The notes beneath the pieces were generated by a model, which was given only the letters and a program-made list of their open reading frames with translations, made no database searches and was not told the origin of the DNA. Both the position numbers and the translations under genes were made by a program. This document shows positions 1 through 57,227 of a stretch of DNA of 57,227 bases, in pieces. Where the stretch lies: assembly GCA_028687545.1 (NCBI GenBank), contig JAQTZZ010000027.1:1-57227 (forward strand). The letters are read 5' to 3'. This DNA is from Candidatus Wallbacteria bacterium. GTDB taxonomy: Bacteria > Muiribacteriota > JAQTZZ01. The stretch's first letter is position 1; every line of letters starts with the position of its first letter.

Positions 1-120
1 AACGGCAAATGGTATGAACGGATCTACAATTTCGCTGCCGACGTCTCAGGCAACACGCTCTCCAATCACGATATCCCTGCCTCCTCAGGAAAGGATGTCT
101 GCCTCAAGAAAACCTGGTAA
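1..120 (+). CDS. 3' end of an unidentified protein (partial)
   Basis: The first reading frame is open from the window edge to TAA at 118-120 and encodes 39 residues ending in CLKKTW. The start lies outside the window. The segment is rich in Asn, Ser and aromatic residues, as in exported proteins, but no family can be named. The next gene starts four bases after the stop, so the two are probably co-transcribed. Confidence 0.5.
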   Translation, partial: NGKWYERIYNFAADVSGNTLSNHDIPASSGKDVCLKKTW

Positions 121-123
121 ACA

Positions 124-303
124 ATGATCCTAAAACTCGACATCCACGATCCACAGAAAGAGTTCCTGTTCGAACTCGACTTCCAACTTTCACTCACTAC
201 TGAGGAACGATTCCGCATGATGAGTGGAAATTCCAGAAAAATGCTTGAAATGCTGGTATTAAATGGACACAGAAAGCCTTTTGAGATCTTTAAAAGATCA
301 TAA
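124..303 (+). CDS. Small protein (59 aa) coupled to nucleotidyltransferase
   Basis: ATG at 124 to TAA at 301-303. The C-terminal half (RFRMMSGNSRKMLEMLVLNG, then HRKPFEIFKRS) matches a pattern I recall for small proteins encoded directly upstream of AbiEii/DUF6036-type nucleotidyltransferases. It overlaps the next gene by 41 bases in another frame, so translation is probably coupled. By position it would be the antitoxin or accessory half of a two-gene module; this is inference, as the protein has no catalytic motif. No strong Shine-Dalgarno precedes it; ribosomes may arrive from the upstream gene. Confidence 0.6.
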   Translation: MILKLDIHDPQKEFLFELDFQLSLTTEERFRMMSGNSRKMLEMLVLNGHRKPFEIFKRS

Positions 304-715
304 TGTCCGCTTTGTGGTGATCGGGGCTTTTGCATTCCCTGTCCACGGCTACTCGCGCGCCACACTGGACATAGATATTTTCATCGAATCGGCTGCGGAA
401 AATGCCGGACTGTGCAGAGAGGCTCTGATCGATTTCGGCTACGACCTTAGCGATGTCAGCGCAGAAGAGATTCTCACCAGAAAAATTCTGATCCGTCAGT
501 ACCTGGTGGAGACAGATATCCACCCGTTCGTTGCTGGAGTGACGTTTGAGGAAGTCTGGAAAAATAAAGTGACCGGAAAATTCGGCGAAGTGGAAGCATA
601 TTTTGCATCCCTTGACGACCTGATCCGCATGAAAAAAGCTGCAGGACGCCCCAAGGACATAGCCGACCTTGAAGTGCTCAGCGAGCTCAAAAAAAGATCC
701 GCACCAGGCACTTGA
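263..715 (+). CDS. Nucleotidyltransferase, AbiEii/DUF6036-like
   Basis: 150 residues. The N-terminal core reads VVIGAFAFPVHGYSRATLDIDIF (residues 18-40): the helix-turn before the catalytic strand, then the DID metal-binding pair of the nucleotidyltransferase fold. A later TDIHPF (about 90-95) would give the third acidic residue. The GG/GS signature of the family is degraded to GA. Such proteins transfer NMP to a target and often act as the toxin of type IV or similar toxin-antitoxin pairs. The small upstream gene overlaps it, which supports a two-gene module. Start taken as the ATG at 263; no close alternative looks better. Confidence 0.7.
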   Translation: MDTESLLRSLKDHNVRFVVIGAFAFPVHGYSRATLDIDIFIESAAENAGLCREALIDFGYDLSDVSAEEILTRKILIRQYLVETDIHPFVAGVTFEEVWKNKVTGKFGEVEAYFASLDDLIRMKKAAGRPKDIADLEVLSELKKRSAPGT

Positions 716-718
716 TAA

Positions 719-772
719 GATGGGGACATGTCCTGCCCGCATCTCTAGCTCAAATTACGACTTGTCCCCATC
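719..772. repeat. Inverted repeat with GATGGGGACA arms
   Basis: Ten-base perfect arms, GATGGGGACA at 719-728 and its complement TGTCCCCATC at 763-772, flank a 34-base middle. The left arm continues into a shorter palindrome (GGGGACATGTCC). It sits just after the stop of the nucleotidyltransferase gene. No T-tract follows, so it is not a standard terminator; it resembles dispersed palindromic repeats. The rest of the 217-base gap to the next gene shows no gene. Confidence 0.55.
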
Positions 773-932
773 AGAAGACTCCTGATAGATTTTGGGTGCG
801 GCTAAGAATGGTTTTGAGGGAGAATAAAAACAAGATCTGGATCATGTTGTGTTTAGATTCTGCTACAACATCTTAGAAATCAAGGCTTTACAGATTTGAG
901 TAACTCGCTGTATCATAATTAAAGAGGCTTGA

Positions 933-1247
933 ATGGATAAACTCTTTATTATCAAGGAATTAAAAAAACTTCTGTCTGACAAATTCCAGGATCTTGATCA
1001 GGTGATTCTGTATGGCTCACAAGTCAACGGCAAGGCTGATGATGACTCGGATTATGATGTTCTGATCGTGCTTTCTGATGATTTCGACTGGAAAAGGGAA
1101 AATGAAATTCTGGATGTTTGTTATGAAATCGACTTGAAGCACGATATACTGATCGACGCCAGAATCACCTCCAGGAGAGATCTGGAGACTATTATTGGCA
1201 GACAACCCTTCATCCTGAACGCCCTTGATTCAGGTGTCAGAGTATGA
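933..1247 (+). CDS. MntA-like minimal nucleotidyltransferase
   Basis: 104 residues, close to the usual length of minimal nucleotidyltransferases. ILYGSQVNGKADDDSDYDVLI (from about residue 25) is the GSxxxG...SDxDxxV signature, with both metal-binding aspartates. A third acidic residue is likely at DILIDARI (about 73-80). AAGAGG stands seven bases before the ATG. In MNT/HEPN pairs this enzyme AMPylates and silences a HEPN RNase. The stop overlaps the ATG of the next frame by four bases, the arrangement expected of that pair, but the HEPN partner here is broken. Confidence 0.8.
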   Translation: MDKLFIIKELKKLLSDKFQDLDQVILYGSQVNGKADDDSDYDVLIVLSDDFDWKRENEILDVCYEIDLKHDILIDARITSRRDLETIIGRQPFILNALDSGVRV

Positions 1248-1496
1248 CTCTTTCAGACAAAGACCGGATTCAACTTATTTTCTACAGGATCGAGAAAGCT
1301 GATCGGCTGGTTCACCAGGTCCTTCATTACATCGAAAGTTCTGGACAAGAAGTATGGCAAACTGGTGAAAACTGCTTATGAAAAGCGCACCAAAGGCGAT
1401 TACTCGGACATGGTTGTTTTTGAAGAAGAAGAAGTGAAGGATCTGTTGGACAAAACCAGCGAATTTTCCATAATAATCAAAGGGCTTCTCAAGTAA
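1244..1496 (+). pseudogene. Degraded HEPN partner of MntA
   Basis: The ATG at 1244 overlaps the upstream stop (ATGA). The frame gives MTLSDKDRIQLIFYRIEKAD, a typical HEPN start, but stops at 1379-1381. From about 1334 a second frame is open to TAA at 1494-1496. It reads KKYGKLVKTAYEKR then TKGDYSDMVVFEEEEVKDLL, which is the typical HEPN C-terminus (R..xDY....F...E). The span is 253 bases, one more than a multiple of three. The middle of a normal HEPN protein (the helix carrying AYYAMFHAA-like sequence) is missing. So the gene has both an internal deletion and a frameshift. The toxin half is presumably dead. Confidence 0.75.
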
Positions 1497-1537
1497 AAAA
1501 CCAGGTGACTCCAGAGCCAACTAATGGTATATTGTAA

Positions 1538-1564
1538 GGGTTCAGAATTCTGAACCCTTTTTTT
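1538..1564 (+). terminator. Rho-independent terminator
   Basis: A 20-base perfect palindrome, GGGTTCAGAATTCTGAACCC at 1538-1557, followed by seven T. It ends the MNT/HEPN transcript and separates it from metG. Confidence 0.85.
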
Positions 1565-1589
1565 ATATCGCTTTGTAAGGGAGACCCAC

Positions 1590-3665
1590 ATGAAAGAAAG
1601 AATACTGGTCACGAGCGCACTGCCGTATGCCAACGGACCCATCCATCTCGGCCACATCGCAGGCGCATACCTGCCTGCTGACATCTATGTCAGGTTCAAG
1701 CGCCTGACAGGAGCCGACATAGTCTATATCTGCGGAACAGACGAGCACGGCATCCCGATCACCATCTCAGCGGAACGCGAAAAGGTGACACCCAGGGAAT
1801 ACGTGGACAAATACCATAAGGTGATCAAAGGTATCTTCGACCAGTTCAATATTGAATTCGATAATTTCGGCCGAACCTCGTTCCCGCAGCATTACGACCT
1901 TTCCCAGCAGTTTTTCATGAATCTCCTGCGCAAGAACATGATCCGCCCCAGGGTTTCACAGCAGTTTTACTGCGCGAAATGCCAGAGATTCCTGGCTGAC
2001 CGCTATGTGCGCGGTACCTGCCCCAAGTGCAAAGCGGAGAATGTACGCGGCGACGAATGCACCACCTGCGGTTCCTGGCTGGAAGTGATGGAAATCCTGG
2101 AACCGCGCTGCGGGATCTGCAATGAAAAACCTGAGATCAGAGACACCAAACACTGGTATCTGCAGCTTCAGGATTTCTCCGGAAAACTCAGCACCTGGAT
2201 CGCAGGCAAAAAGGAATGGAAGGAAAACGTCACTACTTTCGTCAGATCCATGATCAAGGAAGGATTGAAGGAGAGGGCCATCACCAGGGACATTAACTGG
2301 GGAGTGCCGATTCCGCTCGACAATACAGAAGGCAAAGTGCTCTATGTCTGGTTCGACGCTCCGATCGGCTATATCTCCATCACCCGCGACTGGGCCCAGA
2401 AAATCGGCAAGCCGGATGAGTGGAAAAAATACTGGCTGGACCCGTCCTGCCGCGTGATCCATTTCATCGGCAAGGACAATATCCCCTTCCATTGCATTGT
2501 CTGGCCTTCGCTGATCATGGGCCAGGAAGAAAAGTATAATCTGCCCTTTGACGTGCCTGCCAACGAATTCTACAACCTGGAAGGCCATCAGTTCTCCAAG
2601 AGCGAAGGCTGGTATATCGAACTGGACGATTTCTTCCAGAAATACAAGGCAGACAGCATCAGATACGCCATCGCCGCCAATGCACCTGAAGCCAAGGACT
2701 CTGAATTCACCTGGAAGGATTTCCAGCTGCGGAACAACAGCGAACTAGCCAATATTTATGGAAATCTCGCCAACCGGACTCTGACTTTCGTGGATAAGTA
2801 TCATGACGGCGTGATCCCGATAGTGGAAAACCTCACAGAACCTGCCAGAAAAGTTTTATCCGAAGCCCAGAAGATCATCGATGAAATCAAAAACTGCTAT
2901 GAAAAATTCGAAGTCAGGCGGGCCTGCTTCTTTATCATGGAACTAGCCAGGCTCGGCAATAAATTTTACGACACAGAAGCGCCCTGGGCTACCCGCAAGA
3001 GCAACCTGGATAAGTGCTCTGAAACCATGTCGGTCTGCTGCCAGCTTCTGACTGCCCTTGCCTATGCGTCTTTCCCGGTGATCCCTGAATCAGCATCCAG
3101 ACTCTGGAAAATGCTCGGCTTCAAGACAGAAATCAAGATGATACCCTGGGATAAGCTCTCTGCAGTCAGGCCGTCCGGGAATCACACTTCCAGCGTGGAA
3201 ATCCTGTTCACCCGCATTGAAGACGATCAGATTGCCGAAGAGGTGAACAAGCTGCATGCCGGGAAAAAGGCCGAAGCCCCGAAACCCTCAAAAACCCCGA
3301 AATCCAAGCCTGCTGAACCAAAGAGCGAGGCTCTTAAAAGTGATCTGATCAGCATCAATGATTTCAGGAAGATCAAGCTCAAAGTGGCCAAGGTGCTTTC
3401 AGCTGAACCTGTAGCCAAGTCCGACCGTCTGCTCAAGCTCTCAATAGAAGTGGGCAGCGAGACCAGGCAGCTGGTGGCAGGCATAGCCAAGCATTACAAA
3501 CCTGAAGAGATAGTCGGGAAAAACATCATCATAGTCGCCAATCTGGAGCCGGCCAAAATCATGGGGGAAATTTCTGAGGGCATGCTGCTGGCAGCCAAGA
3601 ACGGGGAAACATTGACATTTCTAACTCCGTCCGGCGAAATCAGTTCAGGAAGCGAAATTTCATAA
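1590..3665 (+). CDS. metG: Methionyl-tRNA synthetase
   Basis: 691 residues. Attaches methionine to tRNA-Met in the cytoplasm. The class I signatures are present: PYANGPIHLGHIAGAYLPAD (HIGH motif HLGH, about residues 12-31) and QFSKSEGW (KMSKS variant KFSKS type, about 335-342). The connective peptide has paired zinc knuckles (CAKC...CPKC, CTTC...CGIC, about 128-178), the four-knuckle form. After the anticodon-binding helical domain comes a Lys/Pro-rich linker (about 565-585). The protein ends in an EMAP/Trbp111-type tRNA-binding domain (about 590-691), which usually drives dimer formation. AAGGGAG lies seven bases before the ATG. A strong terminator upstream suggests its own promoter. Confidence 0.97.
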   Translation: MKERILVTSALPYANGPIHLGHIAGAYLPADIYVRFKRLTGADIVYICGTDEHGIPITISAEREKVTPREYVDKYHKVIKGIFDQFNIEFDNFGRTSFPQHYDLSQQFFMNLLRKNMIRPRVSQQFYCAKCQRFLADRYVRGTCPKCKAENVRGDECTTCGSWLEVMEILEPRCGICNEKPEIRDTKHWYLQLQDFSGKLSTWIAGKKEWKENVTTFVRSMIKEGLKERAITRDINWGVPIPLDNTEGKVLYVWFDAPIGYISITRDWAQKIGKPDEWKKYWLDPSCRVIHFIGKDNIPFHCIVWPSLIMGQEEKYNLPFDVPANEFYNLEGHQFSKSEGWYIELDDFFQKYKADSIRYAIAANAPEAKDSEFTWKDFQLRNNSELANIYGNLANRTLTFVDKYHDGVIPIVENLTEPARKVLSEAQKIIDEIKNCYEKFEVRRACFFIMELARLGNKFYDTEAPWATRKSNLDKCSETMSVCCQLLTALAYASFPVIPESASRLWKMLGFKTEIKMIPWDKLSAVRPSGNHTSSVEILFTRIEDDQIAEEVNKLHAGKKAEAPKPSKTPKSKPAEPKSEALKSDLISINDFRKIKLKVAKVLSAEPVAKSDRLLKLSIEVGSETRQLVAGIAKHYKPEEIVGKNIIIVANLEPAKIMGEISEGMLLAAKNGETLTFLTPSGEISSGSEIS

Positions 3666-3675
3666 AACTCCTGAA

Positions 3676-3701
3676 AAATATTTTCCAGCTGGAAAATATT
3701 T
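3676..3701. repeat. 26-base perfect palindrome after metG
   Basis: AAATATTTTCCAG followed directly by its reverse complement, centred at 3688/3689. It could fold as a hairpin in the metG 3' UTR, but no T-run follows. It may act as a weak terminator, a stabilising 3' hairpin, or a protein-binding site. Confidence 0.6.
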
Positions 3702-3857
3702 GCCTGCCTCCTGATGGAATCCCAGTCTGGGAAGCACCTGTTCTATAGACATTTTCCTCAGTTTTCATTCCAGCTATTAAATGGTATATTAATTGCTAAT
3801 TTTAATGCACTGATTTATCAGTACTTATAAATTATATTATTTTTCAGAGAGGTGAGC

Positions 3858-4808
3858 ATGACTGAAATGATCAAGGTGGAAAAACTCCACAAGTACTATG
3901 GCGACGTCCATGCGGTCAAGGATGCCTCGTTTTCAGTGAAAAGAGGGGAAATCGTAGGACTGCTCGGGCCTAACGGCGCCGGAAAAACAACAATCATGAA
4001 GATAATCACCGGCTTCATGGCAGCTACTTCCGGCACGGTGGAAGTGGGAGGCCACGATGTGCTCACCCATCCATTGGATGTCAAGGAAAAGATCGGGTAT
4101 CTCCCTGAAAACAGCCCGCTCTATTTCGATATGAACGTATCTGAATATCTGCATTACATTGCGGAATTGCGGGGCATTAAACCCGGAAAAATCGGGAAAG
4201 CAGTGGAGGAAAAGGTCAAGACCTGCGGCCTGGTCTCCATGCTCTACCGCAACATCGGGGCTCTTTCCAAAGGTTTCAGGCAGAGAGTCGGCCTGGCGAG
4301 CGTGCTGCTGCACGAACCGGAAATCCTGATCCTGGACGAGCCTACCAGCGGCCTCGACCCCAGGCAGATCATTGAAATCAGGGAGCTGATCAAGGAAATC
4401 GGGCGTGAGAAAACCATCATTCTGAGCTCCCACATCCTCACCGAAGTCTCGGTGACCTGTCAGCGCGTGGTGATCATCAGCAATGGAAAAATCGTGGCCC
4501 AGGGTCCTACGGCAGACCTGGCAAGCTCTCTGTCGGGGAATGATATTGTCTATGTCACCTTCAGAGCCCCGGCCCAGGAAGTGGAAGCCAAGATTTCCAG
4601 CTTCAATTTCATTGTCAGGAAGGAATGCCAGGTTCTGGACGACGGCCTGGTGCGCTTCAAACTGGAGACTAAGAAAACACCCCGGAGCACTGAGGAGATT
4701 TTCGCCTTTGCAGTAAACAACAACTACCTGATTTCAGAACTTCACAGGGACAGCATGAGCCTGGAAGACATCTTCATCCAGCTTACAACCCAGGAGGAAG
4801 CGAAATGA
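3858..4808 (+). CDS. ABC transporter ATPase, GldA-like
   Basis: 316 residues from the ATG at 3858; AGAGAGGTGAG just upstream is a near-ideal ribosome site, favouring this start over the in-frame GTG at 3852. The nucleotide-binding domain is complete: Walker A GPNGAGKTT (about 37-45), Q-loop region, signature LSKGFRQRVGLA (about 138-149), Walker B LILDEPTSGLDP (about 158-169) and switch histidine SSHIL. The C-terminal ~100 residues are the extension seen in GldA/CcmA-type exporters. It overlaps the permease gene by four bases (ATGA). With the next three genes it forms the cluster called gliding-motility-associated ABC in Bacteroidetes; elsewhere the same cluster occurs without gliding. Confidence 0.92.
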   Translation: MTEMIKVEKLHKYYGDVHAVKDASFSVKRGEIVGLLGPNGAGKTTIMKIITGFMAATSGTVEVGGHDVLTHPLDVKEKIGYLPENSPLYFDMNVSEYLHYIAELRGIKPGKIGKAVEEKVKTCGLVSMLYRNIGALSKGFRQRVGLASVLLHEPEILILDEPTSGLDPRQIIEIRELIKEIGREKTIILSSHILTEVSVTCQRVVIISNGKIVAQGPTADLASSLSGNDIVYVTFRAPAQEVEAKISSFNFIVRKECQVLDDGLVRFKLETKKTPRSTEEIFAFAVNNNYLISELHRDSMSLEDIFIQLTTQEEAK

Positions 4809-5524
4809 CCAGGAAAATATTTTCCATCTTCAAAAAAGAACTTAAAGCCTACTTTGACTCACCGATTGCTTACGTATATCTGGTAATATTCCTCGTCACA
4901 GCCAACTGGTTCTTCTTCAAGGGCTTTTACATCATGAACGAAACTTCTCTGAAGAACTTTTTCGTGCTGCTGCCCTGGTTTTTCCTGTTCCTGGTGCCTG
5001 CGATTTCCATGCGCTCCTGGCCCGAAGAACAGAAAAGTGGAACACTCGAGGTGCTGCTGACTCTGCCTTTGACTGATGTGGAGCTGGTGCTGGGAAAATT
5101 CCTGGCAGCTCTTTCTTTTCTCGGGATTTCCCTGTTGCTCACCCTCCCCATTGCCTGGACAGCCAGCTACCTGGGAATCCTGGACTGGGGTCCTGTGATC
5201 GGTGGATATGTAGCCGCAATCCTGATGGGTGCATCATATCTCGGGATCGGATTTTTCATCTCGAGTTTCACTGAAAACCAGATCGTAGCCTTTATCCTTT
5301 CAGTGGCAGCCACCTTCGCCTTGTTCATCATTGGGGAACCGCTGGTGACAATGGTGCTGCCCGGATGGCTCACCCCTCTTTTCCAGTTTCTGGGTCTGAA
5401 TCAGCATTTCAACAACATCAGCCGCGGAGTGCTCGACATCCGCGATATAGTCTATTACCTGTCCATGATCACGGTTTTCCTGTACCTGAACGTCAAGGTG
5501 CTGGAAAGCAGACAGTGGAGGTAG
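4805..5524 (+). CDS. ABC transporter permease, GldF-like (ABC-2)
   Basis: 239 residues, integral inner-membrane protein with about six hydrophobic segments. The start FSIFKKELKAYFDSPIAYVY and the PAISMRSWPEEQKSGTLEVL segment (about 60-80) are the conserved cytoplasmic elements of ABC-2 permeases of the GldF/NosY type. It begins within the stop of the ATPase gene and is followed nine bases later by the GldG-like gene. It would form the channel worked by the upstream ATPase; the substrate is unknown. Confidence 0.9.
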   Translation: MTRKIFSIFKKELKAYFDSPIAYVYLVIFLVTANWFFFKGFYIMNETSLKNFFVLLPWFFLFLVPAISMRSWPEEQKSGTLEVLLTLPLTDVELVLGKFLAALSFLGISLLLTLPIAWTASYLGILDWGPVIGGYVAAILMGASYLGIGFFISSFTENQIVAFILSVAATFALFIIGEPLVTMVLPGWLTPLFQFLGLNQHFNNISRGVLDIRDIVYYLSMITVFLYLNVKVLESRQWR

Positions 5525-5533
5525 GAGGATAAA

Positions 5534-7201
5534 ATGGATTTCAAAGATAAAAAAAAGAATCAGTACAACATCTACCTGTCGACAGTGATCCTGCTCTGCT
5601 TTCTCGGCATTGCAAATTACCTGTGCTACCACAAATTCTTCCGGGTAGACCTCACCTCTGAAAAGCTCTATTCGCTTTCCGCACCCACCAAGAAAATACT
5701 CACTCAGCTGGATGACATCATTTCCATCAAATGCTTTTTCAGCGCCAATCTGCCGCCAGCCTACAAAAAAATCGAAGATCAGGTCCGGGATCTTCTGAGC
5801 GAATACAAGGCATATGGCGGGTCCCACCTGAACATCGAATTTTGCGACCCTAAGGACGATCCGAAATACAGGCAGCTGGCCGAGTCGCTGGGAGTTCCGG
5901 AGATCCAGATGAATGTGCTGGAAAAAGACCAGGTGCAGGCCATCAAAGGTTATCTGGGCATGGGGATTTATTTCGAGGACAAGAGCACTGCCTTGCCGGT
6001 TGTCAACGAACTGGGAAATCTGGAATATGAGATCACTTCAGGCATCAAGCGTGTCACCTGCAAAAAACTGCCTGAAATCCGTGTCGCACTCTTTGAAAAC
6101 GAGTCAGACCAGAGCATCATGGAAAAATATCAGGAACTGGTCAAGGCACTGGGCAAACTGGCTAAAGTGAGTTTCCTCAATCTCTCCAGGGAAGAGATCC
6201 CGGCCGATCTGGACCTCCTGATTCTTCTCTATCCCAAGGAAACCAGCGAAGCGGCCCGCTTCAAGATCGACCAGTATCTGGCATCAGGCGGGAAAGCCAT
6301 TTTCCTGATCCAGGTGCTGGAACCCAATCAGATGATGTATGGCACCCTGGTTGAGCATAACATGGCTAAAATCCTGAATCAGCTTGGCATGAAAGTTGAG
6401 TATAAGCTGGTCTACGACCGCTCCAGTGACTTCGCAAGCTTCAGGAACGGCTATATCACCTTCACCCAGCCATACCCTCTTTTCATCAAAATCGCCCCTT
6501 ATTACTTTGCCAAGGATCTTCCCCTCTTCAACCAGATCAGCTCAATCACCCTGCCCTGGGTCGCCGCGGTCCAGAGCACGCTTGTCAATACAGCCGAAGC
6601 TGAAATCAAAAGTCTGTTCACCAGCACTGAATACAACCAGGAGCTCAACGGCTTTTCACTGGACCCGCAGCAGAATTTCCTGATCAGCGAAAAGCAGTCT
6701 GACAAGAAAATGCTGGGAGCGGTTTTCACAGGAAAATACAAGACCTGCTATGACCACAACAGTCTGACCGCAGACATTGTGGCAGGATACCGCGAAAAAA
6801 ATCCGGCAGTCAACACCTCGGAAATCAAGATTAAAAGTTCCGCCGAAGTCCGCGTAGCCGTAATACCGGACGCACTTTTCGTTTCAGACGATTTTCTGCC
6901 CAGGCATGAAGGAAACTTGGCTTTTCTTCAGAACACTGTGGACTGGTTAACACTTGGTGAGGACCTGATGCAGATCAGGGCTAAAAACGTGTCAGAGCAT
7001 CCGCTGTTTTCCAGGGAAGCCTTCCAGAAATATTTCAAGGAAGGCAAGGACGAGGAAATCCAGAAAATCAAATTCCGGCTCAAATACCTCAACATGTTCG
7101 GTGTTTCCATCCTGGTCATGATCTTAGGCGTAATCTGGTATCTGCTGCGGGAGCGGCGCAGAATCGACTATGAGAAGAAGTACAGCGGCAGGGAGGAATG
7201 A
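5534..7201 (+). CDS. GldG-like ABC-associated protein
   Basis: 555 residues. An N-terminal membrane helix (about 14-34) is followed by FFRVDLTSEKLYSLSAPTKK, the hallmark start of the GldG/IFT52-like domain. The large periplasmic domain extends to about 515, and a second helix (about 519-538) and a basic tail (LLRERRRIDYEKK) end the protein. TAGGAGG precedes the ATG by seven bases. In the family this protein works with the ATPase and permease as an accessory, perhaps binding substrate or the cell wall. The four-gene order ATPase - permease - GldG - DUF4340 is the standard one. Confidence 0.88.
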   Translation: MDFKDKKKNQYNIYLSTVILLCFLGIANYLCYHKFFRVDLTSEKLYSLSAPTKKILTQLDDIISIKCFFSANLPPAYKKIEDQVRDLLSEYKAYGGSHLNIEFCDPKDDPKYRQLAESLGVPEIQMNVLEKDQVQAIKGYLGMGIYFEDKSTALPVVNELGNLEYEITSGIKRVTCKKLPEIRVALFENESDQSIMEKYQELVKALGKLAKVSFLNLSREEIPADLDLLILLYPKETSEAARFKIDQYLASGGKAIFLIQVLEPNQMMYGTLVEHNMAKILNQLGMKVEYKLVYDRSSDFASFRNGYITFTQPYPLFIKIAPYYFAKDLPLFNQISSITLPWVAAVQSTLVNTAEAEIKSLFTSTEYNQELNGFSLDPQQNFLISEKQSDKKMLGAVFTGKYKTCYDHNSLTADIVAGYREKNPAVNTSEIKIKSSAEVRVAVIPDALFVSDDFLPRHEGNLAFLQNTVDWLTLGEDLMQIRAKNVSEHPLFSREAFQKYFKEGKDEEIQKIKFRLKYLNMFGVSILVMILGVIWYLLRERRRIDYEKKYSGREE

Positions 7202-7202
7202 G

Positions 7203-8171
7203 ATGAAAAAAAATTTGATTTATTTTGCGATAACCGCGGCCCTCGGCATTTTTACCTACTTCATCACCAGCGGGGACAAAACATACAAGCTGGAGGTCGA
7301 AAACCGCAAGCCCTTCGCTGAACTCGATCCGGCCGGCATGGACAGGATCACGCTAAGCAGGGGCAGCAGCGAAGTCGAACTCACCAGGCAGAACGGGGGC
7401 AGCTGGAATGTCGTGAAGCTGGATTATCCGGCCGCCTCAGACAATGTAGACGGACTTGTCAAGAATATCCGCGACCTTGCGATAGTGGACATCTCCTCCA
7501 GAAATCCGGAAAAGGGGGATGTTTACGGACTTGGAAAATTAACCACGCTCGTGGAGCTTTCCCAGGGTGGAGTTACCAAGGCCAGGCTTGAAGTCGGGAA
7601 GGTCGGGCCGGACATGATTTCAACGTACTTCAAGTACACAAAAGGTCCGGAGATCTATAAGACTACCACTAATCTTTCCTACCTCTGCAACAGCGACAGC
7701 AATTACTGGATCGACAAGACTCTGATCAAACTGAAGGATGAAGAGATCAGCAGGATCCACATTCTGTGCGGCACCAGGGAAATCGAGCTTCAGCGTGACG
7801 GCCAGTGGAAATGGGCCAAACGCGGGACAGGTGAAGTTACGCTTCCAAAGGTAATGGGAACCGTCGAAACCGGTGCCTCCGGGGCACTCGCAACCAGTGA
7901 AGTCGAGTCGCTTCTTTCCACGGTCAACAACCTCGTCTGTGAAGGACTCGCCACAGGAAAAAAGCCTGACTTCACCCAGGAAGTCGACTTGTCCGGTGAA
8001 ATCGCAACCAAGGGAGGAGAGGGCATCGGGTTCAAGTTCCTCACCAAAGAAGGATCTAACTATTATGTCACTATCAGCAACAAACAGAGGGTATTTCTGG
8101 TCAATTCTTATCAACGCGACAGTCTGTTGAGGGAAGTCGATAACCTGCTGAAAAAGAAGGTACCACAGTAA
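7203..8171 (+). CDS. DUF4340-like exported protein
   Basis: 322 residues from ATG 7203, chosen because GGGAGG lies six bases upstream and a membrane anchor follows at once (NLIYFAITAALGIFTYFIT). An in-frame start at 7170 would bury the anchor. The rest is periplasmic: the pattern DPAGMDRITLSRGSSEVELT ... GGSWNVVKLDYPAASDNVDG (about 35-85) is the usual DUF4340 opening, with beta-rich repeats of the same pattern later. It is the last gene of the ABC cluster, one base after the GldG-like stop. Confidence 0.82.
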   Translation: MKKNLIYFAITAALGIFTYFITSGDKTYKLEVENRKPFAELDPAGMDRITLSRGSSEVELTRQNGGSWNVVKLDYPAASDNVDGLVKNIRDLAIVDISSRNPEKGDVYGLGKLTTLVELSQGGVTKARLEVGKVGPDMISTYFKYTKGPEIYKTTTNLSYLCNSDSNYWIDKTLIKLKDEEISRIHILCGTREIELQRDGQWKWAKRGTGEVTLPKVMGTVETGASGALATSEVESLLSTVNNLVCEGLATGKKPDFTQEVDLSGEIATKGGEGIGFKFLTKEGSNYYVTISNKQRVFLVNSYQRDSLLREVDNLLKKKVPQ

Positions 8172-8361
8172 AAAACACGGGTCGATTCTCCGAAAATCAA
8201 GAATGGCATGGGTTTTATGGTCAAGTGGTACCAAAACACCCGATGGATAAAGGACTTTTCGACCATTTGACTGCCGAAAGTATATTGTGTTGCGCTGCAA
8301 CTGTTTTTACATATTAAAAACCGTGAATTCCCGGTCAACCAAGCATTATTTAACGAATTAC

Positions 8362-8390
8362 TTGACAATTTCTTCAATAAAATTTATTTT
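8362..8390 (+). promoter_or_regulatory. Probable sigma-70 promoter of the HU gene
   Basis: A perfect -35 TTGACA at 8362-8367 and TATTTT at 8385-8390 as a -10 hexamer, 17 bases apart. It lies 46 bases before the HU start codon, in an AT-rich stretch. The -10 is only four of six to consensus. Confidence 0.55.
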
Positions 8391-8436
8391 TACAATGTAC
8401 GAATCTTAAAATACCACAGTGAAAGGGGTACGCAGA

Positions 8437-8718
8437 ATGAACAAGAGCGAACTGATCGACGCCATCGCCAAGCAGGCAAACCTGACAAAGAAAGACAGTC
8501 AGACAGCTTTGGATGCATTCACCGATTCCATCACCAAAGCTCTGAAAAAGGGCGAGAAAGTCGCTATCACCGGTTTCGGCAGCTGGGAAGTCAAAGAGAG
8601 AGCTGCACGCACCGGCCGCAATCCCCAGACCAAGAAAGCCATCAAGATCCCGGCATGCAAAGTGCCGAAGTTCCGCCCTGGCAAAAATCTGAAGGATGTC
8701 GTCAACAAGAAAAAGTAA
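8437..8718 (+). CDS. hup: DNA-binding protein HU
   Basis: 93 residues, the usual HU size. [20 protein letters not shown] opens the protein; [20 protein letters not shown] (about 46-65) is the beta-arm signature, and [16 protein letters not shown] ends it. HU bends and compacts DNA as a dimer. The start is the ATG at 8437, with AAAGGGG nine bases upstream; an in-frame GTG at 8419 has no ribosome site. It is a single-gene unit with its own promoter and terminator. Confidence 0.95.
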
Positions 8719-8740
8719 GCTAGATTTCTTCAGTATAAAG

Positions 8741-8767
8741 AAGGCCTGTACAAACAGGCCTTTTTTT
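8741..8767 (+). terminator. Rho-independent terminator of HU
   Basis: AAGGCCTGT (8741-8749), loop ACAA, ACAGGCCTT (8754-8762), then continued T to 8767. Strong hairpin plus T-tract 22 bases after the HU stop. Confidence 0.92.
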
Positions 8768-8770
8768 ATA

Positions 8771-8846
8771 CAGGCTGTTACAAAATCCGAACGAAGTGAG
8801 GATTTTGGTTACAGCCTGTTACCCCCGAAGCCCTGCGAAGGGGGTA
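8771..8846. repeat. Palindromic repeat element (CAGGCTGT type)
   Basis: Nested arms: CAGGCTGT (8771-8778) pairs with ACAGCCTG (8811-8818), and inside it CAAAATCC (8781-8788) with GGATTTTG (8800-8807). A second hairpin follows, TACCCCC (8820-8826) with GGGGGTA (8840-8846). The outer CAGGCTGTT arm is shared with the elements at 30.3-30.6 kb. It lies between a terminator and the next gene, a typical place for REP/MITE-like elements. Confidence 0.65.
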
Positions 8847-8927
8847 TACATTTCTTTAAAATTTCTTTTGCCAAACCAAATCCCCAGTGATAATATCTAC
8901 CTAATTTTTTACGAATTTGGAGATGCC

Positions 8928-10049
8928 ATGGAACTGACAGCTAAAATCCGCGAACTGGCTAAAAAGATTCCCACTCCATTCCTGATCATGGATCTGGAAA
9001 TCGTACGCAGTAATTATCTGGAACTGCAGGCTGCTTTCCCACAGGGAAAGATTTTTTATGCGATCAAGGCCAACGCACATCCCAGGATCATCAAACTTCT
9101 GCATTCACTTGGCTGCAATTTTGACGCAGCTTCCCTTGGAGAGATCAACAAATTGCTCTCACTGGGCGTTGAACCGGATAAAATAAGCTTCGGCAATACC
9201 ATTAAACGCGAACGGGAGATCGGAGTCGCCAATTCATACGGAATCAATTATTATGTGGCGGATTCAGATATAGAAGTGGAAAAAATTTCCCGCCAGGCCC
9301 CGGAAAAAAAATGCTTCGTACGTCTGGAAATGGATCCAGGAGAATCTGACTGGCCGCTTTCGCATAAATTCGGCACTCCCCGGGAGGAAGCGGTCAAACT
9401 TCTCAAATTCGCCAAAAATTCCGGGCTGGTTCCCTATGGACTTTCTTTTCACGTTGGTTCTCAATGTTACAATCCCAAGCGCTGGGCGATCGCCCTGGAT
9501 AAATGCCGTTTTGTTTTCGAGGAACTCTCAAAATCAGGTATCAGCCTTTCCATGATCAACCTCGGCGGAGGCTTCCCGATCCAGCATCTCAAGCCCATCC
9601 CGGACATTCAGACTATCGCCAGGGAAGTCGACCGGTTTCTGAAAAAAAATTTTTATCCGCTGCCCGAAATCTTTCTGGAACCAGGGCGCTCCATGGTCGG
9701 AAATGCCGGAATTCTGGTTTCGTCTGTGATCACCCGCCGCGAGGACGAGCGCGAGAACTGGCTGTTCATCGATGCCGGCTGCTTTCACGGCCTGATGGAG
9801 TCGATCGAGGATTTCCGCTATGAAATCAGGACAGACATAGAGCAGAACGGCGACAGCCCAGGAGAATATCATCTGGCAGGCCCGACCTGCGACAGCGTGG
9901 ACGTAATTTACGACAACATCCTGCTGCCCAGGTCCCTGACGCTTGACGACAAACTCTATTTCATCAATACAGGCGCTTACACAGTGGAATATAATACCAA
10001 TTTCAACGGGATCGAGCCACCCAAGATCTATTTCCTGGACGAGGTGTAA
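8928..10049 (+). CDS. PLP-dependent decarboxylase, ornithine/lysine type
   Basis: 373 residues from ATG 8928 (TTTGGAG seven bases upstream; earlier in-frame starts lack this). Fold-type III enzyme: Schiff-base lysine in FYAIKAN (K47), then SFGNTIK, HVGSQ (about 188), LGGGFP (about 223), EPGR (about 268), and GPTCDSVD near residue 320, where the cysteine is the catalytic residue of ornithine/lysine decarboxylases. Removes the carboxyl group from a basic amino acid to give putrescine or cadaverine; which one cannot be read by eye. The next gene starts three bases after the stop, so the diamine or a related amino acid may feed a pathway with it. Confidence 0.87.
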   Translation: MELTAKIRELAKKIPTPFLIMDLEIVRSNYLELQAAFPQGKIFYAIKANAHPRIIKLLHSLGCNFDAASLGEINKLLSLGVEPDKISFGNTIKREREIGVANSYGINYYVADSDIEVEKISRQAPEKKCFVRLEMDPGESDWPLSHKFGTPREEAVKLLKFAKNSGLVPYGLSFHVGSQCYNPKRWAIALDKCRFVFEELSKSGISLSMINLGGGFPIQHLKPIPDIQTIAREVDRFLKKNFYPLPEIFLEPGRSMVGNAGILVSSVITRREDERENWLFIDAGCFHGLMESIEDFRYEIRTDIEQNGDSPGEYHLAGPTCDSVDVIYDNILLPRSLTLDDKLYFINTGAYTVEYNTNFNGIEPPKIYFLDEV

Positions 10050-10051
10050 AG

Positions 10052-11767
10052 ATTCATTTTTCAGAGCTGATAAAAAATCTGAAAAAGGACTTCAGCGGAT
10101 TCGAGAAAATCCGGCTTTCCATACTGGGTGATTCCTCAACCCAGCTTTTAAATCAGGCTCTCAGAGGTTATGGATATGAAACCAGGCTCGATTTTCAGAT
10201 GTTCGAATCAGATTTTGATCAGCTCGAGCGGAATGTCTTTGATCCGACATCCGACCTTTACCGCTTTTCAGCGGATTTTGTGATTGTTTTCCAATCAGTT
10301 CAGAAATTGTACGATCAGTTCCTGAAGCTTAATAATATTGAGCGGACCGGCTTTGCAGAGTCAACGCTTTCCGGAATCGATGAAATTTATCGCAAGCTTA
10401 CCTCTCAACGAGCCTGCAACGTGATTTATCTTAATTTCCCGGAATTCGGAGACGTTTTCGGCAATTTCTGCAATAAAGTTGAAATGTCATTCACTTTTCA
10501 ATTACGAAAGATAAATCTCGGTCTGATGAATCTGGCATTTAAATCGAAAAACCTGTTTATCGCAGACTTGTGTGCGATTCAGGCCCGCTATGGAAATTCC
10601 ATTTTTGATCCCAGGCTGGCTGCAAGTTCAGATCTGATTTTTTCTCTTGATTTTCTGCCAGTTCTGGCCCGGAATATCACCTCGATAATCCAGTCCCTGA
10701 CCGGGAAATCCAGGAAATGCCTGATCCTTGATCTGGATAACATACTCTGGGGCGGAAGCATTGGTGAGGACGGACTGGAAAAGATTCAGATCGGTCAGCT
10801 GGGAATCGGCAAGGCATTCACGAAGTTCCAGTATTGGATCAAAGAGCTGAAGAACCGCGGGATCATCCTGGCAGTCTGCAGTAAAAATGATCAGAATACC
10901 GCCAGAGAGCCTTTTGAAAAGCACACTGAAATGATTCTGAGGCTTGAGGATTTTGCGGTTTTCTCATCCAACTGGGAGAATAAAGCAGATAATATCCGAT
11001 CAATCCAGAAAATCCTGAACATCGGTTTCGACTCCATGGTCTTTCTGGATGACAGCCGGTTTGAGCGGGAACAGGTCCGGATCAGCATCCCTGAGATCAC
11101 GATTCCGGAACTGCCTGAGGATCCTGCGTTGTTTCTGGACTTTCTGATGGAATTGAACTTGTTTGAAACCTCTTCGTTCGATCCGGAAGACCTCCTGAGA
11201 ACCAGGCGGTATCAGGAGCAGGCCGGACGACGAGTTTTAGAGATAAACTACCGGAAGGAAGAGGATTTCCTGGAAAGCCTTGAAATGACCTGCGGAGTTT
11301 CAAGTTTCAATGATTTCAGCATCCCCAGAGTGGCTCAGCTGGTCCAGCGTTCGAATCAATTCAATCTCCGCACTGTCCGCTATAATGAAGAGCAGCTCGG
11401 AAGAATTGCCGCATCCCCTGATTTTTTTACATTTTCATTCAACCTGAAAGATAAGTTCGGTGACTATGGCATCAGCAGCGCCATGATTCTCAGAAAAGAC
11501 GGCAGGAGTCTCTTTATCGACACCTGGGTGATGAGCTGCAGGGTGATAAAAAGAAGTCTGGAGTGTTTTGCCTTGAACGCGCTTGTTAAACCGGCAATTG
11601 ATCAGGGGTTTGAAAAACTGATGGGGGAATATATTCCAACTGCTAAAAACTCCATACTGGCTGACCATTACTCCAGGCTGGGATTTTCACAGCAGGGAAA
11701 CCTCTGGTACTTGAATCTCGCTGAATTCCAATCCCTGAAAACTTTCATCAAAGCAGAATCTTTGTGA
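10052..11767 (+). CDS. FkbH-like HAD-IIIC protein with GNAT domain; probable ATT start
   Basis: 571 residues if read from ATT at 10052. No ATG, GTG or TTG occurs in this frame between the stop at 9992 and ATG 10199, yet the 49 codons before 10199 are clearly part of the family (KIRLSILGDSSTQLLNQAL, then RGYGYETRLDF). GAGGTG stands five bases before the ATT. The HAD core has D227 and D229 in LDLDNILWGG, but the usual Thr at 231 is Ile. Further motifs are VCSKND and FLDDSRFEREQVR; the C-terminal ~150 residues form the acyltransferase-like GNAT domain. FkbH-type proteins load or process glyceryl or acyl groups on carrier proteins in polyketide and surface-glycan pathways. No carrier protein is nearby. 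Confidence 0.82.
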   Translation: MHFSELIKNLKKDFSGFEKIRLSILGDSSTQLLNQALRGYGYETRLDFQMFESDFDQLERNVFDPTSDLYRFSADFVIVFQSVQKLYDQFLKLNNIERTGFAESTLSGIDEIYRKLTSQRACNVIYLNFPEFGDVFGNFCNKVEMSFTFQLRKINLGLMNLAFKSKNLFIADLCAIQARYGNSIFDPRLAASSDLIFSLDFLPVLARNITSIIQSLTGKSRKCLILDLDNILWGGSIGEDGLEKIQIGQLGIGKAFTKFQYWIKELKNRGIILAVCSKNDQNTAREPFEKHTEMILRLEDFAVFSSNWENKADNIRSIQKILNIGFDSMVFLDDSRFEREQVRISIPEITIPELPEDPALFLDFLMELNLFETSSFDPEDLLRTRRYQEQAGRRVLEINYRKEEDFLESLEMTCGVSSFNDFSIPRVAQLVQRSNQFNLRTVRYNEEQLGRIAASPDFFTFSFNLKDKFGDYGISSAMILRKDGRSLFIDTWVMSCRVIKRSLECFALNALVKPAIDQGFEKLMGEYIPTAKNSILADHYSRLGFSQQGNLWYLNLAEFQSLKTFIKAESL

Positions 11768-11774
11768 GATTCAG

Positions 11775-12365
11775 ATGGAAAATATTTTTCAAGTAATCCC
11801 TTTTCTCTATCCCGAAGCAGCCGGCCAGGCATTGACACTGGTCAGATCTTTTCCGGAATACAATCAGCTGCTCGTTTACAGTCCGGACATCCCTAAAGAA
11901 AATCTCGGGTCCAGCCCTGTTCTGAAAAAGGAGCTGGTCAGGAGTGGAGCAAAACTCTTCCGCCAGCCTGTTTTCAAAAGATCGGTCTATGGTTATTCCC
12001 ATTCCCTGGGAGCGCTCTTGAAACTCTTTCATCTGCAGCCTCCGTCCATAGTGATCAGCCACACAGGTTACACTGCCCTGATCTGCACCTCAGCCTTGAA
12101 ACTCTATGGAATCACTCACTTTCTCCGCAGAAAAAAAAAGACCATCCACCTGAACTTTGCCTGTCACCCTGAACGGATGGAAACATTTATGATGAAAAAG
12201 CTGAACTCTCTGTCATTGAATCTGGCGGACAGAGTGATTACAGCGTCCGAAATTAATAAAAATCAGCTGATCAGCGGTGGAGTCTATGGCAGCAAAATCT
12301 CAGTGATTCCTGATGAATCCGCTGCTGATAGTTACAGGGATCTGATCAATCAGAAACCAACTTGA
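11775..12365 (+). CDS. Glycosyltransferase N-terminal domain, truncated
   Basis: 196 residues; seven bases after the FkbH-like gene. The order of elements matches the N-terminal Rossmann half of family-4 glycosyltransferases: an N-terminal strand, PSIVISHTGYTALICTSAL (about 96-114), FACHPERMET, and LADRVITASEINKNQLISGG with GSKISVIPDES at the end, where a full enzyme goes on to a C-terminal sugar-nucleotide domain of some 180 residues. That half is absent: the frame stops at 12363-12365 and only 61 bases separate it from the convergent rpe gene. It is probably either a remnant or an acceptor-binding subunit; it is unlikely to transfer sugar alone. Confidence 0.6.
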   Translation: MENIFQVIPFLYPEAAGQALTLVRSFPEYNQLLVYSPDIPKENLGSSPVLKKELVRSGAKLFRQPVFKRSVYGYSHSLGALLKLFHLQPPSIVISHTGYTALICTSALKLYGITHFLRRKKKTIHLNFACHPERMETFMMKKLNSLSLNLADRVITASEINKNQLISGGVYGSKISVIPDESAADSYRDLINQKPT

Positions 12366-12426
12366 CTTCCTGGATTTCCTACTCTAAGGCAGTTTCAGGA
12401 TCAGAACTGTTCGAACTTCAGCTTCA

Positions 12427-13083
12427 TCAGGGCCGCTTTTCAGGCTCGCAGATCCTTTTGATGGCATCAGTTCTGTCTTTGGCGGAAAAAATGTAGTTGC
12501 CTGCCACCAGCAGATTGGCGCCAGCTCCGATGGCCAGAGGTGCGGTTTTATCGTTGATCCCGCCGTCGACTTCCAGCAGCATCTGTCTGCCGCTTCCAGT
12601 GAAATTCTTGATTTCTCTGATTTTCTCCAACACGCTTGTCATGAATTTCTGGCCGCCGAATCCCGGATTTACAGTCATCACCAGCACCAGATCAACTGCC
12701 TCGGAAATATATTTAAGTCCATCCCAGGGAGTGGCGGGATTCAAGGCGACACCTGCCAGGGAGCCGCCTTCCCTGATCCTGCGGCAGAGCCTTTCAGGGT
12801 GAGTGGCTGCCTCTAAATGAAAGGTCAGGATTGCCGGTTTGAGTATCAGAAACCGTTCCACCTGATCTTCAGGGTTGGTCACCATCAGATGAATGTCAAG
12901 CGGGATGCCGGTAAGCTTGGAAATCCGCTGGACCACAGGAAAACCGAAAGTAATGTCAGGCACGAAATGCCCGTCCATGATGTCCAGATGCAGGTAGTCA
13001 ACAGATTCCCCTGGCAGCGTGCGGATCTCATGCTCAAGGTTTCCGAAGTCAGCAGATAAAATTGAAGGGGAGATCATGGCCAT
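12427..13083 (-). CDS. rpe: Ribulose-phosphate 3-epimerase
   Basis: 218 residues. Interconverts ribulose-5-P and xylulose-5-P in the pentose phosphate pathway. TIM-barrel signatures: ISPSILSADFGNL at the start, LHLDIMDGHFVPDITFG (metal-binding His and Asp, about 32-48), DIHLMV (about 63), VNPGFGGQKF (about 139) and LEVDGGIN (about 170). GTGAGG lies five bases before the first ATG. It is the last gene of a minus-strand run with the pseudokinase and PASTA genes; rpe is also linked to PASTA-kinase genes in Firmicutes. Confidence 0.95.
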   Translation of the reverse strand: MAMISPSILSADFGNLEHEIRTLPGESVDYLHLDIMDGHFVPDITFGFPVVQRISKLTGIPLDIHLMVTNPEDQVERFLILKPAILTFHLEAATHPERLCRRIREGGSLAGVALNPATPWDGLKYISEAVDLVLVMTVNPGFGGQKFMTSVLEKIREIKNFTGSGRQMLLEVDGGINDKTAPLAIGAGANLLVAGNYIFSAKDRTDAIKRICEPEKRP

Positions 13084-13111
13084 GTATACCTCACAGTATT
13101 CATTTGAACAT

Positions 13112-14077
13112 CTACACCAGTAAATAAATCGCGAATATCAGCAGGCTGATCGCAGCCAGGTATATAAGGAACGAAAGTTTTCCGTAAAGTCCGGGCAGGA
13201 TTTTTCCGCTTGATGGCGCAGGCAGCTCTTCCCTGAGAGTTTCCACGACTTCCCTGGCTGTGGTGTGCTCCTCAGGCTTATTCAGGAGCAGGAAAGCCAT
13301 GTCGATGTACTGGAAAAAATTGTAAAAATCCGGAATCCGCTCATTCATCTCACGGGAAACTGAACGGCGGATCAGTTCTTCGACCAGACTTATTAATTTC
13401 GGTTCCAGGTTTTCGTCGGACAATTTCCAGTCGCAGTCCAGTTCCAGATAGCGCAGAAGCTTGATGTCAGTAATAATAAAATCCCTTTTTTTTATGGGGA
13501 ATTTGGCTTCCAGCATCGAATAAAGTACTACACCCAGAAAAAAGATGTCCGGGTCGACCCCGACGTTCTGGGTCAGGTTAGGGTCTCCAAGCACACCGTA
13601 TGAACGAGGCAGGTTGAAGCCAAGGACTTTCACCTTGAAATCACCGGTCAGCAGGATGTTGGAAAGCTTGATCGAACGGTATATGATTCCCTGCTTGGTA
13701 GCGAATTCGAGCAGGAATCCAAGCCTTTTAATGATCAGGAGAGCACGCATCAGGGGGATTTTTCTGCCTTTGTCGATAAAGGTTGTCAGCGGTATTCCAT
13801 CCACCCATTCAGAGGCAATGTAAAAAATCTTGTCCACGACATCGATATCGTAAATTCTGACCAGGCTTTCATGCCTTAGTGAAGCCATGTTCTGAAGTTC
13901 GCCGATCATTCTGTCGATCAGCCTCTCATTTTTGAGAAGGCTCGGTTTAAGGATTTTTACAGCTCTGCGTTCTTCAGAGGAGACGGTGAGTGCTTTGTAA
14001 ACAAAGAATTTTTCATTTTCTTCGACCAGTTCCAGCAACTGGTACTTGTCGGCAATGATTGTTCCAGGTCTGATCAA
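13112..14077 (-). CDS. Membrane-anchored Ser/Thr pseudokinase
   Basis: 321 residues. A protein-kinase fold can be followed: AVKIL with K41, a helix-C glutamate near 60, YRSIKLSNILL (133-143), KVLGF (150-154), DPDIFFLGVVLYSML, and a C-terminal membrane helix (about 299-320). But the catalytic parts are gone: the glycine loop reads VEENEKFFVY, the HRD aspartate is S135, and the DFG aspartate is L152. Only K41 and N140 remain. It should therefore act as a scaffold or sensor, not an enzyme. Its ATG overlaps the stop of the PASTA gene by four bases, so both halves of a PknB-like receptor are made together. Confidence 0.88.
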   Translation of the reverse strand: MIRPGTIIADKYQLLELVEENEKFFVYKALTVSSEERRAVKILKPSLLKNERLIDRMIGELQNMASLRHESLVRIYDIDVVDKIFYIASEWVDGIPLTTFIDKGRKIPLMRALLIIKRLGFLLEFATKQGIIYRSIKLSNILLTGDFKVKVLGFNLPRSYGVLGDPNLTQNVGVDPDIFFLGVVLYSMLEAKFPIKKRDFIITDIKLLRYLELDCDWKLSDENLEPKLISLVEELIRRSVSREMNERIPDFYNFFQYIDMAFLLLNKPEEHTTAREVVETLREELPAPSSGKILPGLYGKLSFLIYLAAISLLIFAIYLLV

Positions 14078-15111
14078 AAGTCGAGCTCCTTCACAAGCTG
14101 CGTGTCCAGATAAATCATTACCTTCATCTTGCCCATCCCGCCTGCAGTATAGTTCACAGCTTCATTAGCTTCGACTTCCTGCCTCAGCACTTCTCTGATT
14201 CCCTGCTCATCGGTTAAGATCATCCGCAGCATGTACTTGGATTTAGCGCCAGGTACCTGATATGAAATCGTCTCGTAATGTCTCCCGGATTTCACCTGAG
14301 TCTGCGCTGGCGTCGTCTGGACCTTCACAGGGATCGCTTGAGTCACAGGGTTCGCCTGTTTCTGGATGGGAACCACAGCCTGCGTCTGGTTGACCCAGAC
14401 ATTGATCTGACTGCCTGCTTCCAGCAGCGTGCTGGCCGGCGGGTTCTGCCTGATAATCACACCCTCGTCATAATCAGAGGAGGATTCAGTACGGGTAGAA
14501 AGCTTGAACATCGGAAGTTCACTTTTAATCTGGTCCAGAGTCTTTCCAGTCAGATCCGGGATCAGGATGCCTTTTTTGTCGGAGCCTTTTGAGATCAGAA
14601 GGTCTACCTTTGCATTCTTGACGCTCTTGACGCCGGCTTCCGGGGAAGTTGCGATGATATGATCAGCCGCAATTGTGCTGCTTAGAATATAGCAGCGGTC
14701 ATTGACGGAAAATCCTTGATTTCGAAGATCCGCCTCAGCTTCGATCAGCAGTTTCTGCCTGGTATCCGGGACTGTGGCATTCTCCTGTCCTGAAGAAACC
14801 ATCACCTTGACAATTCTGCCCCGTTTCACTTTGGTCCCTGGGAATGGATCCTGAGAAATTATTTCTCCGGCCCGCAAAAAAGGATGGTTTTTCGTTCCCG
14901 CCTGCATTACTTCCAACTGGTAAGGAAAAAGGATCCGCCTGGCTTCATTGTATTGAGTGCCGGCGAGGTCTGGGACAAGCATGGACCCCTCATTGAAAAT
15001 ATAGTTGATCACGCTGACAGAGAGCAGATATGAAGTCCTGCCCAGAGCTACCACCAGCAGAGTCCAGATCAGGAATCGCCAGACAGTCAGCCGTTTCCGA
15101 GTTTTTTTCAT
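14074..15111 (-). CDS. Membrane-anchored PASTA-domain protein
   Basis: 345 residues from the ATG at 15109-15111, preceding a basic stretch and membrane helix (KKTRKRLTVWRFLIWTLLVV). The upstream in-frame TTG at 15168 is less likely. Three PASTA repeats follow: VPDLAGTQYNEARRIL (about 45-60), VPDTRQKLLIEAEADL (about 115-130), IPDLTGKTLDQIKSEL (about 182-197); each ends in a SQDPFPG/TSPEAG/RQNPPAS-type turn. Then comes a Gln/Thr/Val-rich linker and a beta-rich tail. PASTA repeats bind muropeptides or beta-lactams outside the inner membrane. In PknB the same repeats are fused to the kinase; here they are on a separate protein encoded just upstream. Confidence 0.88.
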   Translation of the reverse strand: MKKTRKRLTVWRFLIWTLLVVALGRTSYLLSVSVINYIFNEGSMLVPDLAGTQYNEARRILFPYQLEVMQAGTKNHPFLRAGEIISQDPFPGTKVKRGRIVKVMVSSGQENATVPDTRQKLLIEAEADLRNQGFSVNDRCYILSSTIAADHIIATSPEAGVKSVKNAKVDLLISKGSDKKGILIPDLTGKTLDQIKSELPMFKLSTRTESSSDYDEGVIIRQNPPASTLLEAGSQINVWVNQTQAVVPIQKQANPVTQAIPVKVQTTPAQTQVKSGRHYETISYQVPGAKSKYMLRMILTDEQGIREVLRQEVEANEAVNYTAGGMGKMKVMIYLDTQLVKELDF

Positions 15112-15256
15112 CTCACAAATCTCGATACCCTGAAACCCGGATCTGCAGGCTCCTTCAATTGATGCCAAGGCACGGAACAGTCTGCATTCAAGGCATTCCA
15201 GGACTGTATCTATATTAAATAATACCTGTCAAAGGGAATGATACCACACTGTTTTT

Positions 15257-16048
15257 TTATTTACCATCACATGTCAGAAGTCCGCTCAATTCAGCATGAA
15301 TCTTTCCGTTTGTAGCCAGCAGCTCCCGCTGAGCGGGATGCCAGGGGCTCAAGTCGAAGCGGCTGATCCTTCCTCCGGACTCTGAAAGTATCACCGCTCC
15401 CGCTGCAGTATCCCAGGGGTAAAGCCCCATTTCCCAGAATCCGTCGAAGCGTCCGGCAGCCACATGGCAGATGTCGAGAGCAGCAGACCCGTCCCGCCTG
15501 ACGCCCTGAGCCTCTAAAACTATCCTGGAAAAATGAGGAAGATTATTGAACTTGCCGCTGTCATAAGCGAAACCTGTTACCAGTAAGGATTTTCCTACCT
15601 CTGCGGTGCCTGAGACTTTAAGCGGATTCCCGTTCAAAAGGGCTCCACCGCCTTGAAAAGCTGAAAACATCTCATCGCGCATGGGGTCATAGACAACCCC
15701 ACAGACCGGTTCCTCATTTTCCATCAATCCGATGGAGACCGCGAAGCAGGGATAGCTGTGAGCAAAATTCGTCGTCCCGTCCAAAGGATCGATTAAAAAA
15801 TATTCGGCATTCTGAGATTCGGACTTGGAACCTTCCTCTGCGATGATCCCGTGGGACGGGAAATTTTTCCGCAGAAACTCCACAATCATGGTTTCAGATT
15901 CAAGGTCCGCGTCAGTCACCAGATTATTGCTTCCCTTAAATCCGATCACCAGATTTTCACTGAATTTCTTCCGCAGCAGAATTCCCGCTGAAAGAGCGAT
16001 TTCCTTAAGCATTTCGATGTTTTTTTTAAGGTCAAATAAATTTCCCAC
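15257..16048 (-). CDS. Inositol monophosphatase family protein
   Basis: 263 residues; start GTG at 16046-16048, four bases after the permease stop. Metal-binding signatures: GIIAEEG (about 68-74), IDPLDGTTNF (about 86-95) and WDTAAGAVILSESGG (about 215-229). It removes phosphate from myo-inositol-1-P or a similar sugar phosphate; SuhB-type members also affect rRNA processing. Being last in the operon with two peptide permeases gives no strong clue to its substrate. Confidence 0.88.
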   Translation of the reverse strand: MGNLFDLKKNIEMLKEIALSAGILLRKKFSENLVIGFKGSNNLVTDADLESETMIVEFLRKNFPSHGIIAEEGSKSESQNAEYFLIDPLDGTTNFAHSYPCFAVSIGLMENEEPVCGVVYDPMRDEMFSAFQGGGALLNGNPLKVSGTAEVGKSLLVTGFAYDSGKFNNLPHFSRIVLEAQGVRRDGSAALDICHVAAGRFDGFWEMGLYPWDTAAGAVILSESGGRISRFDLSPWHPAQRELLATNGKIHAELSGLLTCDGK

Positions 16049-16052
16049 AATC

Positions 16053-16850
16053 TTATTTCCCGTTTCTGCCCTTGAACATCTCTCCGGCTGCCTGCAGGGA
16101 AAAATTGACCATAAAGATCAGAAGCCCGGGGAAAAAAGAAAGCCACCAGGCATTGAGATAGTTCCTGCCGGAAGAGAGCAGGCTTCCAAGCGAGGGTTTT
16201 TCCAGAGGTACGCCCAGTCCGAGAAAACTCAGCGCAGACTCGGTCACAACGGCCGTGCCCATGCCGACTAAAAAAACGGCCACCAGATTTTCCCTGATCC
16301 CGGACATGATATGTCTGAAAAAGGTATGCTGCCAGCTGGCTCCGAAAGACTGGGCGGCCAGCACAAACTCCGACTGGCGCAAGGCCATGACTTCACTGCG
16401 CACCACCCTGAAAACCGTGGGAAAATATCCGAGCGCAATCACTATGATCAGGTTGAGAATAGTGTTCTGGAGTACAGCAACCAGTACTAAAATCAGGAAG
16501 AAATTTGGAAATGACAGAAGAATGTCGCTGATGGCGTTGAACAGGTTGTCCCAGATCCCTCCCTGAAAATAACCGCAATAGCTTCCGAGCAGTAATCCGG
16601 AAAAAACGCTGATCAGAATCGCGATGAAGCTGATAATCAGAGTAATCCTGATGGCCAGTGTGACTTTCTTTAAAAGATCGCAGCCGATGTCATCTGTGCC
16701 GAAGAAATGGGAAATGCTCGGAGGAAGGCTGCGTTCCCTGAAGTTGATTTTCAACGGGTCCTTCACAAAAAACTTTCCGCCAAAACCCAGCAGCAGCACC
16801 AGAATCAAAGGCAGCATGGAAAGAAAAAGCCGGATTCTCTTCCCTTTCAT
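16053..16850 (-). CDS. Peptide ABC transporter permease, DppC/OppC-like
   Basis: 265 residues with six predicted membrane helices. HFFGTDDIGCDLLKKV (about 48-63) is the DppC-type N-terminal motif (FGTDxxGxDxL), and YFPTVFRVVRSEVMALRQSE then FVLAAQSFGAS (about 142-172) carries the EAA coupling loop. Its ATG overlaps the DppB-like stop (TCAT on the plus strand at 16847-16850). No ATPase or substrate-binding protein is encoded nearby, so the partners must lie elsewhere. Confidence 0.9.
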   Translation of the reverse strand: MKGKRIRLFLSMLPLILVLLLGFGGKFFVKDPLKINFRERSLPPSISHFFGTDDIGCDLLKKVTLAIRITLIISFIAILISVFSGLLLGSYCGYFQGGIWDNLFNAISDILLSFPNFFLILVLVAVLQNTILNLIIVIALGYFPTVFRVVRSEVMALRQSEFVLAAQSFGASWQHTFFRHIMSGIRENLVAVFLVGMGTAVVTESALSFLGLGVPLEKPSLGSLLSSGRNYLNAWWLSFFPGLLIFMVNFSLQAAGEMFKGRNGK

Positions 16851-17815
16851 CGTTCGCCTTCCCTCAGAAGAGGATTGAAATAAAAATAAAAGGCTTCTAT
16901 CAACAGATTGGTCCCGATCACGATCATGGTTGTGAAGAGCGCGAGCCCGAGTACCAGCGGATAGTCGCGCGCCAGAATTGCGTCATATCCCAGCCTGCCG
17001 ATGCCAGGCCAGGAAAAAATCGTTTCAATCACGAAATTAGAACTTAAAAGGCTGGGGATCAGGAGAGAAAATACTGTGATCAGGGGAAAAATGGCATTCT
17101 TGCCCGCGTGCCTGGTGATGATCTCCCACTCAGGAATTCCCCTGGCCCTGGCGGCAACGATGTATTCCCTGGTCATGATTTTTAACAGCTCGCTGTAAAA
17201 AAATTTATAGATCAGGGCTATGTTGAAGAGGGAGGAGCAAATGACCGGCAAGATCAGGTGAAAAACCCGGTCCTGGAAAATTTCCCAGGTGCTGTAAGCT
17301 CCTTTGTTCAACACCATTTCCAGGGAGCGCATCCCTGAAATTGGGAATCTGAAAGAAAATCCGAACAGCTGCTGCGTGATCTCCCCAAGCTGAAAACCGA
17401 AAAAAATCGAGAGTACCAGGGCGATCCAGAAATTCGGGATAGAGAAAAGGTTCAGACTCAGAAATGAAAAAAATCGAGCACAGAAACGGTTTTTGAAGTA
17501 GATGGCGGAAATCGCAGCCGGGACGGCCACCAGAAAGGAAAAAATCAGGGTCAGCGCATTCAGTTCCAGAGTAGCCGGGAAACGCTCCAGAATTTTCGCG
17601 ATTACCGGCCTGTGATCCTTGAGGGACATTCCAAGGTCCAGGCGCAGGAGGTCGCCCCACCAGGCTATATATCCCACTGTCAGTTCATGGAATAACCCTG
17701 GTCCAGCCTGTGCCGACTTGACTCTCAGAATGAACAGCGAAAAATAGATAAAAAAAGTCACCCCGAAAATCGTCAGCAAAAAATAAAGAAATCTCCCCCC
17801 GAAACGCTTGCGCAT
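16847..17815 (-). CDS. Peptide ABC transporter permease, DppB/OppB-like
   Basis: 322 residues from ATG 17813-17815, just before RKRFGGRFLYFLLTIFGVTF, the standard DppB first helix; a GTG at 17866 would add an unlikely 17 residues. YIAWWGDLLRLDLGMSLKDH (about 48-67) matches the DppB GxSxxxxxPV region, REYIVAARARGIPEWEI (about 213-229) is the EAA loop, and FSWPGIGRLGYDAI the C-terminal signature. First gene of the minus-strand permease-permease-IMPase operon; it is divergent from the M20 peptidase gene, with about 100 bases between the starts. Confidence 0.9.
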   Translation of the reverse strand: MRKRFGGRFLYFLLTIFGVTFFIYFSLFILRVKSAQAGPGLFHELTVGYIAWWGDLLRLDLGMSLKDHRPVIAKILERFPATLELNALTLIFSFLVAVPAAISAIYFKNRFCARFFSFLSLNLFSIPNFWIALVLSIFFGFQLGEITQQLFGFSFRFPISGMRSLEMVLNKGAYSTWEIFQDRVFHLILPVICSSLFNIALIYKFFYSELLKIMTREYIVAARARGIPEWEIITRHAGKNAIFPLITVFSLLIPSLLSSNFVIETIFSWPGIGRLGYDAILARDYPLVLGLALFTTMIVIGTNLLIEAFYFYFNPLLREGER

Positions 17816-17914
17816 GTTCCTAGTAAGCCAGAATTTCAGATGTCTGTCAACACCCGGACATTCCACCAGCCTTCAGTCTTGAAATACCCTCCCGGTCCAT
17901 AGTATACTTTTCTG

Positions 17915-19069
17915 ATGAACATCAGCAGACTGTCCAATCATTACAGGCATCTGCACCAGTTTCCGGAACCGGGATTCAAAGAATTTCTTACTCAAAACTA
18001 CCTGAAGAGCGTGCTGGAAAGTCAGACCGCACTGAACGTGTTTCCAGTTGCAGGTACTGGTCTTCTGATCTTCAAAAAAGGTAATCCCGGAAAAAGGACC
18101 ATCGCCTTCCGTGCAGACATGGACGGCCTGCCGCTGCATGAGAATACAGGCCTCGCATACAGTTCCAAGCACCCTGGATTCATGCACTCCTGCGGGCATG
18201 ATGGACATATGGCGATACTGCTGGAATTGATTCTTAATACTGCGGAACTCGATCTCAGAAACAACTATCTCTTTATCTTCCAGCCCGCTGAAGAAGGTCC
18301 GGGAGGTGCGTCGGAAATCATCGCAGACCGGCGGTTTCAGGAAATGCTCCCAGAGATAATTTTCGGCCTGCACGTCCACCCGTCTCTGCCGGCCGGCGGC
18401 ATAGGCTGCAAATCCGGGTCTTTTTTTGCCGGCGTCTCGGAATTTCACATTTCCATCCAGGGCAGGGAAGCCCACGCCTCCACCGGGGACCCCTGCAACG
18501 CCCTTCTGGGAGGAGTCGAAGGCATCTGTCAGACCATGGAGGCACTTGCAAAACTCGAATCCCAGCCTGAAAATGTTTCCATCAAAGAAAAACATCTTCT
18601 GCACTTCGGCCGGATCAATTCTGGAATCAAGGAGAACATCATCGCGGCAAGCGCTCAGATCGACGGCACTTTGAGGGCATTTTCCCCTGACAGGAAGAAA
18701 TGGTTGAAAGACACGCTCTACAGGGAATTCGAAGATTCCACTAAAAAAAGGAATCTGAAACTGAATCTCAGTTTCAACTGCGACTATCCGGTTCTGATCA
18801 ATGCAAAACCCGCTGTTGAGATCCTGAAAAAAGTCTGTCAGACTGCTGGAATCCATTTCCAGGATTTACCGGATTTTTTTCTGGGAGAGGATTTCGCCTT
18901 CTACCTGGAAAAAATTCCAGGCGCGTTCTTTCTGTTGGGCGTGAACGACACCGACTGCAGCGGAAACCTGCATACCGCAAATTTTTCCTATAACCCTTCC
19001 GCACTGGCGACAGGTGTCAATCTCTTCCAAAAAATAGTCGAATTTCTGGAATCCAGAGATAGGGCTTGA
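17915..19069 (+). CDS. M20-family amidohydrolase
   Basis: 384 residues, usual for the M20D group (N-acyl amino acid or N-acetyldiaminopimelate deacetylases). Metal ligands are visible in AFRADMDGLPLHE (about 64-76), MHSCGHDGHMA (about 90-100), PAEEGPGGA (about 127-135) and GLHVHP (about 151-156); GEDFAFY near residue 324 gives the last ligand region. It lacks a signal peptide, so it is cytoplasmic. It probably splits N-acyl groups or small peptides and may use peptides brought in by the divergent permease genes. The ribosome site is weak. Confidence 0.88.
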   Translation: MNISRLSNHYRHLHQFPEPGFKEFLTQNYLKSVLESQTALNVFPVAGTGLLIFKKGNPGKRTIAFRADMDGLPLHENTGLAYSSKHPGFMHSCGHDGHMAILLELILNTAELDLRNNYLFIFQPAEEGPGGASEIIADRRFQEMLPEIIFGLHVHPSLPAGGIGCKSGSFFAGVSEFHISIQGREAHASTGDPCNALLGGVEGICQTMEALAKLESQPENVSIKEKHLLHFGRINSGIKENIIAASAQIDGTLRAFSPDRKKWLKDTLYREFEDSTKKRNLKLNLSFNCDYPVLINAKPAVEILKKVCQTAGIHFQDLPDFFLGEDFAFYLEKIPGAFFLLGVNDTDCSGNLHTANFSYNPSALATGVNLFQKIVEFLESRDRA

Positions 19070-19127
19070 ATCGACAAACAGCCTAAATATATTATCCGGC
19101 ACTGCCGAAATTCTCAAAGAGGGAAAA

Positions 19128-20849
19128 ATGGAAAAAATCAAGACTGAGGAAAAACTGCTGCTGGCGATGATGGAAACAGGCCTGGCCGATAAAGCTAAGG
19201 TCAAAGAAATACTGCATCAGTGCAAAAAAACCACCACCAGTCTGGGCCGATATCTGCTGAAATCAGGCATCCTCACCCAGAAGGAATTCATCAAACTGGT
19301 GCAGAGCAAGATGGGGATAGCCTATGCCAATCTGAATATCTTCATCATCGATCCCAACACCACGAGGCTGGTGCCCAAGAATATCTGCAAGGAATTCCTG
19401 CTCTTCCCTCTGATCAAGGTAAAAAATATTCTGATTGTAGCCATGGTGGACCCTCTCGACGAATCAGTGCTGAAGAATCTGACTGAATCCACAGGCTGCT
19501 CGATCAAGCCCCTGATCAGCAATGAAACTGAAATCCTGCAGGCCATCAACCGTTACTATGAACAGTGGCAGCCGTCATCCTTCAAGTCCACCAGGGACGA
19601 GATAATGGGCCTGGAGATCATCGATCAGGCCGCCAGACTGAATACTGAGATCGAGATGTCGTTCAAGGAGCTGTCGTCCGAAAAAAACTACGGCGACGAG
19701 CGCACGGTATCGCGTCTGGTCAACATCATCATCATGAAGGCGATCCAGGTCAAGGCCTCAGACATCCATGTCGAACCTGAAGCGGACGACGTGCGGATCA
19801 GATATCGCCTGGACGGGATCCTGCATGAAGTCATGTCTCTCTCCGACGAGATCAAGGACAACCTTTCTTCCAAGATCAAGATCACTGCGGAAATGGACAT
19901 TGCTGAAAAGCGGATTCCCCAGGACGGACGTATCACCATGTCCACCAAGGCTGGAAAAAACGTAGATATCCGCGTATCCACCTATCCATCTATTTTCGGA
20001 GAAAAACTGGTGCTGCGGCTCCTGGATAAGAGCGCGTCTCTGATCTCCCTCGAGGACGCAGGATTTCCCCACAATATTCTGGGTAAATTCAAGGACCTGA
20101 TCCATAAACCCAACGGTATCATACTGGTTACAGGACCCACAGGATCCGGCAAGACGTCCACTCTTTATGCGGCCCTGCATGAGATCAATTCAATGGACAA
20201 GAACATCGTGACCATCGAAGATCCCGTCGAATACCATATCCCGCACATCACTCAGGCCCAGGTGCTGACCAAGGCCGGATTCACCTTTCCGATCGGCCTC
20301 AGGTCCATCCTGCGCCAGGACCCGGACATCATCATGGTCGGAGAAATCCGCGACATCGAAACAGCCGAAACGGCTATCAGAGCAGCTCTTACAGGCCACC
20401 TGGTCTTCTCCACTCTGCACACCAACGACGCGTCCGGGGCGGTCACCAGGCTCGTGGACATGGGCGTGGAACCTTTCCTCGTGGCGTCCTCTGTGATAGG
20501 AGTTCTCGCCCAGCGCCTGGTGCGGAAGATCTGCCCTCACTGCAAAGTCAAAGTCAAACCCAATGCTTCGATTGTAAAAAGAATGGGACTGGAAGAGGGA
20601 GAAGAGCTGTATGAGGGCAAAGGCTGTGAGGTCTGCAATTTCACCGGTTATCTCGGCCGCACAGGTGTTTTCGAATTCCTGCTGCCGTCCGAGGAAATCC
20701 GGAAACTGATCATTTTCAAGGAGGCCTCCTCAGTGATCAAGACCAAGGCCAAGAAGGAAGGCATGGAAACGTTGCGGGCGAACGGACTGGAAAAAGTCAG
20801 GCGCGGCATCACCACTCTGGATGAAGTAGTGCGCGTGACTTACGGTTAG
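19128..20849 (+). CDS. Type II secretion / type IV pilus assembly ATPase (GspE/PilB)
   Basis: 573 residues. An N-terminal GspE-N (MshEN-like) domain (about 20-150) precedes the ATPase core. It has Walker A GPTGSGKTSTLYA (about 335-347), Asp box IEDPVEYH, Walker B RQDPDIIMVGEIRD (about 398-411), His box TGHLVFSTLHTN and a tetracysteine zinc site CPHC...CEVC (about 468-507). It powers pilin or pseudopilin assembly at the inner membrane. GAGGG lies six bases upstream of the ATG. It stands alone: no pilC, pilT, pilin or secretin gene is within the window. Confidence 0.94.
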   Translation: MEKIKTEEKLLLAMMETGLADKAKVKEILHQCKKTTTSLGRYLLKSGILTQKEFIKLVQSKMGIAYANLNIFIIDPNTTRLVPKNICKEFLLFPLIKVKNILIVAMVDPLDESVLKNLTESTGCSIKPLISNETEILQAINRYYEQWQPSSFKSTRDEIMGLEIIDQAARLNTEIEMSFKELSSEKNYGDERTVSRLVNIIIMKAIQVKASDIHVEPEADDVRIRYRLDGILHEVMSLSDEIKDNLSSKIKITAEMDIAEKRIPQDGRITMSTKAGKNVDIRVSTYPSIFGEKLVLRLLDKSASLISLEDAGFPHNILGKFKDLIHKPNGIILVTGPTGSGKTSTLYAALHEINSMDKNIVTIEDPVEYHIPHITQAQVLTKAGFTFPIGLRSILRQDPDIIMVGEIRDIETAETAIRAALTGHLVFSTLHTNDASGAVTRLVDMGVEPFLVASSVIGVLAQRLVRKICPHCKVKVKPNASIVKRMGLEEGEELYEGKGCEVCNFTGYLGRTGVFEFLLPSEEIRKLIIFKEASSVIKTKAKKEGMETLRANGLEKVRRGITTLDEVVRVTYG

Positions 20850-20868
20850 ACAATAAACAAACGATTAT

Positions 20869-21939
20869 CTAATTTTTGATCGCCCAGAGCTTGATGAAGA
20901 GCAGCTCCAGTCCTTCGACTGTGAAGCCATCCCGATTCTTGGAAGTGATTTCGTAGTCAGTGAGCAGGTCGTAAAACTGGACCAGATTGCTTTTGTTGAT
21001 GAAAGAGAGGCCTGTGCCGTAAAAGCAGAGCTGCCGCTCTGATTTAAGCGGGCAGTTTGAGGGTAGGTCAGGAAAATTTTCCAAGAGCAGCTTCTTCGCT
21101 TCCGCAAAAATCTTATTGATATCCCAGAATCTCTTTTGCGAAACCGCGTTCTGATAGTCCCGGGAAATTTTAATAAAAGCTTCCGGCAGACCCGGTTTAT
21201 CGCAGAGCGTGATCCAGCCGAGCGCACGGATTCCGTCCCGCAGGACTTCGAACACCACGATCTCGTTTCTCTCATCAGCGCATTGTCTGATCAGGGAGTC
21301 GGTCTGTTTCTTGTCGCGGTTAAAAAAAGAGCGCACCAGGTCGTTAACCAGCCATTCCGCTCCAGCCTGGAAACAGAGCACAGCTTTCGCGTCTTCAATG
21401 GAAATCGCCGGTTTTCCAAGAGAGTAAAGCACGAGTTTCCCGATTTCGGAAACTGCCTGCTCTTTTTTTCCGCCTGTCGCGGAAAAAACCAGTTCAGGAA
21501 CGCCAAAATCAATCTTCACTTGATATTTCAGGAATTCAGCTCTCACCCAGGTCAGAAAATCCCGCTCATAGGTTTTCTTGAATTCATGCAGTTCCGCGAT
21601 ATTTCCGAGTTTCTTCCTGCAGGAATTCTCGATTTCACCGTATGAAACTGCCAGATCGGACTGCAGGTCAGCCGGCAGTGATTCCAGGAATCTGCATAAC
21701 TGGGATTCAGTCAAAAAAGCGGCTTTCAGATGCACGAGCTTTCCCTTGCTGAACATTTCAGGTGTCAGAAGTGCTTCCCTGATCCGCTGCTGAAATTCAT
21801 CCGGATTCTTCTGATAGGCTTCTTCGGAAAAAGTCTCAACGCAAAAACCGGATTTCCCTGACTTGAATTCTTCCAGAGCCTGAGCGCTGTCGACAGAATC
21901 GTATCCGCAGAAAATATGGATCCTGGTTTCTTTGTTCAA
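20869..21939 (-). CDS. holA: DNA polymerase III delta subunit (HolA-like)
   Basis: 356 residues, the length of clamp-loader delta. The layout fits HolA: HIFCGYDSVDSAQALEEF at the start, an N-terminal AAA+-like domain without Walker A, a middle with GKKEQAVSEIGKLVLYSLGK (about 155-174) and ISIEDAKAVL, and a helical C-terminal domain with FWDINKIFAEAKKLL and RQLCFYGTGLSFINKSNLVQ. Start is TTG (21937-21939) with TTGAGGT nine bases upstream. Sequence conservation in this family is low, so the call rests on domain order. It is convergent with the secretion ATPase gene, with 19 bases between. Confidence 0.8.
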   Translation of the reverse strand: MNKETRIHIFCGYDSVDSAQALEEFKSGKSGFCVETFSEEAYQKNPDEFQQRIREALLTPEMFSKGKLVHLKAAFLTESQLCRFLESLPADLQSDLAVSYGEIENSCRKKLGNIAELHEFKKTYERDFLTWVRAEFLKYQVKIDFGVPELVFSATGGKKEQAVSEIGKLVLYSLGKPAISIEDAKAVLCFQAGAEWLVNDLVRSFFNRDKKQTDSLIRQCADERNEIVVFEVLRDGIRALGWITLCDKPGLPEAFIKISRDYQNAVSQKRFWDINKIFAEAKKLLLENFPDLPSNCPLKSERQLCFYGTGLSFINKSNLVQFYDLLTDYEITSKNRDGFTVEGLELLFIKLWAIKN

Positions 21940-22131
21940 ATCTTGTTAACCTCAAGCAAATGCTAACAAATCAGTGGATAATTGACAACCTAAAAATGTG
22001 GAATCTGAAGGCCGGATTTCCATCCCGCATTTGGTCTTCCGGTTTTACCCCAAGCTACAAAAATTAGTCCCCTGCTAATGAATTTGTCCATGATTCCGAT
22101 TATTTCTTCAGAACCATCCACGGAGGTAATG

Positions 22132-22866
22132 ATGCGTATAATCTCGTTAGTTTCATTAATATTGATCCTATTCAATGCTCCCGGATATGCAGCGACATCC
22201 ATCATGGGGCCGACCGGTCTGATCAATGTTCCGTCTCCAGCCTGTCTGGAAAAAGGATTCCTGGAAGCAGGAATGCATACCAGACACTATTCTTTCGGAT
22301 CGTTCAACGGTTCAGGAATGAAATATTCATTCAAGGGAAATTTTGGAGTGACGGAAAATTTCGAGGTCGGCTTTGAAAAAGGAGTGGACACTGGAGTCTA
22401 TCTTGACGATCCAGGCATCTGCGTTCAGGGGAAAACCAATTATCACCTCGGGGAAAACCTGATGTTCGCAGCCGGTGCATTGATCGACAGCGACGCCAAT
22501 GACTATTCCAGTGCCTATTTCACGGTAGGGGCACCGATTGCCTTCTTTGGTTTCGGCTTCAATTTCGGCGGGCATGAGAATACATTCAACAACGCAGCTT
22601 TCGGGGGATATGATTTCCAGAAAGGGCGGCCTGAAGACGCTTTCTTCCTGGCTGGAGCTGAATTCAAGCTCAACGCTGCTTCTTTTACCATCGGCTATAA
22701 CGGTGATTATGTGGCACTCGGTGTCCGGGCGCCGGTCCAATCGCAGCAGATGACAGTAGATATTTCCTGGGCGTCCAGCGGTGATTATGTTGATTACTAT
22801 AGGCAGGTCAAAAATTCCAACTACGATTCCCAGCATATTATCATCGGCGTTTCCGGAATGTTTTAG
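22132..22866 (+). CDS. Exported beta-barrel-like outer-membrane protein
   Basis: 244 residues from ATG 22132, five bases after GGAGG; this start gives a clean signal peptide (RIISLVSLILILFNAPGYAA). The mature protein starts with MGPTGLINVPSPACLEKGFLEAG, close to the TGLI..P.A pattern of YjbH-type barrels. It then alternates short hydrophobic and Gly/Asn/Asp-rich segments and ends in a terminal Phe (GVSGMF), a feature of outer-membrane barrels. Probable outer-membrane location; transport role unknown. Likely operon with the next gene, 38 bases on. Confidence 0.65.
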   Translation: MRIISLVSLILILFNAPGYAATSIMGPTGLINVPSPACLEKGFLEAGMHTRHYSFGSFNGSGMKYSFKGNFGVTENFEVGFEKGVDTGVYLDDPGICVQGKTNYHLGENLMFAAGALIDSDANDYSSAYFTVGAPIAFFGFGFNFGGHENTFNNAAFGGYDFQKGRPEDAFFLAGAEFKLNAASFTIGYNGDYVALGVRAPVQSQQMTVDISWASSGDYVDYYRQVKNSNYDSQHIIIGVSGMF

Positions 22867-22904
22867 GATCTACAAAATTTTAAAAATAGAGAAAGGAGCG
22901 GAGA

Positions 22905-23417
22905 ATGTTAAAAGCGAAAAAGGATAAAATCAGGGTGGCTATCTTGACCAAGCAGTACAAGATAAAGGGTGAGCTCTATCTCTATGAAAACTCCAGGCTC
23001 TCAGACATCCTGAATGCAGATCAGAATCGTGAATTCATTGCTCTGACCGATGTCAAACTCTATTCTCTTGAAGGGGATAAGATGATCGGGTCACAGTCAT
23101 TTGCAGCCATCAACCGCTCGGAAATGGTCCTGGTATACCCAGACACCGAAAGTCTTGAAGCGCTCAGCACTTATCTCAAGACCGCCCAGGAACTGATCCG
23201 TAAAAATGCCTTTGATTCGGCCATTGCGGAAGTGAACAGGGTGATCGCGATCAGCCCGGATCACGCCAAGGCCCATTATATCCTCGGCATCGCGCTGGGT
23301 AAGAAGCATCAGCTCAACGAGGCCTTGCAGGAATTCGAGGAAGCACTGCGCCTCGCTGAAAAGGGCAGCGACGTAGCACACATGGCTCAGGAAATGATAA
23401 ATCAGATAAAAATATAG
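22905..23417 (+). CDS. TPR-repeat protein
   Basis: 170 residues, no signal peptide. The first ~85 residues form a beta-rich domain (VAILTKQYKIKGELYLYENS...LTDVKLYSLEGD) like that of small proteins that control surface polymer or flagellar functions; it resembles the DUF6812 type but this is not certain. Two TPR-like helices pairs follow (AQELIRKNAFDSAIAEVNRV; AHYILGIALGKKHQLNEALQEFEEAL, about 90-150). GGAGCGGAG precedes the ATG. A bidirectional terminator follows. Confidence 0.72.
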   Translation: MLKAKKDKIRVAILTKQYKIKGELYLYENSRLSDILNADQNREFIALTDVKLYSLEGDKMIGSQSFAAINRSEMVLVYPDTESLEALSTYLKTAQELIRKNAFDSAIAEVNRVIAISPDHAKAHYILGIALGKKHQLNEALQEFEEALRLAEKGSDVAHMAQEMINQIKI

Positions 23418-23450
23418 ATAGAATCAACGGATTTCAAACGGTTCGAAAAC

Positions 23451-23478
23451 AAAAAAGCCCTGGTTACCAGGGCTTTTT
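23451..23478. terminator. Bidirectional Rho-independent terminator
   Basis: AAAAAA GCCCTGG TTA CCAGGGC TTTTT. The A-run and T-run on either side of the seven-base GC stem allow it to end both the TPR gene and the convergent small secreted protein gene. Confidence 0.9.
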
Positions 23479-23495
23479 CATTTCACTCCCAAAGA

Positions 23496-23927
23496 TCATT
23501 CAGATGCTGTCGGCTTTGAAACCAGCACGATTACCTTGAACTGATCCAGAAAATGCGATTTCTTGTTTTCCTTGAGGATTTTAAGGGCATCAAGGTCGGA
23601 AACCACCAAATCTGTCTTTACGACTCCGGATGAAGACTTGGCCTTGATGAACAGCGGATTGAGCCCGATCCGTTTGGCATCGTATTTTTTCGCTTCATCC
23701 AGTGTCGGAGCATAGAAAAACACGCCGGCTTCCAGAGCTTTGTCCAGATTGTCGAAAATCGTTCCATAGACCTCGTAACCTTTTTCGCTCAAGATTTTCG
23801 GACTCTCGCTCCGCTCCAGTTCGAGCTGCTGGGCATCAATCACCAGAGAAGTATATGGCTTCTCGTCGGCAGCCAGCAGAGAGTAGCAGAACGGCAGCAG
23901 GAAAAGGAGAGATAGTGCTTTTTTCAT
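23496..23927 (-). CDS. Small secreted protein, FlgT/LPP20-like domain
   Basis: 143 residues with a signal peptide (KKALSLLFLLPFCYSLLA, cleavage before ADEK). The mature part has YTSLVIDAQQLELERSESPK and ILSEKGYEVYG (about 25-55), a motif seen in LPP20/FlgT-related envelope proteins, whose members sit in the periplasm or outer membrane near flagella. No lipobox cysteine is present. GGAGG six bases before the ATG. It is a single gene; function unknown. Confidence 0.6.
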   Translation of the reverse strand: MKKALSLLFLLPFCYSLLAADEKPYTSLVIDAQQLELERSESPKILSEKGYEVYGTIFDNLDKALEAGVFFYAPTLDEAKKYDAKRIGLNPLFIKAKSSSGVVKTDLVVSDLDALKILKENKKSHFLDQFKVIVLVSKPTASE

Positions 23928-23999
23928 GACACCTCCAGCTTTCGGAGCACTCGATAAACTATCGGTTGATCGAAGATCAAATTTTAGCCGGACCGGTGA

Positions 24000-24815
24000 T
24001 CATTTCCTGGCCAGGCACAGGTAACCGGCGATGGCAGCGCATAGTACCAGCAGATAGTATCCGTACCAGCGGAACTTCCTTTTTTTGAGTGAAAACTTTA
24101 GAAATCGCAGAGCAAAGAGGCCGCTGATACATGCTACCGCTGCTCCAAATAGATACGACAGCCTGAACGACCCGGCTTTCAGGGCGTGATGCCCTTCAAG
24201 GATCACAGCGCCCATTACGGCAGGCATGGAAATCAGGAATGAATATTTGAAGGCTGTCTCGAGGGAATACCGCCTGACCAGCAGATATGCGATCGTCGAA
24301 CCTGAGCGTGAAATCCCCGGCAGGACTGACACACCCTGCACACAGCCTACCAGCAGAGCATCCAGAAAACTAACTTCTTCCCGAACTCTCCCCCGCAGCG
24401 ACATCCTCTCGGAAATGATCAGCAGCAGCCCTGTGATAAGAAAACCGCAATCCAGAAAGAAAAGGCTGCCGGAATTGGCCTCGAAAACCGGTTTAAGCGT
24501 GAATCCGATTACAGCGGTCGGAATACTGGAGAGGATAATTTTCTGGATCAGTTTTCCATCGGCTGATTTCATCGTAGCGCTGAAAGCCGTGAAAAAACCC
24601 AAAAATTCCCGGATCAGCCGCAGCACTGTCTCACGGAAATAAACAATCGTCGCACAGAGGGTCCCGAAATGGAGAGTGACGTCCAGGAGCAACGGCGATT
24701 CACCCGGCCAGCCTAAAAAATACTGTAAAAGGAGCAGATGGCTTTTAGAGGAAATCGGCAGGAATTCAGCCAAACCTTGAATTGTGCCCAGCAAAAAAAG
24801 GTAAAGATTGTCCAT
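24000..24815 (-). CDS. uppP: Undecaprenyl-diphosphatase
   Basis: 271 residues, multi-pass inner-membrane enzyme that recycles undecaprenyl diphosphate for peptidoglycan and other wall polymers. GTIQGLAEFLPISSKSHLLL (about 11-30) is the first catalytic motif, and VLPGISRSGSTIAYLL (about 163-178) the second. Its ATG is one base after the stop of the ankyrin gene, and the ribosome site lies inside that gene, so translation is coupled. Confidence 0.94.
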   Translation of the reverse strand: MDNLYLFLLGTIQGLAEFLPISSKSHLLLLQYFLGWPGESPLLLDVTLHFGTLCATIVYFRETVLRLIREFLGFFTAFSATMKSADGKLIQKIILSSIPTAVIGFTLKPVFEANSGSLFFLDCGFLITGLLLIISERMSLRGRVREEVSFLDALLVGCVQGVSVLPGISRSGSTIAYLLVRRYSLETAFKYSFLISMPAVMGAVILEGHHALKAGSFRLSYLFGAAVACISGLFALRFLKFSLKKRKFRWYGYYLLVLCAAIAGYLCLARK

Positions 24816-24816
24816 T

Positions 24817-25680
24817 TTATTGCTGGGCTCCCGCTTTTTTCAGCATTTCCCTGACAAAGTCACTGGATGCCACGCTCAGTGCAGTCCGGCCTTTTTTATC
24901 CTTGAGATTCACATCCGCGTTTGCCGAGAGGAGAAACTTGAGAATATCGACAACACCAAGTTTGCTGGCGATCATTAGGATGCTGATGCCGTTCTTATCC
25001 TGGAAATTGATGTTTCCCTTGTTGGATGCCAGAAATCTCACCATTTCCGTCTGTCCCTTGAGCGTGGCATAGACCATTGGTGTGTACCCTTTCTGATCCA
25101 CATAATTAACATCTGCCTGACGGTCCAGCATGATTTTGGCGGCCTGTGTCCAGCCAAGTTCAGAAAAAGTAACCAGGCTTTCCTGGACGTCAGAGATATA
25201 GCATTTTTTTTCCAGAAGCATCACCGCCACCTCTTCACTGTCGGGACGGGATATGCATAAGTCCATCAGGGTCTTCTTGTCTTTGCTCTCTGTGAGGATG
25301 TCAGCTTTGTAGCCAAGCACGAATTTCAAAAGCTTCGGGTTGTTGTCTGTAACGGCAAACAGCAGCATTTGATTCTTGTCGGTTTTATTCTCTATCAGGA
25401 TTTTAGCCATATCCAAGTCCATGCGGTCAAAAACAATCGCAAGCAAGGGGCGGCCCTGGAAACTGAGATTCGGGTTTATGCCTGCCTGGATCAGAAGCCT
25501 GACGGCTTCGAGGTCATTCTTGAGCACTTTTTCGATGAAGTTGTCTGCGCTGAAATTGATTCCCCGCTCATCCAGGGCTTTTCTGGCCTGTTCGGACGTC
25601 AGAATCGGCACCTTACGTTCAATCGAAGTGATGATAGCGATGACCAGGATAATCAAGAAAAAACCAATTACATATTTCAT
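24817..25680 (-). CDS. Membrane-anchored ankyrin-repeat protein
   Basis: 287 residues. An N-terminal membrane helix (VIGFFLIILVIAIITSI) is followed by about six ankyrin repeats from residue 45 to the end. The C-terminal ones are canonical: KGYTPMVYATLKGQTEMVRF, KNGISILMIASKLGVVDILK and KKGRTALSVASSDFVREMLK. Ankyrin arrays bind proteins. It is probably anchored in the inner membrane with repeats facing one side only. It forms a two-gene operon with uppP. No clear ribosome site. Confidence 0.85.
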   Translation of the reverse strand: MKYVIGFFLIILVIAIITSIERKVPILTSEQARKALDERGINFSADNFIEKVLKNDLEAVRLLIQAGINPNLSFQGRPLLAIVFDRMDLDMAKILIENKTDKNQMLLFAVTDNNPKLLKFVLGYKADILTESKDKKTLMDLCISRPDSEEVAVMLLEKKCYISDVQESLVTFSELGWTQAAKIMLDRQADVNYVDQKGYTPMVYATLKGQTEMVRFLASNKGNINFQDKNGISILMIASKLGVVDILKFLLSANADVNLKDKKGRTALSVASSDFVREMLKKAGAQQ

Positions 25681-25773
25681 GTGCGAGGTTTAAACCTTAT
25701 GGTAAAAAGTGCGGGGCACGAAGACCGAGGTACGGGTATCAACCCCGTACCCCGGATCTCGAACCATCAAATC

Positions 25774-26892
25774 TTATGCGTTTTCCATCGTCCTGTCTGA
25801 ATTCTTCTCGCAGAACTCGGACATGAATTTTGCAAGAGCCTGGACGCCTTCCATCGGCATTGCATTGTAAGTGGAAGCCCTGATTCCGCCGACTGTCCTG
25901 TATCCCTTGACTCCAATGATTCCGGCTTTTTTGGCTTCTTCGATAAACTTGTCGTCCAGTTCGGTGGACGGCAGCCGGTAATTGATGTTCATCAGGGAGC
26001 GGTCCTGCTTGCTGGTGACATAGGCTTTGTAAAATCCTTTGGAATTATCGATCGCATCATAGATCAAACCGGCTTTCTTCAGATTGATCTCTTCCATCTT
26101 CTTCAAGCCGCCAAGCGCTTCGATCCATTTGAATACCAGGCCGCAGATATAGATAGAGTAACAGGGAGGTGTATTGTACATGGATTCCTTATCCACATGG
26201 ATCTTGTATTTTAGAAGCGTAGGCAGATTTTTACTGGCGTTTTTTTCAGCCAGGTCCTTCCGGATGATCACAATGGCCACACCTGCGGGTCCGGCATTTT
26301 TCTGAGCGCCGGCGTAAATTATGCCGTGCTTGCTTACATCCACAGGCCTTGAGAGAAAATCGGAGCTCATGTCGCAGACTACCAGCTTATTTCCAAAATC
26401 GGGAAGCGGCCTGAACTCAGTGCCGTAGATGGTGTTGTTGGATGTATAGTGGACATAGGCCGCTTTATCGGATAATTTCCAGGTCTTGCGCTCAGGCAGG
26501 GATGTAAAATTAAGATTCTCTGTGGAAGCGGCGATATTGGCCTTCTTCCCGACCTTGACGGCTTCTTCGTATGCTTTCTTGGCCCACTCGCCGGTCACGA
26601 TGTAATCTGCCTCGTCATTCTCTCCGAGAAGATTGAGCGGTACCATGGCGAACTGGAGCGTAGCTCCACCGTGTAAAAAGAGCACCTTGTGGGTGTCAGG
26701 GATATTGAGGATCTTGATCAGGGTGCTTTCAGCTCCCTTGATGATCGACTCGTAATCCTTTGATCTGTGGGACATCTCCATTACTGAAAGCCCTTTACCT
26801 TTCCAGTCTATCATATCTTTCTGAGCTTCTTCCAGGACTGGGAGTGGAAGGGTTGCCGGTCCGGCTGAAAAATTGAACACTCTCTTGGCCAT
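25774..26892 (-). CDS. serC: Phosphoserine aminotransferase
   Basis: 372 residues, the family length. Converts 3-phosphohydroxypyruvate to phosphoserine in serine synthesis, and can serve in vitamin B6 synthesis. Signatures: NFSAGPATLPLPVLEEAQKD at the start, LHGGATLQFAMVPLNLL (about 73-89), AGAQKNAGPAG with the PLP lysine (about 195-205), and a C-terminal GGIRASTYNAMP substrate-binding segment. AAGGAGG six bases before the ATG. Single gene; the other serine genes are not in the window. Confidence 0.96.
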   Translation of the reverse strand: MAKRVFNFSAGPATLPLPVLEEAQKDMIDWKGKGLSVMEMSHRSKDYESIIKGAESTLIKILNIPDTHKVLFLHGGATLQFAMVPLNLLGENDEADYIVTGEWAKKAYEEAVKVGKKANIAASTENLNFTSLPERKTWKLSDKAAYVHYTSNNTIYGTEFRPLPDFGNKLVVCDMSSDFLSRPVDVSKHGIIYAGAQKNAGPAGVAIVIIRKDLAEKNASKNLPTLLKYKIHVDKESMYNTPPCYSIYICGLVFKWIEALGGLKKMEEINLKKAGLIYDAIDNSKGFYKAYVTSKQDRSLMNINYRLPSTELDDKFIEEAKKAGIIGVKGYRTVGGIRASTYNAMPMEGVQALAKFMSEFCEKNSDRTMENA

Positions 26893-27078
26893 GATGCCTC
26901 CTTATGCCAACAGTTCCCTATATTTTACCCTGATGCTGATCATCTGTAAAGACGATTCAGGTGCCGGAATCGCTCAGGATTCTTTTTTTAACCCCTGTTG
27001 TGCTAAAATGATAACGGACAAACGGAAAAGCTTGTTTGCCGCACTATTCAGATATAGATAATGATGGAGGAGGAAATT

Positions 27079-28527
27079 ATGCATGCGAATAGACTTCTGT
27101 TGTTGTTTCTGACGCTTTCAGCTCTGATGCTGACCGGGTGTGCTGTGGTGGATTTTTTCAAAGGTCTGCTGGGTATGCAGAATGACGCGCCCCAGGTTGT
27201 CCAAAGAAAAATTATTCCCAAAGCACAAACTGTAGAAGTCAAGGCTGAACAGGATCCGGACGAACTGGCCAAACCCCTGCTCGATGCTGCCAAAAAGGGG
27301 GACATTCCAAATATCAGGGGATTGATGGCCAAAGGGACAAGCATCAAACTCAAGACCAAGGACGGCTATACTGCACTGATGTATGCTGCTGCAGCCAATC
27401 AGCTGGATACAGTGAACTTCCTGCTGGATGAAGGCGCAGAGATCAATGAGAAAGACGGGAAGAACGGTTCCACTGCTCTGATTTATGCCACAGCTTCCGG
27501 CCACAAAGAAACCGTTAAAACCTTACTGACGCGTGGCGCAGACAGCAGCATCGCCAACAGTGCCGGCAAGACAGCCCTCCAGATCGCCCTTGACAAGAAA
27601 AATGAAGAAGTAGTGAGGCTGCTGGATAAAGAGGGGAAATTCTGGCATGATGAATTCAAGGGCAAGATTTCCTATGTAGGACAGGCCTTCCTCGGCGAGA
27701 AAGGTCAGGAAGAGAATCAGAATTACTGGCGGGATGAACTGTTCCAGGCCAAGGGAGACGGCAGCGCTCCGGCCAGGCTGACTTTTTTCAACGAGGTCTC
27801 TTATACCGAACTGCACGGACCCTCCTATTCCCCGGACGGCAGTAAGCTGATCTTCTCCGCAGGCCAGAACAGCCAGCAGACAGACCTGTATGTACTCGAA
27901 TTCGGCACTGAAGCTCCCAAGAAGATCACTGACAACCTGCTCTCAAACAGTTACGGCGGATTCTCACCGGACGGCAAGAGCATCGTCTTTTCCGCAGAGC
28001 GGGACCAGCAGTTCAACTTCGACGTCTATTCAGCCGACACTGATGGGGAAAACGTCACCCGCCTGACAGACATCATGGCCTGGGACGGGCAGCCCAGCTT
28101 CACACCTGACGGCAAGAAAATCCTCTTCATCTCCATCCGCGACACCCTCAATAAAATGTTTCTGATGGACATTGACGGCAAGAATCCTGTCAAACTCACC
28201 TGCGATACCCGGGAAGAAACCGAATGCGCCATGTCTCCTGACGGCAAGTCCGTTGTTTTCACAAGCAAAGTCGACGATGCGAGTCTTTCAGAAATATTCA
28301 TGGTCGGCTCAGACGGCACGAACGAAGTACAGCTTACTGACATGAAGGGAACTGATGAACGCTACCCCTGTTTTTCACCGGATGGGAAACAGGTCGCCTT
28401 TGTTTCTTATAACCCCGCGAATGCCAAACTCAAGACCGGCAGCCTGATTATCATGGACCTTGACACGAAAAAGCAGACCAAAGTTACGGACAGGGTAAAA
28501 GTGGAGAAGATTTCCTGGATTAAATAA
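27079..28527 (+). CDS. Lipoprotein: ankyrin repeats fused to TolB-like propeller
   Basis: 482 residues from ATG 27079; GGAGGAGG lies five bases upstream, better than the ATG at 27061. Lipoprotein signal with lipobox LTGC (about 17-20). Three to four ankyrin repeats (about 65-185; KDGYTALMYAAAANQLDTVN, KNGSTALIYATASGHKETVK, SAGKTALQIALDKKNEEVVR) are followed by a PD40/TolB-type beta-propeller (about 220-482) with at least five blades carrying YSPDGSKLIFSA, FSPDGKSIVFSA, FTPDGKKILFIS, MSPDGKSVVFTS and FSPDGKQVAFVS. Probably fixed to the outer membrane by lipid and used in protein binding. Followed 16 bases later by the LRR gene. Confidence 0.88.
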   Translation: MHANRLLLLFLTLSALMLTGCAVVDFFKGLLGMQNDAPQVVQRKIIPKAQTVEVKAEQDPDELAKPLLDAAKKGDIPNIRGLMAKGTSIKLKTKDGYTALMYAAAANQLDTVNFLLDEGAEINEKDGKNGSTALIYATASGHKETVKTLLTRGADSSIANSAGKTALQIALDKKNEEVVRLLDKEGKFWHDEFKGKISYVGQAFLGEKGQEENQNYWRDELFQAKGDGSAPARLTFFNEVSYTELHGPSYSPDGSKLIFSAGQNSQQTDLYVLEFGTEAPKKITDNLLSNSYGGFSPDGKSIVFSAERDQQFNFDVYSADTDGENVTRLTDIMAWDGQPSFTPDGKKILFISIRDTLNKMFLMDIDGKNPVKLTCDTREETECAMSPDGKSVVFTSKVDDASLSEIFMVGSDGTNEVQLTDMKGTDERYPCFSPDGKQVAFVSYNPANAKLKTGSLIIMDLDTKKQTKVTDRVKVEKISWIK

Positions 28528-28543
28528 CAATCTGGAGTAGACC

Positions 28544-29437
28544 TTGGAAGAAGGAGTCAGAAAGTATTTCATTTTACTCTGCCTGGTACCGGTACTTGTC
28601 TGGGCCTTCTTCAAATACGGCGATTTTTTCGGAGACAAGAAACCGCCCCCAAAAGGAGTGCAGTTCTCGCAGGACATCGATAAACCTGTCCGGGCTTATG
28701 TCCGCAGAAATGAGAATGACCCTGTCCGTTATTATTATCCGATCGAACGCAAGGAACTGGTCGGAATAAAACAAATGCAGCTGCCGAGACTGCTCGCTGT
28801 AACTGTAAACGGCATGGAAGCCTTTCCTGACCTTGAAAAGCTTGATCTGTCGGACAACAGCATCCTGGACATCAAAAACCTGTCCACCTGCCCGGTGCTC
28901 CAGGAATTGCTGCTGGACAAGAATAAACTCGTAGACATCACTCCCCTGGGTAACATTTCCACACTGAAAACCCTGACTCTCACTCAGAATAAAATCACCG
29001 ACATCTCGGGCCTAGCCAGGCTTTCCAACGAACATCTGAAAGAAATTCCTCCCTGCCTGGAAATACTCAAACTGGACGACAATGCGGTCAGCGACCTCTC
29101 TCCCATTGCCAAGCTCACTACTCTGAAAGTACTGGAAATCTGCAACAATCAGGTTACTGATATCACTCCCCTTGCCAAGCTTGTCAACCTGCAGATACTC
29201 AAGCTATCCGGCAATCAGATCCGCGACATCTCTGCGATTCAACAGATGCCGAAACTGATCTGGCTGAGTCTGGAAAACAACAAAATCACGGATATTACGC
29301 CGATCGCCAGGAACACTGCTTTAGGTAAGAGCACTGAAATTTATCTGCAGGGGAACCCGATCGACATCCCGAGCCAGAAAGAGAATTTCCTGGCCATTAA
29401 AGGACGCGGCAGCAAGGTTACATTCTTCAAGAAATGA
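28544..29437 (+). CDS. Internalin-like leucine-rich-repeat protein
   Basis: 297 residues; TTG start with GGAG six bases upstream. An N-terminal membrane helix (YFILLCLVPVLVWAFF) anchors it; a short linker leads to about eight 21-22-residue repeats of the LxxLxLxxNxIxDIxxL type from residue 90 (LEKLDLSDNSILDIKNLSTC, LKVLEICNNQVTDITPLAKL, LQILKLSGNQIRDISAIQQM, and others). This is the SDS22/internalin class of LRR. Likely exposed on the periplasmic side; probably co-transcribed with the ankyrin-TolB lipoprotein. Partner unknown. Confidence 0.83.
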   Translation: MEEGVRKYFILLCLVPVLVWAFFKYGDFFGDKKPPPKGVQFSQDIDKPVRAYVRRNENDPVRYYYPIERKELVGIKQMQLPRLLAVTVNGMEAFPDLEKLDLSDNSILDIKNLSTCPVLQELLLDKNKLVDITPLGNISTLKTLTLTQNKITDISGLARLSNEHLKEIPPCLEILKLDDNAVSDLSPIAKLTTLKVLEICNNQVTDITPLAKLVNLQILKLSGNQIRDISAIQQMPKLIWLSLENNKITDITPIARNTALGKSTEIYLQGNPIDIPSQKENFLAIKGRGSKVTFFKK

Positions 29438-29487
29438 CTGTTAGAATGTAAACTGTTTTTCATGTAATCGCTCGGGCACTGCAGGAT

Positions 29488-29524
29488 GTTGGTAAGTTAG
29501 TAAGTTGGTAGGTTTGTATGTTGG
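29488..29524. repeat. Short imperfect GTAAGTTG tandem repeat
   Basis: GTTGGTAAGTTAGTAAGTTGGTAGG and further GTTTGTATGTTGG units, a degenerate tandem of about eight bases in the 168-base gap between the LRR gene and the DUF3795-like gene. No gene or clear promoter is visible in this gap. Confidence 0.45.
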
Positions 29525-29605
29525 AGAACTTTGGATAAGACATTGTTTACAGTCCACTAGTTTCTCGACTCTGAAATATGATATCCATAAGTTAGAGGTG
29601 TATCC

Positions 29606-29962
29606 ATGGCAGAAATCAAGAAAGACCCCACTCTGATCGCAGCCTGCGGTCTTTACTGTGGCGCTTGCGGTTCATATCTGAAAGGACGCTGCATGGGCTG
29701 CCGTCTCAACGAAAAGGCTTTCTGGTGCAAGGTGCGCACATGCTGCATCAAGCTGAATTACAAATCCTGCGCCAATTGCCGGAAATTCCTCGATCCCGAG
29801 CAATGCGGCCTTTTCAGCAATTTCTTTTCCAAGCTGATTGCCATGTTCACAGGCTCCAGCCGCAGCAGCTGCATCAAACGCATCCGCGAAGTTGGAGCGG
29901 AAAAGTACGCTGAGGAAATGGCCAGCTCAGGCCGGATGTCGCTGCCAAAGCAGAAAAAATAG
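29606..29962 (+). CDS. Cys-rich DUF3795-like protein
   Basis: 118 residues. The opening LIAACGLYCGACGSYLKGRC and MGCRLNE are the DUF3795 hallmark (CGLxCxxCxxYxxG...CxGC). Twelve cysteines are present in all, eight or more in pairs likely to bind zinc or an iron-sulfur cluster. AGAGGTG precedes the ATG. No function known for the family. Confidence 0.78.
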   Translation: MAEIKKDPTLIAACGLYCGACGSYLKGRCMGCRLNEKAFWCKVRTCCIKLNYKSCANCRKFLDPEQCGLFSNFFSKLIAMFTGSSRSSCIKRIREVGAEKYAEEMASSGRMSLPKQKK

Positions 29963-30006
29963 AAGCAACACATCCTGACTTTCAATAGAGTTCCTATAGA
30001 GAAGTA

Positions 30007-30207
30007 ATGCAGACCGGATTAATCGACATTCTGTTTCTGGCTTTTTACTGCTGCTGCGGGGTAGTCACAACCCGGCTTCTATTCGATCATATCCCCGGAT
30101 ATTTTTTCCTGCTCGGTTTCCCTGTCGGGTTCTTTTTAGGGATGCTTCTATGGAGAGTCATTGTTCATTTTGTGCTGAAGAAATTCAGAAGCAAAAAGAG
30201 CTGTTAG
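30007..30207 (+). CDS. Small membrane protein
   Basis: 66 residues, two hydrophobic helices (IDILFLAFYCCCGVVTTRLL, YFFLLGFPVGFFLGMLLWRV) and a basic tail. It lies 44 bases after the Cys-rich gene. The ribosome site is weak, so translation is uncertain; no family recognised. Confidence 0.5.
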   Translation: MQTGLIDILFLAFYCCCGVVTTRLLFDHIPGYFFLLGFPVGFFLGMLLWRVIVHFVLKKFRSKKSC

Positions 30208-30268
30208 CAATTTAATCTTAAGCTCTCGCCAGTAACTGTAGATCACCAACATATAAGGAATACCTTAT

Positions 30269-30384
30269 CAGGCTGTTAAGAGTTCCTAACAAAATGTCAT
30301 CACATTTTGCCGGGAACTCTAAAAAAGCGGCTGAATGCAAGGAGAGCGAAGACTGAGGAACGCAGCAAATAGGCACTGCTCTAT
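30269..30384. repeat. CAGGCTGTT element, copy 1 (degenerate)
   Basis: Starts with CAGGCTGTTAAGAGTTCC and contains a strong hairpin: AGAGTTCC and AACAAAATGT pair with ACATTTTG and GGAACTCT (30279-30321). The rest has scattered similarity to the neighbouring elements (AATGCAAGGAGAGCGAAG, AACGCAGC). Arms at the right end are not preserved. Confidence 0.5.
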
Positions 30385-30436
30385 CAGGCTGTTCAAAAAG
30401 GCCTGGATGCAAGGGCACTACCCGACTACCTTAAAT
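30385..30436. repeat. CAGGCTGTT element, copy 2 (left arm only)
   Basis: CAGGCTGTTCAAAAAGGCCTGGATGCAAGGGCAC is a near copy of the left arm of the full element that starts at 30437; the right arm is missing. A partial copy or deletion product. Confidence 0.55.
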
Positions 30437-30560
30437 CAGGCTGTTCAAAAACATCCAGATGCTAGGTGCACGAGTCCGCGCAAAACGAGGCGTACTTAAT
30501 CGTACGCTGAGTTGCGCAGGATGAGTGCAACGACGCAGATGGGTGTTTTTCAACAGCCTG
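30437..30560. repeat. Full-length CAGGCTGTT palindromic element (124 bases)
   Basis: Terminal arms CAGGCTGTTCAAAAACATCC (30437-30456) and GGGTGTTTTTCAACAGCCTG (30541-30560) pair with few mismatches. Central arms GCGTAC (30490-30495) and GTACGC (30502-30507) close the loop. The whole could fold into one long, interrupted hairpin. A non-coding MITE/REP-like unit; similar CAGGCTGTT...AACAGCCTG palindromes are, from memory, widespread in Desulfobacterota and candidate phyla. Confidence 0.75.
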
Positions 30561-30568
30561 GGAAGGAA

Positions 30569-30670
30569 GTGGTAGGCCACGAGTTCCTTAATTCTAACTT
30601 TATTCTGGTGGAGTTGGACAACCTCAGGAAATTCAAGGATTACATGGAAAGCAAGGGCTACAAGTACTGA
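30569..30670 (+). pseudogene. Short coding remnant next to the palindrome
   Basis: An open frame of 33 codons from GTG 30569 ends ...ILVELDNLRKFKDYMESKGYKY, then TGA at 30668-30670. The composition looks like a real protein C-terminus. It begins right after the palindromic element, so the parent gene may have been cut by the element cluster. Family not recognised. Confidence 0.35.
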
Positions 30671-30995
30671 TCTATCGATATTGATCTTAAATGGCTGAGT
30701 GATAAGGAATATGCATAGCTCTCTGTATTCTAAATAAGAATATACCAGTTGTAATGACAGTGTTGATGATAGCTCTGTATTGATAATAACCAAAAATGTA
30801 TACAGCGGGAGAGGGTAATAACTTGATGACTGGTGTTTGTTTAGGTATAAATAGCAACGGAGGTGTCTGTTGACTCTTGATAAAAGAACAACTGTATGAT
30901 TTCCATGGTACTTATTAAACTAACATTGACTCTGTCTGCACGATTCAATCTGATCATAATTTAATCAACCTCCGAAACTTTATCTTCTCCATGTA
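30671..30995. other. 325-base gap with no gene seen
   Basis: AT-rich, no open frame above about 25 codons with a ribosome site, no terminator hairpin, no tRNA. It separates the palindrome cluster from the end of the larger recombinase gene. An att site could lie here but no direct repeat was recognised. Confidence 0.5.
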
Positions 30996-32453
30996 TTAAC
31001 TGTTTCTTACTGCAGCTTCTGTTCTCCCAAAGATTGAAGTTGGACAGTATACTTTCCGATTCAACAATTGAATACCCTCAGGAAAAATTGACCTGACAAG
31101 TGATATCACTATCTTCGTTTTTCCGCTCTCTCTGATTTTTTTCCATAGTGAGCAAATATTCTTCAACGAGTCTTCAACAAACTTAATGTAGGTGCTGCAA
31201 TTGACTCTCATGATGCATTCCTGTTCCTGGATCTTCGTCTGGAGTTCTTTAATCTTAGCTTCATAATGTTGGCTCCGCTCTTTATATACCTGGTCAGTAT
31301 AGACACCTTCTTCATGCTTAGTAATAACTTTCCTTCTCAACTCGTCGGCCTTGCTCAGCTCTTTGTCCAATCGCTCTAATTCTTTTGCCTCTTCAGCCAT
31401 CCTGGATTTCTCCCGTCTTTCTACCAGTTGCATTAACAGTGTTTTGTCAGCAGGGTTGAAAGTTAGTTGACTGAGTATCTGAGTCAATTGCTTGAACATG
31501 TTCATTTTTTCGATCCGCTCATTACAATTTTTATTTTTGCAGTCACAGTAAATAATGTTTTTTACAGTGTAACTTCTGAGCTTATGCCCGCACTTTCCAC
31601 ATATTAAGAACCCATTGAGATAGAGTCTCTTTTTTTTTGATTCACGAGTCTTCTTATTCCTTACAAACCTGGTTTGAACACTATTAAATAATTCTTCTGA
31701 TATCAGCGGAGTGTGCAGGCCTTTCACTCCTTGCGGTTTATTCCACTTACATACAATTCTTCCGGCATAAATTGGATGTTTCAGGATTTTCCTTACCCTT
31801 CGCTCACTGATTTTTTCCCCAGTTCGTTGTAGCTCAACTGCGATCATACCGATGGTCATGCCATTCAAAAAATCGGAGAAAATTTTCGAAACAATCACTG
31901 CTTTGGAATTTTGAATAAGGATAGGTTTCCCAAGGGCATCTCTCATATTGTCAAATCCAAATGGAGCCTTCCAACAAAAATATCCTTGCTTTACTGCCAT
32001 CATCATCCCAGAAGTTGTTCTCTCATTTTTCACTTCAAGCTCAAGTTGCGAAAGACCTTGTATTACAGTTCTACAAAAATTACCCATAGGCGACTCATCT
32101 AAAGGTTGAGAAACGGCTAATATTTTTATATGCAATGCAGTCAGGAGCTCAATAACATGGGTGTGATCTGCCATGGATCTCGCCAACCTATCATATGCCC
32201 AAATTATTACTGCATTGATTTTATTCCTCTTATCAGTAACAAATTTTAGGAGGGTTTCCAACTCTGCTCCAATTACTGTAGCACTCTCTCCTTCACCCCG
32301 AAACACTCGAACGACTTTATACCCATTAAGATTGGCATATCCTAAACATTTTGCCTCTTGATCCTCTAAGCTAAAACCATACTCTGCTTGGTTTTTTGTT
32401 GAAACTCGAACCAAAATCACCGCTCTTTTTGTGTCAATGGTAGTCCCATTCAT
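30996..32453 (-). CDS. Large serine recombinase
   Basis: 485 residues. N-terminal resolvase domain: RAVILVRVSTKNQAEYGFSL with catalytic S18, IIWAYDRLARSMADHTHVIE (about 84-103). The recombinase domain follows (about 170-265, with KILKHPIYAGRIVCKW), then a zinc ribbon (CGKCGHK...CDCKNKNC, about 290-318) and a coiled coil (about 345-420), the layout of integrases of mobile elements. These enzymes cut and join att sites without homology. Its ATG overlaps the small-protein stop by four bases. Last gene of a five-gene minus-strand run; codon use is AT-rich compared with the 1-30 kb region, a sign of transfer. Confidence 0.92.
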   Translation of the reverse strand: MNGTTIDTKRAVILVRVSTKNQAEYGFSLEDQEAKCLGYANLNGYKVVRVFRGEGESATVIGAELETLLKFVTDKRNKINAVIIWAYDRLARSMADHTHVIELLTALHIKILAVSQPLDESPMGNFCRTVIQGLSQLELEVKNERTTSGMMMAVKQGYFCWKAPFGFDNMRDALGKPILIQNSKAVIVSKIFSDFLNGMTIGMIAVELQRTGEKISERRVRKILKHPIYAGRIVCKWNKPQGVKGLHTPLISEELFNSVQTRFVRNKKTRESKKKRLYLNGFLICGKCGHKLRSYTVKNIIYCDCKNKNCNERIEKMNMFKQLTQILSQLTFNPADKTLLMQLVERREKSRMAEEAKELERLDKELSKADELRRKVITKHEEGVYTDQVYKERSQHYEAKIKELQTKIQEQECIMRVNCSTYIKFVEDSLKNICSLWKKIRESGKTKIVISLVRSIFPEGIQLLNRKVYCPTSIFGRTEAAVRNS

Positions 32454-32659
32454 ATAGGCCTCCTTGATATACTATTTTTGAAGATCTGCCATAAAACCTC
32501 TTCGAAAACCATTAATTGCTCAATTCGTTCAGGCTCATAGCCTTGATCAACTAGCAATTTGTATTCTTTGCTATCTTTACCGAACACATCCGAATCTGTT
32601 TTGACAGTACTCAAGCCCACTGCATTAATCAAGTCCTCAGTTTTTTTTGATTTTTCCAT
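32450..32659 (-). CDS. Small protein B, paralogue upstream of recombinase
   Basis: 69 residues from ATG 32657-32659 (GGAG seven bases before). C-terminal part YKLLVDQGYEPERIEQLMVFEEVLWQ resembles the small protein at 33651-33824 (FKMLVDQGYKPDRIEQLKNFEEVV). The two small proteins each precede a serine recombinase, so they are probably a partner, perhaps a regulator or directionality factor. No known family recognised. Stop and recombinase start overlap (TGA within ATGA). Confidence 0.72.
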   Translation of the reverse strand: MEKSKKTEDLINAVGLSTVKTDSDVFGKDSKEYKLLVDQGYEPERIEQLMVFEEVLWQIFKNSISRRPI

Positions 32660-32660
32660 T

Positions 32661-32753
32661 TTATTCTCCATCAGAATTATTAAATAATTCAGAAAATTTT
32701 TCCCATTCAGCAGCACGGATACGGGGATGATCACCACTAAAACGGTTTCTCAT
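32661..32753 (-). CDS. Tiny coupled ORF (30 aa)
   Basis: ATG at 32751-32753 overlaps the stop of the upstream recombinase (AGATGA). The protein MRNRFSGDHPRIRAAEWEKF plus SELFNNSDGE ends in TAA at 32661-32663, two bases before the small-protein ATG. Such tight packing and a protein-like composition argue for translation; it may only carry ribosomes to the next gene. No family recognised. Confidence 0.5.
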   Translation of the reverse strand: MRNRFSGDHPRIRAAEWEKFSELFNNSDGE

Positions 32754-33586
32754 CTTTTGTCAGTTATCTGTTTTAGTTTATTGCCTCTCTTTAACAGGAA
32801 TTTTTGAACCTCCTGATACTTTTCTCTGCTCACAATAGCTTTATGAATACCTTCCACTGGATTTTCAGTAAGCTTTGTTTTAATTAACCCAGTATAGATT
32901 GGATTGCTCAGAATATCCCGCAAACGTTCAACAGTTAGCTTTTTGAAGCCTTTATTTTGAAGGAGATATGTGATTTCAGCCAAAGTGAATGATCCAGATG
33001 CAGCTAAAAAAAATGCATGGGTTATAAATTTACTGTTTTGATCAGGTGATAATATGCATCTCTTATGCTTATTTGATCTGATGAACTTGTATCCTAGTGG
33101 TGGATGCCAACACCAAAACCCTTCTGATACTGTCCGTCGCATGCCAGCTGTTGATCTTTCCCTATTCATTTCTTGTTCTAATTGCATCTGCGCTAGTGAA
33201 AGTGACATATAGAATTGGCTCATAGCCGATGTCTCCATATGCTCTGAGACAGAAAGAATCTTAACATTCAATTTTGTACACAACTGCACGGTCATTGAAT
33301 AGTCAACCATGCGTCTCATCAACCTATCAGTTTTCCAGACAATCAAGGCGTTGATGCTATTCCTCTTGTCAGCTATAAACTTCAACAACTCTTTAAGTGT
33401 GGTACCGTTGGTTTTAGCGCTTTCACCGTCCCCTTTGAATACACTAACAACTTCGTATCCATTTTTCATCGCGTATTTATAACATTTCTTGACCTGATGA
33501 AGCAGACTGGCGCTTCCGACAATTTTATTTGTCGAACAGCGGGCGAAAATTACAGCTCTGTTATTGGATTTCTCAACATTAGACAT
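32750..33586 (-). CDS. Short serine recombinase
   Basis: 278 residues from ATG 33584-33586 (GGGAGG six bases before; an in-frame upstream start is less likely). Resolvase domain with NRAVIFARCSTNK and catalytic S18, IVWKTDRLMRRM (about 85), NRERSTAGMRRTVSEG. The recombinase domain is present (ERLRDILSNPIYTGLIKTKL, about 226-245), but the zinc ribbon and coiled coil found in the larger neighbour are absent. It may be a truncated enzyme or a partner that works with the larger one, as CcrA/CcrB-type pairs do. The conserved YDRL is changed to KTDRL. Confidence 0.85.
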   Translation of the reverse strand: MSNVEKSNNRAVIFARCSTNKIVGSASLLHQVKKCYKYAMKNGYEVVSVFKGDGESAKTNGTTLKELLKFIADKRNSINALIVWKTDRLMRRMVDYSMTVQLCTKLNVKILSVSEHMETSAMSQFYMSLSLAQMQLEQEMNRERSTAGMRRTVSEGFWCWHPPLGYKFIRSNKHKRCILSPDQNSKFITHAFFLAASGSFTLAEITYLLQNKGFKKLTVERLRDILSNPIYTGLIKTKLTENPVEGIHKAIVSREKYQEVQKFLLKRGNKLKQITDKR

Positions 33587-33650
33587 AGTTCCTCCCATCA
33601 ATTAAATTTTTTGAATCTTGATCATTCAGATGCTTCCTTTTAAAGATCTC

Positions 33651-33824
33651 CTAAACCACTTCTTCGAAATTCTTTAATTGCTCGATTCGATCAGGCTTAT
33701 AGCCTTGATCAACTAACATTTTGAATTCTCTGTTGCCTTTACTGAGTAGTTCAGATCTTGTCTCGATTAGATTGAATCCTCTAGCTTTGAACAACGAATC
33801 AGTGAATTTTATATTTTTTATCAT
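33651..33824 (-). CDS. Small protein A, paralogue upstream of recombinase
   Basis: 57 residues: ATG at 33822-33824, TAG at 33651-33653. The end of the protein (FKMLVDQGYKPDRIEQLKNF then EEVV) is similar to the protein at 32450-32659. A GGAGG stands only one to two bases before the ATG, closer than normal. It is 65 bases upstream of the short recombinase. First gene of the run. Confidence 0.68.
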   Translation of the reverse strand: MIKNIKFTDSLFKARGFNLIETRSELLSKGNREFKMLVDQGYKPDRIEQLKNFEEVV

Positions 33825-33978
33825 TCCTCCTTGTAGAATGAACGCATCTAATTCATTTGAGATTATTTCTTAAATCATGCATTTAGTACTGTTTTAGTTC
33901 ATGTTTATTTCGCTAGTAAATCACGAACATACACAGTGTTATTAATAATCACATCACTGGCAATAAATCATTGTATTA

Positions 33979-34152
33979 CTAGTAGAAATCGTTAATTAAT
34001 ACCACTTCTGATTGTTTCTTATATATTGATTTTCTGTTACTACAGCACTTTGTATAATATACAATGAGTGCATTCCATTTGAGTACCACATTTTGAAATA
34101 CTGTCAAATTTCCAAACCTAGTATCAGAAATTATCGCTGTAATTTTGTTCAT
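33979..34152 (-). CDS. Small protein with strong ribosome site
   Basis: 57 residues from ATG 34150-34152, with AAGGAGG nine bases upstream, to TAG at 33979-33981. It opens MNKITAIISDTRFGNLTVFQ and has two adjacent cysteines (TKCCSN, about 36-41). Highly AT-rich. No family recognised. Lies upstream of the recombinase run on the same strand and may share its transcript. Confidence 0.5.
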   Translation of the reverse strand: MNKITAIISDTRFGNLTVFQNVVLKWNALIVYYTKCCSNRKSIYKKQSEVVLINDFY

Positions 34153-34166
34153 TATTTCTTTCCTCC

Positions 34167-34400
34167 TTACTTCAAATTAACTTTCTGCATTTTGAATTTC
34201 ACTATACATATAGCATAGCCAAATTTTTCTTTTGAAAAAACTGTGCTATATATTTTAGGGAGTTTGTTTTCATCGTGAATTTCATTGTTAATCAATACTT
34301 TTTCACCCTCAATTTTTTTAAAATAAATTGGTTCGCTGGTTACTGGATGCTCGAAGTCTAATCCGGAATGTAAAATCAGAAAACAAAAGTGTATCTCTAA
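34167..34400 (-). pseudogene. ORF remnant without start codon
   Basis: Open for 77 codons with no ATG, GTG or TTG start in a suitable place, ending TAA at 34167-34169, just before the ribosome site of the next small gene. It includes LHSGLDFEHPVTSEPIYFKK, protein-like but not assigned to a family. The stop-start spacing suggests it was once the gene ahead of the 57-residue protein. Confidence 0.4.
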
Positions 34401-34962
34401 TCAGGGTAAGTGAAGAAAGTCATCATTAAAGCGCTTGGTCCTTCGAGGGTATCAATCAACTCAAAGTATACAAAGTCTGTTAAATAGGCCACTATTGGAT
34501 TTCATCCCTCGATTTAACCCACCCAATATTTACTGAACGATGCGAAGATGCATATGGTTTAGATATCCGTTGATGGGAATAGCATATTACCCCTGATGCC
34601 AACTACAATCATCCTGATTTGGTTGTATCGAAAGAGGCAGCTAAACGTCATGATAAATACAGGGTTTTTAACACAGTCAATTAAACTGAAACGTTCAAAG
34701 TGCATAATTTAAAAAACAGACAAGTTAATCGCTGTTAGATAAATAGCTCATTTAACATTTGTTTAATTATTGTTGGTTTAATTAAAATACAGTTCACGTG
34801 TTGTGGTTAAGCCTTTTAAGTCTATTTGTAAAACATGTCATATTTACGGATTGGCAATTGATAATCAAAACCTACGAATTATACCCTTTTGCCCATACAG
34901 ATTATCTCACTTCTTAATAGCCTCCCAACATGTCAACCGCAACGGAAACAGTTAAGTAAAGC
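34401..34962. other. 560-base AT-rich gap, only a coding remnant seen
   Basis: No gene with start and ribosome site. At 34583-34684 (plus strand) a 33-codon fragment (HITPDANYNHPDLVVSKEAA, KRHDKYRVFNTVN) looks like a decayed gene end, without a start. Nothing else convincing; no tRNA or terminator. Confidence 0.45.
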
Positions 34963-34991
34963 TTGATTTTCGTATCGTAATATTGTATAAT
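34963..34991 (+). promoter_or_regulatory. Strong sigma-70-like promoter
   Basis: -35 TTGATT at 34963-34968 and perfect -10 TATAAT at 34986-34991, spaced by 17 bases. Transcription should start near 34998, immediately before a hairpin, and read through the HTH, zinc-ribbon and J-domain genes. Confidence 0.75.
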
Positions 34992-35000
34992 TAATTTAAG

Positions 35001-35112
35001 GGTGGAGAAATCCACCTGAGCGCCGATTTAAAAACCGCAACTTCGCCGGGGCGCTATAACAAGTACCGACTAAAGCGCGATATTTTTTTTGGGAGAAAAT
35101 AAGGCATCGCGC
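35001..35112 (+). ncRNA. Structured 5' leader, possible cis-regulatory RNA
   Basis: Three stems in about 110 bases between the promoter and the HTH start: GGTGGA/TCCACC closed by a GAAA tetraloop (35001-35016); AGCGCC/GGCGCT (35019-35055); GCGCGAT/ATCGCGC (35075-35112), the last enclosing a T8 run. Such packing of GC stems stands out against the AT-rich surroundings. I cannot match it to a known riboswitch class. The T-run after the stem half at 35075-35081 could make a competing terminator. The function is inference. Confidence 0.5.
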
Positions 35113-35151
35113 CCCCTAGTCAAAGGAAGTTGCAGAAAGAAAGGGGGCATC

Positions 35152-35685
35152 ATGAACAACTCACTGGGTAGAGTATTCCAAAGCGAAAGGACGAAAAAAG
35201 GATGGTCCAGGCATGACCTGGCAGTAATTCTCGGTTACAGCAACGTACTCAAAGGAGTCAACCGAATCACAAAGTTAGAGGAGCGCGGTGAAGCTCCTGA
35301 AGAATTCCTCAAGACCATGATCAGGGCTTTCGACATTCCGATTGAAAGCATCAACCAGGCTCTTAAGCTGGAAAAACGGATTTTCCTTGAATCACTGTTC
35401 ATCAAGCCTCATTTTCTGATGAAGTTCATTCCTGGAGTCTATCTCACTGAAGACATACCTGATGGAGTATCTTTGCTCAGCATTTGCCGGAAAGCGAAAA
35501 AAATGGCTGCCAGGTTTCATCAACCTGTGCGAGTGTTCTTCAGGGACTTCACTGTGCTGTGGGTTTACCACGACAGGCAAAAGATAGAGAGAAGTGTAAT
35601 CGACGGCCCTGAATGCATACCTGGGGCTGTCATAGGCAACAAGTTCTGCAGGTTCAATTTCAAGGTCGAGTCAGTTAAATCATGA
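35152..35685 (+). CDS. HTH (XRE-like) DNA-binding protein
   Basis: 177 residues from ATG 35152 (AAGGGGG five bases upstream; an upstream in-frame TTG lies inside the leader hairpin). The N-terminal ~70 residues have the XRE HTH pattern: LGRVFQSERTKKGWSRHDLA, ITKLEERGEAPEEFLKTMIR. The C-terminal ~100 residues are a beta-rich domain with FRDFTVLWVYHDRQ, unknown. Likely a regulator of this operon. Next gene starts 14 bases later. Confidence 0.75.
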   Translation: MNNSLGRVFQSERTKKGWSRHDLAVILGYSNVLKGVNRITKLEERGEAPEEFLKTMIRAFDIPIESINQALKLEKRIFLESLFIKPHFLMKFIPGVYLTEDIPDGVSLLSICRKAKKMAARFHQPVRVFFRDFTVLWVYHDRQKIERSVIDGPECIPGAVIGNKFCRFNFKVESVKS

Positions 35686-35699
35686 TATGGAGGTGAACT

Positions 35700-35876
35700 A
35701 TGTATTGCCCTGGAAAAAGAGATGGACATATCTGCGGCAGAACTATCTATAAATGCAAGTATTGCGGAAATATCGGCTGCCAGAAGGTAGACAACAGAGT
35801 CTGTTCAAGCGTGCAGTTCCAGTATAGCCGTTGCCTGAGATGCGGGAAGCTAAACGCAGCTGTGATCTATAGATGA
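35700..35876 (+). CDS. Small eight-cysteine zinc-ribbon protein
   Basis: 58 residues with Cys at 3, 12, 19, 22, 27, 35, 45 and 48. The CKYC (19-22) and CLRC (45-48) pairs make one zinc ribbon; the others may form a second site. GGAGGTG lies four bases before the ATG. Family unknown. The next gene starts right behind: an in-frame ATG overlaps the stop, but a better ribosome site favours the ATG at 35891. Confidence 0.68.
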   Translation: MYCPGKRDGHICGRTIYKCKYCGNIGCQKVDNRVCSSVQFQYSRCLRCGKLNAAVIYR

Positions 35877-35890
35877 ACAGGAGGTGGATC

Positions 35891-36073
35891 ATGTGGCAGA
35901 GTCAGAAAATTTTCAAAAGGGATTGGTCTGACAAGCATCCGACATCCCAGAAACTGCTGTGTGCAAAGTGCGGCGTAATAAATGCATGGCTTGCCCATGA
36001 AATGAATAGAGGTTCTGATTTCAGTTATTTATGGAGAATACGCAAAATTTGCTGTGTATCAATTTCTATCTGA
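35891..36073 (+). CDS. Small CxxC protein, probably frameshifted
   Basis: 60 residues from ATG 35891 (GGAGGTG six bases before). Opens WQSQKIFKRDWSDKHPTSQK, then LLCAKCGVINAWLAHEMNRG; the CxxC could be half of a zinc site. The last 17 residues read through an unusual sequence, and a protein-like frame shifted by one base takes over from about 36013 (VLISVIYGEYAKFAVYQFLS, then DMAREKF...LTERR) to TGA at 36135-36137, just before the J-domain start. So the intact product would be about 82 residues; either a mutation, a sequencing error or a programmed +1 shift. The single-base offset is 247 bases in total. Confidence 0.6.
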   Translation: MWQSQKIFKRDWSDKHPTSQKLLCAKCGVINAWLAHEMNRGSDFSYLWRIRKICCVSISI

Positions 36074-36144
36074 CATGGCGCGAGAAAAATTTATCAGGAA
36101 CAGAAGCATAAAGCCGGAATTAACCGAAAGGAGGTGACTGAACC

Positions 36145-37113
36145 ATGAAAGCTAATGAAAGCAGACTCAGAAATCCTTCCAGTTCAAATCATCATGTACA
36201 ATCAGATGACGGAGCTGATTTCTTTCTGATTTTTTGGGGTACAGCAGCATGCATTTTTATATATTCTGTCCAGATTTTTTACTGCAATGTTGAAGCCATA
36301 GCCACACTGATCATTCTGCTCCCTATTTTTAATCTGTTTTTCCTGATTATACAGGACAGGCTGCTGCCCCAGAAAAGCATTGTTTTTTTTGATGGCATTA
36401 AAATAAGGTCTGACAGATCCATGGAAAAATCTGCGGCAAAACTCGGGCTCTGCTTATTGATCTGCGATATACTGATTACAGTTGGGGTAAGTTATTTCTG
36501 GATCAACAGATATCTGGCTGAGGGTGCATACTGCGGCATCAAGGTTTTTAAATTAGGTGTTCCCCCTGATGTTTCCAAATGGGTGTCTTTCTTTTTCCTT
36601 GCCTGTATTGCAAATTTTGTAAGCTCTACATTTAATCCTGCTGCACAGGAAAACAATGAGTATGAAGTCATATACCAGAATATTGATTATTTGAATGGAG
36701 CGATTGATTTTCCGGCTTTAATGGGCCAGCTGAGCCCTCCTGATAAAGCAGCTGCAGCCATGGGCATCAATAATATACTCAGGCATTACTATCGCGAGAT
36801 AATCTCAGAAAATCAGGCAGCACGACGGCAGATTGAGGTGCAGATAGTCCGTCTGATTGGATTATTTACAAAGAAAGAAAAAAAGAAGGAAAAAAAGAAA
36901 AATCCGCTGGATGAATGTTATGAAATCCTTGGTTGCACAAGGAATGATCCAGTAGATATCATTAAGAAGAGATACAGGCAGAAAGCTAAAACAAATCATC
37001 CTGATGTATTTATTGCCAAAGGGTTGGGCAATAATTCCGTCAAAGCCGCAAGCGAGAAATTCCGTCAAATAAACGAGGCTTACGAGAAAGTAAGGAAGGA
37101 AAGAAAATTTTGA
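36145..37113 (+). CDS. Membrane protein with C-terminal J-domain
   Basis: 322 residues. Four membrane helices in the first half (about 26-50, 53-72, 99-122, 148-168), with a cytoplasmic segment (about 175-235), a Lys/Glu tract, and a C-terminal DnaJ domain (about 252-322) carrying the HPD motif in KTNHPDVFIA and EKFRQINEAYEKVRKER. The J domain recruits Hsp70 (DnaK) to its site; this protein may hold it at the membrane. AAAGGAGGTG nine bases before the ATG. Last gene of the HTH-zinc-zinc-J run; similar combinations are unknown to me. Confidence 0.85.
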   Translation: MKANESRLRNPSSSNHHVQSDDGADFFLIFWGTAACIFIYSVQIFYCNVEAIATLIILLPIFNLFFLIIQDRLLPQKSIVFFDGIKIRSDRSMEKSAAKLGLCLLICDILITVGVSYFWINRYLAEGAYCGIKVFKLGVPPDVSKWVSFFFLACIANFVSSTFNPAAQENNEYEVIYQNIDYLNGAIDFPALMGQLSPPDKAAAAMGINNILRHYYREIISENQAARRQIEVQIVRLIGLFTKKEKKKEKKKNPLDECYEILGCTRNDPVDIIKKRYRQKAKTNHPDVFIAKGLGNNSVKAASEKFRQINEAYEKVRKERKF

Positions 37114-37274
37114 ATGTATTAAACTCTCTTCTTCTCTTGAACTGGAGCCTGTATTCTGCTATCCTATGGCTAACGGGTCGGTAGAATCCATCAGCTTATA
37201 ATCTCCGTCATTGATCAAGAACAAGTACCTTGTTTGGCATTAGTAATGTCTTCGAGAACCTTTAGGAGGGAAGT

Positions 37275-40200
37275 ATGAGTTTGGTTTTTAGGTTGTCACT
37301 GATATTCTTGTTAGTATTTTATTTTCCTCTTTTTGCAGATAATTTTCTGGCACCCCCCAATCCTGACGCCTATCCTGAATTTTACCATAGCGAGCTGAGA
37401 ACTAAACGTGCTCCTTTGAAATTCCCTAATCATGCCCCGAAAATGAATGCCTTCGCATCCCAGGCCCCTCAGACAGGAGAATGCGTGATCCTGGTGGTGC
37501 CTTTCGGATTTACGGACAAGCTCATGACAGATACAATCATCCAGGATCTGAATCAGAAGGAAACTAGTTTTGTTGCTTACTATGACGCTGTTTCCCATGG
37601 CAAGCTGCAGGTCACATTTGTGAACGCCCCGATAGTCACTTCGTCCCACACGTATGCCTGGTATGCTGCGGATAGCGTAAGCAATACCGACGATTATAAC
37701 GGCAATATCTATGAACTGGCCAGAGAGGCTATCGATAAACTCAAGGCACAAAGTTACAGCTTCAATAAAAGTCTGCTGGATAAAAACAATGATGGGATAC
37801 TGGACCATCTGATGATCGTGCATTCAGGCAATGCCCAAGAAGCTACCCGGAATGCCAGCGACATCTGGTCTAACCGTTGGGAAATCCAGAATCCAAGCGG
37901 ACCGCAAGGGGAGATAATTTCTACGGGTTTCAAAGCCCAGAATTACACCATGCAGGCGCAAAGCTCTCCGGTCGGAATTCTGTGCCATGAATTCGGGCAT
38001 GACCTGGGCCTCCCTGACCTGTATAACACAACCAACGGGAATTCAGTTGTCGGCAGATGGTGCCTGATGGACGGAGGAGCCTGGAACGGAATAAGTACCA
38101 ATGACGGCAGTAGTCCGGCTTATCTCAGCGCCTGGTGCAGGTATTTCCTGGGCTGGTGTGACCTGACAGACATCAGCGCCTGGGCTGGCAGTTTTTCGCT
38201 TACTCCGATCGAATCAACGACTGATCCTGTTTTCAGAGCTGCTATCACTGGTACAGAATATTTCCTGCTGGAAAACAGGCAGCAGACAGGTTACGACTCA
38301 GGCACCCCTGGAAAAGGGATGCTTGTCTGGCATGTTGACGAACAGATCCTGGCTACCCAGTGGGACAGCGGAATTAACAGTAATTCAAGCCACTACGGTA
38401 TATCAATCGTCGAAGGTGACTGGACCAGCGGAAGCCACCTTGGAATGGGAGGGGACGAAGGCACTGCAGCCGACGTATTTCCAGGCAGCCTCAATAAAAC
38501 AGTTTTCAACACTACGCTGCCCAGTTCAGGCGCTAACAGCTCCTCTTTCTATGCCATCAGCTCCTATGTTTCGCTCAGTTCCATCCAGACGAGCGGGTCG
38601 AGCATCAATTTCACCAACAATTACAGCGGCCCCAAAGCCATTGCAAGGATCACTCTGAATCCAGCTAGCGCCATAGTCAGTTACGGAGCCATATATAATC
38701 TTAGCGCAGTCACAATGACTGCAGTGTATTCCGATAGTACCACTGGAAATGTGGCTGGCACATGGAAAGTGAAATCGGGCAATGGTAGTTTGAGTGGGAA
38801 CACATATACATCATCCACAAATGCTGAAACCGCAGTACTCACCTGTTCCTATAAAGAAACATCCAGTGGATACACAAAGATCTCTGATTTCAGTATCTCC
38901 CCTGGATTATCACTACTCTCCTCGATTACATTCAATCCAACCATTGAAACAGTCTCCACAGAAAGAATACTGAACCTTGAAAGTATTGAAGTAACCGTCC
39001 ACTACATCTCTGGTTCGTCAAAGACCACGACCAGTGAACTCTGGAGCATCATTTCAGGCAGCGGAAATATAAATGATGGTAAATACATTGCCGATCCCAA
39101 CACTGCCGGTACTGTAGAGCTCAACTGCAGCTACACCGAGAGCAGCGAAACTGTAACTGCTATCCTTTCAGTGAATGTTCCAGTTCTACCGATTTCCTCG
39201 ATCACGCTTTCCAGTAACACTCTGGAAACTTTCACTGGGAGCAACTTGAATTTGGGGAATATTGTGCCTACAGCTCATTATGAGAATGGAGTGAGCAGAA
39301 ATGTTAATGGGATCTGGAGTGTGAAGAGCGGAGGAGGTTCAATCAACGGAAGCAATTTCACTGCTCCGACAGCATCTGGGACAGTGGAATTATCCTGCAC
39401 ATATACTGAAAACGGTGTGACAAACAGCACGAATCTGGTTATTAATGTTAAAAGAGCATTATCTTCATTTTCATTCAATCCTTCCTCCTACATAATGTAT
39501 GCTGGAGACCCCTTGTTTCTTGAAAGCATTGAAGTGATTGCCCATTATACTAATGGAACTACAGGTGAAGTGCTGAATCCAATCTGGAGTATACATCAAG
39601 GTCAAGGAACAATCGAAAACGGCGTATATACAGCAGGATATTCCGCGGGATATACATACTTATCATTGATTCATACTGAATTTGGAGATACTACCAGTGT
39701 AACTTTCACTGTGTCCATAATCCGTAAATTGACCTCTATATCTGTTTCTGTTACTGAACTGACTTTAGAAATCAGTAGTGTGATGGTCATGTCAACACTT
39801 ACATCGGTCGCCCATTACATTAACGGGAGTACCCAAGAAGTAACTCCTACCTGGGAAAAGATTTCCGGCAACGGGATGCTCAGCGGTGGATTGTTCTCTG
39901 CCCTATCTTTTCAGGGGAGTGCATTATTAAGAGGAACTTATTCTGATAACGGAATTACGCGAACTATTGATTTACCAGTTAAAATTTTCGTGCCTGTTTC
40001 GGGAATTACTCTCTCTCCGACATTAGTCCTAGCTGGAATCAATCAAGGTTATGATATGAGTAAAGTCAGGATTACTGCCACATATTATGATGCAACTATA
40101 CGAAACGTGACAGGGGAAATCTGGTCGATTAAGAGCGGAGGTGGAAGTATCAACGGTGATTATTATCAAGCTCCTCTTCAGACGGGTGAAGCGAATTTGC

Positions 40201-43124
40201 TCTGTACATATTCAGAATGCGGGTACACCAGGACAGCTGAACTCAGAATCACTACCGTTGGCGACAGATATGAACCGGATAACGATTGTGCCCATACTAC
40301 TTTACTTTCATCCGGTTCTCCCCAGACTGACCATTCACTGACGCCTGGAACAGATGAAGACTGGTATCGTATCGTTCTTCCAGAAACTTCCAATATAGTA
40401 TTGGAAACTTCGGGAGACAGCGGTGGAGATACCGTTATTCTCCTCTATTCAAATACATCAGCACCTGCAATTCTATCGAATGATGATTACGGTGTTACAA
40501 AATACTCCCGCATTCAGCGAGCTGGCCTGGTTGCAGGAACATACTATGTCCAGGTCAAAAATTTCGGTAATACTCTGATCAATTCATATACTATGAATTT
40601 TCAGGCCACTATCCCGCAAGTGACAGCTAACATTCCACCTCAGATAGCTTCTCTCAACCATTCCGGTACAAGCGGGGCCATCAGATTGAACTACTCATTA
40701 ATCGATGCAAACTCCGATCCCTGTTCTTTTAAAGTCCAATTTTCCCTGAATGCTGGTGACACCTGGAATGACTGCACAAAGGGAGACACCGGCGAAAGCA
40801 AGTATCAACTTTCTTCCTCATCCAGTGGAGTCAGCCACCTGTTTATCTGGAACTCAGTTATTGATTTCAAAACAGATCAGAACAGCGTGGAAATTCGTGC
40901 TTGCGCCAATGACGGCACTGTGGATGGTTTGTACGCTTATTATTCGCTTGGTTTGGTTAACAACCAGCCACAGTTGGCATATAACCTGAGTGGCCAGGTT
41001 TCCGGAGTGTCTTCTGCTCGTGTCACTGTATGGAACAAAAGTCTCAAAGTCGCAGAAACCACCCTGGGAACTAATGGCTCATACAACCTCACCCTGGGAA
41101 GAGGAACTTATACTCTTATGGTTTATGCAACTGATTATTATCCGGGGACAACAGAAGTGACTATTACATCGAGCGAAGTAACCAGTTTAAACATAGAACT
41201 CATAGCTTTGCCCACACTGACAATCAGTAATATTGCCATGTTTGCTTACGGAGAGGCATTGATCGATCATGATGGAGACGGAATGACTGAATCGGCGGAA
41301 CCAGGAGATGTGATTGAAGCCAGAGATATTAATGGTCAGATCTGTGGTTTATTTCAAGTAAAGGAAGCCGGATTATATGGTTCAATGCCAATTTATGGTG
41401 ATGACATTACAACTTCTTCGATTGATGAAGGCTTCACTGATGGTGAAACCGTCTATTTCTATATCAATCGCATCCGCACAGCCATTACTACTACTTTTGC
41501 GGACAGGGCTTTTAATAAACTGGATCAGCTCGCTGCTGGTAAGGACCTAATTGCAGCAGGAGCCGTCCAACTTAGAGCAGGATGGAATTTGATCTCGCTT
41601 GGCGTGCAGCCTTCCAGTCAATCGATTGAAGTAATTTTCAGTAATGTTCCAGAGATGAAATATGTGATGGGTTTTTTCAGGAACCCAGCGGATAATGGTG
41701 CTGAGGGTTTCAGAACATACATGAACATCGAAAGCGTAAAAAATTTTAGTACTCTGACCACAATGGATGGATTTCATGGCTATTGGGTGTATATGACAGG
41801 TGAAGCCACTTTATCTGTTGATGGTGCATTGATCGGGAAAAACACTATTCGTGAGCTAAGCTCTGGATGGAACCTTGTAGGCTATTGGAACGATGCCAGC
41901 GGAGCACTCCCTTCTTTGGAAACTCAGACCGGCACAGTAATTGACTCAATCTATAATAACAGCGCCATCAGTGGCATCTGCAAATATATCATGGGATTTT
42001 ATCGCACTACCGACGATGGTGGTTCAGAAGGCTTCAGGACATTTATGAATAACTCGGCAATGAGTTTCTCCACTTTGAAAAACCTGGACGCATGTCATGG
42101 TTATTGGCTCTATATGAACAATCCAGGAATTATTAAATACTCTGGTGATAACAGTCCTGTGGAAAATATCTCCTTTACACCAAATTCAATAGATTTAAAT
42201 GCAGACTCGACCTATGATCTGACTAATATTTTGGTAAATGCATCTTGTGCCAATGGATCTTCGGCTCTCTTACATTTCATTAACTGGAAAATAAAAAGCG
42301 GAAGCGGTGCAATTGATGGTAATACTTTTACTGCACCCAGTGAATCAGGAACTACTATCCTAACAGGGACTTTTTATCAGAGCGGTATGAATGTAAGTAC
42401 TGATCTACAGATAAGAGTAATCAATGGAACAATTGAAACAGTAGACTTCAGTGGAATTGCCAACAACACTTTTCTCACCCAAACTGATGTAACTGGATTC
42501 TATTGCTATATACAGGATAAAACTGGCCACAGGCAGAACATAGCTTACGGCAACCCGACATTCCAGGACAGCACAACCGGACGTTTTACTGCCTGTGTCA
42601 TCTCAAGCCCGGATTACAACAACCTGCCCCGAGTGTACATCTTCAAATATGTGCTTAACAGCGTGAATAAGATGATGTTGAACGTAGCGCCCCACATCAA
42701 TAATGGTGAAATTGTTTCCATGACACCAGCTACAACCATCGCAGCCTTGAATCTTCTAAACACAGGTACCGGAATGACCGGCACTGACTTAAAAAATGAA
42801 ACCTCAATTGATGGATTGATCAGTCAAATCGGCACAAAACTTGACGGTTCAAACTTCAATGCTACCACTATTACTCCAGTGGTAGTTGCTGAGGCTCAGG
42901 CCACTGTGGCAATGCGGTTTGGTTTTTCAGATTGCGACCTAAACTGCGCCACAACTGCCAATGTAGCTACTGGTTTCGGTGATATCTGCGGCCTCAACAG
43001 GCTGACCAATGATGTCCTGGTGAATGAGATTATTAAGATTGCAAACCCGAGTATAGCCCTCAACCTGTCCATTATCACCAGCAATGCCTCAATCGAAACA
43101 ACCATTTACGGCCTTGGACAGTGA
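37275..43124 (+). CDS. Giant secreted M6-type metalloprotease with Ig-like repeats
   Basis: 1949 residues; GGAGGG five bases before the ATG. Signal peptide (1-21). The M6/immune-inhibitor-A-type catalytic domain (about 60-430) has the zinc motif HEFGHDLGLPD near 238. Six Ig-like repeats of about 90 residues follow (about 455-993), then a pre-peptidase C-terminal domain (about 994-1110, EPDNDCAHTT, DEDWYRIVLP), another Ig-like segment, a carboxypeptidase-regulatory-like domain (about 1235), a DHDGDGMTE calcium-type loop, two GWNL...GYWVYM modules (about 1434-1622), a seventh Ig-like repeat and a C-terminal domain. Extracellular adhesin/protease by inference. Shares the regulatory-like domain and GWNL modules with the next gene, 89 bases away. 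Confidence 0.92.
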   Translation: MSLVFRLSLIFLLVFYFPLFADNFLAPPNPDAYPEFYHSELRTKRAPLKFPNHAPKMNAFASQAPQTGECVILVVPFGFTDKLMTDTIIQDLNQKETSFVAYYDAVSHGKLQVTFVNAPIVTSSHTYAWYAADSVSNTDDYNGNIYELAREAIDKLKAQSYSFNKSLLDKNNDGILDHLMIVHSGNAQEATRNASDIWSNRWEIQNPSGPQGEIISTGFKAQNYTMQAQSSPVGILCHEFGHDLGLPDLYNTTNGNSVVGRWCLMDGGAWNGISTNDGSSPAYLSAWCRYFLGWCDLTDISAWAGSFSLTPIESTTDPVFRAAITGTEYFLLENRQQTGYDSGTPGKGMLVWHVDEQILATQWDSGINSNSSHYGISIVEGDWTSGSHLGMGGDEGTAADVFPGSLNKTVFNTTLPSSGANSSSFYAISSYVSLSSIQTSGSSINFTNNYSGPKAIARITLNPASAIVSYGAIYNLSAVTMTAVYSDSTTGNVAGTWKVKSGNGSLSGNTYTSSTNAETAVLTCSYKETSSGYTKISDFSISPGLSLLSSITFNPTIETVSTERILNLESIEVTVHYISGSSKTTTSELWSIISGSGNINDGKYIADPNTAGTVELNCSYTESSETVTAILSVNVPVLPISSITLSSNTLETFTGSNLNLGNIVPTAHYENGVSRNVNGIWSVKSGGGSINGSNFTAPTASGTVELSCTYTENGVTNSTNLVINVKRALSSFSFNPSSYIMYAGDPLFLESIEVIAHYTNGTTGEVLNPIWSIHQGQGTIENGVYTAGYSAGYTYLSLIHTEFGDTTSVTFTVSIIRKLTSISVSVTELTLEISSVMVMSTLTSVAHYINGSTQEVTPTWEKISGNGMLSGGLFSALSFQGSALLRGTYSDNGITRTIDLPVKIFVPVSGITLSPTLVLAGINQGYDMSKVRITATYYDATIRNVTGEIWSIKSGGGSINGDYYQAPLQTGEANLLCTYSECGYTRTAELRITTVGDRYEPDNDCAHTTLLSSGSPQTDHSLTPGTDEDWYRIVLPETSNIVLETSGDSGGDTVILLYSNTSAPAILSNDDYGVTKYSRIQRAGLVAGTYYVQVKNFGNTLINSYTMNFQATIPQVTANIPPQIASLNHSGTSGAIRLNYSLIDANSDPCSFKVQFSLNAGDTWNDCTKGDTGESKYQLSSSSSGVSHLFIWNSVIDFKTDQNSVEIRACANDGTVDGLYAYYSLGLVNNQPQLAYNLSGQVSGVSSARVTVWNKSLKVAETTLGTNGSYNLTLGRGTYTLMVYATDYYPGTTEVTITSSEVTSLNIELIALPTLTISNIAMFAYGEALIDHDGDGMTESAEPGDVIEARDINGQICGLFQVKEAGLYGSMPIYGDDITTSSIDEGFTDGETVYFYINRIRTAITTTFADRAFNKLDQLAAGKDLIAAGAVQLRAGWNLISLGVQPSSQSIEVIFSNVPEMKYVMGFFRNPADNGAEGFRTYMNIESVKNFSTLTTMDGFHGYWVYMTGEATLSVDGALIGKNTIRELSSGWNLVGYWNDASGALPSLETQTGTVIDSIYNNSAISGICKYIMGFYRTTDDGGSEGFRTFMNNSAMSFSTLKNLDACHGYWLYMNNPGIIKYSGDNSPVENISFTPNSIDLNADSTYDLTNILVNASCANGSSALLHFINWKIKSGSGAIDGNTFTAPSESGTTILTGTFYQSGMNVSTDLQIRVINGTIETVDFSGIANNTFLTQTDVTGFYCYIQDKTGHRQNIAYGNPTFQDSTTGRFTACVISSPDYNNLPRVYIFKYVLNSVNKMMLNVAPHINNGEIVSMTPATTIAALNLLNTGTGMTGTDLKNETSIDGLISQIGTKLDGSNFNATTITPVVVAEAQATVAMRFGFSDCDLNCATTANVATGFGDICGLNRLTNDVLVNEIIKIANPSIALNLSIITSNASIETTIYGLGQ

Positions 43125-43213
43125 TGACTGAGTTCTGATGTTATTTGACAAAACATAGCTCTATCCGGTATAATCAATTGGGGCGAAAACGATTTTAAAT
43201 ATAGGCGACTGAT

Positions 43214-46200
43214 TTGTGTAATATATCGAAAGCTTTAGTCATTCTTATTCTGGCGATATTGATTACTTCAGCATTTGCGGGAGTGACTGTTTCAGGTTCG
43301 ACCTCTGGTCTTTCAGGAGTCAGGGTTACGCTATGGCGATCGAGTGTGATCATACAGGAAGTCAATTCCAATGCCAGCGGAACATACAGCTTCACTAATG
43401 TTGACCCAGGAGATTACACGGTTACAGTCTACAAAGGAGGCTATTGGCCAGGGTCCACCCAGGCTACAGTAAGCAATAGAAATCTCAGCGGCCTGGACTT
43501 CACGATTATGTCCCTGCCTTCATTTAAGTTGTCCACTCTCCATATGGATGTATATGGTAAAGCGGAAATCGACCACGACGGTGATGGTACTCTGGAAGCC
43601 GTGATTCCAGGGGACGTAATTAGTGCCAAAAGTGCTCGGAATGTGTTATGTGGTCTCTATGTTGTGGAAGTGTTTAATAAATATGGCGTGCTTTCAATTC
43701 TGGGCGATGATCCCGGAACATCTGAGGAGGTAGAAGGATGCAGCGAAGGGGAAAATATTTCCTTGTTCATCAATGGAATCCATGCCTCAGGAAGCATCAA
43801 TTTCACTAATCTCGGTACTGCAGAATTGAACATCACAGCAGCTGCAGGTGTGACTAGAACAATTCCGCTCAAATCAGGATGGAACTTAATAAGTCTTGGG
43901 CTGACACCTTTTTCTGATTCAATTGAAGCAATTTTTGCTGGAATCAATAACCTAAAATATGTAATGGGCTTTTTCCGCAACCCAGAAGACGAAGGACAGG
44001 AGGGATTCCGAACTTTCATGAACCTTCCCTCAATGAAATCGTTCAGCAATCTTACAACCATGGACCCTTATCATGGATACTGGGTGTACATGACAGGCGA
44101 TGATATTTTACAGTTGAGCGGCTCTAGAATCAGGAGCGATTATTCCAGAAACATAAATCAGGGTTGGAATCTGGTGGGTTACTGGCTTGATTCTTCCAAT
44201 GCTCTTCCCACATACCAGAGCCAGACAGGTACTACCATTGATTCGATTTTCGGAAGTACCGCAGTTAGCGGAGAAGTGAAATATATAATGGGCTTTTACC
44301 GTTTCCCTCATGATGGAGAAATGGAAGGATTTCATACATTCATGAACACGGATGTTATTGATTTCAGCACACTGAAAGAGCTGTACCCCAACCTAGGGTT
44401 CTGGATGTACATGCAGAACCAGGGTTTGCTTAGGTATACATCCACAATAGTGGATATATATGCTCCAAACAACGTTAGCGCCAGTGACGGCATCTATTCA
44501 GACAGGGTGAGGGTCACCTGGAATGCTGTCAGCGGAACTTATGGGTATCAAGTTTTTCGTTCAGGCTCTGCAGTCGGCACATATTCAGCAATTTCCAGTA
44601 ACTGGCCGTCAACGACTTTTGACGATTTTGCTGTACTTGGAGGTATTCAATATTACTATAAGATCAAAGCATTCGATGATTCTGGAGAATCGAGCCTGCT
44701 CAGCGAATGTGATGCAGGTTATGCTGCCTTGTCAGGCTCTAACAACCTCCCTGTGATCGAGAGTATAGAAGTATCAGGAATTTCTGGTGAAATCAGTGTG
44801 AATTACATGCTGTTTGATCCTGACGGGGATACCTGCAGTGTGATGCTCTTCTATTCGCTCGACGACGGTTTCACTTACACAGCCTCAGTACAAATCAATG
44901 GAGCGACAAGTAACTGCTTGCCAGGCACCAGGACTCTTACATGGAATTCTGACAACGATTTTGCTGATCTCCAGACCAGAGTGAGGGTGAAACTTCTGCC
45001 GAATGACGGCACCACTGACGGTAGGGCTGGAGAATCAGGGATGTTTACAGTGGATAATAGGCCTTTGGAAGAGCCTGTACCATTGGGGGTCATTACATTA
45101 GCTTTGACCGGCGAGACAGTTATGGATTTTGTATGGATAGCTGCAGGAAGTTTCACAATGGGCAGCCCAGACTCAGTGGAAAACTGGAGCAGTGATGAGG
45201 GACCACAACACGCTGTGGATATTACCCAGGGATTTTATCTTGGCAAGTACGAAGTGACTCAGCGTCAGTGGCAGGAAGTGACGGGTAATAATCCAAGTTA
45301 CTTTTCAGGTTATCCAAACCGGGCTGTTGAAGAGGTTACCTGGAATGATTGTCAGGCTTTCATTACAGCGCTGAACAGCAAAAACATCGGTACTTTCAGA
45401 TTACCAACAGAAGCTGAGTGGGAATACGCTTGCAGAGCAGGAAGCACTACTCCATATTACTGGGGACCCTCCATGGACGGAAGTTATTGCTGGTATTGGG
45501 ACAACAGTAATTCACAAACCCATGATGTAGGCCTAATGTTGCCTAACGCCTGGGGTTTATTTGACATGAGTGGAAATGTCTGGGAGTGGTGCAATGATTG
45601 GTATGATGCAGCTTACTATAATATCTCTCCTGCCATTGATCCGCCCGGGCCATCAACAGGCTCACGCCATGTGATACGAGGTGGCAGCTGGGGTGGCGGT
45701 GGTATCCGCATCTGCAGATCGACATTTCGTTACAGCGATTATCCCACTGGACGCGCCGGTGACATGGGCTTAAGGCTGGTCGTCAGCCAAGATGCTGCAC
45801 AACACCAATCTACTTCAGAAACAATAACTCTCACCAGCATCAGCTTGACCCCATCGTCCATTTCTGTGAACACCAATTGTTCATACAACCTTAACAATGT
45901 GATTGTAACAGCGCATTATTCAAATTCCTCGACAGCAGAAATCACGGGTGAAACCTGGAGCAAAACCAGTGGAGTAGGCAGTGCGAGTGGGAGCACTTAT
46001 TATGCGGGCAGCACGCCAGGCAGTGCAGTGCTGACGGCAAGTTACACTGAAAGTGGATTGAATAAGACCATAGATCTTTCTGTCTTGGTTGTAAGTCAAT
46101 ATCAACTTACTTCCATTTCCATCACACCAACCATGATCTATATGAATCCCGGCAGTAATTATGACTTGACCACTATCATGGTAATCGCCGAATACTCAAA

Positions 46201-49200
46201 TGGAAGCAGCAGAGAAGTTACAGAAGAAGTCTGGTATACAACAAAAGTGCCAGGAGGTACTGTCGAAAATAATGTGTATACCGCTCTAGATTATATTGGA
46301 AGCATTGTCGCATTAAGAGCGAGTTACATCGAAGGAGATGTGACCAAGACTGCAGATTTAACTGTTACTGTGGTCAAGGCTCTTTCCAGTATCAGCATAA
46401 ATCCAGCTTCTATTACTGTATACGCAAACGGTACATATGACTTGAGTAATGTGACTGTTACAGCCCATTATTCAGACAGTAGCACAGCTAGTTTAAGTGG
46501 ATCTACCTGGAGCAAAACCAGTGGAGTGGGTAGCGTAAGTAGCAACACATACTACGCTGGTTCTAATACGGGTACCGCAGTGCTGACATGCAGCTACACT
46601 GAAGAGGGAATTACCAAGATTGCAGACCTCTCGCTGTCAGTTGTCAAAACCATTTCCAGCATCAGCATAAATCCTTCGTCTGTCACTGTATACACAAACT
46701 GCTCATACGACTTAAGCAATTTATCCGTGACAGCGCATTATTCTGACTCCACGACAGCCAGTGTCACAAGTGTAACCTGGAGCAGAACTAGCGGATTTGG
46801 TAATTTGAGTGGTAACATGTACAGCGCTGGTTCCAATACAGGCAGTGCAGTATTGACTTGCACTTATACCGAAGGTGGAGTTACCAAGACTGCAGATTTT
46901 TCAATAGTAGTGGTGGTTTGTCCTCTGACCTCCATTACTCTCAAGCCATCCTCGATCAATGTTACCACGGGTAGTGCTTATAATCTGTCTGGCATCCAAG
47001 TGTTTGCGACTTATGCAAATGGTAGCAGCAGAGAAATCACAGATGAAACATGGTGTATAAGCTCAGGCAATGGATCAATTTCGGGTAGTATTTATACTGC
47101 TCCCATTGATACCGGGAATGTTATTTTGGCAGCCAATTATACTGAAAATGGAGTGATTAAAACCGCATCTCTTAATGTAGCTGTCTGGATTACCCCCAAT
47201 CCAGGCGCGTGTATTACAGTACCTCTAACGGGGGAAGTGACAATGAAATTCATCTGGATTCCATCTGGAAGTTTTGCCATGGGTAGCCCTGAAGAAGAAC
47301 CATACAGAAATATCAACGAAGGGCCGCAGCATACTGTGAACATCTCGCAAGGCTTCTGGTTGGGGAAGTACGAAGTTACTCAAGCTCAATGGCAAGCAAT
47401 TACCGGCAGAAATCCCAGTGGGTTTCAGGGGGCAAACTACCCAAATTCAAGTAATCGGCCAGTAGAATATGTATCCTGGAACGTATGCCAATCATTCATT
47501 GCAACGCTGAACAACAAAGGCTATGGAACCTTTAGGTTGCCTACTGAAGCGGAATGGGAATACGCCTGCAGAGCAGGGACATCGACAGCACATTACTGGG
47601 GAAGCAGTGTTGATGGGAATTACATGTGGTATCCCGCTAACAGTGGTTCACAAACCCATGATGTTGGTTTGAAGTTTCCCAACGCATGGGGTCTATGCGA
47701 TATGAACGGTAATGTCTGGGAGTGGTGTCAAGATCTAAGCGCAAATATTTGGGAATTGGGTCAAAACGGATCTGGTGATTATTCAAACTCCACGGTGACA
47801 GATCCACAAGGCCCAACAACTGGCCCATCACGTGTTCATCGGGGCGGCAGTTGGTACCCTAGCGACCCTTATTGCCGATCAGCACTTCGACACGCCATGC
47901 CTCCTGATCATTCCTACTCAGATCTTGGCTTGCGAATCCTTGCAGTAACGCTGAACCAGATGCCTGAGTTCGTCCCTCTTACCAGCATCAGCATAAGTCC
48001 GGCCTTTGCAACTGTGAGCACCAATGGCACGTATAATTTATCCAATGTCTCAGTTACAGCATACTATTCGGACAACAGTACAAACGCAGTAAATAACCTA
48101 ACTTGGATCAGAACTAGTGGTGTGGGAAGTGTAAGTAGTAGCACATACAACGCGGGAACAAGCGTTGGCACTGCTGTGTTAACTTGCAGCTTTACTGAAG
48201 GTGGAGTCACAAAGACTGCAGATTTCACAGTGACAGTGATAAAAACTCTTTCCAGCATCAGTTTGGCTCCTTCATCCATTTCCGTGAACACCAATGGTTC
48301 ATACAACCTTAACAATGTGATTTTAACAGCGCATTATTCAGATTCCACGACAGCAGAAATCACGGGTGAAACCTGGAGCAAAACCAGTGGAGTAGGCAGT
48401 ATGAGTGGGAGCACTTACAATGCCGGAACAAGCTTAGGCAGCGCTGTGTTGACATGCAGCTATACAGAAAATGGGATTACCAAGACTGCGGATTTCTCAG
48501 TGACTGTAGTTAAGACTCTTTCAAGCATCAGTATTAGCCCTTCTTCTGTCAATTTATACACAAGCAGTTCGTATGATTTGAGCAATGTGGTCGTGACGGC
48601 ACATTATTCGGACTCCACAACAGCCAATGTCAACAATGCAACCTGGAGCAGAACCAGTGGAGTGGGTAGCATAAATGGGAGAACCTATAGCGCTGGTTCC
48701 AATACAGGTAGCTCAGTGCTGACATGCAGCTACACTGAAGGTGGAATTACCAAGACTGCTGATTTCTCAGTAACAGTGGTGGTTTGTCCTCTTACTTCTA
48801 TTACTCTCAAGCCATCCTCAATCTGTGTGACAACAGGCAGCACTTATAATCTGTCTGGCATCCAATTGCTTGCGACATACGCGAACGGGAACAGCAAAGA
48901 AGTCAATGGTGAAACATGGAGTGTAAAAGGGTATGTATATACAACCTCTGTACCTGGCACAATCGAAGGTAGTCTTTATACTTCTCCACCTGATAATGGT
49001 AGTGTAGTATTAACAGCAAGTTACACTGAAAATGAAGTAACTAAAACTGTCGATCTCGTGATTTCAGTTGTAACTATGACTTCCATTGCTCTTACACCTA
49101 CCACGATTTATCTGAACATAGGCAGTTCTTTTAATTTAGCTGACATCAAAGTATTTGCAAATTTCTCGGATGGAAGTAGCAAAGAGGTTACGAGTGAAAT

Positions 49201-52200
49201 TTGGAGTAGAAGTTCAGGCAACGGCTCAATATCAGGAAACAATTTCATAGCAAATACTGACCCAGGAAGTGTTGTGTTGACTGCAAGGTACTCAGAAGGT
49301 GGAGTGACTAAAACTACTGATTTCCACGTATCAGTAGGGACGATGATTTTTATTACACTCAAACCAACTTTAATCTATTTGGACACTGGACATTTCTATG
49401 ATTTGTCTAACATCAAGGTGTTTGCGGATTATTCAGATGGAAGTAGCAGAGAAGTCACAGGTGAAATCTGGAGTAAAAGTTCAGGTGGCGGCTCAATCTC
49501 TGGCAGCATCTATACTGCTACAGTAGATACAGGCAGTGTTATTTTGAAAACCAATTATACAGAAAATGGAGTGACTAAAACTGCATATCTTAATGTTGCT
49601 GTGTGGGTCAGCCCCACTCCAGGTACAAGTAAAACTGTGACTTTGACTGGCGAAGTGACCATGAAATTCAACTGGATTCCTGCCGGAAGCTTCACAATGG
49701 GCAGTCCGGATTCAGAACCAAACAGAAGTATTAATGAAGGCCCTCAGCACACTGTTAATATCACACAAGGCTTCTGGTTGGGAAAATATGAAGTCACCCA
49801 AGGTCAGTGGCAGGCTATAATGGGAAATAACCCAAGTGGTTTTAAGGGTGACCAGAGACCAGTGGAGATTGGTTGGAATGACTGCCAGCCCTTTATTTCT
49901 AAACTTAATAATATGGATATCAGCACCTTCATCCTACCGACTGAAGCAGAATGGGAGTATGCTTGCAGAGCTGGGAGTACCACAGCTTATTATTGGGGGG
50001 ATAATGCTGATGGAAATTACATGTGGTACAACGGAAACAGCAATTCCCAGACCCATGATGTAGGTTTAAAGCTACCTAATTCTTGGGGTCTATTTGATAT
50101 GAGCGGAAATGTCTGGGAAAGATGCCAGGACAGATGCCCGTATAGTACGTTACATGGACAAAGATGGATAGACTATTCAAGTTCAACTGCTGTTGACCCA
50201 CAAGGACCAACTACAGGTGAATCTCGGATACATCGCGGAGGCAGCTGGTACCAAGGAATAAACTGTTCACGGTCAGCTAGCCGCGATTCCGAACCACCAG
50301 ACTGTGGCTACACGGATGTAGGCATACGTTTAGCATGTGTTCAGAACTCCTTGTCTAACATAACTCTCAGCCCATCTTCAATGGTTTTACCGACTGGTTC
50401 GGTATATGACTTGAACAATATCAAGATTACTGCAGTATACATGGGTAACTACACAGTAGAAGTCTGCGGTACATGGAAAGTGAAATCAGGGATAGGCACT
50501 GTATATGGGAACACTTATACCGCTGGTCCCAATGCAGGTTATGCGATACTGACTTGCAGTTACGCCGATAATGGAGTGACTCGAACTGCAGAAATGAATG
50601 TTACTCTATCTGGCCTTTCTCTCTGTATAACTTCATTAGTAGTAATGACCGGGTCAACTTATAACCTAAACAGTATAAAAGATATAGTGATTTATCCGGA
50701 CTGCAGCACAGAGGAAGTGACTGGGACATGGATCGTGAAATCCGGAGTAGGAACTGTGAATGGAACCACATACACCGCAGGTCTAGATGCAGGTTCAGCA
50801 GTTTTAATGTGCTCTTACATTGATGGTGAAGTTACTAAAACTGCTGAACTTGGTATATCTGTACGGGAATGTAAAACATTAACCCTGACCGGTGAAGTGA
50901 CAATGGATTTTGTCTGGATTCCTGCAGGTAACTTTACGATGGGTAGCCCAAATTCCGAACCGTACAGGAGTTATGAAGAAGGTCCGCAGCACACGGTAAA
51001 CATCACCCATGGGTTTTGGATGGGTAAGTATGAAGTTACTCAAGCGCAGTGGCAGGCAGTAATGGGTAGTAATCCTAGTGGTTTTTCCGGCAATCCCAAT
51101 CGCCCTGTTGAGAGAGTAACCTGGAGCAATTGCCAGTCATTTATTACGGCATTGAATGGAAAGGGGATTGGCACATTCAGACTTCCGACAGAAGCGGAAT
51201 GGGAATTCGCTTGTCGTGCAGGGAGCACAACATTATATTATTGGGGAGAAAGTGTTGATGGGAATTACATGTGGTATTATGACAATAGCAGCTCCCAGAC
51301 TCATGATGTAGGTTTAAAGCTCCCAAACCCTTGGGGTCTATTTGACATGAGCGGGAATGTATGGGAATGGTGCAGCGACTGGTTTGGATCATATTCAAGT
51401 TCTATTGCGGATGATCCGACGGGTCCAACTACCGGTTCAAGCTTAGTATTGCGTGGCGGCTCGTGGTACAACCATGACTATTTCGTTTACTGTCGCTCTG
51501 CGACTCGTAATAGTCTTAGTAACAGTTATTGTGACAGTAGCGACGGGGTGCGGCTAGTCGTCAACCCGATTACTCAAACCAAGACTCTTTCCAGCATCAA
51601 CATAGGCCCTTCTTCGGTCAATGTAGTTACGAGTGGCACTTACAACTTATCAGATGTCACAGTTACAGCCCATTATTCGGACTCCTCAACTGTTAGTGTT
51701 ACCAATGTAACCTGGAGCAAAACCAGCGGAGTTGGCAGTGTAAGTGACAGTACCTATAGCGCTAGTTCCAATACAGGCAGTGCTGTATTGACTTGCACCT
51801 ATACAGAAGGTGGCATTACCAAGACTGCTGATTTTGCAGTAACTGTAGTAAAAACCCTATCTACCATCAGTATTAATCCTTCTACCATCAACGTATATAC
51901 AAACGGTTCATATGATTTGAGCAATGTAGTCGTGACTACACATTATTCGGATTCCTCGACAACAGAAGTTACAGGGGAAACCTGGAGCAAAATCAGCGGA
52001 ATTGGCAGCATAAGCGAGAGCACTTACAACGCTGGCAGCATGGCAGGCAGCGCAGTACTGACTTGCAGCTACACTGAAAATGAAGTGACCAGAACTTCTG
52101 AATTGAGCATCACTGTATTCAAACAACTGTCCGGCATAACTATCAATTTATCTACAAGGTTGTTAGGACCTAATGCTGCATATGTCTTGAATTGCATCAA

Positions 52201-53137
52201 GGTTACTGCTGCATACTCTGACAGCAGCACAGCGGAAGTCACTGGAACGTGGAGCGTTAAATCCGGGGGAGGAACTGTGAATGGGAGCACTTATACTGCG
52301 AGTTCCAGTGCGGGCAGTGCAGTGTTGACTGCTAGTTACACAGAAAATGGAGTGACGAAGACAGTAGACCTGAGCGTAACTGTGAATGGCGAAACGCATC
52401 CGACAGGTGAAATCAAGACAATCACCCTGCCCACCGATGTAACCATGGATTTCATTTGGGTACCAGCGGGTAACTTCGCTATGGGCAGTCCAGAATCTGA
52501 ACCTGACCGCGTTTCAGATGAAGGACCGCAACACACTGTGAACATTACTCAGGGTTATTACCTCGGCAAATATGAAGTTACTCAAGCACAGTGGCAGGCA
52601 ATCACTGGAAGCAACCCAAGTTGGTTTCAAGAGTACAATGGATATCTGAATACAGGCAATCGACCAGTAGAGCAAGTTTCCTGGGATGATTGTCAGACTT
52701 TCATAACAACACTTAACAGTTTGTCATTAGGCACCTTCAGGTTACCATCAGAAGCTGAGTGGGAATACGCTTGCAGAGCAGGGAGCCTGAATTCTTATTA
52801 TTGGGGTGATACTGTAGATGTGAATTACCTATGGGATTCATCGAATTGTAATTCTCAGACTCATGATGTGGGTTTAAAGCTGCCCAATGCTTGGGGGTTG
52901 TATGATATGAGCGGAAATGTTTGTGAATGGTGCCAGGACTGGCATTCTTCGAGTTATTATTCAAGTTCTCCAACTGATGACCCGCAAGGGCCTTTGAGTG
53001 AGTACTACCGAATATTAAGAGGCGGATCATGGTACTATGGCTACTTTGGCTATTTATGCCGCTCTGCTTATCGTGACCGCGATTATTCTGATCACAAACC
53101 AATGGACAACGGATTGCGATTAATTCTTAGCCCATAG
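43214..53137 (+). CDS. Giant secreted protein with five FGE-sulfatase (SUMF1) domains and 16 Ig-like repeats
   Basis: 3307 residues; start TTG 43214, weak ribosome site, but a signal peptide follows at once (ALVILILAILITSAFA). Order: carboxypeptidase-regulatory-like domain, DHDGDGTLE loop, GWNL...GYWVYM pair (about 218-405), FN3-like (about 415-512), Ig-like (about 515-625), then FGE domains at about 626-858, 1331-1578, 2137-2376, 2553-2785 and 3067-3307, separated by 5, 6, 2 and 3 Ig-like repeats of about 90 residues. Each FGE domain has LGKYEVTQ, FRLPTEAEWEYACRAG, GNVWEW and RGGSW...CRS; the paired catalytic cysteines of true FGE are not present, so it is a ligand-binding fold. The last loop ends the gene. 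Codon use is AT-richer than the 1-30 kb core. Confidence 0.9.
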   Translation: MCNISKALVILILAILITSAFAGVTVSGSTSGLSGVRVTLWRSSVIIQEVNSNASGTYSFTNVDPGDYTVTVYKGGYWPGSTQATVSNRNLSGLDFTIMSLPSFKLSTLHMDVYGKAEIDHDGDGTLEAVIPGDVISAKSARNVLCGLYVVEVFNKYGVLSILGDDPGTSEEVEGCSEGENISLFINGIHASGSINFTNLGTAELNITAAAGVTRTIPLKSGWNLISLGLTPFSDSIEAIFAGINNLKYVMGFFRNPEDEGQEGFRTFMNLPSMKSFSNLTTMDPYHGYWVYMTGDDILQLSGSRIRSDYSRNINQGWNLVGYWLDSSNALPTYQSQTGTTIDSIFGSTAVSGEVKYIMGFYRFPHDGEMEGFHTFMNTDVIDFSTLKELYPNLGFWMYMQNQGLLRYTSTIVDIYAPNNVSASDGIYSDRVRVTWNAVSGTYGYQVFRSGSAVGTYSAISSNWPSTTFDDFAVLGGIQYYYKIKAFDDSGESSLLSECDAGYAALSGSNNLPVIESIEVSGISGEISVNYMLFDPDGDTCSVMLFYSLDDGFTYTASVQINGATSNCLPGTRTLTWNSDNDFADLQTRVRVKLLPNDGTTDGRAGESGMFTVDNRPLEEPVPLGVITLALTGETVMDFVWIAAGSFTMGSPDSVENWSSDEGPQHAVDITQGFYLGKYEVTQRQWQEVTGNNPSYFSGYPNRAVEEVTWNDCQAFITALNSKNIGTFRLPTEAEWEYACRAGSTTPYYWGPSMDGSYCWYWDNSNSQTHDVGLMLPNAWGLFDMSGNVWEWCNDWYDAAYYNISPAIDPPGPSTGSRHVIRGGSWGGGGIRICRSTFRYSDYPTGRAGDMGLRLVVSQDAAQHQSTSETITLTSISLTPSSISVNTNCSYNLNNVIVTAHYSNSSTAEITGETWSKTSGVGSASGSTYYAGSTPGSAVLTASYTESGLNKTIDLSVLVVSQYQLTSISITPTMIYMNPGSNYDLTTIMVIAEYSNGSSREVTEEVWYTTKVPGGTVENNVYTALDYIGSIVALRASYIEGDVTKTADLTVTVVKALSSISINPASITVYANGTYDLSNVTVTAHYSDSSTASLSGSTWSKTSGVGSVSSNTYYAGSNTGTAVLTCSYTEEGITKIADLSLSVVKTISSISINPSSVTVYTNCSYDLSNLSVTAHYSDSTTASVTSVTWSRTSGFGNLSGNMYSAGSNTGSAVLTCTYTEGGVTKTADFSIVVVVCPLTSITLKPSSINVTTGSAYNLSGIQVFATYANGSSREITDETWCISSGNGSISGSIYTAPIDTGNVILAANYTENGVIKTASLNVAVWITPNPGACITVPLTGEVTMKFIWIPSGSFAMGSPEEEPYRNINEGPQHTVNISQGFWLGKYEVTQAQWQAITGRNPSGFQGANYPNSSNRPVEYVSWNVCQSFIATLNNKGYGTFRLPTEAEWEYACRAGTSTAHYWGSSVDGNYMWYPANSGSQTHDVGLKFPNAWGLCDMNGNVWEWCQDLSANIWELGQNGSGDYSNSTVTDPQGPTTGPSRVHRGGSWYPSDPYCRSALRHAMPPDHSYSDLGLRILAVTLNQMPEFVPLTSISISPAFATVSTNGTYNLSNVSVTAYYSDNSTNAVNNLTWIRTSGVGSVSSSTYNAGTSVGTAVLTCSFTEGGVTKTADFTVTVIKTLSSISLAPSSISVNTNGSYNLNNVILTAHYSDSTTAEITGETWSKTSGVGSMSGSTYNAGTSLGSAVLTCSYTENGITKTADFSVTVVKTLSSISISPSSVNLYTSSSYDLSNVVVTAHYSDSTTANVNNATWSRTSGVGSINGRTYSAGSNTGSSVLTCSYTEGGITKTADFSVTVVVCPLTSITLKPSSICVTTGSTYNLSGIQLLATYANGNSKEVNGETWSVKGYVYTTSVPGTIEGSLYTSPPDNGSVVLTASYTENEVTKTVDLVISVVTMTSIALTPTTIYLNIGSSFNLADIKVFANFSDGSSKEVTSEIWSRSSGNGSISGNNFIANTDPGSVVLTARYSEGGVTKTTDFHVSVGTMIFITLKPTLIYLDTGHFYDLSNIKVFADYSDGSSREVTGEIWSKSSGGGSISGSIYTATVDTGSVILKTNYTENGVTKTAYLNVAVWVSPTPGTSKTVTLTGEVTMKFNWIPAGSFTMGSPDSEPNRSINEGPQHTVNITQGFWLGKYEVTQGQWQAIMGNNPSGFKGDQRPVEIGWNDCQPFISKLNNMDISTFILPTEAEWEYACRAGSTTAYYWGDNADGNYMWYNGNSNSQTHDVGLKLPNSWGLFDMSGNVWERCQDRCPYSTLHGQRWIDYSSSTAVDPQGPTTGESRIHRGGSWYQGINCSRSASRDSEPPDCGYTDVGIRLACVQNSLSNITLSPSSMVLPTGSVYDLNNIKITAVYMGNYTVEVCGTWKVKSGIGTVYGNTYTAGPNAGYAILTCSYADNGVTRTAEMNVTLSGLSLCITSLVVMTGSTYNLNSIKDIVIYPDCSTEEVTGTWIVKSGVGTVNGTTYTAGLDAGSAVLMCSYIDGEVTKTAELGISVRECKTLTLTGEVTMDFVWIPAGNFTMGSPNSEPYRSYEEGPQHTVNITHGFWMGKYEVTQAQWQAVMGSNPSGFSGNPNRPVERVTWSNCQSFITALNGKGIGTFRLPTEAEWEFACRAGSTTLYYWGESVDGNYMWYYDNSSSQTHDVGLKLPNPWGLFDMSGNVWEWCSDWFGSYSSSIADDPTGPTTGSSLVLRGGSWYNHDYFVYCRSATRNSLSNSYCDSSDGVRLVVNPITQTKTLSSINIGPSSVNVVTSGTYNLSDVTVTAHYSDSSTVSVTNVTWSKTSGVGSVSDSTYSASSNTGSAVLTCTYTEGGITKTADFAVTVVKTLSTISINPSTINVYTNGSYDLSNVVVTTHYSDSSTTEVTGETWSKISGIGSISESTYNAGSMAGSAVLTCSYTENEVTRTSELSITVFKQLSGITINLSTRLLGPNAAYVLNCIKVTAAYSDSSTAEVTGTWSVKSGGGTVNGSTYTASSSAGSAVLTASYTENGVTKTVDLSVTVNGETHPTGEIKTITLPTDVTMDFIWVPAGNFAMGSPESEPDRVSDEGPQHTVNITQGYYLGKYEVTQAQWQAITGSNPSWFQEYNGYLNTGNRPVEQVSWDDCQTFITTLNSLSLGTFRLPSEAEWEYACRAGSLNSYYWGDTVDVNYLWDSSNCNSQTHDVGLKLPNAWGLYDMSGNVCEWCQDWHSSSYYSSSPTDDPQGPLSEYYRILRGGSWYYGYFGYLCRSAYRDRDYSDHKPMDNGLRLILSP
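51452..51568 (+). other. Hypervariable C-terminal loop of FGE domain 4, NNY-codon run
   Basis: From RGGSW (51452-51466) the codons read tac aac cat gac tat ttc gtt tac tgt cgc tct, then gcg, then fourteen more codons ending in C or T (to 51544): 25 of 26 end in a pyrimidine. The residues there are Tyr, Asn, His, Asp, Ser and the like. Conserved flanks in the same gene have no such bias. Diversity-generating retroelements make this pattern by mutating adenines in AAY codons of a template. Confidence 0.6.
53018..53134 (+). other. Hypervariable C-terminal loop of FGE domain 5, at the gene's 3' end
   Basis: After RGGSW (53018-53032) seven pyrimidine-ending codons (tac tat ggc tac ttt ggc tat), tta, then thirteen more (tgc to cac, 53057-53095): 20 of 21. 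Position at the extreme C-terminus and the fold match the variable region of retroelement target proteins. No template repeat copy was found in the window. Confidence 0.6.
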
Positions 53138-53317
53138 TTTTAAACTTCGTACTTGGCTGGTGTTTTTTAACTCATCTGAAATGCTATTTAGAGTATTCTT
53201 TTGTTAGCGTCCGATACATTGGGTGATAGGTGTTGACCGATGGCCACCTTGAACTGCATCCTTGAGGCGTGTCTGGCCTTCAGCCAAAGTTCAGAGGGTA
53301 CTCTGAAAGAGGTTTGG

Positions 53318-53542
53318 CTATTTACTAGAAAATATTTTGTAAATACCCCAAGCAGCTACACCAATAACGGCTCCTGCGGCAGCTCCAATAGGTCCAGCTG
53401 CTGAACCTATTCCACTGGCTGAACCAACCATACCCGCTGCGGTCAAACCAGCCGCTTCAACTGTTGCCACGCCAACCGCTGCACCCGCAGCTCCAGCAGC
53501 ACCAACTTTTGCAGCCTTACTAAGATTGCTTTCTTTGCTCAT
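53318..53542 (-). CDS. Glycine-zipper small membrane peptide
   Basis: 74 residues from ATG 53540-53542 (GGAGG six bases upstream; an earlier in-frame ATG is not as well placed). Two Gly/Ala-rich helices with GxxxG-type spacing (AAKVGAAGAAGAAVGVATVE, GPIGAAAGAVIGVAAWGIYK) form a likely hairpin in the membrane; short lysine-bearing ends. No leader peptide or double-glycine site. Looks like a bacteriocin-like, holin-like or pore-forming peptide. It lies 43 bases beyond the helicase gene on the same strand, with its own ribosome site. Partner to the operon by inference. Confidence 0.65.
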   Translation of the reverse strand: MSKESNLSKAAKVGAAGAAGAAVGVATVEAAGLTAAGMVGSASGIGSAAGPIGAAAGAVIGVAAWGIYKIFSSK

Positions 53543-53585
53543 TTTTTCCTCCACATATTTTATGGAAATCTAAGTAACATGTAAT

Positions 53586-54998
53586 TTAACAAGATTTTCC
53601 TCGAATGGTGTCTGAAATTAAATTGTTAATGGATTTCTTTTTTTCGGAAATCCTAAATATTTTTTGATCGATTGTATCGGAATTATTAATACATTTTGCA
53701 AGATATCTTTTTACACAGATTTCTTTCCAGTTAGAATTTATTCGCCTTGCTCTCGATAGCATCTGAGATTCTATTGAAGGATTAAAGTGGGGATCAATGA
53801 TAAATATTTTATTTGCTTGAGGCAAATCTAATCCTTCTCCACCAACGTTTGAAAAGACAACGACTCTATTTTTACCAGATTTAAAGTCCTTTAATACATT
53901 AGCTCTTTTTTCTTTTGAAGTGTCACCAATAAACACTTCATGTTCAATGCTTTCTTTTGTTAAAAAGTATGAAATTGTATTTACTCCAGCATTTACAAAG
54001 TTCGAGTAAATTAAACACCGATTATCATCATCTAAAATTACTTTTTTAAGATCTGCGATCAATTGAGCTACTTTAGGTGATAAATAGTACTTGTTATCAG
54101 AATACAAAGGATTCAGTATTGTTTGCCTGCAGTATTGAAGTTTATTTATTGATCGAATCAGTTTTCGTTCGTTATCTTCTTCATCATCAAGATAGTTTAA
54201 ATGCTTTTTTAATCTAGATAGAGAGACATCGTATTTTTTTTGAGTAAATTGGTCTAGTGTAATTTCGCAATTTTCTTCAGTTAATTTAGGATAACTTGGC
54301 AATTTTTCTAAATCTACAAAATCATAATATCTACTTACTAGATCTCTAAATCTACCAGGTTTTTTTATACCTATGATTTGGCCATACAGAGGTTTCTTTT
54401 TAACAACAACATAATAAAATCTTTTAAGAAAATTCGAATCTCTATAATCCCATTTCCTCTGAAATTCTCTCTCAATCAAAGGGAAAAGATTTTTATTTGA
54501 AACTATCTCAACTAAATTAATAAATTCTTTCACGTTATTTTGAAATGGGGTTCCTGTTAAAGGAAGGAAGTATTCAAATCCGGTACGTATTTTTTTTAAC
54601 ATCTCTGAAGTTTTTGTATCTTCGTTTTTACTATGGTGAAATTCATCGATGATTAGAAAATTTGATGAACTAAAATCAAATTTGCTGAAATGTTTAACAA
54701 AATAACTAAAGGAAATTAAATTAAAGTCAGGGCCTAGCTCATGAGAACTGCTGCGATTAATAATTTTATAAGAGATTTGAGGGCAAAATAACTTAATGTT
54801 ATCAATAAAATTAGCTATCAAGGATGCTGTAGTTAGAACTAGAGCTCTATCTACTTTGTTGTCTCTTTTTAATCGCAAAAAACATTCAATCGCCGTTCTT
54901 GTCTTGCCAGTTCCCATTGGATGTGAGAGTATAATTGATTTTTCCTCAACAAAACGGTTTATAAAACTACTCTGAAAAGGATACAGCGGATAGTTCAC
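53586..54998 (-). CDS. SNF2-like DEAD/DEAH-box helicase, stand-alone
   Basis: 470 residues. GTG start (54996-54998) overlaps the upstream stop. Motif I SHPMGTGKTRTA (about 25-36), motif II IIDEFHH (about 116-122), LTGTPFQNN (motif III, about 148-156), NVGGEGLDLPQAN (motif V) and QMLSRARRINS (motif VI, about 410) are all present, so the ATPase should be active. No nuclease or other domain is fused, and the length is little more than the two RecA-like folds. Remodels or moves on DNA or nucleoprotein; cytoplasmic. Third gene of the minus-strand operon with two membrane proteins, an odd neighbour for a helicase. Confidence 0.88.
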   Translation of the reverse strand: MNYPLYPFQSSFINRFVEEKSIILSHPMGTGKTRTAIECFLRLKRDNKVDRALVLTTASLIANFIDNIKLFCPQISYKIINRSSSHELGPDFNLISFSYFVKHFSKFDFSSSNFLIIDEFHHSKNEDTKTSEMLKKIRTGFEYFLPLTGTPFQNNVKEFINLVEIVSNKNLFPLIEREFQRKWDYRDSNFLKRFYYVVVKKKPLYGQIIGIKKPGRFRDLVSRYYDFVDLEKLPSYPKLTEENCEITLDQFTQKKYDVSLSRLKKHLNYLDDEEDNERKLIRSINKLQYCRQTILNPLYSDNKYYLSPKVAQLIADLKKVILDDDNRCLIYSNFVNAGVNTISYFLTKESIEHEVFIGDTSKEKRANVLKDFKSGKNRVVVFSNVGGEGLDLPQANKIFIIDPHFNPSIESQMLSRARRINSNWKEICVKRYLAKCINNSDTIDQKIFRISEKKKSINNLISDTIRGKSC

Positions 54999-55741
54999 TT
55001 GCCAGCTATACCAATCACATGCTTTGCAATTATAAATTTCGTAAGAGTAGTGTAATCAGTGTTTAATACATACCAAAGGCCTGCAGTTATTGCTATTCCC
55101 CACCCAACAGGACCAGTTAGTACAGAGAGAAGATGGGCTGCTGAAGTGTAGATGACAAATGGAAAAGTAATTCCAATTACGACTCCTATTGCATGGATAG
55201 TTGTAGATAGTGCTAGAAATGGCTCAAAACCAAGTGAAGTGATATACAGAATTATGGCTGAAATTGATCCGCTTGTGAACAAACCTGCTAAATCTTTGGG
55301 GTCAATACCTTTACTTTTTATTTCTGCAGCGATATTTTTTAATACTTGCTGTTTTTGCTCGGCGGAGAGCCCTGACCACATTGCATCCAGATAACCATCA
55401 AAGATTTTTGCTTCTAACATACTTTCATCCCACTTTTCATCAACTTCTATCTTCATTCTTTTAGCGACTGATTTTAAAATTTCTGAATATGAGACGTCAT
55501 ATTCATATAAGTATCTGAATGGACCTGTAATTGCATTTCCGTAAGCCCATTTTAATTTGTTGATTATGGAACTGACAGTTGGATCACAATTTAGAATATT
55601 TTCATCAGCTAACTGTTTTAGTTCGTTCTCATTACATTTAAACAAAAATGACTTAAAACTTTCATTGGTAGCACCAAAAACATCATAAACAAAGCAAACA
55701 AGAAAAATTATCACAAGTATCTTTTTAGGTTTTTTTTTCAC
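54995..55741 (-). CDS. YaaW/UPF0174-like exported membrane protein, copy 1
   Basis: 248 residues from GTG 55739-55741 (GGAGG four bases before). N-terminal signal or anchor (KKILVIIFLVCFVYDVFGA). The middle, KCNENELKQLAD, YGNAITGPFRYL, VSYSEILKSVAKRMKI and DAMWSGLSAEQKQQVLKNI, follows the order of E. coli YaaW (UPF0174/PF03981-like), which has no signal sequence. The C-terminal half has two to three hydrophobic segments, with TGPVGWGIAITAGLWYVL. The family's function is unknown. It is 20 bases downstream of copy 2. Confidence 0.75.
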   Translation of the reverse strand: MKKKPKKILVIIFLVCFVYDVFGATNESFKSFLFKCNENELKQLADENILNCDPTVSSIINKLKWAYGNAITGPFRYLYEYDVSYSEILKSVAKRMKIEVDEKWDESMLEAKIFDGYLDAMWSGLSAEQKQQVLKNIAAEIKSKGIDPKDLAGLFTSGSISAIILYITSLGFEPFLALSTTIHAIGVVIGITFPFVIYTSAAHLLSVLTGPVGWGIAITAGLWYVLNTDYTTLTKFIIAKHVIGIAGK

Positions 55742-55761
55742 TCTTCCTCCTAAAAATACTG

Positions 55762-56496
55762 TTACGATTTGGATAATTCAATAACATGCTTTGCAATAGT
55801 AAATTTGGTTAATGTAGTATAGTTGGTGTTAAAAAAATACCATACTCCTGCGGCAATTGCCAACCCCCACCCCACTGGGCCTGTTAAGACAGAAAGAAGA
55901 TAGGTTGCAGAAGTATAGACAACAAATGGAAAAGTAACTCCAATCACTACTCCTATTGCGTGGATAAATGTGGTAAGAGCTATATACGGTGTAAATCCCA
56001 ATGATGTTACAGTGAATATTAACGCAGAAATGGATGTTGATGCTACTAAACCCTTAATTTTTGATGGATCAACCCCTTTGTCTTTTAGTTCTTTAGCTAT
56101 GTTATCTAGGACTTGTTGCTTTTGTTCTGCTGTGAGTCCTGACCACATTGCTTCAAGGTAATTTTCAAAAATTTTCCCTTCTATTGTTTTGTCATCCCAG
56201 TAATCATAAACTGTTATTTTCATTCTTCTGGCAACAGACCGTAGAATAGTTGAATATGGCACTTCTGAGTCAAATAATGATCTATATGGTCCTGTTATAG
56301 CATTTCCGTAGGCCCATGAAAGATTACTAATTATTGAAGTGGCGTCACCACCAACTATGTCGGTCAGTTGCTTCAATTCGCTTTCGTTGCATTTACCGAG
56401 AAGAGATTTAAGTGATTCATTTTCAGCATAGCTAATATTGCATAAAAACGAAAGGAGTAAAATTATAGCTGCCACCTTTTTCATAATGAGTTTCAT
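55762..56496 (-). CDS. YaaW/UPF0174-like exported membrane protein, copy 2
   Basis: 244 residues from ATG 56494-56496 (GGGAGG five bases upstream; an in-frame earlier start adds 27 residues with no support). Signal peptide (KLIMKKVAAIILLLSFLCNISYA). About half identical by eye to copy 1: KCNESELKQLTD, YGNAITGPYRSL, AMWSGLTAEQKQQVLDNIAK, and the same TGPVGWGLAIAAGVWYF end. First gene of the operon (copy 2 - copy 1 - helicase - glycine-zipper peptide). Product likely in the inner membrane with a soluble part outside. Confidence 0.75.
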   Translation of the reverse strand: MKLIMKKVAAIILLLSFLCNISYAENESLKSLLGKCNESELKQLTDIVGGDATSIISNLSWAYGNAITGPYRSLFDSEVPYSTILRSVARRMKITVYDYWDDKTIEGKIFENYLEAMWSGLTAEQKQQVLDNIAKELKDKGVDPSKIKGLVASTSISALIFTVTSLGFTPYIALTTFIHAIGVVIGVTFPFVVYTSATYLLSVLTGPVGWGLAIAAGVWYFFNTNYTTLTKFTIAKHVIELSKS

Positions 56497-57154
56497 GTAG
56501 CCTCCCGTTTGTAGATAGATAATGTTTGAACATCTAGCATGAATTTTAGTGCTTTTACCTATGATACAGAAAGACATAATTCAATTCAACAAATCTACAT
56601 ATGTGATCCCCGATGGACTCTTCAGATAACACAAAGACGCGTCATTACAGCTCCAACAGGGTGGATGTGGGAGATAAGACTTCAAGGATTGCTACAACCT
56701 CATTGGACGATTTGAGCCATGGGTGAATTTGGACATGTTGCAGTAAGAAAAGGCAATGTAAGTATTCCTCAAAGAACCATGAATGACGCTGAGTTTATAA
56801 CTCAATGTAAAGATACTGATAAACTGCTAAGGAGTATTGATTTCTGTATGAACCATTAAAATCAAGATGACTTGTTATTATTTTTTTATGGGTATTTGAT
56901 TTCTCAATCTTAACGTCCGTTAATATTCATTATGACGATAAGTGGTCTCTGTGCGGCTTTTAAGCTTGTCAATTATCAACTAATAATTTCATAAGCTGTA
57001 TTGTGTTGTCTTTCAACATAGTGTTTTTTCAAAAACCGTTATTTGCTTTTATGGTTTCCATGACTATACAAAACGAAAAGTTTACCTCTACTCACACATC
57101 ATTTAGCTACGTCCCGTCAAGTGGTGTAAATTTCCATCGGCTACTCCTGTCAAC
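56497..57154. other. 650-base gap, one doubtful small ORF
   Basis: AT-rich. A plus-strand frame from ATG 56719 to TAA at 56857-56859 (46 residues, GHVAVRKGNVSIPQRTMNDA ...) looks protein-like but has no ribosome site and begins just after a stop in the same frame, so it may be a remnant. No promoter could be named for the minus-strand operon. Confidence 0.4.
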
Positions 57155-57227
57155 CTAAGCAGCCCTCAATTCCTTGCAATACAAGCCCTTAATCAGTTCC
57201 ATTGACTCCAGGCTGAAGTATCTCCTG
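57155..57227 (-). CDS. 3' end of unidentified CDS, possibly a transposase (partial)
   Basis: The minus-strand frame enters at the window edge and ends RRYFSLESMELIKGLYCKEL then RAA, TAG at 57155-57157. Beyond the stop, GAAATTTACACCACTTGACG (minus strand) recalls the ends of IS256-family elements from memory. Identity cannot be settled from 23 codons. Confidence 0.4.
   Translation of the reverse strand, partial: RRYFSLESMELIKGLYCKELRAA

Follow-up and report, generated by a model that had tools for sequence, protein, structure and literature searches.

At the right end of the window, the full 57,227-nt stretch of the Candidatus Wallbacteria bacterium contig analyzed here, four genes lie on the minus strand and are transcribed in the order gene A, gene B, helicase and glycine-zipper peptide (Table 1). 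Re-reading the sequence reproduced exactly the coordinates and the packing reported in a first-pass annotation of this DNA, with a 20-nt gap between A and B, a 4-nt overlap between B and the helicase and a 43-nt gap between the helicase and the peptide. The same annotation had credited all four genes with good ribosome-binding sites, which holds for A, B and the peptide, each preceded by a strong site; no Shine–Dalgarno-like site was seen ahead of the helicase start, where the sequence reads AGCTGGCAA up to the GTG codon. Because this start lacks a ribosome site of its own and falls inside the GTGA overlap with the stop codon of gene B, translation of the helicase is probably coupled to that of gene B.

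Table 1 Features of the operon and of the adjoining contig end, in window coordinates
Feature	Position	Strand	Description
Gene A	56496-55762	(-)	244 aa; ATG start; ribosome site GGGAGG; PADLOC JukA, 4e-9; signal MKLIMKKVAAIILLLSFLCNISYA, cut before E; predicted exported or anchored JukA/YaaW-like protein
Gene B	55741-54995	(-)	248 aa; GTG start; ribosome site AGGAGG; PADLOC JukA, 3.1e-11; signal-like N-terminus; paralogue of A
Helicase	54998-53586	(-)	470 aa; GTG start; minimal SNF2-family helicase/translocase
Glycine-zipper peptide	53542-53318	(-)	74 aa; ATG start; ribosome site GGAGG; assigned from its sequence
127-nt repeat	57101-57227		Same sequence at four contig ends; a multicopy element begins here, next to the operon

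GC3 is uniformly low across the four genes (0.28, 0.26, 0.23 and 0.25 for A, B, the helicase and the peptide, in that order), compared to 0.39–0.68 in the other window genes sampled. This uniformity suggests that the four genes entered the genome together as one module. The start of gene A lies 731 nt from the contig end, and its final 127 nt are found unchanged at the ends of three further contigs of the same genome (C88, C69 and C32). Assemblies typically break at multicopy elements, and the shared ends indicate that such an element begins next to the operon. On the left, the operon adjoins a gene for a 3,307-aa secreted-type protein (window 43214-53137) with five FGE-sulfatase (SUMF1-like) domains, which alternate with repeats of immunoglobulin-like appearance. 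No known defence system was recognized among the nine left-hand neighbors, one of which, an ankyrin protein, matched a PADLOC candidate model. An AT-rich stretch with two minus-strand serine recombinase genes (window 30996-33601) is likely a second mobile segment of the contig.

Family assignment and topology of A and B

The two proteins are 64–65% identical paralogues, in agreement with the duplication noted at first pass. An NG86 comparison gave a dN of 0.28 and a dS of 1.59, the latter close to saturation, and the resulting ratio of about 0.18 indicates that both copies are retained under purifying selection. Both were matched by the JukA models of PADLOC (library-wide E-values in Table 1) and, weakly, by the NCBIfam model PRK10236, which represents E. 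coli YaaW. Pfam recognized neither protein, and the DUF3944 and Ubiq_cyt_C_chap models gave no match at E ≤ 1. In profile–profile alignments with hhalign, a profile of A, B and a relative from genome G021 matched a profile of ten YaaW/JukA proteins, E. coli YaaW included, at 98.9%. A nine-member subfamily profile aligned to the same YaaW/JukA profile at 99.6% over 217 columns, nearly full length, and spanned both the DUF3944 and the Ubiq_cyt_C_chap regions of YaaW. By these profile comparisons, A and B are members of the JukA/YaaW family. The PADLOC matches and the alignment to E. coli YaaW thus agree with the original YaaW-like label; the accompanying description of YaaW/UPF0174 as a family of unknown function is outdated, as the family is that of JukA. 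Profile searches of the PDB for the JukA family returned nothing credible, and an AlphaFold2 prediction of A with B reached a pLDDT of 47.7 and was unusable as a model.

The closest relatives found outside the phylum form a short JukA-like subfamily of about 220–245 aa, present in eight genomes of the G230 set and on the Sulfurospirillum plasmid pSDCE1. They share with A and B the signature G-[IV]-[TA]-[FL]-P-F ... G-P-x-G-W; unlike A and B, they have no signal sequence, mostly have no evident partner and are never found beside a helicase.

The N-termini of A (Table 1) and B (MKKKPKKILVIIFLVCFVYDVFG, cut before A, with the site placed by eye) are both signal-like, combining a positive n-region, a hydrophobic core and small residues ahead of the cut. 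The assessment was rule based rather than made with SignalP. It bears out the earlier statement that both copies carry a signal sequence missing from the E. coli protein: no signal-like N-terminus was detected in E. coli YaaW, in the Sulfurospirillum relative or in the short relatives tested. The only other intact member of the clade, the G021 relative from the same phylum (L044:1973-2950), has such an N-terminus as well. In a maximum-likelihood tree, A, B and the G021 protein formed one clade with support of 95/92, the G021 protein on a long branch. The charge pattern of the N-termini predicts that the A and B domains lie outside the cytoplasm, whether the signal segment is cleaved or retained as an anchor. 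Both proteins also have a hydrophobic C-terminal half; in a periplasmic location, they could reach a cytoplasmic helicase only if their C-terminal hydrophobic helices crossed the membrane.

A different arrangement was observed in genome G790 (L113:1096-2148), where a JukA-like domain follows two N-terminal membrane helices that, in our reading of the topology, would keep the domain on the cytoplasmic side. No helicase lies nearby, and the neighbors include an outer-membrane-type protein and a glycosyltransferase. Together with the signal-like N-termini of A, B and the G021 relative, this protein points to N-terminal membrane attachment in two forms within the family.

Signal-like N-termini and a hydrophobic C-terminal half could also be expected if A and B were secreted against other cells, with the peptide as their partner or immunity protein. 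We consider this very improbable, as A and B are homologous to an immune sensor that works inside the cell, secretion offers no evident task for an SNF2 motor and no known bacteriocin or toxin family was matched in Pfam, PADLOC or NCBIfam.

The helicase and the glycine-zipper peptide

Pfam assigned the helicase by Helicase_C (9.6e-20) and SNF2-rel_dom (7.2e-19). The six SNF2 motifs searched for are intact, and the protein comprises two RecA lobes with the ATPase and helicase motifs, a bare SNF2 core with nothing else attached. This core matched the Sulfolobus SNF2/Rad54 protein 1z63 at 7e-24 and, in PADLOC, ZorD at 6e-26; at the level of sequence, the likeness to the helicase parts of DpdE and ZorD is general SNF2 kinship only. 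Close kin of the helicase were not found in 382 genomes at E ≤ 1e-26. The relatives retrieved (E ≤ 1e-20 in 96 genomes and E ≤ 1e-26 in 382 genomes) were set aside as long SNF2 proteins of about 980 aa or more, with the exception of one 586-aa fragment at a contig edge. Plasmid matches were discarded as well, being only 24–26% identical; inspection of two of them showed a 1,054-aa helicase next to SbcCD in one case and a record lacking annotation in the other. No relative was found in the viral contigs scanned with the helicase.

Glycine and alanine are abundant in the peptide, whose composition is that of a glycine zipper. Its matches in Pfam, PADLOC, NCBIfam and PHROGs included no family beyond chance level, and neither the peptide nor the helicase matched JukB in PADLOC. 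Glycine-zipper proteins of about 190 aa that end in GxYKLFGG, similar to the end of the window peptide, were seen at two other loci (L086:9386-9955 and L098:1495-2076). Their genes adjoin a divergently transcribed NTPase-like regulator, and a related copy (L099) apparently starts with a signal peptide. A glycine-zipper protein adjoining a JukA-like gene in genome G450 was rejected as support for the window peptide, because members of the same gene family were also seen at a distance from the JukA-like gene in three other genomes, one of which has such a gene next to the same NTPase-like regulator.

Genomic company of JukA-like genes

Recurrence of YaaW-like genes next to the helicase in other genomes had been proposed at first pass as a check. 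Using phmmer, no SNF2 helicase was found in 26 stretches (322 kb), nearly all of them around other JukA-like genes, in a search that did detect distant SNF2 proteins in control sequences. Across 1,988 genome-searches (repeats counted) and the 26 stretches, such a helicase was not found beside a JukA-like gene a second time, leaving the combination a singleton with no counterpart near about 25 other JukA-like genes. JukA-like matches themselves occurred in 4 of 40 genomes of this phylum. Relatives of A and B were likewise not found in back-translated or DNA-pattern scans of genome contigs (two) and viral contigs (four); one pattern match (L055) was dismissed as a chance match within an unrelated phage gene. 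A fixed helicase–YaaW system is therefore not upheld, as the other genes of the YaaW-like subfamily lack the helicase in all further neighborhoods examined, an outcome that the first-pass annotation had itself named as refuting its proposal. The defence reading is not contradicted, since a sensor family that works with many effectors, as in Juk, is expected to include helicase-free relatives. With a single occurrence, the functional link between A/B and the helicase rests on one operon.

That the combination was found only once would also fit an imported AT-rich stretch having placed the JukA-like pair beside an unrelated helicase and peptide by chance. The 4-nt overlap, the helicase start without its own ribosome site, the short gaps, the common strand and the shared GC3 all argue against this, making it improbable.

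JukA-like genes elsewhere have varied company. In Klebsiella, the partner is JukB-like, as detected with the same PADLOC library. On the Klebsiella pneumoniae plasmid pY9645-105 (L051:4977-6589), a JukA-like gene is followed by a JukB-like gene; the plasmid also carries phage-type genes, and the same JukA-like gene is present on many Klebsiella plasmids. The Azotobacter gene is partnered by an uncharacterized 372-aa protein and the G021 gene by a 219-aa protein. A Citrobacter freundii plasmid (L054:3992-7784) encodes in tandem a WYL-domain protein, a 404-aa JukA-like protein and PDC-M40B, a PADLOC candidate (6e-62), which suggests that PDC-M40B can be a JukA partner. An apparent further combination lies on the Sulfurospirillum diekertiae plasmid pSDCE1 (L048:3119-7176), where genes for YcjX, a YcjF-like protein (TIGR01620), a JukA-like protein, a hypothetical protein and a macro-domain protein follow one another on the same strand. 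In genome G016 of the same phylum (L037:7903-10047), a single 714-aa protein is a fusion of a JukA-like and a DnaJ domain. The eight short relatives have no evident partner.

A divergent YaaW-like gene was matched in 305 of 391 genomes of the G230 set. At four loci of this set (L039, L040, L094 and L095), that gene is in several cases directly followed by one for a hydrophobic protein of 400–500 aa, which looks like a conserved housekeeping pair. Such breadth bears on the window operon, where A and B might be chaperones of membrane proteins in envelope housekeeping, with the helicase and peptide serving in stress or in something unrelated. The annotation of E. coli YaaW reads putative enzyme-specific chaperone, and Pfam matches the protein with Ubiq_cyt_C_chap at 7.7e-16. 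Within the phylum, however, JukA-like genes are restricted in occurrence, and the operon has the low uniform GC3 of an import and adjoins a multicopy element; we regard a housekeeping role as unlikely.

Proposed function and comparison with known systems

JukA is the sensor of Juk ('jumbo phage killer'; Cell 2025, doi 10.1016/j.cell.2025.02.016) and, as described in PMC13282480, recognizes proteins made early by the phage at the infection vesicle. There it is described as working with diverse effectors, one of which, the tetrameric pore JukB, acts on the early infection vesicle; some JukA proteins protect alone by a mode given as unknown (PMC13282480). Because the YaaW/JukA protein is sensor and recruiter in the one system studied, as that source describes it, the helicase or the peptide is a better effector candidate than A or B. 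By analogy, the A/B pair likely senses and recruits, with the helicase or the peptide as effector. The first-pass annotation had distributed these roles the other way, with the helicase sensing foreign DNA and the YaaW-like pair and the peptide damaging the membrane. Its assignment can draw on the hydrophobic C-terminal half of A and B, the glycine-zipper composition of the peptide, the presence of SNF2-type helicases in several defence systems and the JukA proteins described as protecting alone (PMC13282480), which indicate that JukA need not be only a sensor. We nevertheless judge it rather unlikely, as the family acts as sensor in the system studied, so far as described in that source, and the many different partners seen among relatives suit a sensor better than an effector. 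The broader proposal of a defence-type module that combines membrane proteins with a DNA-acting motor is supported, with defence argued from homology.

From sequence relationships, we infer phage defence by the operon, with the helicase as effector of the adjoining A/B sensor. The reading that we prefer, a horizontally imported, Juk-like anti-phage module in which A and B sense entry, the SNF2 motor blocks DNA and the peptide acts in the membrane, has a probability of about 0.5 when taken jointly with its mechanism. The A/B pair would sit in or on the outer face of the inner membrane and sense an early event of phage entry, either the site of DNA ejection or an ejected protein. Recruited by the pair to the point of entry, the cytoplasmic SNF2 motor would then engage the incoming DNA and block its entry or early expression. 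The peptide would insert in the membrane, somewhat like JukB, and either aid the local block or kill the cell. In its most specific form, an exported, duplicated JukA pair would signal across the membrane to the cytoplasmic SNF2 motor on incoming DNA, with the peptide as membrane partner; we advance this version only tentatively, as one of low probability. If it is true, phages would be halted ahead of genome entry or while it is under way, and the range of targets would extend beyond nucleus-forming phages. An exported JukA clade with a DNA-motor partner, as predicted here, is unexpected and was seen once; it would extend the JukA family to envelope sensing. The assignment also moves A and B from 'unknown membrane protein' to a concrete immune-sensor family.

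No described defence type with this gene set was encountered in the libraries and literature searched, Juk being covered through PMC13282480, in agreement with the first-pass annotation. E. coli YaaW (UPF0174; DUF3944 and Ubiq_cyt_C_chap) is homologous to A and B over the whole domain; it differs in having no signal sequence and no helicase neighbor and in being matched by Pfam models that miss A and B. Type I Zorya comprises the ZorAB membrane sensor and ZorCD, with a helicase and an Mrr-like nuclease, and its proposed logic is that the membrane sensor recruits a DNA-acting protein (PMC11890865). The operon resembles Zorya in the sensor-to-DNA-effector logic proposed for it and in the match of its helicase core to ZorD, but ZorA, ZorB and ZorC are all missing and its helicase carries no nuclease domain; at E ≤ 1, PADLOC gave no Zor match for A, B or the peptide. 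With Juk, the operon shares a nearly full-length JukA-family sensor domain, small size and another gene directly downstream. It departs from Juk in having two JukA-like copies, both with a signal-like N-terminus, and an SNF2 motor and a glycine-zipper peptide in the effector position where JukB would stand. Characterized JukA appears to have no export signal, judging from E. coli YaaW and from the site of action described for JukA. With JukB absent and its sensors predicted to be exported, the operon is Juk-like and, by defining parts, not Juk; it would bring a DNA translocase as a partner into a system known so far for attack at the infection vesicle.
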